Shown: in pieces, positions 1-51,205 of the stretch
Layout: the number at the start of each line of letters is the position of its first letter
How positions within the stretch are numbered: the stretch's first letter is position 1
Source: a virus
Virus record (IMG/VR): IMGVR_UViG_3300034374_007207
Coordinates: 1-51,205 of that record
Direction: 5' to 3' (one strand)
Length of the DNA stretch: 51,205 bases
Translations under genes and position numbers: made by a program
The notes under the pieces: generated by a model
Told to the model about the DNA's origin: nothing
What the model saw: only the letters and a program-made list of their open reading frames with translations
The model's database searches: none

Positions 1-149
1 AAATACAAATCCTCCCCCCTCTCTACACACTCTAACTCCAAATCCCTAAATAACATCCCCTCCACCAATAACCTATATCCATTATCATATGCCCTACCCA
101 AAATCTCATCAGCCTCCTCCTGACTTACACGTATACTCCTTTTTGCCAT
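1..149 (-). CDS. Partial unknown protein, runs off left edge
   Basis: An open frame starts at ATG 149-147 and stays open to base 1, giving 49 residues that begin MAKRSIRVSQEEADEIL and continue with a helical, charged stretch. The start sits in the context ATTATGG, the same leader form used by other genes here. Codon use (GAG, AGG, GGG, TTG) is clearly more GC-rich than that of the plus-strand genes, which may reflect a different origin or strand bias. It is divergent from the gene at 562. No family was recognised; a small helical regulator is possible but not shown. Confidence 0.6.
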   Translation of the reverse strand, partial: MAKRSIRVSQEEADEILGRAYDNGYRLLVEGMLFRDLELECVERGEDLY

Positions 150-561
150 AATACCCTACATTAAAATAATTACAATATACAAAATTAACAAACCATTAGC
201 AAAAACTCCCCATATGCATTCCTTATGCATTGAACACCCCATCACCTAAACCAAAATAATATGTGTTTGGCACTTTGTGGGGGATTCTTAGATCAAGCCC
301 CATTGAAAAAAAATAGTGCATGGTACCCCCTATGCTGGCGCATAGGTGTACCTGTACATATTTTTGTCAACAATGCATATGACAGAGTAGTATTGATGTG
401 TGTCTGTTTGCATTGCTACATGTGCTGTGTACATGGTAGGTAGCAAGAGCAGAGCAGAGACACAAGAGACTCTGATCTTCTGCAGAGGAGACAAGAATAA
501 AAAATATTTATTAATCTATCCTCTTGTACATATGTATAAGGGGATACAAAACCTGTTAGTT
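150..561. promoter_or_regulatory. Divergent intergenic region with repeats and hairpins
   Basis: This 412-base spacer separates two divergent genes and should hold promoters for both. Visible elements are a direct repeat TATGCATT at 213-220 and 224-231 (11 bases apart, one helical turn), a 6-bp hairpin CCTATG/CATAGG at 329-346, a possible -7 element TATTTTTG at 359-366 (without a convincing -33 box), and the long palindrome at 517-546. An open frame at 261-443 crosses these elements and has a cysteine-rich, unconvincing product, so it is not called. Confidence 0.4.
517..546. repeat. 30-base near-perfect palindrome before first gene
   Basis: TATCCTCTTGTACAT is followed directly by ATGTATAAGGGGATA. 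All 15 positions pair if two G-T wobbles (522/541 and 526/537) are allowed. It ends 15 bases before the ATG at 562. As DNA it could be an operator for a dimeric repressor; as RNA it would fold into a long hairpin just before the start codon. Confidence 0.6.
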
Positions 562-852
562 ATGAATATTCAACAAAAATTTGATGAATTATGCTTTCAC
601 ATTGAATCCACAGAACTTAGCTGTGATGTAATCCTTGATTACAAAGCAGTAATTAAATCATGGAATCTTCCTTACGGGGAAGAAATCCTAGAAAAGTACT
701 GTAGGGAATTGGCAGATGATGTCAATGACAGATACTGGGGCATCAACAGAAAAAACTCTTTCTTTGACAGAGACGAGTTCATCAAACAAAAAAACCTTCT
801 TGCTTTAAGCAAGAGGGGAATAATAGCTGACCTTGTAGGGGATGGCTATTAA
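562..852 (+). CDS. Unknown 96-residue early protein
   Basis: The frame is open from 400, but the start at 562 is preferred because it has the TTATG leader form and leaves the palindrome at 517-546 outside the gene; the sequence upstream reads like non-coding DNA. The product begins MNIQQKFDELCFHIES and is acidic and probably helical, without membrane segments or recognisable motifs. It is the first plus-strand gene after the divergent region, and a hairpin (858-878) and a hammerhead ribozyme (879-929) follow it directly. I do not recognise a family. Confidence 0.6.
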   Translation: MNIQQKFDELCFHIESTELSCDVILDYKAVIKSWNLPYGEEILEKYCRELADDVNDRYWGINRKNSFFDRDEFIKQKNLLALSKRGIIADLVGDGY

Positions 853-857
853 TACTT

Positions 858-878
858 AGGGAGGTGTAATGCCTCCCT
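858..878 (+). other. Stable hairpin just upstream of the ribozyme
   Basis: AGGGAGG (858-864) pairs with CCTCCCT (872-878) around the loop TGTAATG. There is no T-tract, so this is not a classical terminator. It lies between the stop codon at 852 and the first ribozyme base; ribozyme cleavage after 884 would leave this hairpin near the new 3' end of the upstream mRNA. Confidence 0.65.
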
Positions 879-929
879 GCTGTAAGGTGGTGTGTACCAT
901 CTCTGATGATTCCTAAAGGATGAAACAGC
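879..929 (+). ncRNA. Type III hammerhead ribozyme (predicted)
   Basis: All conserved parts are visible in the correct order: stem III 5' strand GCTG (879-882), TA with the cleavage site after A884 (GUA triplet), stem I AGGTGGT (885-891)/ACCATCT (896-902) with 7 pairs (one G-U) and loop GTGT, core CTGATGA (903-909), stem II TTCC (910-913)/GGAT (918-921) with loop TAAA, core GAAA (922-925), and stem III 3' strand CAGC (926-929). Stem III is the open stem, making it type III. The weak point is stem II: three Watson-Crick pairs and a U-U where G-C is usual. It would cut the transcript between the genes at 562 and 1241. Confidence 0.8.
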
Positions 930-1240
930 TCTCCGAGGATCAAGATGTAAGTGCTTGTAGGAGGAAAGCCTAACCTGACGGCTTGGTAGTCAGTTTTAAT
1001 CACCAGTAAAATATAATAATATGTATACTGGTAGGATAATTATTGGCTTGATCCTTTGCCTACTGTTAGACAGACCTAACAGAAAAAAAGGGTCATATCA
1101 CCTCACCGTGATGATTATTATCCACGGTGTGGTCTGTTTTGTCCTAGATTATCTACTTTTTATGTGATGATCTAGGGAATAGCCTATACTATCAAGGCTT
1201 GGTGTTGATAGGAATTATTTAATCCATTAAATTATTAATT
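930..1240 (+). other. Structured non-coding spacer with chained hairpins
   Basis: No gene is seen in these 311 bases. The plus strand holds a chain of hairpins: CTGAC/GTCAG (975-979/989-993, followed by TTTT), ACCAGT/ACTGGT at about 1002-1032, CTGTTAG/CTAACAG (1063-1069/1076-1082), CACCGTG/CACGGTG at about 1104-1129, CCTAGAT/ATCTAGG at about 1143-1175, and CTATCAA/TTGATAG (1189-1195/1205-1211). The loop ACAGAC at 1070-1075 is complementary to GTCTGT at 1132-1137, so a pseudoknot or alternative fold is possible. It probably forms one structured leader RNA together with the ribozyme. Confidence 0.5.
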
Positions 1241-1516
1241 ATGGATTTTATAAAATTGAATCTATCCTACCTGACTTCAGTGAATGATGGGGAATATTAT
1301 GTCCTCAACACTAACTGTAGTTGGTGTATGGATGGAGAAGATCTTGTTAAAGGGTTTGCACAAAAAGGTTTGAAACCTTTAGTGCTAAGGCTACCTAGCC
1401 CTTTAACAAAGGAAAACCTCATGGCTATTCAAGTTGATGGCTTTGAGGTTGAAGTTATTAAGGTAATGAGATGCCGTGATGGTATTGGTTACCTTGTTCA
1501 CTTCAAGATAAGGTAG
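1241..1516 (+). CDS. Unknown 91-residue protein
   Basis: The start follows the A/T-rich leader ATTAATTATGG. The product begins MDFIKLNLSYLTSVNDGEYY and looks like a small mixed alpha/beta protein with no membrane segment. A tRNA-synthetase- or enzyme-like motif was looked for and not found. It is bounded by hairpins on both sides: CTATCAA/TTGATAG 29 bases before the start and the three-way element from 1521, four bases after the stop. Function unknown. Confidence 0.6.
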   Translation: MDFIKLNLSYLTSVNDGEYYVLNTNCSWCMDGEDLVKGFAQKGLKPLVLRLPSPLTKENLMAIQVDGFEVEVIKVMRCRDGIGYLVHFKIR

Positions 1517-1520
1517 CCAT

Positions 1521-1569
1521 AACCCACACCACTATAGGTGTGCTGCCTGTTCAAGTCAGGCTGTGGGTT
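1521..1569 (+). ncRNA. Small three-way junction with T-arm-like hairpin
   Basis: AACCCACA (1521-1528) pairs with TGTGGGTT (1562-1569). Inside, GCCTG-TTCAAGT-CAGGC (1545-1561) is a five-bp stem with a seven-base loop that fits the tRNA T-loop consensus. CACACC/GGTGTG (1525-1530/1537-1542) forms a second hairpin that competes with the inner part of the first stem, so two conformations are possible. It is not a tRNA: there is no D or anticodon arm and only 49 bases. A T/A-rich stretch follows, so it may also serve as a 3' end. Confidence 0.5.
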
Positions 1570-1587
1570 CTATTTATTATTTAACTC

Positions 1588-1613
1588 CTGCCATACTTCA
1601 TAGGGTATGGTAG
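1588..1613 (+). other. Hairpin in leader of the gene at 1631
   Basis: CTGCCATAC (1588-1596) pairs with GTATGGTAG (1605-1613) over nine positions including one G-U. It ends 17 bases before the ATG at 1631 and contains the alternative ATG at 1607, which argues against 1607 as the start. Confidence 0.55.
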
Positions 1614-1630
1614 TACAAAACCAATTTACT

Positions 1631-2284
1631 ATGAAAAATTTAAATGTTATTTCTGCTGGATTGAAATCAATTAGTAATGCTGAAGCTTCTGCTATTTTAG
1701 AGGAGCTACAGACTCCTGAAAAAGTAATGTGCATCAGTGCGGTGCACATTGATGATTTTGGGGAAGATGCTTCTTTTGAATACTCCTGGCAAGTGCCAGA
1801 GGATTTATGGGGTGAAATTGAGGTAGGAAGTTATGTGGAAGTTGAAAACTGTGGTGGTAAAGCCATAGTTAAAGTTAAATACATCTACTGGGATGATCCA
1901 GAAGATGCTTCATGGCACTCAGAAGTATTAAAAGTAGACCATTTGCGTCTGCAAACTCCATTATATTACCTAGAAGCATTGAAATGGAGGATTTGTTGGT
2001 ACAATGGTGAAATTCCACCATGTGCCATAACTTACACCTCTATGAAAGAGGTAAAAAAAATATTATTAAACGCTGCAAAAGCAGGGGTATTTTCTCTGTG
2101 CAGCTATCACCTGTTAACAGGTGCATGCTTTAGTGGCATGCTTGATTTCCTAAAGGAGCATGCTCCTTACTTGGGAGAAATTTTGGATTGGAATTTATCT
2201 TTTGAAGATGCCTATTATGATGATAGGTGTCATCAACCATATAAGTTAACTCCAGAGTTTTTGGAGTTGATAAAAAACTCTTAA
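1631..2284 (+). CDS. Unknown 217-residue protein
   Basis: The frame is open from 1607, but that ATG lies inside a 9-bp hairpin; ATG 1631 follows TTTACT and begins MKNLNVISAGLKSI. The product is acidic, rich in aromatic residues (several Trp and Tyr) and has no membrane segment or nucleotide-binding motif. The hairpin ACCACCATG/CATGGTGGT lies seven bases after the stop. I do not recognise the family; by position it belongs with the early, probably host-directed genes. Confidence 0.6.
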   Translation: MKNLNVISAGLKSISNAEASAILEELQTPEKVMCISAVHIDDFGEDASFEYSWQVPEDLWGEIEVGSYVEVENCGGKAIVKVKYIYWDDPEDASWHSEVLKVDHLRLQTPLYYLEALKWRICWYNGEIPPCAITYTSMKEVKKILLNAAKAGVFSLCSYHLLTGACFSGMLDFLKEHAPYLGEILDWNLSFEDAYYDDRCHQPYKLTPEFLELIKNS

Positions 2285-2290
2285 TCACAC

Positions 2291-2331
2291 ACCACCATGC
2301 TGTGTTACTGTGTTTCCAGCAACATGGTGGT
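2291..2331 (+). terminator. Terminator-like hairpin
   Basis: ACCACCATG (2291-2299) pairs perfectly with CATGGTGGT (2323-2331), with GCTG/CAGC continuing inside. TTTATTCTTT follows, a weak T-tract. It ends 35 bases before the next start (2367), so it could also be a leader hairpin. Confidence 0.55.
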
Positions 2332-2366
2332 TTATTCTTTATAGGAAACACATAAACATATTTGCT

Positions 2367-2501
2367 ATGAAAGATGGCAAGAAGGAGGTTAGGTCTCCAA
2401 AAAAACCTAAGAAGTATGTTCCAGCATATACGCTGGTATTAGCTCAAGACGGTAGCATGGTATACCGTCCATTACCTAGCAACTCCAAAAAGGAGAAATG
2501 A
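2367..2501 (+). CDS. Small basic 44-residue protein
   Basis: The frame is open from 2310, but that ATG lies within the hairpin region; ATG 2367 in TTTGCTATGAAAG gives MKDGKKEVRSPKKPKKY followed by a short beta-like segment. The lysine- and proline-rich N-terminus suggests nucleic acid or acidic-surface binding. Its stop overlaps the next start as ATGA, so translational coupling to the peptide at 2498 is likely. Function unknown. Confidence 0.5.
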   Translation: MKDGKKEVRSPKKPKKYVPAYTLVLAQDGSMVYRPLPSNSKKEK

Positions 2502-2578
2502 TAGTATTTTCTATCACAGTATCATTAGGCTTGTGCCTCTTGATGCTAGGTAATGCAGAGTCTTGCCAATTTAAGTAG
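2498..2578 (+). CDS. Tiny 26-residue signal-peptide-like peptide
   Basis: ATG 2498 overlaps the stop of the previous gene (ATGA). The product is MIVFSITVSLGLCLLMLGN followed by seven polar residues, that is, a hydrophobic segment with a small-residue end resembling a signal peptide. Its stop codon lies inside the first strand of the three-way element at 2575. The coupled start supports it, but its size makes it uncertain. Confidence 0.35.
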   Translation: MIVFSITVSLGLCLLMLGNAESCQFK

Positions 2579-2611
2579 TCACGCTATGCGGGGTTGAAAT
2601 CCTGTGGCTAC
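2575..2611 (+). ncRNA. Second three-way junction with T-arm-like hairpin
   Basis: GTAGTCAC (2575-2582) pairs with GTGGCTAC (2604-2611), eight pairs with one wobble. Inside are a minimal hairpin GC-TAT-GC (2583-2589) and GGGG-TTGAAA-TCCT (2590-2603), which resembles a T-arm but has wobble pairs at both ends. The order of parts is the same as in the element at 1521-1569. It is too small for a tRNA. Confidence 0.4.
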
Positions 2612-2619
2612 TGAAGATT

Positions 2620-2695
2620 GGTTAAAAGATTTGGAGGTCTGGTCTTGCCTTACATTTGACCAACTCTTTAACCTGTGCACATAGGATGTACAGGT
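2620..2695 (+). promoter_or_regulatory. Two mutually exclusive leader hairpins
   Basis: GGTTAAAAGA (2620-2629) can pair with TCTTTAACC (2665-2673, one bulge) around an inner hairpin TGGTC/GACCA (2640-2644/2658-2662). ACCTGT (2671-2676) can instead pair with ACAGGT (2690-2695) around ACAT-AGG-ATGT. Both folds need 2671-2673, so only one can form at a time. This is the form expected of an attenuator or switch in the leader of the gene at 2723, but a ligand is not suggested by the sequence. Confidence 0.4.
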
Positions 2696-2722
2696 ATTTT
2701 TTTATTTATAAAATTCAAAGGT

Positions 2723-2881
2723 ATGACACCAGAAGAATTAAAAACAAAAGAGTTAATTGAAAGGCTAGAAGAAATAGCTGATCAATTATCTTATGCTTCT
2801 TACCCATACTGTGAGTGGGCAGATGATGTGCGTGAAGCAGCAATGAAATTAAAAAAAAATTCTATAACAAATAAATTTTAA
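2723..2881 (+). CDS. Small helical 52-residue protein
   Basis: The frame is open from 2675, but that ATG is within the hairpin; ATG 2723 begins MTPEELKTKELIERLEEIADQL and continues as a charged, mostly helical protein with a basic C-terminus. The heptad-like N-terminal half could form a coiled coil. The next gene starts four bases after its stop, so the two are probably co-translated. No family recognised. Confidence 0.5.
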   Translation: MTPEELKTKELIERLEEIADQLSYASYPYCEWADDVREAAMKLKKNSITNKF

Positions 2882-2885
2882 CATC

Positions 2886-3305
2886 ATGAGCAATTTAAAA
2901 ATAACAGGCATGGCTTTTTTTATTGGTATAACTTCTGTAATCATTGCTTCTTTTCTAGGAAGCTTTACAGAATCCCCTCTTGACTACACAATATTTGTGT
3001 TAGCAATAGTAATTGCTAGTGTGTATTCAGTATATAAACAAAAACACATGTCATTTTTCACAGTGTGTGCAATAGCATGCATTGTAATTCTTATGTCTAG
3101 CTGCTCAACAACTAGGCAGCCAATTACTATTAAAGTGTTCTACAAATCCTTCGGTGATCCCAGATGGGATGACTGTAAGGATATTTACACTCAAGAGTAC
3201 TCCATCAATATATTTGGTGACACTCTTGAGTCTCAAAGAATCTATTCTTTAGACTGCTATGAAGGCAGGATGAAGACATTTGCTGACAAAAATCAGCTTA
3301 AGTAA
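2886..3305 (+). CDS. Membrane protein / lipoprotein-like, 139 residues
   Basis: Two hydrophobic segments (about residues 7-27 and 35-48) are followed by a third (about 56-73) ending in LMSSCS, which looks like a lipoprotein box. An internal ATG at 3048 (residue 55) would give a typical short lipoprotein precursor on its own, so either two proteins or one multi-pass protein is made here. The remaining 65 residues are polar with several Cys and Tyr and would face the periplasm. A role in altering the infected cell envelope is possible; no family recognised. Confidence 0.55.
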   Translation: MSNLKITGMAFFIGITSVIIASFLGSFTESPLDYTIFVLAIVIASVYSVYKQKHMSFFTVCAIACIVILMSSCSTTRQPITIKVFYKSFGDPRWDDCKDIYTQEYSINIFGDTLESQRIYSLDCYEGRMKTFADKNQLK

Positions 3306-3318
3306 AATACCTTCTCCA

Positions 3319-3349
3319 ATAGCAGTTATGAGGGAAACTGTTCTGCTAT
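3319..3349 (+). terminator. Terminator-like hairpin
   Basis: ATAGCAG (3319-3325) pairs with CTGCTAT (3343-3349) and is followed by ATTTTCTAACTCTT. The stem is short and AT-rich, so strength is uncertain. It lies 14 bases after the stop of the membrane protein gene. Confidence 0.45.
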
Positions 3350-3378
3350 ATTTTCTAACTCTTAAATATATATATATC

Positions 3379-3459
3379 ATGACTTATTTATTTCTTACAT
3401 GCTGCATAATATACTTTGCAGCATTTTTATTTTATGCACAACAAAATAAAAATTATTAA
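3379..3459 (+). CDS. Tiny 26-residue membrane peptide (tentative)
   Basis: A short frame gives MTYLFLTCCIIYFAAFLFYA and six polar residues, that is, a single membrane-spanning helix. It follows a TATATATATA leader and ends 23 bases before the next gene. It could be a real phage micropeptide or a chance frame; there is no coupling to support it. Confidence 0.25.
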   Translation: MTYLFLTCCIIYFAAFLFYAQQNKNY

Positions 3460-3482
3460 TTAATCATCTAAATATATAAATT

Positions 3483-4649
3483 ATGAAAAATCTAAAAGTA
3501 TTATTTATTGACACAGACATAGATGTCACTGGTTTTAAGTATGCATGTAAACTTGCTAACATTAAACCAGAGTATATAGACACATATGATGTTTCTGAGT
3601 ATAAGTTTGAAAACATAGACTGTATAGTTTATGGATACAGACTATACAGTGATAAGCAACGTATGGAAATGTTGCCTGCTTATATACCTAGAATAATATG
3701 GACAACAACTCCTCAATATTTTCAGGATTCTAGTGACCAAATTATTGACAGACTTGCAGAGTTAGAAACAATTAGCACAATACCTGAACATATGCAAATA
3801 CATCCCTCATATGTGTTAAAGCTAATTAACTTGACAAACGCAATTAGAAGTGTTTGTGAAGAAAACACAAACTTCATTGGCAAGTACTTCAAAGATGTAG
3901 TAGAGTACATTGATAAACTTAACAACTCCAACAAAAATCATATTACTAAAGTGAATGATAATCGTGTTATCTTTCACAAATATGATGAGACTGAAAGAGC
4001 AATCTTTCAACAGAATGTTGATGCATACAAAAAATTAGGCACTCCAATTTATCCTGATTACTGGATGAATTTTTATGTCACTGTCACATATTATCCTGAC
4101 AATGATAAGATTATTGTTAAGGAAGTCTATCAGGAACTTTTAGATAGACATAAGAGAAACCCTAAATATGCTGAGGAATGTGAGGCTGGTATCATATCAG
4201 ATCCTTATATAAAAGATAGGGTCTATTACAAATCCACCTGTAGAAAGTTGGTAATTACAAAGCGAGGCATTCTTAAATGCTTTGGTAACATCTTCAAAAG
4301 AATGCCATACTATTCATATGGCAATGATGTTTTAGGTTACAATGTACCTGGGCACTTTCACCGTCCTGGTAATGTATTCAACAGGATACTAAAGGATATT
4401 AACTTATCCTACAGGCCTGATATGGCATGGACGTATATGCCTGAGATGTATTTTGCATTAGTTAACCAAGAGGATTCTCTCAAGGTTGCTAAGATGTTGC
4501 ACAAAACATTCAGACCTGATCTTGATTACAATGAGGATTCAATCAATGAATACCTTGAAGAAAAGAGAAAACAAAGGGATGCTGAACTTCAAGCGCAGTA
4601 TGAACGTGAGGTTCATCTGTGGAAGGTACAAGATGACCTACCGTTTTAA
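3483..4649 (+). CDS. Unknown 388-residue protein
   Basis: The start has the leader ATAAATTATG. The N-terminus (MKNLKVLFIDTDIDVTGF) reads like the first strand and loop of a Rossmann- or receiver-like fold, with hydrophobic strands near residues 5-9 and 44-52. The middle is rich in Tyr, Asn and Asp; the last 35 residues are a charged helix. No Walker, nuclease or protease motif was seen. It is the longest gene of the left block and heads the group 3483-6023. Confidence 0.6.
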   Translation: MKNLKVLFIDTDIDVTGFKYACKLANIKPEYIDTYDVSEYKFENIDCIVYGYRLYSDKQRMEMLPAYIPRIIWTTTPQYFQDSSDQIIDRLAELETISTIPEHMQIHPSYVLKLINLTNAIRSVCEENTNFIGKYFKDVVEYIDKLNNSNKNHITKVNDNRVIFHKYDETERAIFQQNVDAYKKLGTPIYPDYWMNFYVTVTYYPDNDKIIVKEVYQELLDRHKRNPKYAEECEAGIISDPYIKDRVYYKSTCRKLVITKRGILKCFGNIFKRMPYYSYGNDVLGYNVPGHFHRPGNVFNRILKDINLSYRPDMAWTYMPEMYFALVNQEDSLKVAKMLHKTFRPDLDYNEDSINEYLEEKRKQRDAELQAQYEREVHLWKVQDDLPF

Positions 4650-4668
4650 TCACTTAAATATTTTAATT

Positions 4669-5082
4669 ATGAAAGCTACAAAGTTTTTTGTCAAGATTGA
4701 CAATCTTAAATTCAACAAAGAAAACAAAACCTTTTCTGCTTATGCAGATGAGATATTTATTAACCCCAAAAAACACATATACACATGGTATCATGACAAA
4801 GACAGAGACAAGTGGGAGCTTGTCTTAAATGATGATATACATATAATTGTCTATTCTCCATCTTCATGTATAGTATTTAATTATCATGAGTTTGATGATC
4901 AAATTTCAAAACAGAGAGAAAGGCATCATTACAAGTCTTTGTGTGGTCAGTTTAATCTGGTTATATATTTACGGGATGATATAAATCCCACTATAACAAA
5001 AAGAGAGTTTGAATACAGACGCTCTGTTTGTATTCAAAGTAGCAAACAATCATTTAATAAATTAATAAATAAAACAATTTAA
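4669..5082 (+). CDS. Unknown 137-residue protein
   Basis: The frame opens at 4486 inside the previous gene, but ATG 4669 in TTTTAATTATG is the sensible start (MKATKFFVKIDNLKF). The product is basic and appears beta-rich in its first half. It lies 19 bases after the previous gene and two before the next. It shares composition and general style with the next gene (5085); a distant duplication is possible but not shown. No family recognised. Confidence 0.6.
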   Translation: MKATKFFVKIDNLKFNKENKTFSAYADEIFINPKKHIYTWYHDKDRDKWELVLNDDIHIIVYSPSSCIVFNYHEFDDQISKQRERHHYKSLCGQFNLVIYLRDDINPTITKREFEYRRSVCIQSSKQSFNKLINKTI

Positions 5083-5084
5083 TT

Positions 5085-5825
5085 ATGAAATATGATATAA
5101 AGCAATTTAGGTATTGCAAATCTAATCAAACTCTTTATAGTGATGTTAAAACACTTACCACTAAAAAGAACAGGAGAAAAAAATTTAGCAAAAAAAAATT
5201 TGTAATAATAAACAACAAAACAAAAGTAAAATATGCCTTTGTTTATGTAAGAGAATATTACAATGCTTATAAGTTTGTAACTCAATGCAAATTAAAAAAG
5301 AAAATATTTGTAGTAATATTTAAGCCTGGTTTAAACAAAGAAGACAGGAAAGATCTATCACCTGTCAAACACTTAAAGATATATGCTACATCTAAAAGGA
5401 TGGTATATAAAGTATGTCTACCTTATAAATCTATTGAAATATTTACAAAGTATAACTTTGACACACGCATAAAAAAAATAAACATGCAAGATGTGTATTC
5501 TAAGATAGGTGTCAAAAGGTATGTAGATATATCTGTACAAAACTTTATAGATAGCAATATATCCTATGGAATATTTCTGATTATTCTTAAAGACAAGAAG
5601 CTTATAAAAAAATCACATTATAATGCTCTAGTGACAAGAGGTGAAAACAGCCCTACTTTTTTACTAAAAAAAAAGTATACTTTAGAAGTATTTGATAATT
5701 CCTTCTATTATAAAATGTTTTTTCCATTGGTAAGGTTTTGCCCTATTAGTAAAATGCAACTTAAAAATGGAACATTCAACCATATAAAATACAATTTTAA
5801 TTATTTATCAGACCTACTTTTGTAG
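5085..5825 (+). CDS. Unknown basic 246-residue protein
   Basis: It starts two bases after the previous stop, with the leader TTTAATTATG. The N-terminal 45 residues are very rich in Lys (for example KKNRRKKFSKKKF), and the rest alternates hydrophobic and basic residues, suggesting a beta-rich nucleic acid- or envelope-binding protein. No catalytic motif or membrane segment is evident. Codon and base composition are extremely AT-rich, above the neighbouring average. Confidence 0.6.
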   Translation: MKYDIKQFRYCKSNQTLYSDVKTLTTKKNRRKKFSKKKFVIINNKTKVKYAFVYVREYYNAYKFVTQCKLKKKIFVVIFKPGLNKEDRKDLSPVKHLKIYATSKRMVYKVCLPYKSIEIFTKYNFDTRIKKINMQDVYSKIGVKRYVDISVQNFIDSNISYGIFLIILKDKKLIKKSHYNALVTRGENSPTFLLKKKYTLEVFDNSFYYKMFFPLVRFCPISKMQLKNGTFNHIKYNFNYLSDLLL

Positions 5826-5843
5826 GATATAAACCAACACATC

Positions 5844-6023
5844 ATGAAAAAAGTAAATCAGAATTACAAAGTTGAGATCATTAGCATTCCAGCTGGTGAC
5901 ACCAAAACAATCAAAGCAACTCAAGCTAAGATTAACACCTGGATAACAACAGAGAAACTGGTTAAGTATGAACTACATACTGCCGGTGACTTTATTGTAT
6001 TCAACATTTGTAAACACAAGTAA
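5844..6023 (+). CDS. Small 59-residue protein
   Basis: An uninterrupted frame from ATG 5844 (context ACATCATGAAAAAAG) gives MKKVNQNYKVEIISIPAGDT and a further 39 residues ending in FNICKHK. It looks like a small beta-rich domain. It lies 18 bases after the preceding gene in the same direction and ends at the structured spacer 6024-6235. Function unknown. Confidence 0.5.
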   Translation: MKKVNQNYKVEIISIPAGDTKTIKATQAKINTWITTEKLVKYELHTAGDFIVFNICKHK

Positions 6024-6235
6024 ATATTTTTATGTCCAACGCATGCTGTTATGGTGTGCAACGGACATAGTGAACTCTAATATCACGCACCATGCATATT
6101 GTGACTTTCTTTTTTTGACCTTACTCTTAGGTCGTGCACAGTTACATCTGTGTGTATTTATTTCTAACCAAAACACCTGACAATGCTAAGGGTGTCTCTT
6201 TATAGAGTTTTAGTCTGACGGCAAGCATAATTACT
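6024..6235 (+). other. Structured non-coding spacer
   Basis: Between two genes, this 212-base stretch holds several hairpins: TATGTCC/GGACATA (about 6031-6068), GACCT/AGGTC (about 6117-6133), CACAG/CTGTG (about 6137-6152), ACACC/GGTGT (6073+100 to 6195, stem arms 6173-6177 and 6191-6195) and CTCT-TTAT-AGAG (6196-6207). The last ends 28 bases before the ATG at 6236. A frame crossing it (5968-6180) has no leader and is not called. Confidence 0.4.
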
Positions 6236-7012
6236 ATGAATAAAGTAGATGGAATTTTCATGGGCGGTATTGTATTTGTTAACAACGTAGAGTTTGCTGA
6301 TAGAACTATGCGTATTTTTGTTGACTTTAAGAAACCGCTTTATGAAAAAAGTGAATCTGTAAGCTTGAACAGAGATGGCTCTACTATGGTAGAGTATTTC
6401 AACACACGTGTAGATAACTCAAAAGATTTTGAGGGCTGCATTACTGTCAATTATGGCAGTGAGCTTTTTGATAAACTACTAAAATCCATGCAGGAGAACC
6501 CCTATAAATCCAAAAGAGGTTTTCCTATGGCAGGTTGGAAGTTTATCAATGAAACAGATACCTTTAAAAAGTACAACTACAAATCTCGCTCTAACTATTT
6601 GAAAGAATATTTTAGAGTGAAACCTTCAGGTCACAGTTCTGAAGAGCAGGGTAAAATTTTGCAAAGCTTTTGCAAGAAATTTCCTGAGTACATGTCTGAG
6701 TTTTGGGAGTCTTTTGATAAGGCTATTGAAGATGGCAACTTTACACCTATTGAGGAAAAATACAAGCGTTTTGTTGAACGCATGGAAAATCCAAGAGGTA
6801 AAAAGCCTTCAAGCTCTGTACCTGATTTTAACCCTTCTATGGATTTAGGTTCTAACTTAGGTACACCTGCTGTCTTATCAAAAACAGAAATCCAAAATGC
6901 AACCCTAAACAAGTTGCGCAATTATTGTGATGAACGTGGTATAAGCCACAAGTCAAGTGACACAAGAACGTCACTAAGGAAAGCCTTACGCAAGCACTAT
7001 AACTATGCGTAA
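6236..7012 (+). CDS. Unknown 258-residue protein with SAP-like C-terminus
   Basis: The start has the leader TAATTACTATG. The first 200 residues show no recognised motif. The last 40 contain LNKLRNYCDERGISH and then a helix ending in LRKALRKHY, which resembles the helix-turn-helix of SAP or HeH DNA-binding motifs found at the ends of many phage proteins. A proline/serine-rich linker (about 185-205) separates the two parts. A DNA-associated role is likely but unproven. It closes the left block: a strong terminator follows 18 bases after the stop. Confidence 0.6.
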   Translation: MNKVDGIFMGGIVFVNNVEFADRTMRIFVDFKKPLYEKSESVSLNRDGSTMVEYFNTRVDNSKDFEGCITVNYGSELFDKLLKSMQENPYKSKRGFPMAGWKFINETDTFKKYNYKSRSNYLKEYFRVKPSGHSSEEQGKILQSFCKKFPEYMSEFWESFDKAIEDGNFTPIEEKYKRFVERMENPRGKKPSSSVPDFNPSMDLGSNLGTPAVLSKTEIQNATLNKLRNYCDERGISHKSSDTRTSLRKALRKHYNYA

Positions 7013-7029
7013 ACTCATTCTGAGTACAG

Positions 7030-7064
7030 CCAGAGAGGTACACCTTGCCTCTCTGGTTTTTTTT
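7030..7064 (+). terminator. Strong Rho-independent terminator
   Basis: CCAGAGAGG (7030-7038) pairs perfectly with CCTCTCTGG (7048-7056) around a nine-base loop, followed directly by eight T. It ends the left transcription block. Confidence 0.9.
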
Positions 7065-7541
7065 AAAATTCCGTTGACAAACGTTGCATAGCTACAGTAT
7101 TTAACTCTCATGTTACACACCGTGCATAGCTACGTATTTTATTATATAGATTAAAGAAATTCTTATATCTAACACATTGAATACCAACACTTGCATAGCT
7201 ACATTTTTACACATGCAAACCAAATAATATTTTGTGACTTTTAATGAAAGTGCCAACAATTCCCGGGGTTATATCAAACATGTTCACTGATAAGCCAAAT
7301 ATTCTTCTGAATTGGTTGCTTTTGTTACTGTTATACAAAATTTATGTGAAAATGTGTGTGTAATTGTGTGTGAGAGACCCACATCAAGCGAATACTAGTA
7401 AAATAATAATGTTTAAAACGGCTATAATGATGCTGTATGTATATAGCTAGAGTAGTACTTGGTAGGAATTGTTGTATTATGTTATGTATATGTATGAGTG
7501 TTTCTTAATTTAGTTAACCGCAAATTCAAAAATTTTAAAAG
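7065..7541. promoter_or_regulatory. Non-coding gap with three 11-base repeats
   Basis: No gene is visible in these 477 bases. TGCATAGCTAC occurs at 7085-7095, 7123-7133 and 7192-7202, in the first two cases followed within two bases by GTATTT and preceded by a similar C/A-rich segment. The right half is rich in TG runs and contains no clear hairpin. TTGACA at 7074-7079 with TATTTA 18 bases further looks like a sigma-70 type promoter but may be accidental. The position, between a strong terminator and a new gene block, fits a promoter array or a replication origin with iterons. Confidence 0.5.
7085..7202 (+). repeat. Three copies of TGCATAGCTAC
   Basis: Exact copies start at 7085, 7123 and 7192 (spacings 38 and 69). 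Similar but degenerate words, such as ACCATGCATATTG near 6079, exist in the previous spacer. Exact 11-base repetition in so short a non-coding stretch suggests a protein-binding site. Confidence 0.7.
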
Positions 7542-7955
7542 ATGACAACACTAAAAGAAGTTAATTACAGAGGTTTTATATATATATTGTATATACATGA
7601 AATCAACGATGAATTTTATTTTCAAACTTCATGTGATGGTATAGCAAGTAAAGGTAATCCAAAACACATTAATGGTGGCTGGGCTACATCTTGTGAAGCA
7701 ATTGAAGATATGGAAAAAGCAATTGATAAGTTTTGTTCAAATACTCCAAAAACTTACAAAGAATTGGCCGATGCAATTACAAAGTCTTTAGTATGGACTG
7801 ATTATGAAGAATGCTATGCAGATGAAAATATTATAAAAATATTATTTGAAGATTTTTTTATTACAGATCTGCATTTAAAATGCAAGCAATTAGAAGATGC
7901 TAAAGAGCATATAGAAAACCTTGAAAAGGAAATTAATAAACTTTTAAATAAATAA
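7542..7955 (+). CDS. Unknown 137-residue protein
   Basis: It starts MTTLKEVNYRGFIYILYIHE and ends in an approximately 28-residue charged helix (KQLEDAKEHIENLEKEINKL) typical of a coiled coil, suggesting self-association. It opens the second gene block after the repeat-bearing gap and is followed after three bases by the next gene. A GYF- or kinase-like motif was not seen. Function unknown. Confidence 0.6.
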   Translation: MTTLKEVNYRGFIYILYIHEINDEFYFQTSCDGIASKGNPKHINGGWATSCEAIEDMEKAIDKFCSNTPKTYKELADAITKSLVWTDYEECYADENIIKILFEDFFITDLHLKCKQLEDAKEHIENLEKEINKLLNK

Positions 7956-7958
7956 GTT

Positions 7959-8273
7959 ATGAGTGTTGAAGAAATATATAAATTCCAAAGAAGAATTTCA
8001 ATGATTAAAAGCCATATGCTATTGTGTAGACGTTCATTTAATATAAATGAAGTTATGCGCGGGCAAATACCTAATAATTTAGTGTATGTTGAATACACTA
8101 ATGGTAAATATAGCCATTACTTAGATGATAAAAACTTGTATAAGTTTTTAAATTTCCTGTGTGTATATTATAAAACTAAAAGTTTATGGTACGCTATAGA
8201 TTTTGATGGAACAGTGCTTGTAAGAACCGAAAAAAGAGACGGGTTTTTTAAAGAGTATAAATTTAAAGAATAA
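7959..8273 (+). CDS. Unknown 104-residue protein
   Basis: It starts MSVEEIYKFQRRISMIKSHM and looks like a small mixed alpha/beta domain. Its stop (TAA) overlaps the next start by one base (TAATG), so the two are probably co-translated. No family recognised. Confidence 0.55.
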   Translation: MSVEEIYKFQRRISMIKSHMLLCRRSFNINEVMRGQIPNNLVYVEYTNGKYSHYLDDKNLYKFLNFLCVYYKTKSLWYAIDFDGTVLVRTEKRDGFFKEYKFKE

Positions 8274-8488
8274 TGAAAAAACTAAATGTTCAACGTAGTA
8301 GATTCTATTGTAGTAATCTATATGCTATCATCACAGATTTATCAGGCAACCATATAAAGGATTGCAAAACCAAAGGTGAGTTGGATAGCTACAAGATTAC
8401 AAACAAGGGCATCTACTTAATAATAAGAGAAAAAGGTGTAGAAAAATTTATTAGCTACACTATATTAAATCACGCATCATTAAACTAA
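8273..8488 (+). CDS. Unknown 71-residue basic protein
   Basis: It starts MKKLNVQRSRFYCSN directly in the TAATG overlap with the previous gene. The sequence predicts a small beta-rich protein with a net positive charge. It was not assigned to a family. Confidence 0.5.
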   Translation: MKKLNVQRSRFYCSNLYAIITDLSGNHIKDCKTKGELDSYKITNKGIYLIIREKGVEKFISYTILNHASLN

Positions 8489-8493
8489 ATACT

Positions 8494-8664
8494 ATGTATC
8501 AACTATGGGTTCATGCATTCTGTGACAATGAAGGTCAGATTGATGATCTTGTATACCAGGATGTTCATAAAGAGGTAATAGACTTTATGTATAATTTTTA
8601 TAGGAATAAATACCCGGATGAGAAATATTCTACCAGGTATAAAGAAGTTGAATTATTATTTTAA
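8494..8664 (+). CDS. Small acidic 56-residue protein
   Basis: ATG 8494 opens a clean frame giving MYQLWVHAFCDNEGQIDDLV and 36 more residues, five bases after the previous stop and 20 before the next start, so it fills what would otherwise be a gap in a tight operon. The product is acidic and aromatic-rich. Function unknown. Confidence 0.5.
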   Translation: MYQLWVHAFCDNEGQIDDLVYQDVHKEVIDFMYNFYRNKYPDEKYSTRYKEVELLF

Positions 8665-8684
8665 ACATTTAAAACTTATCAATT

Positions 8685-8912
8685 ATGTTTTTAGGAACTA
8701 TCAAAAACGTGGATTACTATCACATTAACACAGGTACAGAAGCTAAGAAAATCCTTAGAGAAATATCTGAAAATCCTGTAGAGTTTGTATCTGAAGAGCA
8801 CTTCAGCAAGCTTGTAGACAATGAGCATTTCAAAGCTGAATATGTTCGGTACTATAACAGCATGGGTATGTGGTTAATTTTTATTATTTCAGTGGTTCTA
8901 CTACAACTGTAG
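8685..8912 (+). CDS. Unknown 75-residue protein with C-terminal membrane tail
   Basis: The leader is TTATCAATTATG. The first 57 residues are soluble and charged; the last 16 (MWLIFIISVVLLQL region) are strongly hydrophobic, as in a tail-anchored membrane protein. The tail ends within two residues of the C-terminus. A chance extension through a frameshift cannot be excluded. Function unknown. Confidence 0.5.
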   Translation: MFLGTIKNVDYYHINTGTEAKKILREISENPVEFVSEEHFSKLVDNEHFKAEYVRYYNSMGMWLIFIISVVLLQL

Positions 8913-8974
8913 TGTTTCAGAAATGAATACTGTTTAAAACAGAAAGAACTATAAATCTTTTAAAAAAATATCTT

Positions 8975-9307
8975 ATGATTTGGCAATCTAAAAATGGTCC
9001 TATTGAAGTTAAGGACATGGAAGAAGAGCACGTAGCTCATGTATTAAACTTTCTTATGCGTAGGTATGGAGGGCATCATACCCTTGAGCTTATTCTTAAA
9101 GGAAGAGAAGTCTATATGAAAGAAGTAGAAGAAATAAAAAAGTTTAAGGAAGTAAAGTTTCATACACCTATTGAAGCTGCTTTACATGCAATGACACATC
9201 TTAATGGTGATATAGCATGCATGGATGCAGAAAACTGGCTAAATAACAATATGGATCCTGATAATTATGATCCTTATGTAGATAATAGATGGGATGATGA
9301 GCTATAA
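8975..9307 (+). CDS. Unknown 110-residue protein
   Basis: It starts MIWQSKNGPIEVKDMEEEHV after a leader ending in ATCTTATG. The N-terminal part includes HVLNFLMRRYGG and a helix, and the acidic C-terminus (DNYDPYVDNRWDDEL) overlaps the next gene by a few bases. This form, a short strand, then 'dM.. HI.N.L..', occurs in many phage hypothetical proteins, but no function is known to me. Confidence 0.55.
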   Translation: MIWQSKNGPIEVKDMEEEHVAHVLNFLMRRYGGHHTLELILKGREVYMKEVEEIKKFKEVKFHTPIEAALHAMTHLNGDIACMDAENWLNNNMDPDNYDPYVDNRWDDEL

Positions 9308-9485
9308 TCCAGAGACAGCTAAAATTCTTGGTCAATTATTAGAGTTGCAAGAAGATATGGTAGCTACAATAGAACAAGACATCAAAGAGAGTGGGGTAAA
9401 TCCTCACTCTTTTTTGTTTAATGCTGACAAGTATGTGCAGCTTATAAAAAGATATTACATCATAACAAATCTATTAGAAAAATGA
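9297..9485 (+). CDS. Unknown 62-residue helical protein
   Basis: Two adjacent ATGs (9294, 9297) overlap the end of the previous gene; either may be used. The product is mostly helical with a short turn around GVNPHSF. Its stop overlaps the following start (ATGA at 9482), implying coupled translation. Function unknown. Confidence 0.5.
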   Translation: MSYNPETAKILGQLLELQEDMVATIEQDIKESGVNPHSFLFNADKYVQLIKRYYIITNLLEK

Positions 9486-9817
9486 ATTTACTATTTATTA
9501 TTCCATTCTTGTTTACAAATATACTTACCAAAACAATCGCACACAATGATAGAATTACAATTCATTGTGATGGTAGCTATATAATACAGAAAACAACATC
9601 AAAAAGAATTTTAATAGAGGTTAAGTATAGTAATGATGCGCCTGTAAGATTGCAGGAATATATAAAGAAAAGATATCAGATACAAAGCATTGAACATGGA
9701 TATGTAACTGATATAATTATTAACAAACCAAAGACAAAAATTATTTATCATGGTAAAGAAGTCAAAGAGTACATTGAAGCAACTATTTATGTACCTGAAA
9801 ATGTAATGGTTGAATGA
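9482..9817 (+). CDS. Exported 111-residue protein
   Basis: The N-terminus MNLLFIIPFLFTNILTKTIA is a short signal peptide or membrane anchor. The rest is a beta-rich, basic domain, likely periplasmic, with one Cys. It overlaps both neighbours by four bases, so it is made together with the next protein, which is also exported. The pair may act on the envelope, for example in superinfection exclusion or lysis control; this is inference only. Confidence 0.55.
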   Translation: MNLLFIIPFLFTNILTKTIAHNDRITIHCDGSYIIQKTTSKRILIEVKYSNDAPVRLQEYIKKRYQIQSIEHGYVTDIIINKPKTKIIYHGKEVKEYIEATIYVPENVMVE

Positions 9818-10110
9818 TTTTATTTTTTTTATTTCCAGTCTTACTTCTAGGACAACCAGTATGTTATCAATATACTGTAAACAATGATACCATATGTGAG
9901 TATTCTTATAAGTTACGTTTTACTTTTAAGGATGAGTATGTATGCGTAAGAACAGACAGTGTTGAATACTGGTACAAAGTAAATGCTGTAAGACATAAAA
10001 AAAACAAGTCCGTGTATAAGCTAAAAGAATATACACTATATAAATTGAGTGATAGAATCATTCAGAAATATTCAAGAACCAGAAAAAATTATTATTTCTA
10101 TTGTGAGTAA
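9814..10110 (+). CDS. Exported 98-residue protein with cysteines
   Basis: MILFFLFPVLLLGQPVCYQY is a signal peptide with a plausible cleavage near residue 13-15; it could alternatively be a lipoprotein, with Cys17 preceded by PV rather than a standard lipobox. Four Cys in the mature part suit disulfides in the periplasm. The C-terminus is basic and Tyr-rich. It overlaps the preceding exported gene by four bases. Confidence 0.55.
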   Translation: MILFFLFPVLLLGQPVCYQYTVNNDTICEYSYKLRFTFKDEYVCVRTDSVEYWYKVNAVRHKKNKSVYKLKEYTLYKLSDRIIQKYSRTRKNYYFYCE

Positions 10111-10519
10111 CGAAGTATTTATTGAGCTTATTTGTAAGCTTAAAAATGAAATGTCTGAAGAATTATTTAGAACAGTAATGATTCAGTTGTGTGATAATTT
10201 ATATGATTCAAAGCGTGACTTTATTATGAGTATTGCTTTGGGCTTACGTAAACTTGAACACTATAAAAAAGGTCAAATTGTATTTGTAGAATTTGAACCA
10301 TATAAATTACATAACGATTTATTTGATATTAATCATTGCCTTGACCACGGATATGCTGAAAAACATAATGGTAGAAACTACATTAAAGCAAAAGTCTTAG
10401 AAGACAGCAATAGTCAAGCAGTAAAAGTTTATTACATAGGCTGTGATATAAATGGCAATGAAATTATCCAAGATGATTACGTAGTACAAATAGAAAGATT
10501 TAATAATATTATCCTTTAA
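10049..10519 (+). CDS. Unknown 156-residue protein
   Basis: The frame starts at ATG 10049, overlapping the previous gene by 62 bases, which is unusual here. An internal start, either GTG near 10103 (VSNEVFIELICKL) or ATG near 10147, is equally possible. The product has a helical N-terminal half and a beta-rich second half containing GQIVFVEFEPYKL. No family recognised. Confidence 0.5.
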   Translation: MIESFRNIQEPEKIIISIVSNEVFIELICKLKNEMSEELFRTVMIQLCDNLYDSKRDFIMSIALGLRKLEHYKKGQIVFVEFEPYKLHNDLFDINHCLDHGYAEKHNGRNYIKAKVLEDSNSQAVKVYYIGCDINGNEIIQDDYVVQIERFNNIIL

Positions 10520-10531
10520 AAAAAATTAGAC

Positions 10532-11233
10532 ATGAAAAATTCAGTAAGAGTAACAGCAGATCAATATGGTAATGTAATCCGTCAATCTTCAAATCCTGAT
10601 TACGGGTTTATAGTATTAGAACAACAAGTAGTAACTATCAGAGAGAATGGTTTTGTTGATGACCCAAGAACATTCAAGGCATTAATCAGTGGCAAGATTA
10701 GTAACCTCAAGTTTTTAGATTACTATGAAGGGAAAGAATTGCCAGGTAATATTATTGTGGTAGAATCTACTACACCATTCAATACAAAGAATCCTAATAA
10801 GCATTTGAAAATTAATCCTAAGACAGGAGAAATACTTAAGGATAAAAACAACCAAGCAATTTATAGAGATACCATATGGGATTCTACAGGATGCAGAGAA
10901 AATGTTCTTATCCCTCATGTAAGAAGTGAATATATTAGCCGCAGTGTAGATAAGAAAGTAGAAAACACTGAGAAAGAAATTACTTCTATACAAACATCTT
11001 TATTTACTGATGATGAAGACATTTTTGATACTGATGATAAAGAAATTGTTGGTGGTGGGGATTCAATTATGCTTCAAGATAAAGAAGAAGATGTAGAAGA
11101 GATTGTAATTCCAGAAGTGATTGTTGAAGAGCACACTGAAGAAGAAGTTGAAGAAGAAGATGAAGAGGAGGAATATGAAGAAGAACTTATTGAGGTAGAA
11201 GATGATGAGGAAGAATTTCTATTTGAAATATAA
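10532..11233 (+). CDS. 233-residue protein with very acidic tail
   Basis: Residues 1 to about 130 form a beta-rich domain (MKNSVRVTADQYGNVIRQSS). From about residue 145 the sequence is almost continuously Glu and Asp and ends in EEEFLFEI. An acidic tail with hydrophobic residues at the very end is reminiscent of SSB-type tails that recruit repair and replication proteins, and the composition also fits a DNA mimic. A separate SSB-like gene lies at 20733. The terminator at 11243 follows directly. Confidence 0.55.
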   Translation: MKNSVRVTADQYGNVIRQSSNPDYGFIVLEQQVVTIRENGFVDDPRTFKALISGKISNLKFLDYYEGKELPGNIIVVESTTPFNTKNPNKHLKINPKTGEILKDKNNQAIYRDTIWDSTGCRENVLIPHVRSEYISRSVDKKVENTEKEITSIQTSLFTDDEDIFDTDDKEIVGGGDSIMLQDKEEDVEEIVIPEVIVEEHTEEEVEEEDEEEEYEEELIEVEDDEEEFLFEI

Positions 11234-11242
11234 AAAACTAAA

Positions 11243-11265
11243 AGGGTAGCTGTCAGGGCTACCCT
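11243..11265 (+). terminator. Terminator hairpin
   Basis: AGGGTAGC (11243-11250) pairs perfectly with GCTACCCT (11258-11265) around TGTCAGG; TCTATTT follows. It starts ten bases after the stop of the acidic-tail gene. Confidence 0.75.
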
Positions 11266-11297
11266 TCTATTTCCATAACCAAAAAATATCTATACTT

Positions 11298-11798
11298 ATG
11301 TTTAACAAAGATCAAAAAAACCAGATTCAAAAACAAATTTCAATAAAAGAATTATCTAAAAGAGAAGAAAGATATACTTACTATGGGCTAATGTCTACAT
11401 ATCAACTGTATGGCATAAAAGATTTTGATTACATGTTACTAAATCAAAAACAACACAAGCTATTTAAGACTGTGTTGCACGGCTATGGTGCTTACACCAA
11501 ACAACAAGTCAGTAATATGCCCTATAAAAAACGTAAAAAGATTGCATACTTGTGGAGTAAAGGTCAAGATGTAATCAATAGATTTAAGCAAGAGGTGTCT
11601 GCTAAATATGCTAATGAAATATTTAGTATGTTTAAAATGAAGTATGTAAAATGCATACTTGATATACCAGCAGAAGAAACAAGTAAAGATTTATTGAATG
11701 ACTGTTCATTTAAAGATCTTGGTATTGAGTATGAAGACATTGTTCTTTTGTTTCTTAAGCACAAACTTTTACCTGAAAATTTCTTTAACATAAAGTAA
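11298..11798 (+). CDS. Unknown 166-residue basic protein
   Basis: It starts MFNKDQKNQIQKQISIKELS after a short spacer behind a terminator. The product is basic, mostly helical, and includes a KKRKKIAYLWSKGQ-like segment. Several conserved-looking Tyr residues occur near the N-terminus. A DNA-associated role is possible. No family recognised. Confidence 0.55.
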   Translation: MFNKDQKNQIQKQISIKELSKREERYTYYGLMSTYQLYGIKDFDYMLLNQKQHKLFKTVLHGYGAYTKQQVSNMPYKKRKKIAYLWSKGQDVINRFKQEVSAKYANEIFSMFKMKYVKCILDIPAEETSKDLLNDCSFKDLGIEYEDIVLLFLKHKLLPENFFNIK

Positions 11799-11833
11799 CT
11801 ATCTGACGTAGAATAATATAAAACATGAATAAC

Positions 11834-11889
11834 AACACAAAAAAACTGAGACCGGTAGGATGTATACTGTTCTTGGTTTTTTTTGTGTT
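11834..11889. terminator. AT-rich inverted repeat, terminator-like
   Basis: AACAC plus seven A plus C (11834-11846) is complementary to G plus eight T plus GTGTT (11876-11889), with one unpaired T. It would place a T-run on either strand, so it could terminate in both directions. A 51-residue frame from ATG 11825 crosses it and is not called. Confidence 0.4.
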
Positions 11890-11913
11890 ACCTATAAAAA
11901 CATTTTATATTTG
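11882..11913 (+). promoter_or_regulatory. Bacteroidota-type promoter
   Basis: TTTG at 11882-11885 and TATATTTG at 11906-11913 are separated by 20 bases. This matches the known Bacteroidota housekeeping promoter form (TTTG, about 19-21 bases, TAnnTTTG). It lies 53 bases before the ATG at 11967 and probably drives the lysis/replication block. Confidence 0.65.
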
Positions 11914-11966
11914 TATGTTCATGTATTATTTTATTTGGATTATTATAAACTTTTATACTGTTAGAA

Positions 11967-12110
11967 ATGGACAATACTAAGACTCTGCTAATGAAGTTAC
12001 ACCGTGTTGAAAAATATTTAGGTCTGCCTTTAACAATAGGTAAGCATACTAGAGAACAGTTAGAAAAAAAATTAAAAGACATCAGAAAAAAATATGATGT
12101 TATCATTTAA
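11967..12110 (+). CDS. Small basic 47-residue protein
   Basis: ATG 11967 opens a frame giving MDNTKTLLMKLHRVEKYLGL and 27 further residues ending in KKYDVII. It is helical and basic with a short motif resembling a small DNA-binding domain. It lies downstream of the TTTG/TATATTTG promoter and just before the endolysin gene. Function unknown. Confidence 0.5.
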   Translation: MDNTKTLLMKLHRVEKYLGLPLTIGKHTREQLEKKLKDIRKKYDVII

Positions 12111-12120
12111 ATATGTGATT

Positions 12121-12981
12121 ATGAAAAAAGATATTAAGCATTACATAGTATTTTATATATGCATAGCTCTTTTAATAGGAGCTATTTTTGTTTTACTACA
12201 ACAGAGAAATAATTTAGTACAGCCAGTAGAAAAGAAAGCTAAAGCTGTAGCTATTAAGTACACATACAACAAAGAGGCATTGCATAAAGATGAATTTGTA
12301 TCTGATGTATATGCTGGTAGGTATGATCAGGTAAAAAATGCTGAATACAATTCTTTAGGATTACCCAAAGGAAGATATTGGATGACTTCTAGTGAGTGGC
12401 ATGGAAAACATATAAAAAAAATGCCTATCAATAATGCCAAAAAAAGAATGTTGCTCACAAGATTTAAAACTTGGAAACAGTTGCACATAAAAACATTTAT
12501 AGATGAGATGTTAAAGGCAGCTGTTAAAGAGCATGAAACATTTCCAGAAATACCACCAAGTCTTATTGTAGCACAAGCAATATTAGAGACAAACTTTGGT
12601 CTTAGCAAGCTTGCTATTGTAGGTAACAATTACTTTGGTCACAAGTACAGAGGGTCTAATCCTGATGCATATCTTGTAGCCGCTGATGATAGTCCTAAAG
12701 ATAGGTTTACTAAATACAAATCTACCTGGTATAGCCTCAGACACCACACAAGAAATGTTCTTATGAGATTATACTATGCTAGATGTAATGGTAGTAACGA
12801 TCTAAACTCTTGGCTAAATGCATTATGTGGTGCAATTACAGCTGAAGAATCTAAAAAATTTGTAGATGCAGGTAACTATGTATATGCAACATCATGCATG
12901 ACAGAAACATGCTACTCACATAAACTAAAAAATATTATTCAAGACTACAACTTAGATATATTTGATGAAATACGTAAGTAA
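12121..12981 (+). CDS. Membrane-anchored glucosaminidase (endolysin)
   Basis: The product (286 residues) has an N-terminal membrane helix (about 8-26) and a C-terminal domain of the N-acetylglucosaminidase family (Pfam Glucosaminidase type): AQAILETNFGLSKLA with the catalytic Glu at 156, then NNYFGHKYRG, as in bacterial Bax and phage wall hydrolases. It would cut the glycan of peptidoglycan from the periplasmic face. Start 12121 is chosen over 12094 because of the ATTATG leader. The anchor suggests export as a signal-anchor-release type endolysin, or a role in entry. It overlaps the RadC-like gene. Confidence 0.85.
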   Translation: MKKDIKHYIVFYICIALLIGAIFVLLQQRNNLVQPVEKKAKAVAIKYTYNKEALHKDEFVSDVYAGRYDQVKNAEYNSLGLPKGRYWMTSSEWHGKHIKKMPINNAKKRMLLTRFKTWKQLHIKTFIDEMLKAAVKEHETFPEIPPSLIVAQAILETNFGLSKLAIVGNNYFGHKYRGSNPDAYLVAADDSPKDRFTKYKSTWYSLRHHTRNVLMRLYYARCNGSNDLNSWLNALCGAITAEESKKFVDAGNYVYATSCMTETCYSHKLKNIIQDYNLDIFDEIRK

Positions 12982-13405
12982 ATACAAGATTACAACAAAA
13001 AAATATAAATCTAAATTAGAAAGTGAAACTATAACAGACAGCAAAAAAAGCTATGGATTTATAAAAAAGTTTTGGCATAAAGACATAAATATATATGAAT
13101 CTTTTTTTATTTTATTAATGAATCAAGCTAATGAAACTATGGCCTATGCAAAAATAAGTCAAGGTGGTGTTGCTGGTACTATTGTAGACGTAAAGATAGT
13201 AGCTAAATATGCTGTAGATTGCCTTGCTTCAAGTGTTATTCTAGCACACAACCATCCAAGTGGTAATCCTAATCCAAGCAAAGCTGATATAGCTATAACA
13301 AAAAAAATTAAGGAGGGTCTTAAGTTACTTGACATACAAGTGCTTGATCATCTTATATTATTTGAAGGTGGTTACACATCATTAGCTGACGAAAACTTAA
13401 TGTAA
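12962..13405 (+). CDS. RadC-like JAB-domain protein
   Basis: The product (147 residues) contains HNHPSGNPNPSKAD (96-109), the metal-binding signature of RadC proteins (JAB/MPN+ fold), followed by LLDIQVLDHLIL as in that family. Only the JAB half is present; the N-terminal helix-hairpin-helix of full-length RadC is missing, as in many phage and plasmid copies. The role is unclear; RadC-like proteins are linked to DNA repair or anti-restriction. The start overlaps the endolysin end; ATG 12965 is an alternative. Confidence 0.85.
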   Translation: MMKYVSKYKITTKKYKSKLESETITDSKKSYGFIKKFWHKDINIYESFFILLMNQANETMAYAKISQGGVAGTIVDVKIVAKYAVDCLASSVILAHNHPSGNPNPSKADIAITKKIKEGLKLLDIQVLDHLILFEGGYTSLADENLM

Positions 13406-13406
13406 T

Positions 13407-13757
13407 ATGACACTATACAAATTTTATTATCCCACTGATAAACCAAATGTTTCTATTAAGTTTACTATAGACTTTAATAAAGATACATATCATTGGGCAA
13501 CCGGTAAGTCTAAAGAAAAAGGATATCAACTTACAGCAACACCTGTAAAAAGAGAAGGTGTGTATGAAAAGTTTGAAGCTTTTTCAGGTTTCTATAAAGT
13601 AATATATCCTATAGGTAGACAATCAAAAAAAAGATTGCAAGAAGCAGTATCAAAGTTTCATACTGATATAGAAAAGTATTTAGATTATTTTAGAAATGCA
13701 GGATATAAAATAGAAAAGCATGAAGAAAATATCAATGGTCAAAAAACCTTGTTTTAA
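13407..13757 (+). CDS. Unknown 116-residue protein
   Basis: It begins one base after the RadC-like gene. The product (MTLYKFYYPTDKPNVSIKF...) is basic, with a beta-rich N-terminal half and a helical C-terminal half. Its position among recombination genes suggests a DNA-linked role, but no motif supports this. Confidence 0.5.
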   Translation: MTLYKFYYPTDKPNVSIKFTIDFNKDTYHWATGKSKEKGYQLTATPVKREGVYEKFEAFSGFYKVIYPIGRQSKKRLQEAVSKFHTDIEKYLDYFRNAGYKIEKHEENINGQKTLF

Positions 13758-13760
13758 TAG

Positions 13761-13994
13761 ATGAGTGCATATAAAAAATTAAGAATTAAATTCCTTACTG
13801 ATAGAATGTGTGAAGCTAAAATATATAACTGCACACTAAAAGCTACAGATGTTCATCATAAAAAAGGAAGAATAGGTGACAATATGTTAGACACTACACA
13901 CTGGTTAGCTGTATGTAGGTCTTGCCATAATTGGATTGAAAATAACCCGGGGGAATCTAAAGAATTAGGCTTCTCCACAAACAGATTAGAATGA
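13761..13994 (+). CDS. HNH-type endonuclease-like zinc protein
   Basis: This 77-residue protein has the pattern C17...C24, HH at 32-33, and C52xxCH (52-56), typical of short HNH nucleases, in which two Cys pairs hold zinc and the HH/H-N region binds the catalytic metal. HHKKGRIGDN followed by LAVCRSCHNWIE matches phage HNH domains. Its shortness and missing final Asn/His leave activity open. It overlaps the next gene by four bases (ATGA). Confidence 0.7.
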   Translation: MSAYKKLRIKFLTDRMCEAKIYNCTLKATDVHHKKGRIGDNMLDTTHWLAVCRSCHNWIENNPGESKELGFSTNRLE

Positions 13995-14266
13995 TAAATC
14001 ACAATGAAAACAAATTTACTGATGCTATTGATATGAATGATCAAGAATATAAAGCATTAGAAAAGAAAATGAAAGATCTTATTCACAAAACACATAATAA
14101 AGACATGCGACTGTCAAATGTATATGATGAGATTCAGAAAACATTTTCATATAAAGAGTTAGTATTCTGTACAACGCAGCACTTATACTATCTATATAAA
14201 GAGAATACAAAATCTACTGAAAAAGATTTTATCAAAGACTTGTTAGACCTTCTTAAAGATTTGTAA
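13991..14266 (+). CDS. Unknown 91-residue helical protein
   Basis: It overlaps the HNH gene (ATGA) and the helicase gene (TAATG), so it is translationally coupled to both. The product is charged and almost entirely helical. It may be a small partner of the helicase; no motif shows this. Confidence 0.5.
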   Translation: MINHNENKFTDAIDMNDQEYKALEKKMKDLIHKTHNKDMRLSNVYDEIQKTFSYKELVFCTTQHLYYLYKENTKSTEKDFIKDLLDLLKDL

Positions 14267-15336
14267 TGCATTTAAAAAACATGGTGCAAAATGAAGCACT
14301 TATAGAAATAGAAAAGCATAAGCAATGTGGCGTAGCTATATCAATGGGTGTAGGTAAAACCCGGCTTGGCTTAAAATATATTTATACAAAAGGCAAAAAT
14401 CTTATTGTTGTTCCTAAAAAATCTATCATTGATTCCTGGCGTGATGAAATGGTAAAGATAAATATAGATATAGAACTTGAGTTTGTAACTTATAGATCTC
14501 TAAACAAAAAGAATCCTGATGATTATGATGTTGTGGTACTTGATGAGTGTCACAACCTAAAGATGAATCACATGGAGTTTCTTGAGCCGTATAGTGGACA
14601 TATACTTGGCATGACTGGTACACCTCCTACAAAAAACATAGGGGAAAAGTATTACATGGTCAACAAGTACTGTCCTATAGTCTATACATTCTCAGTTGAT
14701 GACGCTACATCTGTAAAAATATTGAACGACTATATAATTTATGTTCACATGATTGAGCTATCTGATAAGAAAGATCTTAGGAAAAATAAAAAGGATGGCA
14801 ATCATTGGTTTACCTCAGAGAGTAAAGACTACCAGTGGATGTGTGGAAAAATTAATTCTTCTTATAGCCACAAACAAAAACAGTTTGCCAGGATTATGAG
14901 AATGAAATCCATGATGGAATACAAAAGCAAAGAAGCCTACACAAAAAAACTTCTTGGCAATATAAATTCCAAGTGTATAATATTTGCTAACACGGTAAAG
15001 CAAGCAGACAGATTGTCAAGCCACAGTTACCATAGCAAAAATAATATGTCTAAAGAAAACTTAGAAATGTTTTCTGATGGTAGAATCAATACCCTTAGTT
15101 GTGTACTTCAGCTAAGTGAAGGTGTTAACATTCCTAATTTAAAACAAGGGATTATATTACATGCATATGGAAATGAAAGAAAGTCTGCACAAAGAATTGG
15201 CAGGCTGCTAAGACTTAATCCAGAAGATACCTCTGTGTGCCATATATTGTGCTATAAAGACACAATAGATGAAACTTGGGTGTCTAATGCACTAGAAGAA
15301 TTTGATCAAACTAAAATAAGATATATCAATGGGTAG
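14266..15336 (+). CDS. SNF2-type superfamily 2 helicase
   Basis: The 356-residue product carries the SF2 motifs in order: Walker A GVGKT (28-32), VVP (48-50), Walker B DECH (93-96), TGTPPT (117-122), and motif VI QRIGRLLRL (309-317). The length is the bare two-domain core. It would translocate on double-stranded DNA using ATP and is a standard member of crAss-like replication modules. The start overlaps the previous gene by one base (TAATG). Confidence 0.9.
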   Translation: MHLKNMVQNEALIEIEKHKQCGVAISMGVGKTRLGLKYIYTKGKNLIVVPKKSIIDSWRDEMVKINIDIELEFVTYRSLNKKNPDDYDVVVLDECHNLKMNHMEFLEPYSGHILGMTGTPPTKNIGEKYYMVNKYCPIVYTFSVDDATSVKILNDYIIYVHMIELSDKKDLRKNKKDGNHWFTSESKDYQWMCGKINSSYSHKQKQFARIMRMKSMMEYKSKEAYTKKLLGNINSKCIIFANTVKQADRLSSHSYHSKNNMSKENLEMFSDGRINTLSCVLQLSEGVNIPNLKQGIILHAYGNERKSAQRIGRLLRLNPEDTSVCHILCYKDTIDETWVSNALEEFDQTKIRYING

Positions 15337-15595
15337 AATGAAAGATAAATTTATGCAACTAAGAGAAGAGGGTGTTATTAATTATACACCATATAGAAAT
15401 GATATGTTTACCAAGGATGAGAATGATATCCTTTCATCTTTTATAGAGACATCTTTAAGAGATCTTGAAATAATGTTGAAGCACCAAATGCCTGGTGAAC
15501 ATGATGAACCTAGTCAACTAACAATAGACTATGTAAATAGCAGAAAGAAACAACTAAATAATTTATTAATTAAAATTGAAAAACTAACAAGATGA
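15329..15595 (+). CDS. Unknown 88-residue helical protein
   Basis: It overlaps the helicase gene by eight bases and the next by four. The product (MGRMKDKFMQLREEGVINYT...) is helical, with a C-terminal KKQLNNLLIKIEKL segment that may form a coiled coil. Function unknown. Confidence 0.5.
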   Translation: MGRMKDKFMQLREEGVINYTPYRNDMFTKDENDILSSFIETSLRDLEIMLKHQMPGEHDEPSQLTIDYVNSRKKQLNNLLIKIEKLTR

Positions 15596-15789
15596 CATTA
15601 CTAAATGGGTTTGAAGCACACTTGATTAAAATTGGATTAGCTGCTGTATCTGCACAAATGAAAAAAGAAATACAGGAAGCTAAAAAGTTAGGTAGAAATC
15701 ATATTATGACAGAAGGTTTTGTTGATATGACTATAGATGAATTAAGAAAAAAAATTAAAACATTAACAATAAAAAAAGATGAAAAATAA
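15592..15789 (+). CDS. Unknown 65-residue helical protein
   Basis: It is coupled to its neighbours by overlaps at both ends. It starts MTLLNGFEAHLIKIGLAAVS and ends with a basic helix ITIKKDEK; the overlap with the TM2 gene is 11 bases. No family recognised. Confidence 0.45.
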   Translation: MTLLNGFEAHLIKIGLAAVSAQMKKEIQEAKKLGRNHIMTEGFVDMTIDELRKKIKTLTIKKDEK

Positions 15790-16012
15790 AACAACAGCAA
15801 TGCTGCTCACACTACTTGGCTTATTAGGTATAGCCGGACTACAGTATCTCTATCTTGGCAAGCCGCTAAAGTTTGTGCTTTGGCTACTTACCCTGGGTAT
15901 ATTTGGTATAGGTACATTGATAGATATCTTTACCATATCAGCATCTGTAGATGCATATAACACACAGGTACAACTAAATGCAATTGTTAATAAAAAAAGA
16001 AAAGATGAGTAA
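15779..16012 (+). CDS. TM2-domain membrane protein
   Basis: The 77-residue product has two membrane helices (about 7-23 and 31-52) with the TM2 signature: LLGIAGLQYLYLGK, then GIFGIGTLIDIF. TM2 proteins sit in the cytoplasmic membrane; their role in phages is unknown. The signature is good apart from Gln in the place of the usual His before the YLG part. It lies inside the replication operon, overlapping both neighbours. Confidence 0.8.
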   Translation: MKNKTTAMLLTLLGLLGIAGLQYLYLGKPLKFVLWLLTLGIFGIGTLIDIFTISASVDAYNTQVQLNAIVNKKRKDE

Positions 16013-16214
16013 AGAAGATGAGAATTATATAGTATTTGCAGTGGACTCCAATGCTATGATACAAGAATCATTAATACAGAAAAGTAACCCTTTGACAAAA
16101 GAAAGAGCCATTAAGTTTGCAGAAAGACTAAAAGATTATGATAATTTGTTCTGTGTAACTATAATGAAAAAAGTTAGTCAAAAAGAATTAAATCAAAACA
16201 AAGATGAAGGATAA
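16005..16214 (+). CDS. Unknown 69-residue protein
   Basis: The frame is open from 15978, but ATG 16005 (AAAGATGAGTAAAG) overlaps the TM2 gene by only eight bases and gives MSKEDENYIVFAVDSNAMIQ. It is a small alpha/beta protein. It overlaps the next gene by 11 bases. Function unknown. Confidence 0.45.
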   Translation: MSKEDENYIVFAVDSNAMIQESLIQKSNPLTKERAIKFAERLKDYDNLFCVTIMKKVSQKELNQNKDEG

Positions 16215-16587
16215 CTTTAGTATATCAGCCAAGATTGTAAATGGTAAGCTAGAGTTTGCAAGCAAGTATGCTGAGAACAGATACAATAAATTCCTATCTA
16301 AGTTTCCTGATGGTTCTATGATAGAAATGTTTGTATCTGTTCACAATGAAAAGGGTAGCCTTGCACAAATTGCTAAAGCTCATGCTATGATTAGAGAGCT
16401 TGCATATGATATTGGCTATACATTTGATGAGATGAAACTCCAAGTCAAAAGACATGCAGGACTCTGTATAGTAAAAGACAAAACTGAATACTGCAAATCA
16501 TTTGGGGATTGCAACAGGCAAGAAATGGATATTGTTATTAAAGCCTGTATAGAACTTGGAGACTTTAATGGTCTTAATCTGAGGTAA
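16204..16587 (+). CDS. NinB-like recombination protein (tentative)
   Basis: The 127-residue product has a beta-rich N-terminal half and then a helical segment HAMIRELAYDIGYTFDEMKL, followed by QEMDIVIKAC near the end. This layout (a phage 'tool-box' domain with a GYT-DEMK helix) resembles NinB/Orf-like recombination mediators as I recall them. The resemblance is by pattern only. Its 3' end overlaps the minus-strand gene by 14 bases. Confidence 0.4.
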   Translation: MKDNFSISAKIVNGKLEFASKYAENRYNKFLSKFPDGSMIEMFVSVHNEKGSLAQIAKAHAMIRELAYDIGYTFDEMKLQVKRHAGLCIVKDKTEYCKSFGDCNRQEMDIVIKACIELGDFNGLNLR

Positions 16588-16993
16588 ATGATTTTGTAAC
16601 CTCATGCAACTCTTTTAATTTTTCATTAAGCTCATTAACTTTATTAGGATCTCTTTGTAAAAACAAATGAGCCGCTTCTTTTGCCTTATTATGTACAGCA
16701 TCTTCTATCTCTATCTTCTTGGCAACACCTTGCTCTAAAGCTAGTGATCTAAGGTTCTGTACTAAGGCAACAAGAATATATATATGAGACTGTATACCTT
16801 CAAACTTTATATCTGTTTCACCTGCAGCTACTAAGTTTATTTTTTTATAAGTCTCTGTAACTTCTTTATGGTCCTTACATTCTGATAAATAATGTATCAA
16901 AAGATTCTGTAGTGCTTCAAGCATACCTACACTTACTGATATATCTTTTATCACACCGTTAGGATCTAATACAACTGTTGTTTTCTTTTCCAT
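16574..16993 (-). CDS. Lone minus-strand gene, unknown 139-residue protein
   Basis: It is the only minus-strand gene inside the plus-strand block. Its frame is long, the plus strand has no good frame here, and the product (MEKKTTVVLDPNGVIKDISV) looks protein-like, with a helical charged C-terminus. Its stop overlaps the end of the gene at 16204 by 14 bases and its start lies only 16 bases from the start of the divergent glycosylase gene. Its promoter must lie in that gene. Possibly a regulator or modulator acquired separately; no family recognised. Confidence 0.65.
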   Translation of the reverse strand: MEKKTTVVLDPNGVIKDISVSVGMLEALQNLLIHYLSECKDHKEVTETYKKINLVAAGETDIKFEGIQSHIYILVALVQNLRSLALEQGVAKKIEIEDAVHNKAKEAAHLFLQRDPNKVNELNEKLKELHEVTKSFTSD

Positions 16994-17009
16994 ACTATAA
17001 ACTTTTATT

Positions 17010-17726
17010 ATGGTAAATATAAATTATTTAAATATCAAACAGAAATTATCTGATAAGATATTTGAAACAGGCTGGAACTTTGTAGAAGATTATCTATTCA
17101 CTGATGAGTTCCAAAAAACTTTAGAGTATCTTGTTAATGATGTTAACAATGGTAACAGATTTACACCGCAGATAAAAAATATTCTAAAGCCATTTGAAGA
17201 ATGTCACTTTGATAATACCAAAGTAATAATTGTAGGACAAGATCCATATCCAAACATTGTATTCAAAAACAATAAAGGGTATAATGCAGCTGACGGTTTA
17301 GCATTCAGTTGCTCTATAACTAAACAAGAACAATCATCTCTATCAAAAATGTTTGATGTATTACAAAAAAGTAATTCAGATTACAATAGAGATCCTGACT
17401 TAACAAGGTGGGCTAACCAGGGTGTTCTACTTATTAACACTGCTCTAACAACTAAAATAAATAACGTTGGAGCACACTATCATATATGGAAAGATTTTAT
17501 TGTCAAACTAATAAAGCATATTGATAAAGAAATGGATGATGTATTGTTTGTTTTTATGGGTAGAAAAGCTGAGAAGTTTGCACAACTACTTGCTAATCAG
17601 AAATATATATACTGTCCACATCCTGCATCTGCTGCTTATAATAACACTGATTGGAATTGTGATGATGTGTTCAATAAAATTAATTATAAACTAAATAAGT
17701 TTAATAAAGATTCTATATTGTGGTAA
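17010..17726 (+). CDS. ung: Uracil-DNA glycosylase, family 1
   Basis: The 238-residue product has GQDPYP (76-81) with the catalytic Asp at 78 and a C-terminal HPASAAY (His 204), the two active-site motifs of family 1 glycosylases; NTALTT and the FMGRKAEKF strand match as well. It would remove uracil from DNA, which prevents C-to-T changes or excludes uracil from phage DNA. The length is typical. The start follows TTTTATTATG, immediately divergent from the minus-strand gene. Confidence 0.95.
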   Translation: MVNINYLNIKQKLSDKIFETGWNFVEDYLFTDEFQKTLEYLVNDVNNGNRFTPQIKNILKPFEECHFDNTKVIIVGQDPYPNIVFKNNKGYNAADGLAFSCSITKQEQSSLSKMFDVLQKSNSDYNRDPDLTRWANQGVLLINTALTTKINNVGAHYHIWKDFIVKLIKHIDKEMDDVLFVFMGRKAEKFAQLLANQKYIYCPHPASAAYNNTDWNCDDVFNKINYKLNKFNKDSILW

Positions 17727-17761
17727 TTTTTTATTATATTTACTAGGCAAAACTATAAGCT

Positions 17762-18355
17762 ATGTGGGAATTTTTTAGAAAGATACAATCATATAGAATC
17801 ACCCCTAATGAATGCCTATTCTTATTCTCAATAAGAGAAAGAATAACTGTCAAGTACTTAGATGGCAATGAAGCTGTGAACTTGGTTATAAAAAAACATA
17901 TTAAGTCTGATGACAATGGTAGAATAATCCTAACTGAAAGTGGAGAAAAGATAGTAAATGAGTTAGAAAAATACTATGGTCACAGAACTAAAAAGTCTAA
18001 CAAGAAAGTAATGGGTAGTCAGTTTGAAAGTATGATAACAAAATACAGAGAACTGTTTCCTAAAAAAAAACTACCGTCCGGAAAGTTAGCACGTAATAAC
18101 ATAAAGACATTAACAGAAAATTTTAAATGGTTCTTTGGCACCTATGATTATTCATGGGATGAAATCTTAAAAGCAACAGAAAGATATATCAAAGAGTATA
18201 GAGAAAAAGATTGGCAGTACATGAAGACCAGTCAGTATTTTATAAGCAAGCAAGATAAGCATAAGATAAAAATATCAGAGCTTGCTGATTACTGTGATAT
18301 GATTAGAGATGGAATAGAAGATATAGATAATCACTTTAAAGATACAGTTGTATGA
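17762..18355 (+). CDS. Putative replication initiator / helicase loader
   Basis: The 197-residue product begins with what looks like a winged helix (TPNECLFLFSIRER to about residue 70), a linker, and then a helical domain with LPSGKLARNNIKTL and WQYMKTSQYFISK, a pattern I associate with phage DnaD-like or initiator-type proteins that precede DnaB. It lies two genes before the DnaB-like helicase. The assignment rests on fold impression and context. Confidence 0.45.
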   Translation: MWEFFRKIQSYRITPNECLFLFSIRERITVKYLDGNEAVNLVIKKHIKSDDNGRIILTESGEKIVNELEKYYGHRTKKSNKKVMGSQFESMITKYRELFPKKKLPSGKLARNNIKTLTENFKWFFGTYDYSWDEILKATERYIKEYREKDWQYMKTSQYFISKQDKHKIKISELADYCDMIRDGIEDIDNHFKDTVV

Positions 18356-18567
18356 TGAAGTATATTATAACATATGAGTTCAATGATTGTATAAAAGAAA
18401 AATCATTTAGCAATTGGTATGAAGCTATGAAATCTTACTGCCATATATCATCAACAAAAATTTATAAGAACATAAAAACAAACTTAAAAATTGATAACTT
18501 AATATTGGAAGCTGTAGAATATAACATGCAGCTTGAATACAACTTAAATAATGCAGAGAAAACATGA
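18352..18567 (+). CDS. Unknown 71-residue protein
   Basis: ATG 18352 or 18355 overlaps the end of the previous gene, and the stop lies 17 bases inside the helicase gene. The product (MMKYIITYEFNDCIKEKSFS) is a small alpha/beta protein. It may be a chance overlap or a helicase accessory protein. Confidence 0.45.
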   Translation: MMKYIITYEFNDCIKEKSFSNWYEAMKSYCHISSTKIYKNIKTNLKIDNLILEAVEYNMQLEYNLNNAEKT

Positions 18568-19504
18568 ATGGCAAAGCCAGCATGTTGATTACAATGAAGC
18601 ATTAAAGTACATGAAGAGAAGGCAAGAAGGTACTGAGAAAAGTATATACACTCCTTGGCCTAAATTCAATGATGCAGCATTAGATGGCCTTGAATGGAAT
18701 ACTACAACTATCATAGGTGGTAGACCAGGTGCAGGTAAAACTCTCATAAAAGATCAGATAATTAGAGAATCTTTTGTACTCAATCCAGATGATGATTTTA
18801 GAGTTTTAGAATTTAACTATGAAATGGTAGGTAAAACATCTGCCATAAGAGAGTTCTCATCTATTACTGGTAAGACATATAAAGAATTATGTAGTGCCGG
18901 CAGCACATTAAAATCTTCTACCTTTAATGAATGCTATCAATATGCAAAGCAACGGGTTAATTACCCTATAGACAAAGTCAATAGACCTATGACTATCAAT
19001 CAAATGAGAGAACAGATTGATATGTATATGGAATACCATAAAGGCACTAAGACTATAATTACATTAGATCATACATTGCTTGTAAAGAAAGCTCCTTATC
19101 ATGGCAATAGCGCACAGTCAATGCTATTTGAGTTGGGAGAATTTTTTACTGAATGTAAAAGAACATACCCTTGTTTATTCTTAATCTTGTCACAGCTTAA
19201 CAGAAATATAGACAACCCTGATAGAGCTGTTAATGGCAAGTATGGCAACTATATTTTAGAGTCAGATATATTTGGATCAGATGCTATGCTACAACACGCT
19301 GACATGTTAGTGGGTATCAACAGACCAGCCAAACAAAAAATTAAATATTATGGTCCAGATAAATATATAATTAAAGATGACAGAACATTGGTATTTCATT
19401 TTCTAAAAGCTAGGAATGGTAATGTTAGAATGTCCTTTTTCAAAGCAGAATTTGAAAACATGAGGGTTTCTGAGATGGCTACTCCTGCTACACACAATTA
19501 TTAA
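18551..19504 (+). CDS. DnaB-like replicative helicase
   Basis: The 317-residue product is a RecA-fold ATPase: Walker A GGRPGAGKT (56-64), Walker B ending in LDHTLL (172-177), and SQLNR (214-218), all in the spacing of DnaB/Twinkle-type helicases. It lacks the DnaB N-terminal domain; a short N-terminal segment (1-50) replaces it. It would unwind DNA at the fork as a hexamer, with the primase (21443) and the polymerase (28388). The start overlaps the preceding gene by 17 bases. Confidence 0.88.
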   Translation: MQRKHEWQSQHVDYNEALKYMKRRQEGTEKSIYTPWPKFNDAALDGLEWNTTTIIGGRPGAGKTLIKDQIIRESFVLNPDDDFRVLEFNYEMVGKTSAIREFSSITGKTYKELCSAGSTLKSSTFNECYQYAKQRVNYPIDKVNRPMTINQMREQIDMYMEYHKGTKTIITLDHTLLVKKAPYHGNSAQSMLFELGEFFTECKRTYPCLFLILSQLNRNIDNPDRAVNGKYGNYILESDIFGSDAMLQHADMLVGINRPAKQKIKYYGPDKYIIKDDRTLVFHFLKARNGNVRMSFFKAEFENMRVSEMATPATHNY

Positions 19505-19505
19505 T

Positions 19506-20027
19506 ATGATTAACACAAAGCAAATGACTCCTGAAAGGAGAAAAGAATTAATTGAAGATCTAAGAAAGGAACACCAACCTTACTTTGATAAGATTGGAAA
19601 GTCCAATGCTATCTTTCTACCTAAGATGGCCTATAAACCAAGTGGTAAAGATGATATACATATATCATTCTTTGAATCAGAATTGAAAAAAGAATGTGAC
19701 ATATACACAGAGTTTGTTGATATACAATATAATCCTGAAGATCCTAAAAGAACATTGTATCTTGTTAGGTACAATCCTTTTTGGCAGGAAGAATATGAAA
19801 TTATCAAAAGCAAATCTGGATATGAAAGACACTTTATTCCTGTAAAAGAAATCAAAGTTATTAATGACATGAGTGACAGGTTGAGATACAAACCTGTTGA
19901 AACTGCTATAAATACAGAACCAGTAGCGGCTATAGAAACAAATAATAATATGGATAATCTAATCAAAGTATTAGAAGATATTAATTACTCACTACAAACA
20001 TTAACTCACATAATAAGAAATAAATAA
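19506..20027 (+). CDS. Unknown 173-residue protein
   Basis: It begins one base after the helicase gene and overlaps the following NTPase gene by one base (TAATG). The product (MINTKQMTPERRKELIEDLR) has a central part rich in Tyr and Glu (including YNPFWQEEYEII) and a C-terminal helix. It is probably a helicase or NTPase partner by position only. Confidence 0.5.
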   Translation: MINTKQMTPERRKELIEDLRKEHQPYFDKIGKSNAIFLPKMAYKPSGKDDIHISFFESELKKECDIYTEFVDIQYNPEDPKRTLYLVRYNPFWQEEYEIIKSKSGYERHFIPVKEIKVINDMSDRLRYKPVETAINTEPVAAIETNNNMDNLIKVLEDINYSLQTLTHIIRNK

Positions 20028-20710
20028 TGGCACAATCAACATTAATTATTGGTAATTCAGGTTCAGGTAAGTCAACATCATTTAGAAATCTAGACCCTAA
20101 AGAAACATTTATTATTAACCCAGCAAGTAAATCTTTACCATTTAAAGGGTGGAAAAAGAAATACACATTGCTATCTAAAGAAAATCTTAAAGGCAATATG
20201 AGTACTGTAAATAGTGCTCAGGGTATTATAAAATGCATGCAGCATGTTTCAGATAAAATGCCACATATTAAAATACTTATTATAGATGACTTTCAATTCA
20301 TGTCTTCATTTGAGTACTTTGAAAGAGCAAATGAAAAAGGTTATGATAAGTTTACACAGATAGCTACCAACCTTGCTTCAGTAGCAAAGCTGCCAATCAA
20401 TCTTAGAGATGACCTATATGTATTCTTTATGACTCATTCAGAAGAAATAGATATCAATGGTGTTAAGTTTGTAAAAGCTAAAACAGTTGGTAAAATGATA
20501 GATAATTCCTTAACTTTAGAAGGTCTTTTCTCTACAGTATTATTTTGCACTAATAAAAAACTAGAAGACGGAACTATAGAATATGGTTTCTCTACACAAA
20601 CAGATGGTGCTAACACATGCAAATCTCCTATGGGTATGTTTGATGATTCATTTATTCCTAATGATATCAAATATGTTTTAGATTGCATGATTGAATATGA
20701 AAATGATTAA
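20027..20710 (+). CDS. RecA-fold NTPase (Sak4-like/AAA)
   Basis: The 227-residue product has Walker A GNSGSGKS (9-16) and Walker B ILIIDD (83-88), with FMTHSEE-type sensor after. This is the Sak4/AAA-type NTPase family common in phages next to SSB genes, where it promotes single-strand annealing recombination. The neighbour downstream is indeed an SSB-like gene. The family subtype is inferred. Confidence 0.75.
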   Translation: MAQSTLIIGNSGSGKSTSFRNLDPKETFIINPASKSLPFKGWKKKYTLLSKENLKGNMSTVNSAQGIIKCMQHVSDKMPHIKILIIDDFQFMSSFEYFERANEKGYDKFTQIATNLASVAKLPINLRDDLYVFFMTHSEEIDINGVKFVKAKTVGKMIDNSLTLEGLFSTVLFCTNKKLEDGTIEYGFSTQTDGANTCKSPMGMFDDSFIPNDIKYVLDCMIEYEND

Positions 20711-20732
20711 CAAACTTTTTAAATTATAATTT

Positions 20733-21395
20733 ATGTTTAACACAAAAAATATCAAATCAGATGGTGGTAATGCAAGACCAGTAATAGAAGCCGGCAACCA
20801 CAAAATTAAAATTAACTCTATAAGCTTTGATCAAACACCATATGATAAAGAAGCCTATAAAATTGTATTGCATGTAGAGACTGAACCTATTGGAGGTGGC
20901 TTCCAGGGTTTTCTTGTAGACAAAAATAATCCAAATGGTCCAAGATATGAAGGTCAAGTAGGTAGAGTAAGATTTCAGCAGTATGATTACAAAGACACTG
21001 TACTACCTTCAGGTATAGAAATTAAAAGGGATCAATCTGTATTAAAGTCTATGGTATTCCTTGCAGAAACACTAGGCATTAGAGATGAACTTGATAGTGT
21101 AGAAGCTACAACTCTATTTGAATTTATGAATGCATGCAACCAGTTGTTCTCTAATTCTAAATTCTTTAATGCATGCGTATGTGGTAGAGAGTGGGAAAAT
21201 AGAGAAGGTTATGTAAACTTAGATTTATTTTTAGCAAGAAGAAATAAATCTGAAGTTCAGATAGAATCTTGTGATGTTGAAAATTCAAGACTTATAAAGT
21301 TTGATGCCGAGAAGCACATAATAAAGTTAAAAAAGAAGTCAGTAACAAGCTTTGAATCAGCTGATAAATTTACTGGTGATGATTTTGATTTATAA
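20733..21395 (+). CDS. SSB-like single-stranded DNA-binding protein
   Basis: The 220-residue product has an OB-like beta-rich core with a Gly/Pro- and Lys-containing region (PIGGGFQGFLVDKNN), a Cys pair (CVCGREW) and an acidic C-terminus ending in TGDDFDL. Such tails are used by SSB proteins to bind partners. The pattern matches phage SSB-like proteins beside primase and Sak4 genes. A terminator (21414) lies directly after. Confidence 0.6.
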   Translation: MFNTKNIKSDGGNARPVIEAGNHKIKINSISFDQTPYDKEAYKIVLHVETEPIGGGFQGFLVDKNNPNGPRYEGQVGRVRFQQYDYKDTVLPSGIEIKRDQSVLKSMVFLAETLGIRDELDSVEATTLFEFMNACNQLFSNSKFFNACVCGREWENREGYVNLDLFLARRNKSEVQIESCDVENSRLIKFDAEKHIIKLKKKSVTSFESADKFTGDDFDL

Positions 21396-21413
21396 TTTTT
21401 AGTGTTTGTTAAT

Positions 21414-21433
21414 GGGGTGGCTTCGGCTGCCCC
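21414..21433 (+). terminator. UUCG-loop terminator
   Basis: GGGGTGGC (21414-21421) pairs with GCTGCCCC (21426-21433) including two G-U, capped by TTCG and followed by TCTTTTATT. It separates the SSB-like gene from the primase gene. Confidence 0.85.
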
Positions 21434-21442
21434 TCTTTTATT

Positions 21443-22423
21443 ATGTTCAATACAAAAAATAAAGTATATGACGTAAAGAATGTTCCTTCTTATTGGGTCT
21501 TCCAATACTATATTAATCTTGATCAAACATTATCAGGTCAGAATGTTAAGATTAAAAGTGTATGGAATACAGCGGATACAGTTCCTAGCATGTGCATCTA
21601 TGTTGACACACAAAGAAGTGAATATGTCTTTAAAGATTTTAGTACAGGCAAGCAGGGTGATAAGATATTCTTTGTTATGGAGTATTTCAATATATCATTC
21701 CTTGAAGCATTAGATAAAATCTTACTTGACTACAACAAGTATATACAGAAAAACGGCCAGATGAAACTAGGTGTAAAGCCTATAGACAAATGGAAAGTTG
21801 GTTATGTAAATAATAGAAGTTGGAATACAGGTGATGCTAATTATTGGCTTCAATACAACATTGGTTCTAAAATACTAGAACACTTTAATGTAAAGCCAAT
21901 AGAATATTATAACCTTGAAAGAAATGTTGATAACAAAAAGGAAGAAATAAGCATTCAGCATTCTTACATATACGGCTATTATACTAAAGAAAACTTATTG
22001 TATAAGGTATATCAACCTAAGAAGAAAGATAATAAGTTTTTGAAGGTAAATGAGTACATACAAGGCTTTGATCAACTATCTTTCAGCAAACCAAATTTGA
22101 TTATATGTTCTTCTCTAAAGGATGCTATGTGCCTATATAGTTTTAAATACAAAACAATAGATGTTATAGCTCCTGACAGTGAGAATACTATTATCAAACC
22201 CTATATAATTCACAACCTAAAAAATAAATACAATTTAATAATTACACTTTTAGATAATGATGCACCAGGTCAAAGAGCTATGGATAGATACAAAGAGCTT
22301 TATGATATAGATGGTTTCAGCATCAGCTTAGACAAAGACTTTTCAGATTCTGTTAAAATACATAGTATGAATAAAGTTCATAATGAATTTAAAGTCAAGT
22401 TTAAAAAGTGCTTAAACAAATAA
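21443..22423 (+). CDS. DnaG-type primase with TOPRIM domain
   Basis: The 326-residue product follows the DnaG layout. Residues 60-90 (KDFSTGKQGDKIFF, FNISFLEAL) correspond to the end of the CHC2 zinc domain, but the zinc Cys/His are missing. The TOPRIM part has CSSLKDAM (222-229) and LLDNDAPGQRA (269-279), with D271 and D273 in place of the DxD; the usual Glu of the first TOPRIM motif is not obvious. It would synthesise primers for the phage polymerase. Confidence 0.78.
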   Translation: MFNTKNKVYDVKNVPSYWVFQYYINLDQTLSGQNVKIKSVWNTADTVPSMCIYVDTQRSEYVFKDFSTGKQGDKIFFVMEYFNISFLEALDKILLDYNKYIQKNGQMKLGVKPIDKWKVGYVNNRSWNTGDANYWLQYNIGSKILEHFNVKPIEYYNLERNVDNKKEEISIQHSYIYGYYTKENLLYKVYQPKKKDNKFLKVNEYIQGFDQLSFSKPNLIICSSLKDAMCLYSFKYKTIDVIAPDSENTIIKPYIIHNLKNKYNLIITLLDNDAPGQRAMDRYKELYDIDGFSISLDKDFSDSVKIHSMNKVHNEFKVKFKKCLNK

Positions 22424-22424
22424 T

Positions 22425-22811
22425 ATGCAATGGTTTATACCAGGTAATGTACCTTCAAGTAAAAACGGTAGAAGATGGACAGGTAAACATTTTATAGCTT
22501 CAAAATCTGTAATGAACTACAGGAAGCACACAAAGGAGTATTATAAAAAATACGCTCAGGAATTTAAAGATGCTACAAAAAACTTAAAGCATCCTATACA
22601 TGTAGAGTTCACATTCATTAGAGGTACCAAACATAAGTTTGACTATATAAATCCCGCACAAACTGTACAAGATGATATGGTTAAACATGAATGGATTAAA
22701 GATGATAATGCTGACTTACTATTACCAGTGTTTTCTAATTTTAAATATGATAAAGAAAACCCTGGTGTTATAATTAAAATACTTTATGGACCAACAAACT
22801 ACGCCAGATGA
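22425..22811 (+). CDS. RusA-like Holliday junction resolvase
   Basis: The 128-residue product begins with a strand and IPGNVPSSKNGRRW and later has DYINPAQTVQDDMVK followed by DDN (73-95), the Asp-rich pattern of RusA metal-binding resolvases. The family usually has about 120 residues, which fits. It would resolve branched DNA during replication and recombination. It lies one base after the primase gene and overlaps the next gene by 26 bases. Confidence 0.75.
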   Translation: MQWFIPGNVPSSKNGRRWTGKHFIASKSVMNYRKHTKEYYKKYAQEFKDATKNLKHPIHVEFTFIRGTKHKFDYINPAQTVQDDMVKHEWIKDDNADLLLPVFSNFKYDKENPGVIIKILYGPTNYAR

Positions 22812-23139
22812 TGTGTTTCGTGTAATTGAAATGCTTCAAGGATCTAATGAAGATTATACACTAGGATTAGAAATAATAAAACATTTTAATTCATATACTA
22901 ACCTTTGTATAGCATCATACTTTATTGGTGACAAGAAAAAAAGAATATTAGATGAATGCCATGAAAGCTTTACATCTAATGATACTAACCTAAAATCTTT
23001 ATTTAGGTATATAGAAACTACAGAAGATAAAGATCTCTTCATTATGATACTTGAAAAGAGAATATACATAGCTTCTGATTACAGTGAGATTAGACAAAGA
23101 ATGAAAAACATTATCAAAATTTTGAATGTCAATGCATGA
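22786..23139 (+). CDS. Unknown 117-residue helical protein
   Basis: It overlaps the resolvase gene (26 bases) and the metallopeptidase/VWA gene (14 bases). The product (MDQQTTPDDVFRVIEMLQGS) is helical with no catalytic motif. Similar small helical proteins often precede the VWA gene in such clusters; here it is only positional. Confidence 0.5.
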   Translation: MDQQTTPDDVFRVIEMLQGSNEDYTLGLEIIKHFNSYTNLCIASYFIGDKKKRILDECHESFTSNDTNLKSLFRYIETTEDKDLFIMILEKRIYIASDYSEIRQRMKNIIKILNVNA

Positions 23140-24283
23140 TGTACTAAGCAAAATTTCCAAGACAATCTTATTCAAAGAACCTTTCTATGGTTTGTTTCTT
23201 ATAGGATTGAAAAAGAATTTTACTGATGATCTTCCTACTGCTGCTGTTGGTAGGAATGGTATCAATACTTCTTTATATGTAAACCCTGACTTCTTTAAAT
23301 CACTAGATGATGATAAGAAATATGGACTAATAAAACATGAGCTATTGCATATTGCTTTTGGGCATATGACAATGCGTGATATATTTCAAGATAAAAAGTT
23401 ATTTAACATAGCTGCTGACTTAGAAATAAATCAATATATAGATGAATATCAGTTACCTGAAGGTGGTATTACAATGGATTCATTTCCTGAATTGTCACTA
23501 CCATACAGAGCTGGTACAAAAGAATACTACAAGCTTCTCAAACAAGCACAAGATCAAGGGAAGTCTGAGTCTCTACAAAATCTTTTAGATTCACAAGATG
23601 GCAACTCACCATATGATCATAACACTTGGGAAGAGTTTGATGAATTGCCAGAGTCTACACAAAGGCTTATAGAAAAACAGATTGATCATCAGATTAATAC
23701 TGTAGCAGAAACTCTTGAGAAATCTTCAGGTAATATTCCTGGAGAAATTAAATCAATACTTAAAAGAATAAGACATGTAGAACCACCAAAGTTTGATTGG
23801 CGTGGATATCTTAGACGCTTTGTTGGCAACTCAAATATTGTGTATACTAAAAAGACTAGGAAAAAAATCAACAAAAGATTCCCAGGTAATCCAGCAATTA
23901 AAGTTAAGACAAGAAGTCACATTCTTGTAGGTATAGATACATCTGCATCTGTAAATAATAATGAACTTAAAGAGTTTATGGCAGAGCTATACCATATATC
24001 TAAAACAGGTAATCAAATTACTATTGCTCAGTGTGATACTGTATTAAATAGTGTTGAAAAATTTAATCCTAAAAAAGATTTGAATATAAAAGGAAGAGGT
24101 GGTACAGATTTTCAACCTGTAATTGATCACTATAATGAGAAGGGTTATTATACAACACTTATATATTTTACTGACGGAGAAGCATCTTCACCTAACAATT
24201 GCCCAAAAAATACTTTGTGGGTACACAGTAGCATATCTCAGATAAATGAGAGTCTTCCAGGTAGATGTATAAAAATTAATTAA
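23126..24283 (+). CDS. Metallopeptidase/VWA protein (DUF2201-like)
   Basis: The 385-residue product has HELLHIAFGH (71-80), a zinc-metallopeptidase signature, followed by Glu in ADLEIN (100), then a C-terminal von Willebrand A domain with the MIDAS motif DTSAS (271-275), GRGGTD (323-328) and FTDGEA (348-353). This is the arrangement of the DUF2201 family, whose members pair with MoxR-type AAA+ ATPases. Such an ATPase lies two genes on. The pair may remodel or cleave a host or virion protein; the substrate is unknown. Confidence 0.85.
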   Translation: MSMHDVLSKISKTILFKEPFYGLFLIGLKKNFTDDLPTAAVGRNGINTSLYVNPDFFKSLDDDKKYGLIKHELLHIAFGHMTMRDIFQDKKLFNIAADLEINQYIDEYQLPEGGITMDSFPELSLPYRAGTKEYYKLLKQAQDQGKSESLQNLLDSQDGNSPYDHNTWEEFDELPESTQRLIEKQIDHQINTVAETLEKSSGNIPGEIKSILKRIRHVEPPKFDWRGYLRRFVGNSNIVYTKKTRKKINKRFPGNPAIKVKTRSHILVGIDTSASVNNNELKEFMAELYHISKTGNQITIAQCDTVLNSVEKFNPKKDLNIKGRGGTDFQPVIDHYNEKGYYTTLIYFTDGEASSPNNCPKNTLWVHSSISQINESLPGRCIKIN

Positions 24284-24284
24284 A

Positions 24285-24653
24285 ATGGGTAGATATTATG
24301 AAGGAGATATTGAAGGCAAGTTTGCTTTTGCTATCCAGTCAAGCACAGCTGCGGATAGGTTTGGTGTAGAAGGCACAACACCTAACTATGTTGAATATTA
24401 TTTTGATACTGAAAATTTAGATGACATAAGATCTGAATTACAGTCTATAGAAAAAACATTTGGAAAGAATAAGAATGCAATATTGTCTTATTATGATTTA
24501 AAACCAGATATGAGTATTTGGGATTATCTAAGTAAAGGTGGAATAACAATACCACCTGAAAATGTATCTGATTTTTATGACTACATTTTAGGTAGACAAA
24601 TCTTAGAATGTGTATTAGAAAAAGGTGATTGCTCTTTCACTGCTGAATTTTAA
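24285..24653 (+). CDS. Conserved phage protein of unknown function, 122 residues
   Basis: It starts MGRYYEGDIEGKFAFAIQSS, a sequence form I have met in uncharacterised phage proteins ('GRYY-GDIEGKF'). It is a small acidic protein with two conserved-looking Cys near the C-terminus. It lies between the VWA and MoxR genes, one base after the former, so it may belong to the same system. No function is known. Confidence 0.6.
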   Translation: MGRYYEGDIEGKFAFAIQSSTAADRFGVEGTTPNYVEYYFDTENLDDIRSELQSIEKTFGKNKNAILSYYDLKPDMSIWDYLSKGGITIPPENVSDFYDYILGRQILECVLEKGDCSFTAEF

Positions 24654-24678
24654 CTAACAAACTTTAAAATTAAATATT

Positions 24679-25905
24679 ATGTCTCAATCAAAAGTAAACT
24701 TGCAAGAATTAACTGTAGATATTCAACACTTAGTTAACAACAATAGATTCCTACAAAGCAATGGTGACAAGCCTAGTGCTATGGAAATTGTTGGTGAACC
24801 TGGTATTGGTAAAACATCTTGCATGTTACAAATTGCTAAAGATTTAAACTTAGATATAGTAAAAATTAATCTATCACAAATTGAGGAAATAGGTGATCTT
24901 GTAGGATTTCCTATCAAACAATTTATGATGTATAAAGAAATAGGTAAACCTGTTAATCCTTCTCTAAATTACACATCAGCTCAGGCACCCAAAACAAAAA
25001 AGATGGCAGCATGGGTTGATGATGTAGCAGTAGATGAATATCTCAAACAAGGATACAAGTTCACTGGTCAGAAGAGAACTGCTTCATGTCCTCCTGAATG
25101 GATTGCCAATAAAAAGAAAGGTGGTATACTATTACTTGATGACTGGAATCGTGCAGACATGCGTTTCATTCAAGCTGTTATGGAGCTTATAGATAGACAA
25201 GAATATATTTCTTGGAAGCTACCAAAAGACTGGCACATCATACTTACAGCCAATCCTGACAATGGTGACTATATGGTTAACTCTATAGATACTGCACAAA
25301 AGACTAGATTTATTTCTACCTATGTGAAGTTTGATATAGATATCTGGGCACAATGGGCAGAGGGTAAGCTTGATACAAGATGTATTAACTTTCTACTTAT
25401 GCATCCTGAGCTTGTAACTGAGTCTGTAAATGCAAGATGTATCACAACATTCTTCAAAAGTATCTCCAGTCTTCAGAGTTTTTCTAACAACCTACCACTA
25501 ATACAAAGATTTGGTGAGGGTAGTGTTGGTGAAACATTTGCAAGTTTGTTTACCATATTCATCAACAACAAGCTTGATAAACTACCTACACCTAAAGATA
25601 TTATAACTAAAGATGATGACAGTGCTGTCTATAAAAATTTAAAAGCAACCATTGGTACAGGTACAGATTACAGAGCTGATATAGCATCTACCCTTGCTAC
25701 ACGTGTGGCTAACTATGCTGTATTCTATTCTAAGAACAATACTATAAACAAAAAGATTGTAGATAGATTGTTTGACCTATGTACTATGGATATATTCACA
25801 AATGATTTAAAGTACCTTATTATTAGAACTTTAATTAATGGTAACAAAACAAAGTTTAACAGCTTATTAAACCGTTCTGAAATAATTAAAATGACAATCA
25901 AGTAA
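24679..25905 (+). CDS. MoxR-type AAA+ ATPase
   Basis: The 408-residue product has Walker A GEPGIGKT (39-46), Walker B LLLDDWNRAD (151-160) and sensor TANP (190-193). These match the MoxR/RavA group of AAA+ chaperone-like ATPases, including the WNRA segment next to Walker B. It lies next to a VWA/metallopeptidase gene, the normal MoxR partner. It may load or activate that partner. The leader ATTAAATATTATG marks the start. Confidence 0.88.
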   Translation: MSQSKVNLQELTVDIQHLVNNNRFLQSNGDKPSAMEIVGEPGIGKTSCMLQIAKDLNLDIVKINLSQIEEIGDLVGFPIKQFMMYKEIGKPVNPSLNYTSAQAPKTKKMAAWVDDVAVDEYLKQGYKFTGQKRTASCPPEWIANKKKGGILLLDDWNRADMRFIQAVMELIDRQEYISWKLPKDWHIILTANPDNGDYMVNSIDTAQKTRFISTYVKFDIDIWAQWAEGKLDTRCINFLLMHPELVTESVNARCITTFFKSISSLQSFSNNLPLIQRFGEGSVGETFASLFTIFINNKLDKLPTPKDIITKDDDSAVYKNLKATIGTGTDYRADIASTLATRVANYAVFYSKNNTINKKIVDRLFDLCTMDIFTNDLKYLIIRTLINGNKTKFNSLLNRSEIIKMTIK

Positions 25906-26858
25906 TGAACACACCGTATCAAATCTTAACAGAAGAAGCAATAGATAAATTTAATTTAGAAGATAAAATTTGGCTTAATGGCTATAAGCCAGATTATATA
26001 GGAAACTTAGTAGCTTTCCATAATAGAGATGAGTTTGATTCTTTGAGAGAATTTCAAATAGATAAAGACTCATTTGATATTAACAACTATAAAAAAAAGA
26101 AAGCATATATCATACCTGGCAGTGAAAGAACACAGACTAGAATTAAAGATATGATGGATGAGCTTGATATACGTATTGTAAAAGACTATAGAAAAGCAGA
26201 CTTCTTCATAAGCAATGACAATGTAAATACTAACCTCTCTAAGAATAATCTGTTTTTTAATCTTTTTGGTCAGTACAAACATGTAGGAAAATGGGAAGAT
26301 AGGTTTATAATTAACTCATATGAAAGCAATATTAGTTTAGTTGCATCTGATTCAGCTGTACTTAATATTAGACATGCTTATATTGGTGGTTTATATTTCA
26401 ATCTAAGAGTAACAGGAAAAGAATTTGTGCCTCTATATCATTTCAATAATTTATGTCAAGATGTAGTTCTTGACGATGACATGAAGGACTATCTTATAGG
26501 AATGCTAAAATCTAAGAACCCTGATGACTTTAGTGTTGTGAAAAAGATTCTGCCAAAAATTGATATATCAAAAAATCAGATGATACTATTTTCTTTATTT
26601 GATGAAGGCCTATATCAAAGAAGATATTCTTTTGAAAGAGATAAAGATTGCAAGAATTGGATAAAAGAATCTGGAGTATTAAGTTGGGGTAGAGAGCCCT
26701 CATCAATTATAGAGGATTACCACAATAGAGGTGTACTAACTAATGAAGGATTTAAATATCTTGAATTGCAAAATAGACATAGAATAAGTGTCCACAATGG
26801 ATGTCTATACAATTTCAAAGTTTCTTTGAAAGAAGAATATAAAAAGTATTTAAAATAA
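25905..26858 (+). CDS. Unknown 317-residue protein
   Basis: It overlaps the MoxR gene by one base (TAATG), which argues for a shared function. The first half (about 1-130) has several strands and contains KKKAYIIPGSERTQTRIK, a stretch reminiscent of nucleotide-binding loops but without a Walker motif. The second half is helical with a basic C-terminus. It is probably conserved in this phage group; no function known. A terminator follows. Confidence 0.55.
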   Translation: MNTPYQILTEEAIDKFNLEDKIWLNGYKPDYIGNLVAFHNRDEFDSLREFQIDKDSFDINNYKKKKAYIIPGSERTQTRIKDMMDELDIRIVKDYRKADFFISNDNVNTNLSKNNLFFNLFGQYKHVGKWEDRFIINSYESNISLVASDSAVLNIRHAYIGGLYFNLRVTGKEFVPLYHFNNLCQDVVLDDDMKDYLIGMLKSKNPDDFSVVKKILPKIDISKNQMILFSLFDEGLYQRRYSFERDKDCKNWIKESGVLSWGREPSSIIEDYHNRGVLTNEGFKYLELQNRHRISVHNGCLYNFKVSLKEEYKKYLK

Positions 26859-26868
26859 TTTTATAACA

Positions 26869-26885
26869 GGGGGTTAACTACCCCC
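26869..26885 (+). terminator. Short G5/C5 terminator-like hairpin
   Basis: GGGGG (26869-26873) pairs with CCCCC (26881-26885), with T-A closing the loop to six pairs. TTAAATATTT follows. It is very short and could be an attenuator before the nuclease gene at 26899. Confidence 0.6.
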
Positions 26886-26898
26886 TTAAATATTTATT

Positions 26899-27900
26899 AT
26901 GATAGACCAAGAAGCTATTAAAAATTTTTATAGTAAAGCATTTAAGTTTTCTTATTCATCAATGAACAAGCTTCTGTTTAGCCCTAAGCTTTTCTATAAA
27001 GATTATGTTCTAGGTGAAAAGGAAATACGCACAGACAAACATTTAGTAGAAGGTAAATTATTGCACTGCCTTATGTTTGAACCTGATGATGTTGAAAAGA
27101 AGTTTAAAATTCTTCCTGAAAAAACTCCTTCAGATAACGTAAGAAAAGTATTGCATAGACTGTTTGATGCAGTAGGAGCTAATCAAGATTTGCTTGAAGA
27201 TACTCCTGCATGGAACAGCGTAATACTTCAAGTACTTATAGATCAAAACTTATATCAAAGCCTTAAAAAAGATGAGGCTAGACTTGCTAAAATAAAAACA
27301 AAAGACAATCAATTATATTGGAATTTTATATCCAACCCTAATGTAGATGTAATTGATACTAAGACACTAGAAAAGTGTAAAGACAAACTTCATTATCTAC
27401 TAGGTAATAAAGATATACAAGACATACATATATCATGCAATAGCAAAAGTGATTTTGATTTAGATCCTGTATCTGTTTATAGAGAAAAATATCTTGAGTG
27501 TGAACTAACTGATTATCTATTTGGACTTAAAGGTTATGTAGACTATTACAAAATAGATGAAGACAATAAAACTGTTACTATTTGTGACTTGAAAACAACA
27601 GGAAAATCTATTTCTGACTTTAATGAAACCGTGGATTATTACAATTACTGGCTACAAGCTGCTATTTATTCTGTATTAATTTATGAAAACCATAAGGATA
27701 TAATAGAAGATTATGAAATAATTTTTAAATTTATAGTTATTGATACATACAATCAAGTATATTCATTTAAAGTATCTGATGATTCCTACAATAAATGGAT
27801 GGATAATTTATCTGCAACACTAAAGATTGTTGACTATCATTACACTAATAAAGAGTTTACCTTACCGTTTAAATTTCTTATAAACCAGGTAGATTTATAA
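26899..27900 (+). CDS. PD-(D/E)XK exonuclease
   Basis: The 333-residue product has the PD-(D/E)XK pattern: an N-terminal helix YSSMNKLLFSPKLFY, then EGKLLHC, GYVDYY with D215, D230-L-K232 (CDLKTT), and Q253...Y257. The first part matches the 'PDDEXK-like' DUF3799/RecE-type phage nucleases. It would degrade one strand of duplex ends, working with the NTPase and SSB-like proteins in annealing recombination. The leader AAATATTTATTATG marks the start. Confidence 0.85.
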   Translation: MIDQEAIKNFYSKAFKFSYSSMNKLLFSPKLFYKDYVLGEKEIRTDKHLVEGKLLHCLMFEPDDVEKKFKILPEKTPSDNVRKVLHRLFDAVGANQDLLEDTPAWNSVILQVLIDQNLYQSLKKDEARLAKIKTKDNQLYWNFISNPNVDVIDTKTLEKCKDKLHYLLGNKDIQDIHISCNSKSDFDLDPVSVYREKYLECELTDYLFGLKGYVDYYKIDEDNKTVTICDLKTTGKSISDFNETVDYYNYWLQAAIYSVLIYENHKDIIEDYEIIFKFIVIDTYNQVYSFKVSDDSYNKWMDNLSATLKIVDYHYTNKEFTLPFKFLINQVDL

Positions 27901-27924
27901 TTCACATAACCTTAAATAATTATT

Positions 27925-28299
27925 ATGAGCATAGGTAAAAACATGATGCTGATTGAGTCAGCGTTTAAAAACATGAAGTCCTTTTCAATGATATCTGTTA
28001 GTAAAGATTGTCCATACATTGAGGCTTTATATGATCCTTCATCTGCTGTTCTTGCAGTTATCACTAAAGAAAAAAAGAACACTTTCCATATGGTTCCTAA
28101 ACTAAAAGAAGATGGCAACCCACATGGTAATAAGAAACAAAGAGTCCAGATCCAAACATATGGTGAATACTACATCACAAATGTTGATAACATTAAAGAT
28201 TTCATAAGTATATTTTCTATCAATACAGACTTTGACTTTGGTAAATATATGGTAGATTTAAATGAGACAAAAGTATCCAAGATTATAACGCAAGCATAA
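27925..28299 (+). CDS. Unknown 124-residue protein
   Basis: It starts MSIGKNMMLIESAFKNMKSF after TAAATAATTATTATG, between the exonuclease and the polymerase. The product is a small alpha/beta protein with a basic centre. It may be an accessory factor to replication by position. The 10-bp terminator follows 21 bases after the stop. Confidence 0.5.
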   Translation: MSIGKNMMLIESAFKNMKSFSMISVSKDCPYIEALYDPSSAVLAVITKEKKNTFHMVPKLKEDGNPHGNKKQRVQIQTYGEYYITNVDNIKDFISIFSINTDFDFGKYMVDLNETKVSKIITQA

Positions 28300-28320
28300 G
28301 ATCTTTTTCATTAGCTCAAG

Positions 28321-28376
28321 CCTGTATTACCGTTCTGTTTTCAAACTATTTTCAGTCTGTGTAATACAGGTTTTTT
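28321..28376 (+). terminator. Rho-independent terminator
   Basis: CCTGTATTAC (28321-28330) pairs perfectly with GTAATACAGG (28361-28370) and six T follow. The loop is long (30 bases). The polymerase gene starts 12 bases later, so its promoter is probably inside or just after this element, or read-through occurs. Confidence 0.85.
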
Positions 28377-28387
28377 ATTCTACAATT

Positions 28388-30379
28388 ATGAACCACTGGA
28401 TAATGGACTATGAAACTTTATCCAATTGTTTCGTAGCAGTATTTCAACATTATAAATCCAATGACAAAAAGATATTTGTTGTTAATGATCTTGAAGATAA
28501 CTTTGATTCGCTAGTTGCTTTCCTGGAAAGTAATATCAAAAATAAAGAGTGGCATATATCATACAACGGTCTCAACTTTGACGCTCAAATAACACACTAT
28601 ATACTTGATAGCAGTTACAAATGGCTTACATATTCTGGCAGTGATATTGCTAAGGATATATATGCATACGCACAATCTTGTATAAATAAAAGTAGAGCCG
28701 GAGATTTTCAAGAGTATCCTGAATGGAGAATGAAAATTCAACAAATAGATGTATTCAAGCTAAATCATTGGGATAACAAAGCAAAAAGAAGTTCTTTAAA
28801 ATGGATACAGTTCAGTATGGATTGGGATAACTTGTTAGACATGCCCATAGAACATACTGTGCATATAGACAAATATGAGCAGATAAATACTATTATAGAT
28901 TACTGTATAAATGATGTTGAATCTACAGCAGCAATTTACAATGGCAGTATATCACAAATCAAACTTAGAAAATCATTAAGCAAAAAGTATAAAGTAAATT
29001 TATTTTCTGCATCTGAACCTAGAATCAGTAAAGAGATATTCATGTATTACATGAGGCCCAAAATGAATATCACTAAATATGATTTTAAAAAGCTTAGAAC
29101 AGAAAGAATTAAAATTAACTGCGGTAATATCATATTACCATATATAAAATTTAAAACACAAGAATTTAATAATCTCCTATCAATTATAAAAGATATGGAG
29201 TTAGATGCTCTTAATCTTAAGGGTCAGTTTAAGTTCTGTGTTAATTACAAAAATGTAGATACAACCTTTGGTTTAGGTGGTGTGCATGGTGCAAATAAAT
29301 CAGGCATATATGAAAGTAATGAAGACTATATTATTATGTCTTCAGATGTAACAAGCTTTTATCCTAATCTTGTTATTAGAAACAAATGGAGTGCAGCTCA
29401 TTTCCCCCAAGAATTATTCTGTCCACAGTATGAATGGTTCTTTGATGAAAGAGTAAAAATTCCTAAGTCTAATCCAATGAATTATGTGTTGAAGATTATA
29501 CTTAATAGTACTTTTGGATTGAGTAATGATGCAACAAGTTTCTTTTATGATCCAGAGTTATGTATGCGTATCACAATAAACGGACAGCTTACATTAATGA
29601 TGTTGTATGAAAGAATTATGGAGGAGATACCTGGTGCTATTTCTATTATGCAAAATACAGACGGTATAGAAATTAAAATACCAAAGGAGTATAAAGAAGC
29701 ATACTTAGATATTTGCAAAGATTGGGAAGATGTAACTAAACTCAAACTAGAACATACAACATATAGCAAAATCATATTGGCTGATGTCAATAGTTACATA
29801 GCAATTGATAATCCTGTAAAGGTTGATATAACTAAATGGAGAAGTATCAAGGATAAAAACCCTCATTACTTATTTAGTATTAAGGGTTCTGATTTCTTAT
29901 ATTCTGCTGTAAAGTTAAAAGGTAGGTTTAATTTTCATAACTTAGAACTACACAAAAATAAATCTAAACTTGTAGTGGCTAAAGGTATATATCAGTTTTT
30001 TATAAACAACATATTGCCTGAAGACTATGTTAAAACAAACACCAACATACTTGATTACTGCATTGCACAAAAGTCAAGAGGTGATTGGAAACAAATGAAA
30101 AGGGTATCTATTAACGGTGTGATTACAGATATAGGTTTGCAAAAAATTAATAGATATTATATATCTAACAATGGATGTAAACTTGTAAAAGTAAATACAT
30201 TTGATGGTAGAGAAATACAATTAGAATCTGGTAAATGGAAACAAACTGTATTCAATAAATTGTGTATAAAAAATAAGTTTGAAGATTATAATGTCAATAT
30301 AAAATACTATATTGATGCTATCAAAAATGAGATAGATAATATTATAAACATTTCAAAAAAACAACTAACAATATTCTAA
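28388..30379 (+). CDS. Family B DNA polymerase
   Basis: The 663-residue product has a 3'-5' exonuclease domain with all three motifs: DYE (7-9), N60 with FD (64-65), and Y172...D176. The polymerase motifs are motif A SDVTSFYP (D320, Y325), motif B KIILNSTFG (K369 to G377) and motif C QNTDG (N423, D425), where the usual first Asp is replaced by Asn. Motifs A and B are only about 50 residues apart, far less than is typical, so the fingers region is reduced. The primase and helicase genes in this window suggest RNA-primed replication. Confidence 0.93.
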   Translation: MNHWIMDYETLSNCFVAVFQHYKSNDKKIFVVNDLEDNFDSLVAFLESNIKNKEWHISYNGLNFDAQITHYILDSSYKWLTYSGSDIAKDIYAYAQSCINKSRAGDFQEYPEWRMKIQQIDVFKLNHWDNKAKRSSLKWIQFSMDWDNLLDMPIEHTVHIDKYEQINTIIDYCINDVESTAAIYNGSISQIKLRKSLSKKYKVNLFSASEPRISKEIFMYYMRPKMNITKYDFKKLRTERIKINCGNIILPYIKFKTQEFNNLLSIIKDMELDALNLKGQFKFCVNYKNVDTTFGLGGVHGANKSGIYESNEDYIIMSSDVTSFYPNLVIRNKWSAAHFPQELFCPQYEWFFDERVKIPKSNPMNYVLKIILNSTFGLSNDATSFFYDPELCMRITINGQLTLMMLYERIMEEIPGAISIMQNTDGIEIKIPKEYKEAYLDICKDWEDVTKLKLEHTTYSKIILADVNSYIAIDNPVKVDITKWRSIKDKNPHYLFSIKGSDFLYSAVKLKGRFNFHNLELHKNKSKLVVAKGIYQFFINNILPEDYVKTNTNILDYCIAQKSRGDWKQMKRVSINGVITDIGLQKINRYYISNNGCKLVKVNTFDGREIQLESGKWKQTVFNKLCIKNKFEDYNVNIKYYIDAIKNEIDNIINISKKQLTIF

Positions 30380-30380
30380 A

Positions 30381-30680
30381 ATGGATTACTTTGAATTAGA
30401 AACTGCTGTAATAGAATGGGCTAAAGACAAAGGTATATTTGATAAGGGTACACCTATGGCTCAGGCTTTAAAAACATTAGAAGAAACAACAGAGCTATGC
30501 ACTGCCGTAAATGCTGATAATAAAGAGGAAATAAAAGATGCATTAGGTGATGTAATGGTTACAATATTAATACAAGCAGAGATGCAAGATATGAGCTTAG
30601 AAGACTGTCTTGAGTCTGCATATAAAGTAATAAGCAAACGCAAAGGAAAAATGATAGACGGTCAGTTTGTCAAAGAATAG
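30381..30680 (+). CDS. MazG-like nucleotide pyrophosphohydrolase
   Basis: The 99-residue product has the MazG all-helical metal-binding pattern: LEETTEL (Glu ladder near residues 32-38) and IKDALGDVMVT (about 50-60). MazG proteins hydrolyse NTPs or dNTPs, and phage copies may lower (p)ppGpp or clean the nucleotide pool. The single-domain size is typical. It starts one base after the polymerase gene. Confidence 0.85.
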   Translation: MDYFELETAVIEWAKDKGIFDKGTPMAQALKTLEETTELCTAVNADNKEEIKDALGDVMVTILIQAEMQDMSLEDCLESAYKVISKRKGKMIDGQFVKE

Positions 30681-30705
30681 TTTCCGTAGTTTACTCTTTT
30701 ATCTT

Positions 30706-30739
30706 AAAGCACCTGTGATATTATTGCGGGTGCTTTTTT
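30706..30739 (+). terminator. Rho-independent terminator
   Basis: AAAGCACC (30706-30713) pairs with GGTGCTTT (30729-30736), with six T at the 3' side of the stem and beyond. It ends the polymerase/MazG unit. Confidence 0.85.
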
Positions 30740-30752
30740 AATCTTTACTATT

Positions 30753-30920
30753 ATGGATGATTTTACAATCAAATACAACAAGGTGTATAGAGGTGATGAA
30801 CACATAGCCACCATAAATTTTAATAGGCTGTATGTAAAACAGAATAAAATGTGCAAATCATCCAGAATATATATCAACAAAATTTCTTTAAAACTAAAAC
30901 TTGAAATAGAATATGTCTAA
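30753..30920 (+). CDS. Small basic 55-residue protein
   Basis: ATG 30753 (TTTACTATTATGG leader) opens a frame MDDFTIKYNKVYRGDEHIAT and so on, ending in KLKLEIEYV. It is beta-rich and basic and overlaps the next gene by eight bases. The leader is the standard form, which supports it. Function unknown. Confidence 0.55.
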   Translation: MDDFTIKYNKVYRGDEHIATINFNRLYVKQNKMCKSSRIYINKISLKLKLEIEYV

Positions 30921-31101
30921 ATGGTTTCTTGTAGAGTGCTATACAATCTCTGACATAAGCAAAATGAAATATATAATTAAGTCTTTGAAAGCCCGGCTTA
31001 AAGACTTTATAGTAAATAGAGACAACACATGCTCATTGTGTATTGAATATGATGATCATAAAGTAATAGAGTCTATTGAATTACTTCTAAACGCCAAATA
31101 A
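30913..31101 (+). CDS. Unknown 62-residue protein
   Basis: It starts MSKWFLVECYTISDISKMKY and looks like a ferredoxin-like small domain (strand-helix-strand, with LKARLKDFI and a later strand). It overlaps the previous gene by eight bases. Function unknown. Confidence 0.5.
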   Translation: MSKWFLVECYTISDISKMKYIIKSLKARLKDFIVNRDNTCSLCIEYDDHKVIESIELLLNAK

Positions 31102-31102
31102 A

Positions 31103-31378
31103 ATGACTAAAGAAGAATTGCAAGATGTATATGTATTGCTTGAGAAGCAGTATAGATTAGCTTTTGTAGCAGGCTACAATGCTGCAATAAATAACAGTAT
31201 AGGTAGAAAAAATCTACAATCCTGGGAATGGGCAGGTAAGTTTCAGAACTATGAAATTTGGGAAGATCCTCTTAACCAAAGCGTGTTACCTACAAGTGTG
31301 CAGAGACAAAACAATGCACATAAAGGAGAAGAGGTACTTAAAAAATTAAAGAAACATCTAAATCTTAAAGTATTATGA
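31103..31378 (+). CDS. Unknown 91-residue helical protein
   Basis: It starts MTKEELQDVYVLLEKQYRLA and contains two conserved-looking Trp and an NNSIGRKNLQSWEWA segment. It overlaps the zinc-ribbon gene by four bases (ATGA). Function unknown. Confidence 0.5.
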   Translation: MTKEELQDVYVLLEKQYRLAFVAGYNAAINNSIGRKNLQSWEWAGKFQNYEIWEDPLNQSVLPTSVQRQNNAHKGEEVLKKLKKHLNLKVL

Positions 31379-31572
31379 AAAATGATAAACATTTAGAATT
31401 ATCATGTAATAAATGTGATTCTACTGATGTAGAAATGAGGCATTGTTATTATGGTATTCCTACAGGGTATTGGTGTGATAGCTGCTACAATAGCAACAAA
31501 TATCCTTATAGAAAAGATAGATATCCTACTATTGAATTTGATGGTTTTGGAGAACAATTAAATCCGGATTAA
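31375..31572 (+). CDS. Zinc-ribbon protein, 65 residues
   Basis: Two Cys pairs (CNKCD near 11-15 and CDSCYN near 33-38) form a zinc ribbon. Such small proteins often bind nucleic acid or RNA polymerase. The start is coupled to the previous gene (ATGA); the next gene, also zinc-binding, begins one base after its stop. Target unknown. Confidence 0.65.
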   Translation: MKNDKHLELSCNKCDSTDVEMRHCYYGIPTGYWCDSCYNSNKYPYRKDRYPTIEFDGFGEQLNPD

Positions 31573-31573
31573 T

Positions 31574-31894
31574 ATGAAATTAAAACCAAAAGAATGCATA
31601 AATAACGGTTGTAAAAACATTTTCTATGTGCCTGACAACAAGCTGCATATGATGTTAATTTGTGAAAAATGTATAGAAATATCAGAACAAAAATTTAAAC
31701 AGAATGAAGTTTTAGATTCATTTGTAAAAGATGGGTTTTTTAAATGCCCAGGCTGTAAAGAAAGTTGGACACCACCACCCGCTATAGAAAATGAAAGTGA
31801 AGAAGAAACACAAATATATTGTGGCTATGGTTGTGGGTATATTTTTTTAGAGGATTATAAACAAAACAAAGATGAACTTAGACCAAGAAACTAA
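31574..31894 (+). CDS. Double zinc-finger protein, 106 residues
   Basis: Cys pairs occur at about residues 7/12 (CINNGC), 30/33 (CEKC), 56/59 (CPGC) and 82/86 (CGYGC), enough for two zinc sites in a ribbon-like fold. It overlaps the next gene by 23 bases. A DNA- or RNA-binding role is likely, with no specific target visible. Confidence 0.6.
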   Translation: MKLKPKECINNGCKNIFYVPDNKLHMMLICEKCIEISEQKFKQNEVLDSFVKDGFFKCPGCKESWTPPPAIENESEEETQIYCGYGCGYIFLEDYKQNKDELRPRN

Positions 31895-32249
31895 ATTGTA
31901 TCTCAATAAGAGAATAGTATATACTGCCCTAATGCTACAAGAGTATGCATATAGGGAGATATTAGACTGTCCTCTTATAAGAGAGAATGACAGGTACATG
32001 GTTAAAAGAAAGTTTAACTATGTAAAGAAACAAATTGAAAAAATTAACAGATCATCTAAAGCTACTAAACAAGAACTACAGCAAGGAGAAGATATTGTAC
32101 TTGACAACATCAGTCTTATTGCTAGCATCTGTGCAAGCTGCTCTATAATGCCTACAAGTCAGATAGATTTTATAGAAGAAAAGTTTACACAGATTTGTAT
32201 AGAAGCATTAGACAATGATAAAAAAATACAGGAAGATGAAAGAACTTGA
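31872..32249 (+). CDS. Unknown 125-residue helical protein
   Basis: It starts MNLDQETKLYLNKRIVYTAL, overlapping the zinc-finger gene by 23 bases. The product is helical, basic in the middle (IEKINRSSKATKQ), with a Cys-containing segment ASICASCSIM. No family recognised. Confidence 0.5.
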   Translation: MNLDQETKLYLNKRIVYTALMLQEYAYREILDCPLIRENDRYMVKRKFNYVKKQIEKINRSSKATKQELQQGEDIVLDNISLIASICASCSIMPTSQIDFIEEKFTQICIEALDNDKKIQEDERT

Positions 32250-32532
32250 AATAGTATTACTTGAAAAAATAACAAATGGAACACTTGATAAAAATAATAT
32301 GCTACGCAGGTTATTATTTTTATATGGTGTTGCTGAACGTTATTTTTATCATTATTCATATACTTCAATAAATGGTAATATAAATACCAATGAACTTATA
32401 GAATGTACAAAACATGATTATAATAAAATTATCTCTAATAAAAGAGAATCTGAACTACACAAGCCTGTAAAATATATTAGCAACAATATACCAACAAATA
32501 AAATTTTGCGTGCAATTTTATATGCTAGGTAA
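32236..32532 (+). CDS. Unknown 98-residue protein
   Basis: The frame opens at 32215, but ATG 32236 gives a shorter overlap with the previous gene (14 bases) and a clean start MKELEIVLLEKITNGTLDKN. The product is helical with a Tyr-rich middle (RYFYHYSYTS). Function unknown. Confidence 0.45.
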   Translation: MKELEIVLLEKITNGTLDKNNMLRRLLFLYGVAERYFYHYSYTSINGNINTNELIECTKHDYNKIISNKRESELHKPVKYISNNIPTNKILRAILYAR

Positions 32533-32554
32533 CAACTAAAAAAACTAAATAAAG

Positions 32555-32815
32555 ATGGAACCAATAAGAATAAAAGAGGCAGATAATATGCCTTATAAAA
32601 GATGGTTGGCTTATATGCAACTAAAACTAATTAATTTAGGTTTAAGAAAAACTCACTGCATAAGTAAGCATAACCATAATGAAAGTTGGCTTATACCACA
32701 TGGGTTAGATTTAGAAAAATATTTACATATTAAAAAATATGGATTGTATAGTTTTATTAAAAAATATGGACAAAACAAAGATGGAAAAAGAACAAGAAAA
32801 ATTAGTGCTAGATAA
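32555..32815 (+). CDS. Unknown 86-residue basic protein
   Basis: It starts MEPIRIKEADNMPYKRWLAY and is basic, ending in GKRTRKISAR. His-rich CISKHNHNESWL occurs near the centre. It overlaps the following gene. Function unknown. Confidence 0.5.
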   Translation: MEPIRIKEADNMPYKRWLAYMQLKLINLGLRKTHCISKHNHNESWLIPHGLDLEKYLHIKKYGLYSFIKKYGQNKDGKRTRKISAR

Positions 32816-32984
32816 TTATGAATGGGATCTGCTTATTAAGCACATCAGCTCAATAGTAAGCAAAGCCAATATACTAATTGAAAAGCCACTATCCCCCAAG
32901 GCAAGAGTGGCTAAGACTGAACAAATATTAGACAAAGCACTGGAGTGCTTTGACATCATAAAATACAAAGACCTAAAAAAATGA
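32766..32984 (+). CDS. Unknown 72-residue helical protein
   Basis: The frame opens at 32739; ATG 32766 or 32781 is the more likely start, each overlapping the end of the previous gene. The product is helical (NYEWDLLIKHISSIV and further). Its stop overlaps the next start (ATGA at 32981). Function unknown. Confidence 0.45.
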   Translation: MDKTKMEKEQEKLVLDNYEWDLLIKHISSIVSKANILIEKPLSPKARVAKTEQILDKALECFDIIKYKDLKK

Positions 32985-33097
32985 AAGTAGTATCTCTAAT
33001 AATTATTACAACAATTATAATATACTACGGCCTGTTATTTTTAGGGGCCTTATTTTTTTCTATATACAAAGAATATAGAGACAATGGAAAAGAATAA
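32981..33097 (+). CDS. 38-residue single-pass membrane peptide
   Basis: ATG 32981 overlaps the previous stop (ATGA) and the frame gives MKVVSLIIITTIIIYYGLLF, one membrane helix, and a charged C-terminus SIYKEYRDNGKE. It overlaps the next gene by 14 bases. Such peptides may be holin-like or modulate membrane proteins. The coupled start at both ends supports it. Confidence 0.5.
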   Translation: MKVVSLIIITTIIIYYGLLFLGALFFSIYKEYRDNGKE

Positions 33098-33272
33098 TAT
33101 AAAATACTATTTAGATATTATGAAAATATCTAATCCTATATCACATGATTTCAAGGGTGATACAATAATAACCATATATAAAAACTTTACATACAAATTT
33201 TCTTTAGCATCAGGTTACTCCTGGATTGAAGAAAATGATAAAGTAATATGTCAACAAAAATTAAATTATTAA
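33084..33272 (+). CDS. Unknown 62-residue protein
   Basis: It starts MEKNNIKYYLDIMKISNPIS, overlapping the membrane peptide gene. It is a small beta-rich, slightly basic protein. Function unknown. Confidence 0.45.
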   Translation: MEKNNIKYYLDIMKISNPISHDFKGDTIITIYKNFTYKFSLASGYSWIEENDKVICQQKLNY

Positions 33273-33290
33273 CATTCAAACATTTATAAA

Positions 33291-34061
33291 ATGGGATTTA
33301 AAAAACCAACAGAAGTTTCAGTAGATTATCTTAAAAATGCTCCAGTGCCATCACATGGGAAAAAATACTCAGTAGTTACACATGGATATGTTCTTGATAG
33401 AACAAAAGAATTACTTAAAGATCATAACTTCAATATTAAAAATGAAGTTTATAGAGCTAATATAAATGCTAACGTAGCTCAAGGTGTATTATACTTAGAG
33501 CATGAAAATGCTTTTTGTGATACAGGTATGATGTTTGGTTGGACAAACTCTTATGACAAGTCTGTAAGATTTCAATGTGCTATTGGTGCTTATGTAATGG
33601 TATGTTCAAATCTAATGGTATCCGGAGAAATATCATATGGCAGAAAACATATAGGATCTGCACTACATGATATAGATCTTAATATAGAATATCAAATTAA
33701 AAATGCTTATGATATTTTTGATAACATCAATCAAGATAAGATGAATCTTGAAAATACACAGATATCTTTTCAAGAACAATGTGCGTTAGCTGGTATGCTA
33801 TATATAGAAAAAGAAATTATAAATAATCAACAGCTTAACATAATTAAGCAAGAGATGAATAACCCATCTTATGATTATAATGTAGATGCTGACAGTGCTT
33901 GGTCTTTCTATAACCACGTAACACATTCACTGAAGTCTTGCCATCCAAAACAATGGATGCGTAAATCTAAAGACTTTCATAAGTTTATGACTACTAAATA
34001 TCTTAATAAAGGTCCTAAACATAAAAGTGATGTAGTAGATCTTTCTGAATTTGGATTGTAA
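33291..34061 (+). CDS. DUF932-like protein
   Basis: The 256-residue product contains the DUF932-like central signature: NSYDKSVRFQCAIGAYVMVC followed by SNLM (about 87-110). DUF932 proteins are common in phages and plasmids and are of unknown biochemical role. It is the last plus-strand gene, and its stop lies eight bases before the bidirectional terminator. Lys/Trp-rich SLKSCHPKQWMRK near the end may bind nucleic acid. Confidence 0.75.
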   Translation: MGFKKPTEVSVDYLKNAPVPSHGKKYSVVTHGYVLDRTKELLKDHNFNIKNEVYRANINANVAQGVLYLEHENAFCDTGMMFGWTNSYDKSVRFQCAIGAYVMVCSNLMVSGEISYGRKHIGSALHDIDLNIEYQIKNAYDIFDNINQDKMNLENTQISFQEQCALAGMLYIEKEIINNQQLNIIKQEMNNPSYDYNVDADSAWSFYNHVTHSLKSCHPKQWMRKSKDFHKFMTTKYLNKGPKHKSDVVDLSEFGL

Positions 34062-34068
34062 TGTTTAT

Positions 34069-34093
34069 AGGGTACATCATATTGGTGTACCCT
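34069..34093. terminator. Bidirectional terminator between convergent blocks
   Basis: AGGGTACA (34069-34076) pairs perfectly with TGTACCCT (34086-34093) around TCATATTGG. It lies between the stop of the DUF932-like gene (34061) and overlaps the stop of the minus-strand gene (34092), so it probably ends both transcripts. T-runs are weak on either side. Confidence 0.75.
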
Positions 34094-34403
34094 ACCATTT
34101 AACTCTATTAGCCCAGTATGCTGCTGACATCTTTCCTTTATTAATGTTCTTAGCATGCCTTGCTTTAAATGAGGCTCTTTTCTTTTTCATTTTAGTAGAC
34201 TCTCCTGATTTAGGTTTACCTGCAGTCTTAGCTCCCTGCTCTCCAAACCTAATAGTCTTAATCTTATTTCCTTCTTTTGCCACAACAATGTGTGACTTCT
34301 TAGGATGATTAGGTGTACGCTTAGGCTTGTTGTATCCTGATACACCTGCTCTTGCTAACCTGGGGTCTTTCTTCCTACCTGTTGTTTTCTTTTTAGGTGG
34401 CAT
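34092..34403 (-). CDS. Lysine-rich small virion-type protein, 103 residues
   Basis: It starts MPPKKKTTGRKKDPRLARAG and continues with VSGYNKPKRTPNHPKKS, a middle beta segment (IKTIRFGEQGAKT) and a helix ending in AAYWANRVKW. It is extremely basic. I recall similar proteins in aquatic and crAss-like phages and in giant viruses, of unknown role. The ending AAYWANRVKW looks conserved. A DNA-binding or internal virion protein is likely. Confidence 0.65.
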   Translation of the reverse strand: MPPKKKTTGRKKDPRLARAGVSGYNKPKRTPNHPKKSHIVVAKEGNKIKTIRFGEQGAKTAGKPKSGESTKMKKKRASFKARHAKNINKGKMSAAYWANRVKW

Positions 34404-34405
34404 AA

Positions 34406-34690
34406 CTATTTCTTTTTAGTTTTTCTTTTAGCAGTTTTCTTTGCACCTGTTCTATTAGTGCCTTTATGCAAGCCATGACTAGCATGCTGCTTGCCCTTCT
34501 TTGTTGCTTCTCTTTTCTTCTTGTTAGCCGCTGCTAACTTCTTCCTGCCAGATGCAGTGCTCTTAAGCTTCTGTATAGTCTTGGTAGGAGCGTAGACCTC
34601 TCCAGTCTCTGAAGATTTCTTTCCTGAAGCAGTTCTCCATTTTTGTTTAGTCCATCTATCAAGACTCTTTTGTTGTTTCTTCTTTGCCAT
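34406..34690 (-). CDS. DUF6321-like basic protein, 94 residues
   Basis: It contains WTKQKWRTASGKKSSETGEV, which resembles the small-protein family I remember as DUF6321 (W-T-K-W-GK-S-ETGE-Y pattern), and ends in an Arg/Lys-rich tail (GAKKTAKRKTKKK). It is found in phages and giant viruses; function unknown. Two bases separate it from each neighbour. The basic tail should bind DNA. Confidence 0.6.
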   Translation of the reverse strand: MAKKKQQKSLDRWTKQKWRTASGKKSSETGEVYAPTKTIQKLKSTASGRKKLAAANKKKREATKKGKQHASHGLHKGTNRTGAKKTAKRKTKKK

Positions 34691-34692
34691 AT

Positions 34693-34920
34693 CTAACTCT
34701 TATAACCTCCACCTTTAGCCTTATATTGCTTTGCTAGCATCTGTGCCTTTCTAGCAGACCACTGTCCAGGTTTCCCACCTTTGCTACCAGCTTTAATTTT
34801 TTCAAATAAAGCTTTTCTCATACCAGGCTTTGTATAATTACCTGCTGAGTTTACAGAGCTTTTCTTTTTAGCCGCAGGTTTTCTTGCAGTTTTCTTTTTA
34901 CGTGTTACTTTCCTGCCCAT
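34693..34920 (-). CDS. DUF5872-like basic protein, 75 residues
   Basis: After a basic N-terminus (GRKVTRKKKTARKP) comes NYTKPGMRKALFEKIKAG and then SKGGKPGQWSARKAQMLAKQ and YKAKGGGY. This resembles a small-protein family I recall as DUF5872, also known from giant viruses. Function unknown; a DNA- or RNA-binding helical domain is likely. Its start overlaps the stop of the next gene upstream (TAATG). Confidence 0.6.
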   Translation of the reverse strand: MGRKVTRKKKTARKPAAKKKSSVNSAGNYTKPGMRKALFEKIKAGSKGGKPGQWSARKAQMLAKQYKAKGGGYKS

Positions 34921-35108
34921 TATTTCAAAAGTTTTAATTTCTTAAATGCATTCATCTGTGCTTTCTTTCCAAGCTCATTTATATGGTATAAGTAAACACT
35001 GTTCTTTCCATGATTCTTACCACTCATAAGCTTACCCTTACCATCCTTATGCATATGCTTCCCCCTATAAATGCTTCCATCCTTTTTAAAATGCGGTACA
35101 CCTTTCAT
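34920..35108 (-). CDS. Small basic protein with HMHKDGK motif, 62 residues
   Basis: It begins MKGVPHFKKDGSIYRGKHMH and contains GKLMSGKNHGKNSVYLYH. The form 'KDGSIYRGKHMHKDGK...SGK-H' is one I have met in small phage proteins next to DUF5872-type genes. The His/Lys-rich part may bind metal or nucleic acid. The one-base overlap with the previous gene couples them. Confidence 0.6.
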   Translation of the reverse strand: MKGVPHFKKDGSIYRGKHMHKDGKGKLMSGKNHGKNSVYLYHINELGKKAQMNAFKKLKLLK

Positions 35109-35110
35109 AG

Positions 35111-35425
35111 CTACTTCTTTTTTGTTGTTCTCTTTCTTGTTGTTTTCTTAGCTGTACTCTTCTTTGCAGTTGACTTCTTCTTTCTTGCACCTTCTCCTAC
35201 TCTACCCCTATTCACACTTGGCTTAACAAACCGTTTAGTCTTGTGATCATAGTCCTTGTTCACTATGTCCTTGCCATCTGCTTTTGCTTTGTTTCTTATC
35301 CTTTTAAGTTCTGCACGTTTCTTTAGCCCTTCCTTACTTGTGCTACGTTTTACATCTTCTTTAAGTTTCTTTTTATAAGAGGCTTTCCCTTTTGCAGACT
35401 TGTAGTATTTCATAGTCCTTTTCAT
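35111..35425 (-). CDS. Basic protein with Arg/Lys-rich tail, 104 residues
   Basis: It begins MKRTMKYYKSAKGKASYKKK and contains RAELKRIRNKAKADGKDI and SVNRGRVGEGARKK, the pattern of a small conserved family shared by phages and giant viruses as I recall it (YY-AKK, RxELxRxNR, GKD, NRxR-G). The C-terminal tail is a run of Lys, Thr and Arg. A DNA-condensing or capsid-internal role is likely by composition. Confidence 0.6.
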   Translation of the reverse strand: MKRTMKYYKSAKGKASYKKKLKEDVKRSTSKEGLKKRAELKRIRNKAKADGKDIVNKDYDHKTKRFVKPSVNRGRVGEGARKKKSTAKKSTAKKTTRKRTTKKK

Positions 35426-35428
35426 ACA

Positions 35429-35554
35429 CTACTTCTTTTTGTCACAAGATTTTTTTTCCTGACACTTTTGTTTAAGCTTTTCTATTCTTTTTTTCTGCTT
35501 TTGGATAAACAAATCAATTATTTCCATGTGCTCATTTTTTTCCTGTACAGTCAT
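35429..35554 (-). CDS. Short 41-residue helical, Lys-rich peptide
   Basis: ATG at 35554-35552 opens a frame giving MTVQEKNEHMEIIDLFIQKQ and then KKRIEKLKQKCQEKKSCDKKK. It would form one amphipathic helix or coiled coil and ends three bases before the neighbouring gene. It fits the size and composition of its neighbours. Confidence 0.45.
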   Translation of the reverse strand: MTVQEKNEHMEIIDLFIQKQKKRIEKLKQKCQEKKSCDKKK

Positions 35555-35565
35555 AACATATGATT

Positions 35566-35868
35566 TTATTCAAGTAATCTAAGTTTATTATTCAGTATAT
35601 GATGTATAGATTCAATTGCACCTACAGCACCATTAAGACTTTCTTGTGTTTCAAGGTCACGTTCACGGGTGTACTGGTTTAGTTCTTTTAGCTCCTGAGT
35701 ATGTTTATCTATGAGCTCTCTTATCTCTTGCTGTCTTTCTAATCTTTCTGTTCTAAGCATTGCTTTTTCCTCCTTATACATTTTTAGTAGCTGCCAAATG
35801 ACAACACCACTTCCTATTACAAGAGGAGATTGCTCTGCAAATCTTTGTAATAAAATACTTGCATCCAT
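35566..35868 (-). CDS. Holin-like protein, 100 residues
   Basis: One membrane helix (about residues 15-30, SPLVIGSGVVIWQLLKMY) near the N-terminus is followed by a long charged coiled coil (about 32-95). This layout resembles BhlA/UviB-type holins, but also anchors of virion assembly. It heads the fibre gene group toward lower coordinates. Assignment is by topology only. Confidence 0.45.
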   Translation of the reverse strand: MDASILLQRFAEQSPLVIGSGVVIWQLLKMYKEEKAMLRTERLERQQEIRELIDKHTQELKELNQYTRERDLETQESLNGAVGAIESIHHILNNKLRLLE

Positions 35869-35869
35869 T

Positions 35870-36631
35870 TTAATATGTTTTATATAAAGTAGTCATATCT
35901 GAAAATATAATATCTTGAGTTTTTGCTTGGTTCCATTCTGCTGTGACCATTAATGTGCTTGCTACTGTGGTATCTATTGTTTGTACATCAGAAAATACAA
36001 AGCCTTCTAATGATCCTGTATTCCTATTGTAGGCAAAGTTGCCATTGGTAAATATCTGCCCTGCAGCTCCTATTGTTCTAATTGTGAAATCTATCTCAAT
36101 CTCCCAAGCTAAAGCAGTTACAGCCGATAGAGAAATTAGACCGGTAGATGCTAAAACTGTTGCACCATCTTTTATCCTAATAGTAATTTCATCGCCATTT
36201 TGTGCGGATATTGTTCCTCCAACTTTTGCATGATAAGAATCTCCAACTTGAAAAGCATTAGCAGGTACACTTAATGTACCTACTCCTGTACCAAGTAAAT
36301 CAGTTTCTGTAGTTGTATTAGTAACTGTTAGTCCTTGAGCTGTCTGAGAAAATAAACCAAATAACCCAAAGCCTTGCGCACTGTAATTAGGGTGTAGAGT
36401 AATTGTTTTTGCCCCTGTTGATGAACTTACTAACAAAATATCTTCAGATGTAGTATCATCTCTAAGCTTCCAACTTGTAGCATTATTTGTTTGAGTATTC
36501 CATATAAAACTACCACCTGTAGAATCTATCTCAGGATTAATAGTTTGGTCAAACTGTATCTCACTGTCTACTTTAAAGATTAAACCTTTTAGCCAATGTC
36601 CGGCTGTTTTTATAACTGTTCTTAAAACCAT
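35870..36631 (-). CDS. Fibre/adhesin-type virion protein, 253 residues
   Basis: A helical N-terminus (MVLRTVIKTAGHWLKG) is followed by beta-rich sequence rich in Thr, Ser, Gly, with repeats of hydrophobic-polar alternation (TSEDILLVSSSTGAKTIT). This composition is typical of phage tail fibre or spike subunits; no enzymatic motif is visible. One base separates it from its neighbour at 35868. Confidence 0.6.
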   Translation of the reverse strand: MVLRTVIKTAGHWLKGLIFKVDSEIQFDQTINPEIDSTGGSFIWNTQTNNATSWKLRDDTTSEDILLVSSSTGAKTITLHPNYSAQGFGLFGLFSQTAQGLTVTNTTTETDLLGTGVGTLSVPANAFQVGDSYHAKVGGTISAQNGDEITIRIKDGATVLASTGLISLSAVTALAWEIEIDFTIRTIGAAGQIFTNGNFAYNRNTGSLEGFVFSDVQTIDTTVASTLMVTAEWNQAKTQDIIFSDMTTLYKTY

Positions 36632-36637
36632 ATCTTT

Positions 36638-36880
36638 TTATTCAGGGAATGGTATTCTCCATTCATTGTTATCTAATGCTATTAATATTTCTTCGTGGTT
36701 ATATTCTTGATAACCCACAAGTTCAGAATGATCTTCATGATCTTCTTCATGTAGTTTTATTACAATCTTTGTTTCTGCAAGATTACATCTTTGCTTTTGC
36801 CCTGTCTGTACTACATACTGCATAATAGCATCTTTGTTCGGGTCATCAGCATTTATTATAAAGTATCTATTGTGTGCCAT
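36638..36880 (-). CDS. Small acidic/His-rich 80-residue protein
   Basis: It starts MAHNRYFIINADDPNKDAIM and contains KLHEEDHEDHSEL, a possible metal-binding His/Asp cluster, and ends in EWRIPFPE. It is wedged between fibre genes, two bases from the LamG gene and six from the other. Possibly a fibre assembly factor; not shown. Confidence 0.5.
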   Translation of the reverse strand: MAHNRYFIINADDPNKDAIMQYVVQTGQKQRCNLAETKIVIKLHEEDHEDHSELVGYQEYNHEEILIALDNNEWRIPFPE

Positions 36881-36882
36881 AT

Positions 36883-37656
36883 CTAAGGACAGTTTGTTGT
36901 TAAATCATCAGACTCCATGTTTCTACTGATAACAGTATTTCTACCTGTTTGATCAGGCACTTCCCACTCACTACCATTAAATTTGCTTCTACCAATATCT
37001 AAATCTAAAATTAAATTAGTGCCTTGTGGAACTGATGTTTTATTTGTAAGCTCTAAAATTTCAGCAGGTGTTAATACTAAATTCCATACTCTCATACCCT
37101 GCAAGTAATCTACTGCATAATTACCTAAATCAGGAAAGCTATTTATTGTCACAGGTTCAGAATTTATTATTGTTCCTGATGTTATAGGACCACCTCCTAA
37201 AGCTGGTGTAAAATTTGGTTTAGATGTAGCAACACCATTTATATAAAAAGTAACACCTGCATTTGTACCACTACCATCATAGGTTACAGCTACATGATTC
37301 CATTGGTCAAATACTACACCTGTATTAGAATAGGCATCCAAATATCCCGAAGCTGCCTGCCTTAACTGAAGTCTCAAACTACCATTAAGAGGACTAGATG
37401 GGTTAAATCCTAAGAACATAAAAAACCATCCTCTAGGAATACTACCATTCCATTTAGATATCCCACCATTTAAACCTACTGTAGCACTCTGAGGAAATAC
37501 CCAAGCATCTATACTCCAACTGTCTGTCCACTCAAAGCTAAAATTAGAGGAAGGTGTAACTAACAAGTCTTCATTTACTCCATCAAAGAGTAATGAGTTG
37601 CAATTTGACTTAACAAAGCTTAGTTCCTGTATTTTAACTAATTGCTTAATTATCAT
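36883..37656 (-). CDS. LamG/concanavalin-fold adhesin, 257 residues
   Basis: The product has a single concanavalin A-like (LamG type 3) domain: LLFDGVNEDLLV, SFEWTDSWSIDAWVFP, FDQWNHVAVTYDGSG, VTFYINGVATSK, and LQGMRVWNLVLTPAEILEL, in normal order. Such domains in tail fibres bind carbohydrates on the cell surface. Its start overlaps the end of the gene at 37653 by four bases. Confidence 0.85.
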   Translation of the reverse strand: MIIKQLVKIQELSFVKSNCNSLLFDGVNEDLLVTPSSNFSFEWTDSWSIDAWVFPQSATVGLNGGISKWNGSIPRGWFFMFLGFNPSSPLNGSLRLQLRQAASGYLDAYSNTGVVFDQWNHVAVTYDGSGTNAGVTFYINGVATSKPNFTPALGGGPITSGTIINSEPVTINSFPDLGNYAVDYLQGMRVWNLVLTPAEILELTNKTSVPQGTNLILDLDIGRSKFNGSEWEVPDQTGRNTVISRNMESDDLTTNCP

Positions 37657-38363
37657 AATGAATTATTATTAAATACACTTATAGCTTTCCAATAAATTGT
37701 TTTATTAAGTTCTCCTGTGACTTTAATATCTATAGTTCCTGTTCCAGGTTCAATAGAAACACTATACCCAGAAGCACCTGTATCTTCTGCTATAAGTTCA
37801 TCAGTTACTGTATCTACTAAAGTTGTAACTCCCCCTAGTTGTTTTATAGCTCCTCTAAACTCATGTACCCAAACATCACCAATAGTGCCTGCAGAACCAC
37901 CTGTTTGCATAGCTGAAATTCTTGTAACAAAAGATTCTACACTATCATTATCTACAGTTTTTGAAGTAGAAAGTGTTAGCTGTGTTGCATCAGTAGTTCT
38001 TTGTTGTTGTACATATCCACTAAATATAGTAATATTAGTACTACTAGATGTTATATTTAAACCTTCTCCAACCGATAAACTTTTAAACTGTAAGTCTGTA
38101 CCTACTTTAGCTCTAAAAATGCCTTCTCCAGAACCTACATTTGATGCTGTGTTTACTTCTCCACTACCGCCTCCTCCGCTATTGACATATGTTTTCAAAT
38201 CACACATACTAATTACTCCTGCTTGGTATTGAGGATTAGGTTTAACACTTGGTTTTTTAAAATCAGTAAGAGTTGATAAAGGTATGTAGTCCTTGCAATT
38301 TGGATTTTTAACAATTTTTTTCCTTTTTAGAAGCCCTAGTATGTCAATTAGTATATTACTCAT
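37653..38363 (-). CDS. Fibre protein with repeated module, 236 residues
   Basis: An N-terminal anchor (about 1-65), a Gly linker (SGGGGSGEV), a module NTASNVGSGEGIFRAKVG (about 71-90) and then a beta-rich domain. The module also occurs in the gene at 40850-41659. This is a recognised form in phage fibres ('NTASN-G-G-G-F--K-G-DL-FKSL'). The C-terminal part would be the receptor-facing portion. Confidence 0.7.
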   Translation of the reverse strand: MSNILIDILGLLKRKKIVKNPNCKDYIPLSTLTDFKKPSVKPNPQYQAGVISMCDLKTYVNSGGGGSGEVNTASNVGSGEGIFRAKVGTDLQFKSLSVGEGLNITSSSTNITIFSGYVQQQRTTDATQLTLSTSKTVDNDSVESFVTRISAMQTGGSAGTIGDVWVHEFRGAIKQLGGVTTLVDTVTDELIAEDTGASGYSVSIEPGTGTIDIKVTGELNKTIYWKAISVFNNNSL

Positions 38364-38368
38364 TTCTA

Positions 38369-38773
38369 TTAATTAAATTGTGCTAAATATTCATTAATCA
38401 TTGTTATGTATTTATCTTTTCTCTCTTGTGTAAATACATCATCTGTTGGTATCAATGGTAAGTAGTTTTGTATTGATGTAATAGCTCCAGTCTGAGCAAA
38501 TGCTAGTATATCTCTAAACTTTACTAATACTGCTTCACTTTGCTCTGGTGTTATATCCATAACTCTATTATCTTCAACAAAAATATAAATAATGTGGCTT
38601 CCAAAATCCATATCCATGTCTAATCTTTGCTGTATTGTAGGAGGAGTATAAGCTTTGTAAAACTCTGCTGTATATCCAACCCCCAGAGTATCGGCAAAAG
38701 CTTGTGCATCCTCTAAGTTTGCAAATTGTTTTACTAAAGACCATTGATCTTTATATATTTTATAATAGTCCAT
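38369..38773 (-). CDS. Fibre-associated protein, 134 residues
   Basis: It starts MDYYKIYKDQWSLVKQFANL and is mostly helical, with an ITPEQSEAVLVKFRDILAFA helix and a C-terminal helix. Such proteins near fibre genes are often assembly chaperones or adaptors. Its start overlaps the stop of the gene at 38773 by one base. No family recognised. Confidence 0.5.
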   Translation of the reverse strand: MDYYKIYKDQWSLVKQFANLEDAQAFADTLGVGYTAEFYKAYTPPTIQQRLDMDMDFGSHIIYIFVEDNRVMDITPEQSEAVLVKFRDILAFAQTGAITSIQNYLPLIPTDDVFTQERKDKYITMINEYLAQFN

Positions 38774-39393
38774 TAGAATTTGATTTGAAAAAATTCGTGA
38801 TAATTATTTTCTAAGAAGTTTGCTGAAGGAAAAGTAATCTGATCAGGCATAGTTGGAGAATAACTTATTGTAGCTGACTCCATTAAATTGTAAAATCCTG
38901 TCATATCTGTAAAATCACCACTAAACTTATTAGTGCTCCTGTGTTTAAAAAGACCCGTCAATTGCCCTGTTGAATTACTATCTCTAAACGCTACACAATA
39001 TAATCCTGGATCTAAAGACTGAGGTGTAGTATAATTTTGTGATATAACACCTGTAGCTGTTATGTTAATATCTAACTGTTCTGTAGCTTTATCCCAAATA
39101 TCATTAGCATAATCATATTTATATAATGCCAAATGTAATGTAGCTGTGCTTATATTTTGCACCTGCAATACAATACCTGTAGTATCAACATTACCTTTTA
39201 TAGGAAAAGGGATACCTCTAAATTTAGTAGATGTTTGTGCAACTCCTGCTGTTAATGCTGAATTTCCGTATGCTAAAAAATTATATGATGAATTTTTTAT
39301 TTGTGGAATGTCTGAACCTCCACCTCCACCACCACCTGAAGTTGTTTCTTGAAACCCTAATTTTAATAAAGGGTTATATTTTTGTGTAGCCAT
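38773..39393 (-). CDS. Fibre protein with Gly linker and beta-sandwich, 206 residues
   Basis: A short N-terminal anchor (MATQKYNPLLKLGFQETTS) is followed by seven Gly and then a jelly-roll-like domain with LALYKYDYANDIWDKATEQL and LDPGLYCVAFRDSN. This is a known form of phage fibre in which an N-terminal peptide docks to the virion and the Gly linker leads to a carbohydrate-binding head. Confidence 0.7.
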   Translation of the reverse strand: MATQKYNPLLKLGFQETTSGGGGGGGSDIPQIKNSSYNFLAYGNSALTAGVAQTSTKFRGIPFPIKGNVDTTGIVLQVQNISTATLHLALYKYDYANDIWDKATEQLDINITATGVISQNYTTPQSLDPGLYCVAFRDSNSTGQLTGLFKHRSTNKFSGDFTDMTGFYNLMESATISYSPTMPDQITFPSANFLENNYHEFFQIKF

Positions 39394-39394
39394 A

Positions 39395-39661
39395 TTATGA
39401 TAATTCTATTTTTGTTACATAATAATCTCCAGCACCACTTAAAGTATAAGTAAAAGTTTCTGTAACAGATATTCCTAATGATGCGCTAGAATAAACTATG
39501 CTTGTAACCCTTCTTAATGTAGCATTATCAGGATCAGCATAAGTAAAATCTTGTACTAAATCATTTGATTGATTTAATAACTCTTGTTGTGCACTAAGTT
39601 TACTATAATTTCTAGCAAATCTAGTATTTCTTTCTATTTCTGTTAATTTATTAAAACTCAT
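39395..39661 (-). CDS. Small virion/fibre protein, 88 residues
   Basis: A helical N-terminus (MSFNKLTEIERNTRFARNYS) and a beta-rich C-terminal half (SLGISVTETFTYTLSGAGDY) fit a small adaptor or head-fibre protein. It is one base from its neighbour at 39393. Similar short proteins are found next to phage fibre genes. Confidence 0.55.
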   Translation of the reverse strand: MSFNKLTEIERNTRFARNYSKLSAQQELLNQSNDLVQDFTYADPDNATLRRVTSIVYSSASLGISVTETFTYTLSGAGDYYVTKIELS

Positions 39662-39672
39662 AATTGTTATTT

Positions 39673-40266
39673 TTAATATATTCCGTTTTCTACAATTTGC
39701 GTGTAAATATTCTCTAGATCAACTGTATAATAAGACTTTGATAAGAATCCATCAGCAGCATGCATCCATAATGTTAGTGCTGAGTCATTAGTATTTACGT
39801 AAGAATCTATCATTAGTTGTATAGAGCTAAATAAGTCCACCCTGTCAGCCACAGATAACTCATAACCCATAGATATCTTTGCCGTTGATATTCTAATTTC
39901 TCTTGTATTTATAGATATTTCCGCATGTTGCATAAAATTGTTAGCGTCTTCTTTCTCTGTAAATACTTGTTGTCTCAGTAAAGAATCATTTATAATCATT
40001 CTTTTTGATAAACACTTTTTCTCCTGCTCTGTACAGTTGTTCCATTTGTCTGTTTCTGTCTCCCCTGGCTTTGCTTCAAACAGTATAGCCATTTCTTTAG
40101 TAGCTCTTACATAGTCTGCTGCATAACCTCCATACAAATCATTGTTTACTATGCTAGTAATATCAAACCAATCTACTAGAGGGATGTCGCTATATTGATA
40201 TGGATACACACCGCTTACTGTTTCATTAACAAAAGGAACGCCAATATCTTTTCTGTATAAGTCCAT
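39673..40266 (-). CDS. Virion-associated protein, 197 residues
   Basis: It starts MDLYRKDIGVPFVNETVSGV and is mostly helical after an N-terminal beta-like segment, with acidic and Asn-rich stretches. No catalytic motif. It lies between fibre genes on the same strand with short gaps, so a structural role is likely. Confidence 0.5.
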   Translation of the reverse strand: MDLYRKDIGVPFVNETVSGVYPYQYSDIPLVDWFDITSIVNNDLYGGYAADYVRATKEMAILFEAKPGETETDKWNNCTEQEKKCLSKRMIINDSLLRQQVFTEKEDANNFMQHAEISINTREIRISTAKISMGYELSVADRVDLFSSIQLMIDSYVNTNDSALTLWMHAADGFLSKSYYTVDLENIYTQIVENGIY

Positions 40267-40268
40267 GC

Positions 40269-40853
40269 TTAAGGTTTTTCATCAGATAATGTTCTCCATT
40301 TACTTACTGTTGAATCATAGTAAATAATTGCCGAACTATTTTGACGCAGGTTAAAAGTTGTAAGCTCAGATGGTAATATTCTATTATCCGCTAAACTACT
40401 AGAGTTGTTATTTAATAAACCTAAATTAAAAGCTGAGTTATTGAACAACACTTTAAAATCACCATGATAGGTTTTTTGGAATCCGCTAATAAATCTTGCA
40501 GTTGTATCGGGTTGAATATAAATCAATTTGGCATTTATCCATCCTGTTGGGTTATAATTATTTTGTGTTGAACTTATTGCCGGAGGCTGTATGATTGTGT
40601 ATACATGCCCATATAACGGCACAAGAGTCTGTATAACGCCATCAAACTCATCTTTGGCAGATATACTACCATTCTGAAGTAACGTCTCTAATTCTTGATT
40701 GTCGGCAATGTCAGACATAGCAAAGTTGCCATTAGTGGCATCAAACATATCAACATCAACAGCACCAACAGCCAATACAAAATTATCTAAACTGCTGATA
40801 GTTATCGGTGATCCTGTAAGATTACTTATTTTAAATTCTGCAAACTGTATCAT
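40269..40853 (-). CDS. Fibre/attachment protein, 194 residues
   Basis: The first half contains SGSPITISSL-type and NQELETLLQNGSISAKDEFD segments, a form I associate with N-terminal docking domains of fibres. The remainder is beta-rich. It overlaps the next gene by four bases. Receptor binding is not shown. Confidence 0.55.
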   Translation of the reverse strand: MIQFAEFKISNLTGSPITISSLDNFVLAVGAVDVDMFDATNGNFAMSDIADNQELETLLQNGSISAKDEFDGVIQTLVPLYGHVYTIIQPPAISSTQNNYNPTGWINAKLIYIQPDTTARFISGFQKTYHGDFKVLFNNSAFNLGLLNNNSSSLADNRILPSELTTFNLRQNSSAIIYYDSTVSKWRTLSDEKP

Positions 40854-41659
40854 ACTTTAGTTATTTGTACATTTGCTTCAAAAATTCTAGCTGTACCACT
40901 ACCATCATTTGACAATTGTATTTCAATAGTATTGTTGCCTGCTGACAATGTTACCTGTTTACTTATATGCCCATAAAATATTTCACTTGAGCTTATTGGT
41001 TGTTTTTTAAATTCTTGACTAAAAACATTGGTAGTGTTGATTTGTGGATTTACAACAACACGACCGCTTGTTGATGTATTAAAACAAATATAACTTAGCT
41101 CAAACCAATAATCCCCTCCTGTTGCACTTACAATATTACTTATCTCTGTACCTCCCTGCACAAAGGTAAAGTATTCTATATCTACAGCAGTAGCATTGTC
41201 TATTGTTTCTGTACGCTCTAGGTAGAACTGCTCAACAGTAGCACCACCACTAGCATCTATTGTAATCTCATCTGCTGATCCGGTTAGGGTAATATTAGTG
41301 CCCGCAACTAAGCTTTTAAACTCTAGGTCAACACCTGTCTTCTGTGCAAATACTCCTTCACCTGCACCTAAGTTAGAAGCTGTATTAGCTTCACCTGATC
41401 CTCCGGGAATACTTGGTGCTGTCAGATATGCTATAGAATCTACTTTAGATTGTAAAACACCATCAATCTTAACTAAAACCTTATCATTATTTACCGCATC
41501 TAGTATAGATACAGCAAAAGCAGAGTTGACTTGCTGATACTGAAATTGATCAGTAATAAACACCTCTTCATTAGGAAGTATGTTCAGTGTCAACTCCTTT
41601 ATAAATATAGTTTCTGATGGACTAGAAACATTAACTAATGTGACTATAGCAATACTCAT
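40850..41659 (-). CDS. Fibre protein with the same repeated module, 269 residues
   Basis: The N-terminal part (1-80) is a docking-type domain. Residues 89-136 (GEANTASNLGAGEGVFAQKT, then DLEFKSLVAGTNITLTGSAD) are clearly related to residues 68-113 of the gene at 37653. The C-terminal part is a beta-rich domain with SAGNNTIEIQLSNDG. The shared module was probably duplicated and linked to two different heads. Confidence 0.7.
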   Translation of the reverse strand: MSIAIVTLVNVSSPSETIFIKELTLNILPNEEVFITDQFQYQQVNSAFAVSILDAVNNDKVLVKIDGVLQSKVDSIAYLTAPSIPGGSGEANTASNLGAGEGVFAQKTGVDLEFKSLVAGTNITLTGSADEITIDASGGATVEQFYLERTETIDNATAVDIEYFTFVQGGTEISNIVSATGGDYWFELSYICFNTSTSGRVVVNPQINTTNVFSQEFKKQPISSSEIFYGHISKQVTLSAGNNTIEIQLSNDGSGTARIFEANVQITKV

Positions 41660-41662
41660 TTA

Positions 41663-41950
41663 CTATTTTTTTCTATTCATCTTGTTAGTCTTAGCTCTCA
41701 TACCTCTCTTAGGGTATTTACTCTCACCTCCCTTCATCATTTTCTTCATCATCTCCATGCCTCCCATAGCTTTATCAAGCTTGCCTGTCATAGTAGCTTT
41801 AGTCATCATTTTTTCTGCACCATACTTCATTTGTTGCATAGCATTCATTGACTTGTCTTCACCACCCATAGCCATATACCCCATTTTGTTTCTTACTTTT
41901 GTAGGTAATTTACCTAAACTTCCTTTTTTTGATTTTGGTACTTGTTTCAT
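41663..41950 (-). CDS. Met/Lys-rich basic protein, 95 residues
   Basis: It contains GKLPTKVRNKMGYMAMGGED and then a helical region rich in Met and Lys (MMTKATMTGKLDKAMGGMEM). The opening 'LPTKVRNKMGYM' pattern is one I have met in small phage proteins. Composition suggests an internal virion protein or DNA-associated peptide. It overlaps its neighbour by four bases. Confidence 0.6.
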   Translation of the reverse strand: MKQVPKSKKGSLGKLPTKVRNKMGYMAMGGEDKSMNAMQQMKYGAEKMMTKATMTGKLDKAMGGMEMMKKMMKGGESKYPKRGMRAKTNKMNRKK

Positions 41951-42186
41951 TTCTTTGATTTTTTCATTTTAGATAATGTGATTGCTAGTCTGGCACGTTG
42001 ACCAGTCTTAGTGTTTTTCTTAGCTTGTTGGTTTAGCCAGGTTTTTTTGATTGTGCCGTCTGCTTTCAGTGCGCCTGCTCTTTTAGCTGTAGCTTTTAAA
42101 GAACCAGGTTTCTTTATTGCACCTTTTATCCATTTCTTTTTTTTCATGGCATCAACCATTTGAAGAACATCTTTATGTATCCCCAT
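41947..42186 (-). CDS. Lys/Ala-rich basic protein, 79 residues
   Basis: It has the pattern WIKGAIKKPGSLKATAKRAG followed by a helix (LNQQAKKNTKTGQRARLAIT). Repeated 'KGAIKKPGSL...AKRAGAL' forms are known to me from small phage proteins. It is overlapped at its start by the 35-residue frame at 42144-42251 and lies close to the giant gene. Likely DNA- or capsid-associated. Confidence 0.6.
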   Translation of the reverse strand: MGIHKDVLQMVDAMKKKKWIKGAIKKPGSLKATAKRAGALKADGTIKKTWLNQQAKKNTKTGQRARLAITLSKMKKSKK

Positions 42187-42251
42187 GTCTTACATAATGA
42201 GAATGTCCATATTTCCCAAAGAATCTTTCCTATTATCTCTTTTGCTTTCAT
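42144..42251 (-). CDS. Tiny 35-residue amphipathic peptide
   Basis: ATG at 42251-42249 is in the ATTATG leader form and the frame gives MKAKEIIGKILWEIWTFSLC then KTWGYIKMFFKWLMP. It overlaps the 79-residue basic gene by 43 bases in another frame. The standard leader supports it; size and overlap keep it uncertain. It would form an amphipathic or membrane-active helix. Confidence 0.4.
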   Translation of the reverse strand: MKAKEIIGKILWEIWTFSLCKTWGYIKMFFKWLMP

Positions 42252-42312
42252 AATTGTTTTTTTAAAGATACAAAAAATAAAAATACTTATCAATTGTTCT
42301 GTATGTATAATG

Positions 42313-45300
42313 TTATTTGATATAAAAGTTCTGTAAGTTATCAAAGCTTATCCACTTATTGATTGAATACCAAATAGGCAATGCATCACCCCAGTTTTTA
42401 GTAAGCTTAAGTTGACCTTTTCTATTGCCTCTTTGATAAACATACTCAGAATTTGCCATAAACTCTTCTTCTGAAGATAATGCATACATAAGAGGTGTAG
42501 AAATTGAATATGATAAAGCTTCACCTAATTCACCTAATGTTCTTGTTGATGCAAAAGGAGAGTCTACCATTTTCAGAAGTTGTTTGTAGGAATCCGCACT
42601 AAATACAATCAAAGGTGACATCATTGTAAAATCTTGGACCAATCTATCTGATTGCCATCTTGCCCAGTTTGCTGATCTTTTAAATGTTTTACCTGAATTA
42701 TCACTGTATTCTTTTAATGCAAGATCTTTATATTCTTCATCTTCATCATCATCATCTAATAACATATTAAGCAAACCAGAAACTGCCATAATAGAAAATA
42801 TAAGTCCTGTTTCAGCAATTGTTCTCCAGGCTCCCATGATTCTATTGTTATTTTTCTTCATTAATTCATCCCACTGCAATTCTGTATATTTGCTCTTGTC
42901 AAGATTTTGATACTCCATATATTCCTTAATCATCTTGTCTTTGTCTAAACTTACTTTGTTTAGATTTTTCATACCAAACCATATAAGTTTAATAGCAGAC
43001 TTATACCTACCTTCCATCCAACCTAAGTTTTCATCATAGTATTCTCTTTGAAATCTTGCATTAACAGCAGGCACTACCCATTTATGAAATTGTGCAAGCA
43101 ATTTACCCCAAGAATACTGTTGTAAAACCATTCTATCTTCTTCAGCATAATTACCATGCACTTGTTTGTTTACCTCTCTAATATATGTTCTAATGTTAAT
43201 ACGCATTACATCATCTAAATAAACTTTGCTCTGATCTGTAGCTTCATTAAGTTTGAATTGCCCTGGTGCTTTTAATATTATTAAATCTTCATAACCTTCT
43301 TTAAGCTTTAAACCATTTGTTAGTTTGTTAGAAGCTTTTGAAGGTTCAAAAACATAAGCATCATACAATGATATTTCTGGCATTTTACCATCTTTATCTT
43401 GTACAATAATATCTTTCATAATAGCCATACCAATCTTTGTTTGGTTGACATATTCACCCCAATCCTGCAGTTTAAATGATGCATTAATAGCCCAGCTTTT
43501 CCAATCTTTTTTGCTTTCAAAATCTGAACCCATCTCACGTATATCTGATGCTTTGTCCATCATGCCATAAAATGATACCATAGCTTCAAACTTACTCATA
43601 GCATATTTTGCATCATACGCACTTTTGGATTTTGCCATATCGGAATCTAAAACATCTTCATAATTAACATCTGGTTTGAAGAAAGATGAAGTTCTTTCTA
43701 TAAAACTTTCAATACCCTGTCTTTTAAATTCATTTTCTGCCCATGTATATGACTTCCTACTAAAAAACCTTTGCCCAAAAGCTTCATTGTAATTACTCAG
43801 CTTACCAAACAAGTAGTTATTATAAGAGCCAAATGGATTCAAACTTACATATGAAAATGATGTAAATTTAATAATTCCATTTACTAACTTATCAAAAGCA
43901 TTTTTAGGAATCTTATCTTTTTGATAGATATTCATGTTCATAAAAGCCTGCGCTCTTTTATACACATTAGAATCTTTACCTGATATAGTTGATTTCTCTT
44001 GAAATTCTTTCCCTTTAAATAAGCCGTATTTAAAGTTACCGGCAGGTCTAAACTGTCTATTTTCTATAACGGATAAAAACGTATGGTAGATATCCTCAGC
44101 TTCACTCATAGTTTCATAATTCTCAGCCATTAGTGAAAACTGCAATAAAGTAGATGTTAGATCTCTACTAACTTCATTAGATGCAGGCCTAGCATCTATA
44201 ACTTCTCTTTGACCTTTTAATACAGCTCTTTGTTTTTTTAATTCCTCAAGAGTAATATCACCATTTTTAAATTTCTCATTTAGTTGCTGTAGCTCATTAT
44301 CTATCTCTTTTAGTTTTTCATCATCTCTAAGTCTACCTGTAAATCTGATAGGAACAGCATCAATAACTTCACCAAACTCATTTGTTGTAACGGCACGTAG
44401 ATAAGATGTGTTTGTAAAAAACTCTACAATAGAGCGTAGAGTATCTTTGAGCTTATACCATAATGTTTGAACACCTAAAGGTTTACTAGAATATGCCTTT
44501 GCAAATTTGTTTCTAACAACAGGTATTCTACCATACATACTTGCTCTTTCACCTGGAGGTAATTTATCAAGTAGTAAGTTTAATGTTTCTTTATAGTATA
44601 AATAATATTCTTTTTGAACTTCACCCAACTTTGTAGTTGGATTCATAATATCTCTATACTTCTCATTTGTAAGAAGCTTACCGTTTGAATCTACAGTCTT
44701 TAGTTTTTTATATTCATTTTTTACTACCCACTTTGTATTCATTTTTGTTTTTGCAGTAGGCGCACCTTTTTCATACCATACAGTCATATATGATATCTTA
44801 TTCATGTACTTATTTCTGAAGTTTTCATACTCTCTTTGTGATATACCTATCTTTTTATCCCAAACTTCTCCTCCTCTATTTTTGAAATATGCTACTTTAT
44901 CTCTTGCGTTTTTATATTCTTCTGTATACTCAAAATTTAATCCTGAAGTATAAGTGCCGTTTTCTATTTTTTCTCCCGCTAAAAACTCTGAGTATTCTCT
45001 CTTGGCATTTGCAAGGTCAATATTATATTGTATTTGCTCTGGTGTAAAGTTTCTTGGATCATCTATTTCTATATACTTTTTAATATCTCCTGTTTCACTG
45101 TCATAAAGTTTAGATTTTAATTCTCTAACCTTATTGATAAATTCAACAGATTCTTGCTCTACAAGTGTACCATCTTCATTTATCATAAAGTCATAAAACT
45201 TTTCAGGATCCTTCTCTTCTGAATAGAACTCTAGTTTCTGACCCATAGCAACTATGCCTTCAGCTCTAAGGTTAACAGTTTCTGCAAGCTTTCTTTTTCT

Positions 45301-48093
45301 TTGTTTAAACATTTTTTTCATAACCCGGAGAAAAATATCTTCAGATGTATCCATGTCTCCTGTCCAGTATTCTAAGCCACTAATATCTAACCCCTCTCTC
45401 ATCATGCTATCTATTTCTTCAAGAGTGAGATCCTGGCTTGTTGTACCATATATTTTATCCCTAACAAAGTCAAACATGGCTTGGTCTGTAAGACTTAACC
45501 TTACGCTATCATTTTCTGTAAGTTCATTTAGCTTACCTTGAAGTCTTAGTATAAGCTTGGATATTCTTGGGTTAACAAAATCACCATCCTTAACAGTTTT
45601 GAGATTATAAAACTGCATTGCAAACTCTTTGGCATTTTTTACATATTTCAAAAAATTGCTATCATCAAAGTTTGAAGGATTCTGAAGGTAATCTATAAAG
45701 TTATCAGACTGTTTAATTGCGTCTAGCAATACCTCAACATATGATTGATTAATTTGCTGTTGATTAGTAGAACCTAAAGCCAAAGATATCATACCTAAAG
45801 TCTTATCTATCTTTTTAATATTGTCTAATGGTTTACCCTTAACAAATATTTGGTTTGTCAACTGCTGTATTGCCTCTCTCCGCTTCAGTAAAATATTTTC
45901 ATAAGCCTCAAGATTTTTCTTGATAGCATTTGTTTCAGTATTTAATTCCTCCTCAGTAAACTCTTGCGTGTCTGGCCTAGATGGATTCTCTAAATACTCT
46001 TGTGTAGGTTCAACATATTTCAAATCTTCAACTAAATAAGAAGCAGCAATTTCTGATATTTTTAAAGGAAACTTAGACAACTCAAAATCTTGTATTTCTC
46101 CTTCAATTTTTTGTGCGTTCTTACCTTCAAACTCAAATTCATTTAGATACTTCTGATCTACACCCTTACCTTCAGCGGCTATCCTAACATTGATAGTAAA
46201 ATATGGATCATGAGGAGTAATTTCATAACCCATATTTTCTAATATAGATGAATACAAAGCTAACTGAAGAGCATGTTTCTGTTGTTTGCTAAATGTAGAA
46301 ATTTCATTACCTAGTTTTTTGGAAGACTCATTTAATAATGTTCCATCAATAGGCCACATCTTAGTATAGCTAGGTGAATTTATACTATGTACACTTGTTT
46401 TTAAGTCAATAACCTTTAGCTGACCTTCAGGAGTTATCAAAAGCAAGTCAATAGCACCGGCAATATTCTTATAGTTTTCAGTGTCTTGAGCTTTGTTGTG
46501 TATAATTACCTGTGGTATAAGAATATCTCCAGCATTTTTAACACCAGATAAGAATATATTGAAGTTTTCATATATCTTTTTGATTTCTTCTTCTTGCTTT
46601 TCAACACTTTCTGAAAGTAAATTTAAAGGCGTTTGCTTGTTGCTGTTTAGTTTTTGCAATGTTTGCTCTATGCTATTACCTAATATTAAATTTTCCAATA
46701 CAGTATCAAATATATTACCCATATACTTGTTAAAGTCAAATTCATTAGAAGAAAATTTCTTATTAAAAGTGCTAGTACTACTTACATATTCTTCACTTTT
46801 GTTAAATACATTAGTATATGTATGCGTTTCTTCATCTAAGACAACCAAAGTTCTTTCATCAAAAGGTCCTTTTTCTGTTATTGAAGCAGCAAACTGATCA
46901 TATTCTTCATCTACCTCCATAACATTTTTAAAAAGGCTTAAAACCACCCTTTTTTGAGCCTCAGAACCAACTTCTAATGCATTGTCTACAACCTTTTGTT
47001 TATCTTCAGACAAGGCATATTTTACTTTCATTTGTTTTGGTATATCAAACTGCAATAACAAGTCTGGAGTATTAAGTTTTTTTGCTATTTCTGTTAATGT
47101 TGTGTTGGCATCAATAGTTGATATGGGCAAAGTAATACCCCTTATAGATGATGCCATATTTGATATAGCATTTTTAAAGAACTGTAAAAACTTTTTTATA
47201 GCATTTAAAAACTTACCAGTTGGCTTGTTTTCATATTCCTTTTTAAAATGCTTTGAGAGTGCCTGTGTAACAAGCTCTTCTTCTATATCTTTTTCATATA
47301 ATCTATCTATCTTTTTAAAAAGTTCAGGGTATGATTCCTTTGCTTCCTCAAATAGATTATCAAACAACTCCTTGTTTTCTATCTTTAATGCTGCTACTAG
47401 CGGGTGCAAAACTTCCTCTACTGCTATCTCATCAGTAACTCTGGAATCTATAAGTACAACTTGATTATTTACAGGATTAAAGAAAGATTTGACTTGATTA
47501 AAATCTACATTTTCTTTTAACTCATCAGGTATAGCATCATAAATAATTTTTGCATCAGATAAAGATACAAACTGATAGTCTAATCCCGGCACTTTAGGCA
47601 ATATGTAGTCAAGTATTTTTCTTGTCTTATCAAGCTTTGCTTTTTTCCTATCTAATACTGGATTGTTATCACTTATGATTTTGTTGTTAAATGTGACTTC
47701 TGCACTAGGATTGTTTGTATCTACAGTTATAAAATCTGCAGGTACATCATTAAAGACAAGTATATTTTTTATTATGCTAGATTTATTCTGTAATGCTTGT
47801 GAAGAGTTTAAATAATCTGATTTTGTTAACTTAATAAATACTTGATCATTAACTTGTTCAACTAAATCCATGCTTATCAGATTGTCTACAATTGTTTTTT
47901 GTAAACTTTCTTTTTTAGTTGCGGCTTCTTTTTTCATAGATCTTCTCATTTCCTTAACCTGATTATAGGTAGGAATAGCATCACTATTATTCTGGCTTTG
48001 CCACATCATTGCTAAAGCATATGCTTGATTTTCACTAGGAAATGATAAAGCAAGATCTTTAAACTCTTTTAAATTTTTATTTATACAAGCCAT
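42313..48093 (-). CDS. Giant 1926-residue multidomain virion cargo/ejection protein
   Basis: Visible parts in order: a helical N-terminus; a degenerate metallopeptidase-like segment EEVLHPLVAAL (about 226-236), where the first His of HExxH is Glu, followed by EEELVTQALSKHF (about 271-283); a PD-(D/E)XK nuclease domain (about 430-650) with GAIDLLLI, KVIDLKTS and QQKHALQLALYSSIL; long helical stretches; a membrane helix (about 1762-1779) followed by an acidic cluster; and a basic C-terminus. It lies one base from the RNA polymerase gene, so the two are made and probably packaged together. Giant proteins at this place in crAss-like phages are virion cargo. The enzymatic activity is inferred. Confidence 0.8.
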   Translation of the reverse strand: MACINKNLKEFKDLALSFPSENQAYALAMMWQSQNNSDAIPTYNQVKEMRRSMKKEAATKKESLQKTIVDNLISMDLVEQVNDQVFIKLTKSDYLNSSQALQNKSSIIKNILVFNDVPADFITVDTNNPSAEVTFNNKIISDNNPVLDRKKAKLDKTRKILDYILPKVPGLDYQFVSLSDAKIIYDAIPDELKENVDFNQVKSFFNPVNNQVVLIDSRVTDEIAVEEVLHPLVAALKIENKELFDNLFEEAKESYPELFKKIDRLYEKDIEEELVTQALSKHFKKEYENKPTGKFLNAIKKFLQFFKNAISNMASSIRGITLPISTIDANTTLTEIAKKLNTPDLLLQFDIPKQMKVKYALSEDKQKVVDNALEVGSEAQKRVVLSLFKNVMEVDEEYDQFAASITEKGPFDERTLVVLDEETHTYTNVFNKSEEYVSSTSTFNKKFSSNEFDFNKYMGNIFDTVLENLILGNSIEQTLQKLNSNKQTPLNLLSESVEKQEEEIKKIYENFNIFLSGVKNAGDILIPQVIIHNKAQDTENYKNIAGAIDLLLITPEGQLKVIDLKTSVHSINSPSYTKMWPIDGTLLNESSKKLGNEISTFSKQQKHALQLALYSSILENMGYEITPHDPYFTINVRIAAEGKGVDQKYLNEFEFEGKNAQKIEGEIQDFELSKFPLKISEIAASYLVEDLKYVEPTQEYLENPSRPDTQEFTEEELNTETNAIKKNLEAYENILLKRREAIQQLTNQIFVKGKPLDNIKKIDKTLGMISLALGSTNQQQINQSYVEVLLDAIKQSDNFIDYLQNPSNFDDSNFLKYVKNAKEFAMQFYNLKTVKDGDFVNPRISKLILRLQGKLNELTENDSVRLSLTDQAMFDFVRDKIYGTTSQDLTLEEIDSMMREGLDISGLEYWTGDMDTSEDIFLRVMKKMFKQRKRKLAETVNLRAEGIVAMGQKLEFYSEEKDPEKFYDFMINEDGTLVEQESVEFINKVRELKSKLYDSETGDIKKYIEIDDPRNFTPEQIQYNIDLANAKREYSEFLAGEKIENGTYTSGLNFEYTEEYKNARDKVAYFKNRGGEVWDKKIGISQREYENFRNKYMNKISYMTVWYEKGAPTAKTKMNTKWVVKNEYKKLKTVDSNGKLLTNEKYRDIMNPTTKLGEVQKEYYLYYKETLNLLLDKLPPGERASMYGRIPVVRNKFAKAYSSKPLGVQTLWYKLKDTLRSIVEFFTNTSYLRAVTTNEFGEVIDAVPIRFTGRLRDDEKLKEIDNELQQLNEKFKNGDITLEELKKQRAVLKGQREVIDARPASNEVSRDLTSTLLQFSLMAENYETMSEAEDIYHTFLSVIENRQFRPAGNFKYGLFKGKEFQEKSTISGKDSNVYKRAQAFMNMNIYQKDKIPKNAFDKLVNGIIKFTSFSYVSLNPFGSYNNYLFGKLSNYNEAFGQRFFSRKSYTWAENEFKRQGIESFIERTSSFFKPDVNYEDVLDSDMAKSKSAYDAKYAMSKFEAMVSFYGMMDKASDIREMGSDFESKKDWKSWAINASFKLQDWGEYVNQTKIGMAIMKDIIVQDKDGKMPEISLYDAYVFEPSKASNKLTNGLKLKEGYEDLIILKAPGQFKLNEATDQSKVYLDDVMRINIRTYIREVNKQVHGNYAEEDRMVLQQYSWGKLLAQFHKWVVPAVNARFQREYYDENLGWMEGRYKSAIKLIWFGMKNLNKVSLDKDKMIKEYMEYQNLDKSKYTELQWDELMKKNNNRIMGAWRTIAETGLIFSIMAVSGLLNMLLDDDDEDEEYKDLALKEYSDNSGKTFKRSANWARWQSDRLVQDFTMMSPLIVFSADSYKQLLKMVDSPFASTRTLGELGEALSYSISTPLMYALSSEEEFMANSEYVYQRGNRKGQLKLTKNWGDALPIWYSINKWISFDNLQNFYIK

Positions 48094-48094
48094 G

Positions 48095-51000
48095 TTAGAA
48101 AGGTTTGTTTTTTGTTAAATTACATTTTAAATAATTGAAAAATTCTTCTTCAGAACCTAAGTAACTATCTGCATGCATTTTAGCTAATGATTCCATATCA
48201 GTAATAATATAATCAGAAGGATCTAAATTATTTTCATCCATCCATTTTTCAATAAGTCTAACTACTTCTTTTTGTTTGTCTTTAGTATCAGGTAAGTTTT
48301 CAACAGCTGTAATAGCTTCATTACCTTGTTGTTCTTCTTGTGATTGATTTTTCTCTTCTTCTAATTTTTCTATTATATCTTCATTAGTCATAAGATCACC
48401 AAACAAAAATCCTGCACCCCACTGAGCCTTTGAACCTACAGGTTTGACTTCTTCATATTGGGCATAAAAACCTAAATATGCTTTATTATCAAAGTCAATT
48501 TCTTGATTACCTTCAGAAGTTAATAATTTTTTTAGTTTATAGGTAGTTTTTACACCATCAATTACAATTTGGTAATACGGTGCAAATTTAAACAATCTAC
48601 TATTTCTAGCTGTATACATAAAGTTTTTCTTCATGCTTTCCTTTGCGCTTTTTAATTTCTCATCAGATATATCCGGTGAAATTACTTGCACATCAGATGC
48701 AGTTGCAGAGTCATCTGCTGATAAAGAATAAGGATTAAAAACCAATCTACCATCTTTAACATAAGTAGAATATCCTAGCTGACCCATAATTCTTGATTCA
48801 GAAAGATTTTTATTTTCTTCAAATACTTTCTGCACCTCATCAATAGATTCTTGTGTTACTTTTATTTGTTTAAATCCAAAGTCATTGCTAAAATAAGAGC
48901 TAGAGGCTATAAAATAATTTTCAGCAAACTCTTTGAAATATTCATTCATCTCTTCAGTTGTAATGTCTGAGTTTTTAAATTTCTCAAACACCTCATTAAC
49001 TGAAGTGTAATAGCTCTTACCATTGTGTGTATAGCCCATTACCTCAGAAGTAATAGCCTGCATAATAGATCCATATCTACGTTGCATGCCATCTTTAGCT
49101 AAAAGATAATGAAATATTGCAAGTGCTATATCTCTTCCACCATTTTCATCTCTGTATAGTTTATTAAAGTCATCCAGGATATCTTGCTTTCTATTATCAG
49201 GTATTTTAGATGTAAGATTATTTTTAAGCATGTTAATACCATCAGCATTGTCTGTATAATCTACATAATTTATAAACTCATCTAATAAGAAGTTTCCTTC
49301 AATATCTAATTCATCAATCTTCTCTAAAATAACATCACTAATGCTTTTGGTGTTCTTATTTCCATTGCTAAAAGGATGTATATAACTATTGGCATTAAGC
49401 AATCCTCCTATACTAGGATCTCCCTGCATGTTTTTCATATACATCTTTACATTTAGATAAGAAGCAAGATCGTATTTTAATCTTTCTCTACCTTTAGAGG
49501 TAGCATATGAAATAACATCATCTATTAAAGCATTGTATAAATCTTTAAATTGTGGAGTTTGTGTCAATACTAGCTCTGGCAAAACTGTTGTCTTGATATC
49601 ATTGTATATCTCATAGTTTTTCTTGATTATCTTATTGAGTGCTACACCTTCATCAACAAATAACTTTTTAGCATTGTATGGATGTTTTTTTGCATCAAGC
49701 GTTTCTTCTTCTAATCCAAGCTTTTCTATTGCACTTTCTATTTGGTCCAGTTCACTTGTTTTTTTAACACCTTTTTGTATACCAAATAATACACCCAGGT
49801 TGTAGTTATAATCAGAAATATCACTTGCTCTTCTATAATTATAAAGCAATGAATACAAGCTGCTCAAGAATTGTTTTTCTTCACTATTAGGTTTTTGACC
49901 ATCTTTACTTTTTTCAATAATATCATTCAAGTTCATATTTGAATTAATTAAATCCTCTAATGTTTTATTAGAAACATTATTTTCAAATTTGATATTATTG
50001 TCTGTCATTATAGTTTTTAAAGAAGCAATATCTTGATTAAGTCTTCTTTTGAATTTTTTACCAGTGCCTTCATCACCATATGTTTTGACTATATATGGGT
50101 TCATGGTCATCATAATACCTGTCTCCAAAGGTACACCCAGCATAACCATGTTAGATAAAACGCTAAGTGAATTTATATTGATATTAAACTTACCTGCATA
50201 TTGTGCTTTCGCATTATCTGTCATAGCTGTAATGATAGCAGACATTACATACTGTGTTCTATAACCATATGTTACATTGCCATTTTCATCAATAATTTTT
50301 TCTTTTATAGCTCCATACTTTTTAAACACTTTACCGTTTATAAGAAGCTCAAAGTTTACATTTACACTAATTCCTAGCGTACCTAGTTTAGGCAAATAAG
50401 CATTTGGTAATACAGATGCACCAATAAGCCTAGATCCCATCTGGTTGTTAATATATGCGAGTAATGCACCTGTAATACTGTCATTATCAAACGTCTCATC
50501 AAGGACTGTCTTTTTCCACTCAGGAAATTTTTTTTCAAATGATTTAAGAACATCTTCAAGAGGCTTCATGTTTGCAGGGTCTAAAGCAACTGCTGGTATT
50601 GTTTCTCCTGAATCTTCAAGGTCATTCTTTCCATCTAATGTTTTTTTCCTAGTTGTAAGATTACCTTCCTCATCAAAATATAGTTTCTGTACACTTGTAA
50701 TGGCTTTGTTAGAAACCATTGCTGCTTTTTGATCTAATATCTTATTGTTTAGCGGCGCAGCAAAAGGATAATAACCATACTGCTGCTCAAATGCATCAAA
50801 GTCAACTTTTGTTATAGGCATACCTATCATTGTCAAAGCTATAATTGCTTTTTCATTCATGCCTAAAGCTTCAGCCTCTTCCCTGCTGAACTCATCTAAT
50901 TTAATTTGACCTAAACTATTGCCTTGAGCTACATATTTTTCATATGCTTCATAATAAACAGTACCAGGATCATTAACTTTTTCATTTACATATTGTATAA

Positions 51001-51205
51001 ATTCATAAAAGATATTTTCTTCTTCTAACCCTATTTCTACAAAAGTTTTATTTTTCTTATTATAGTAGTACTCTTTGAATTGTGCAAACAACTTATCAAT
51101 ATCAAAGTCAGATCCTGAAACCTCTACAATCTCTCTAGCAACAACAATAGCAGAACCATTAGTTACATTTATAAAGTCTACTATCCTTATAGATAATGAA
51201 GAGTG
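48095..51205 (-). CDS. Partial virion RNA polymerase, C-terminal part
   Basis: The frame is open to the right window edge with no start in the window, so the gene is cut. At 51109-51095 it encodes DFDID within SGSDFDIDKL, the metal-binding motif of crAss-like single-chain RNA polymerases (double-psi beta-barrel enzymes). About 1000 residues follow it, compatible with the C-terminal part of a polymerase of about 2000 residues. Downstream segments such as MGSRLIGASVLPN and SAIITAMTDNAKAQYAG appear conserved in such proteins as I recall. It would be packaged and used to transcribe early genes. The TTG at 51091 is not the start. Confidence 0.85.
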   Translation of the reverse strand, partial: HSSLSIRIVDFINVTNGSAIVVAREIVEVSGSDFDIDKLFAQFKEYYYNKKNKTFVEIGLEEENIFYEFIQYVNEKVNDPGTVYYEAYEKYVAQGNSLGQIKLDEFSREEAEALGMNEKAIIALTMIGMPITKVDFDAFEQQYGYYPFAAPLNNKILDQKAAMVSNKAITSVQKLYFDEEGNLTTRKKTLDGKNDLEDSGETIPAVALDPANMKPLEDVLKSFEKKFPEWKKTVLDETFDNDSITGALLAYINNQMGSRLIGASVLPNAYLPKLGTLGISVNVNFELLINGKVFKKYGAIKEKIIDENGNVTYGYRTQYVMSAIITAMTDNAKAQYAGKFNININSLSVLSNMVMLGVPLETGIMMTMNPYIVKTYGDEGTGKKFKRRLNQDIASLKTIMTDNNIKFENNVSNKTLEDLINSNMNLNDIIEKSKDGQKPNSEEKQFLSSLYSLLYNYRRASDISDYNYNLGVLFGIQKGVKKTSELDQIESAIEKLGLEEETLDAKKHPYNAKKLFVDEGVALNKIIKKNYEIYNDIKTTVLPELVLTQTPQFKDLYNALIDDVISYATSKGRERLKYDLASYLNVKMYMKNMQGDPSIGGLLNANSYIHPFSNGNKNTKSISDVILEKIDELDIEGNFLLDEFINYVDYTDNADGINMLKNNLTSKIPDNRKQDILDDFNKLYRDENGGRDIALAIFHYLLAKDGMQRRYGSIMQAITSEVMGYTHNGKSYYTSVNEVFEKFKNSDITTEEMNEYFKEFAENYFIASSSYFSNDFGFKQIKVTQESIDEVQKVFEENKNLSESRIMGQLGYSTYVKDGRLVFNPYSLSADDSATASDVQVISPDISDEKLKSAKESMKKNFMYTARNSRLFKFAPYYQIVIDGVKTTYKLKKLLTSEGNQEIDFDNKAYLGFYAQYEEVKPVGSKAQWGAGFLFGDLMTNEDIIEKLEEEKNQSQEEQQGNEAITAVENLPDTKDKQKEVVRLIEKWMDENNLDPSDYIITDMESLAKMHADSYLGSEEEFFNYLKCNLTKNKPF

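Follow-up and report, generated by a model that had tools for sequence, protein, structure and literature searches.

Does the short segment between two early genes near the left end of a viral record encode a self-cleaving RNA, and if it does, what would such an RNA do there? The DNA in question is IMG/VR record IMGVR_UViG_3300034374_007207, all 51,205 nucleotides of which were analysed and are called the window here. A first-pass annotation, made from the letters alone, had placed a complete type III hammerhead ribozyme on the plus strand at 879-929, and each of its elements is confirmed base for base by the sequence and by the MFE fold. Stem III pairs GCUG (879-882) with CAGC (926-929) and is extended by U883-A925 (879-883/925-929), in the sequence as in the model alignment. 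The cleavage triplet GUA stands at 882-884, and its position, set by homology to the hammerhead class, gives a predicted cut between A884 and A885. Stem I has 7 bp, AGGUGGU (885-891) with ACCAUCU (896-902), and is capped by GUGU (892-895; UGUGUA with the closing pair). CUGAUGA stands at 903-909, stem II is formed by 3 bp between UCC (911-913) and GGA (918-920) around a UAAA loop (914-917), U910 faces U921 as a mismatch at positions 10.1-11.1, and GAAA completes the core at 922-925. When 879-929 is folded alone, the MFE structure is exactly the hammerhead.

The features by which type III hammerheads are recognised are nearly all of the usual kind. The invariant core CUGANGA, then GAAA, is found at 903-909 and 922-925; an NUH triplet with its U16.1-A15.1 pair is found in GUA 882-884 and U883-A925; and stems I and II are closed by loops while stem III is open, both in the MFE fold and in the model alignment. 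At 10.1-11.1, U910-U921 takes the place of the base pair usual in type III, which is mostly G-C. This pair is usual but not strictly defining, and it is not treated as defining here, since U-U is reported in natural hammerheads (PMC3088659), and in the phage set described below it is the most frequent state. The loops GUGU and UAAA are loop types of the phage U-U class, and no Watson-Crick pseudoknot between them is apparent by eye. Scanning the window for types I, II and III with structure taken into account gives one type III site. A weak type II-like match on the minus strand, with stems of 4, 3 and 3 bp, was dismissed as chance, and a tRNA reading of the region was dropped because ARAGORN finds none.

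How often such a motif arises by chance can be estimated from shuffled DNA. Across 27,222 dinucleotide shuffles there were 41 loose type III matches (0.0015 per window); with a stem I of at least 7 bp there were 3 (1.1e-4 per window), and the U-U mismatch occurred in none of these. The Rfam search that had been suggested as a check gives a result that taken at face value goes against the annotation. Hammerhead_3 (RF00008) is the top of 4,227 families at the site, with E 5.8e-4 in 501 b, but its 28.2 bits lie below the gathering cut-off of 48.5 bits, which is a curation threshold and not a biological definition, and at the gathering threshold Rfam has no match in the window. Yet the same model gives no match up to E 0.1 on the Pseudomonas phage PaP3 and two related phages (L220-L222), and so misses the PaP3 ribozyme discussed below. 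At gathering it finds none in 14 viral contigs selected for hammerheads, and an RF00008 search of genomes found nothing. For this reason the null result is not taken as absence, nor is the RF00008 cut-off taken to define the class. A covariance model (R1), trained on 47 U·U members of the phage class with the window left out, scores 879-929 at 69.4 bits (E 1.2e-15), and the next-best place in the window at 12.2 bits. All 15 model pairs are standard at the site and every core letter is intact. Elsewhere R1 gives 71.2 bits for PaP3, 69.6 bits for a Sphingobacterium genome and 72.3 bits for the viral contig L007, which belongs to its training set.

The closest comparison is with PaP3 (Bruynoghevirus). 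The catalytic core CUGAUGAUUCCUAAAGGAUGAAAC at 903-926, which includes the U910-U921 mismatch and the UAAA loop, is identical over all 24 nt to that of PaP3 and of many other Pseudomonas phages (blastn; 72 records match, some with one base difference). The likeness extends to the type III layout, the stems of 7, 3 and 4 bp, the U10.1-U11.1 mismatch and loop 1 GUGU, and in PaP3 too the ribozyme heads a block of small genes. The two differ in the sequences of stems I and III, and the phages that carry them are unrelated; stem III of PaP3 is followed within a few nt by the start of an ORF, and the short piece read upstream of its ribozyme shows no adjoining strong hairpin. A scan of the PaP3 genome finds one hammerhead only, in the short piece preceding orf71, where the genome record ends. 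Perreault et al. (2011; PMC3088659) include PaP3 in their list of active hammerheads whose cores vary, with reported cleavage in vitro, and we infer that the RNA assayed is the one found here, since the genome scan gives no other. The same text describes the U10.1-U11.1 mismatch as surprising but as supporting more cleavage than any other mispair, and stem II as often having only two base pairs; it also records that some consensus hammerheads assayed in that study were inactive. The hammerhead of the window is very probably active.

The features shared with PaP3 recur in a wider set. Viral contigs were scanned for the pattern CTGTA..CTGATGA..GAAACAG and the matches then put to a structure test; in contigs L001-L120 this left 108 type III matches and 51 of type I, near-duplicates included. 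The 85 distinct type III members have U·U (56), G-C (28) or G-U (one) at 10.1-11.1, in a scan that let in only standard pairs or U·U at this position; with no requirement there, the counts are U·U 57, G-C 20 and other 8 (n=85). The commonest build has a stem I of 7 bp with a 4-nt loop that is often GUGU (the commonest loop, in 30 of the 56 distinct U-U members), and a stem II of 3 bp with an AAAA, GAAA or UAAA loop. The element in the window carries every feature of this build. The first-pass annotation had named the weak stem II as its main doubt, and this doubt is removed, as U-U followed by 3 bp is the majority form of the phage class. Pair counts in the alignment of these members (A1) are 100% paired by construction, since members were chosen for pairing, and are not independent evidence. 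A second scan therefore matters more here: it fixed only CTGATGAT, AAA and TGAAA, and did not select for stems I and III. It gave 77 new matches, 46 with a fully paired stem II and 31 in which this stem is missing. A stem I of at least 5 bp together with a stem III of at least 4 bp was present in 32 of the 46, in 0 of the 31, and in 9 of 3,850 controls with shuffled upstream sequence; about ten more among the 46 combine a 7-bp stem I with a stem III of 2-3 bp. Because stems I and III were unselected, their co-occurrence points to real structural conservation. Taken with the R1 score and the core identity to PaP3, this makes 879-929 almost certainly a genuine type III hammerhead of a widespread phage class, as the first reading of the letters had proposed.

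The phage that carries it is uncultured and, on polymerase homology, crAss-like. Its DNA polymerase (28388..30379, plus strand) belongs to phrog_1252 (E 1.9e-130), and the best named tblastn match is Cellulophaga phage phi14:2 (Crassvirales, Steigviridae). A 1926-aa protein at 42313..48093 on the minus strand is a homologue of Gp49, the putative RNA polymerase subunit of crAss001 (tblastn, E 2e-20, about 24% identity), which places the phage near Crassvirales. The record also encodes helicases, a Sak4-like protein, a primase and an exonuclease. The record is 51 kb, linear and probably a fragment, and its placing rests on the polymerase genes. The annotation had described a crAss-like early region next to the virion RNA polymerase system; the crAss-like part stands, but the gene for the putative RNA polymerase subunit lies at the other end of the linear record. 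Related contigs share the gene content of the stretch between about 10.5 and 34 kb. They do not share that of the first 10.5 kb, and early ORFs up to about this point remain unmatched in relatives even at E 0.05. The compensatory changes that had been hoped for in related phages could accordingly not be read at the locus itself. ORFs 562-849, 1241-1513, 1607-2281, 3483-4646 and 6236-7009 gave no relatives in which orthologous loci might be compared, the related phages are without the element, and covariation can be read only in the wider ribozyme family. R1 has no match in 50 related records, and none in cr112_1, cr128_1, crAss001, phi14:2 and two related gut phages. Given these absences, the element was apparently gained in this lineage, perhaps by transfer. 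At 34092-34690 two small genes, the first of them phrog_7595, are 83-88% identical to those of the viral contig L018, which itself has a type III hammerhead, and this suggests gene exchange or shared hosts among such phages. A homologue of the first of these genes is also present in L107, L050 and L119. Separately, a gene at 23126-24283 for a DUF2201 metallopeptidase/VWA protein has relatives in 28 of the 120 contigs with the hammerhead pattern; it is perhaps merely common in phages. The contig might be a chimera, as its early 3 kb are GC-richer (0.37-0.38, vs about 0.30 elsewhere) and without relatives. However, the composition shifts gradually, and the left end opens with a divergent minus-strand reading frame, as expected for two opposed gene blocks.

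What the ribozyme might do is best approached through its surroundings. Upstream lies an early ORF of 96 aa (562..852, plus strand), an orphan with no PHROGs family, no Pfam family and no relative in viral contigs, whose stop is 26 nt before the ribozyme. Between the two a stable hairpin (858..878), GGGAGGU with GCCUCCC plus A858-U878 (7-8 bp; fold of 859-929), abuts the ribozyme. Downstream there is a possible small ORF of 48 aa (1021..1167, plus strand), a candidate starting about 92 nt after the ribozyme; its product would be hydrophobic with two TM-like stretches (MYTGRIIIGLILCLLLDRP...VCFVLDYLLFM), and it is missed at a 60-aa cut-off. The next larger early ORF (1241..1516, plus strand, 91 aa) is 312 nt downstream and also an orphan, with no PHROGs family and no relative among viral contigs. 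With orphans on both sides, the locus has no ortholog in which selection would show. Both flanking ORFs run in the same sense as the ribozyme. The layout can be compared with 140 distinct type III ribozymes from two contig sets, 101 of them U·U. The 45 nt upstream of these fold with a mean energy of -11.7 kcal/mol in set 1 and -13.5 kcal/mol in set 2; the downstream means are -3.8 and -2.9, and random 45-mers from the contigs of set 1 average -5.4. Of the 140, 96% have an ORF start no more than 60 nt downstream (control 35%), and 76% have an ORF stop no more than 100 nt upstream (control 39%). The class median is an ORF start 24 nt away; the nearest one in the window, at about 92 nt, lies beyond that of 96% of the class.

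The reading we prefer, and hold with considerable confidence, is a self-cleaving type III hammerhead whose most likely role is the division of an early polycistronic transcript into separately stable messages. It would be transcribed with the early genes, fold once about base 929 has been made, and cut after A884 co-transcriptionally. The upstream message would then end with the stable hairpin, a 6-nt tail and a 2',3'-cyclic phosphate, and the downstream message would begin with a 5'-OH and stem I of the ribozyme. Such 5'-OH ends resist 5'-end-dependent decay, and the upstream hairpin offers a reason why the upstream product could be stable. What the analysis shows is the structure, its place in the class and the order of hairpin, ribozyme and gene in that class; cleavage at this site, its timing and its effect on message stability are inferred. 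Of the earlier suggestion that the upstream message gains a hairpin-protected 3' end, the hairpin itself is present and upstream hairpins are enriched at the 140 ribozymes, with which protection of the end would agree. Comparable systems are known elsewhere. For the clustered prophage hammerheads, such as the ardA array of A. tumefaciens, which are also intergenic ribozymes in phage operons, it has been proposed that they cut long transcripts into gene-length messages (Perreault et al., PMC3088659); arrays of this type have several ribozymes per locus, whereas one was found in the window. In the haloviruses HF1/HF2, HHphage is likewise a hammerhead in the leader of early genes of a lytic DNA virus, and the 5' end of a transcript lies no more than three nt from its cleavage position, but its core is a variant with insertions and the host is archaeal (same source). 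The viroid and satellite-RNA hammerheads of RF00008 share the permutation, the core and the cleavage triplet with the element described here; the model differs in having G-C at 10.1-11.1 and a larger loop 2, and its members act in circular RNA replication and not in phage messages.

Three other readings were weighed against division of the transcript. The ribozyme could instead make or trim a noncoding RNA, so that the cut at 884 frees a hairpin-rich RNA (885-1240) with a defined 5' end and not two messages. The stretch 853-1240 is indeed much more structured than shuffles (z -5.6), and the distance to the next sizeable ORF is far above the class median. On the other hand, the 48-aa ORF may be the downstream gene, 930-1240 matches no Rfam family beyond noise, no DNA relative was found, and other early intergenic gaps (1516-1606, 2284-2366, 6024-6235) also look hairpin-rich by eye; we consider this reading unlikely. 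Less likely still is a regulated ribozyme, in which pairing with about 935-941 stops cleavage, either after the downstream RNA has been transcribed or in response to some condition. In transcripts longer than about 940 a competing fold pairs core bases with this segment and displaces stem III, and the mean pair probability of stem III falls from 0.94 in 859-929 to 0.13 in 855-960, that is, when 930-960 are added. These values come from a nearest-neighbour folding program, which ignores tertiary contacts and with them the tertiary stabilisation of hammerheads, and the competitor fold is without comparative support. Hammerheads can also fold and cut before a competitor is transcribed. The competing fold also weighs against the preferred reading, in that activity may hinge on timing during transcription or on tertiary contacts.

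That the element is an inactive hammerhead-like relic, or a chance motif, is the least probable of the three, and we give it very little weight. It would agree with the score below the Rfam gathering level and with the absence of the element from the relatives of this phage. It agrees poorly with 15 of 15 intact model pairs and an intact core, with the identity of that core to the one of PaP3, and with a chance rate of about 1e-4 per window for a stem I of at least 7 bp, class-specific features aside.

The element is a ribozyme of a known kind in a new place. No report linking hammerheads to crAss-like phages or to virion RNA polymerase turned up in a literature search of incomplete coverage. 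Of greater interest are the wider class and the fact that Rfam fails to see it. A common phage class, with a ribozyme reported active among its members, escapes the Rfam type III model, so self-cleaving RNAs are under-counted in phage genomes that were annotated with Rfam. What phage hammerheads are for becomes a testable question, given how consistently gene stop, hairpin, ribozyme and gene start follow one another. A broader proposal, to which we give about even chances, is that this class (mostly U-U or G-C at 10.1-11.1, a UGUGUA-type loop and an NAAA loop, unseen by the Rfam model) forms, with its hairpin, a recurrent and horizontally moving phage module, which installs processed, hairpin-capped message ends between genes and has entered Crassvirales.

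It is also worth recording that hammerheads can be packed very densely in viral contigs: L096 and L090 hold arrays of 12 and 9 ribozymes (type I and III) at a single locus. A U-U type III hammerhead is found as well in Sphingobacterium griseoflavum (L307, NZ_BNAF01000006) on the minus strand, from 2568 of the reverse complement. Its stem III directly abuts a tRNA-Leu-like sequence (GGAGAGATGGCGGAATTGG...CAGGTTCGAATCCTGCTCTCTCC), which ARAGORN does not call.
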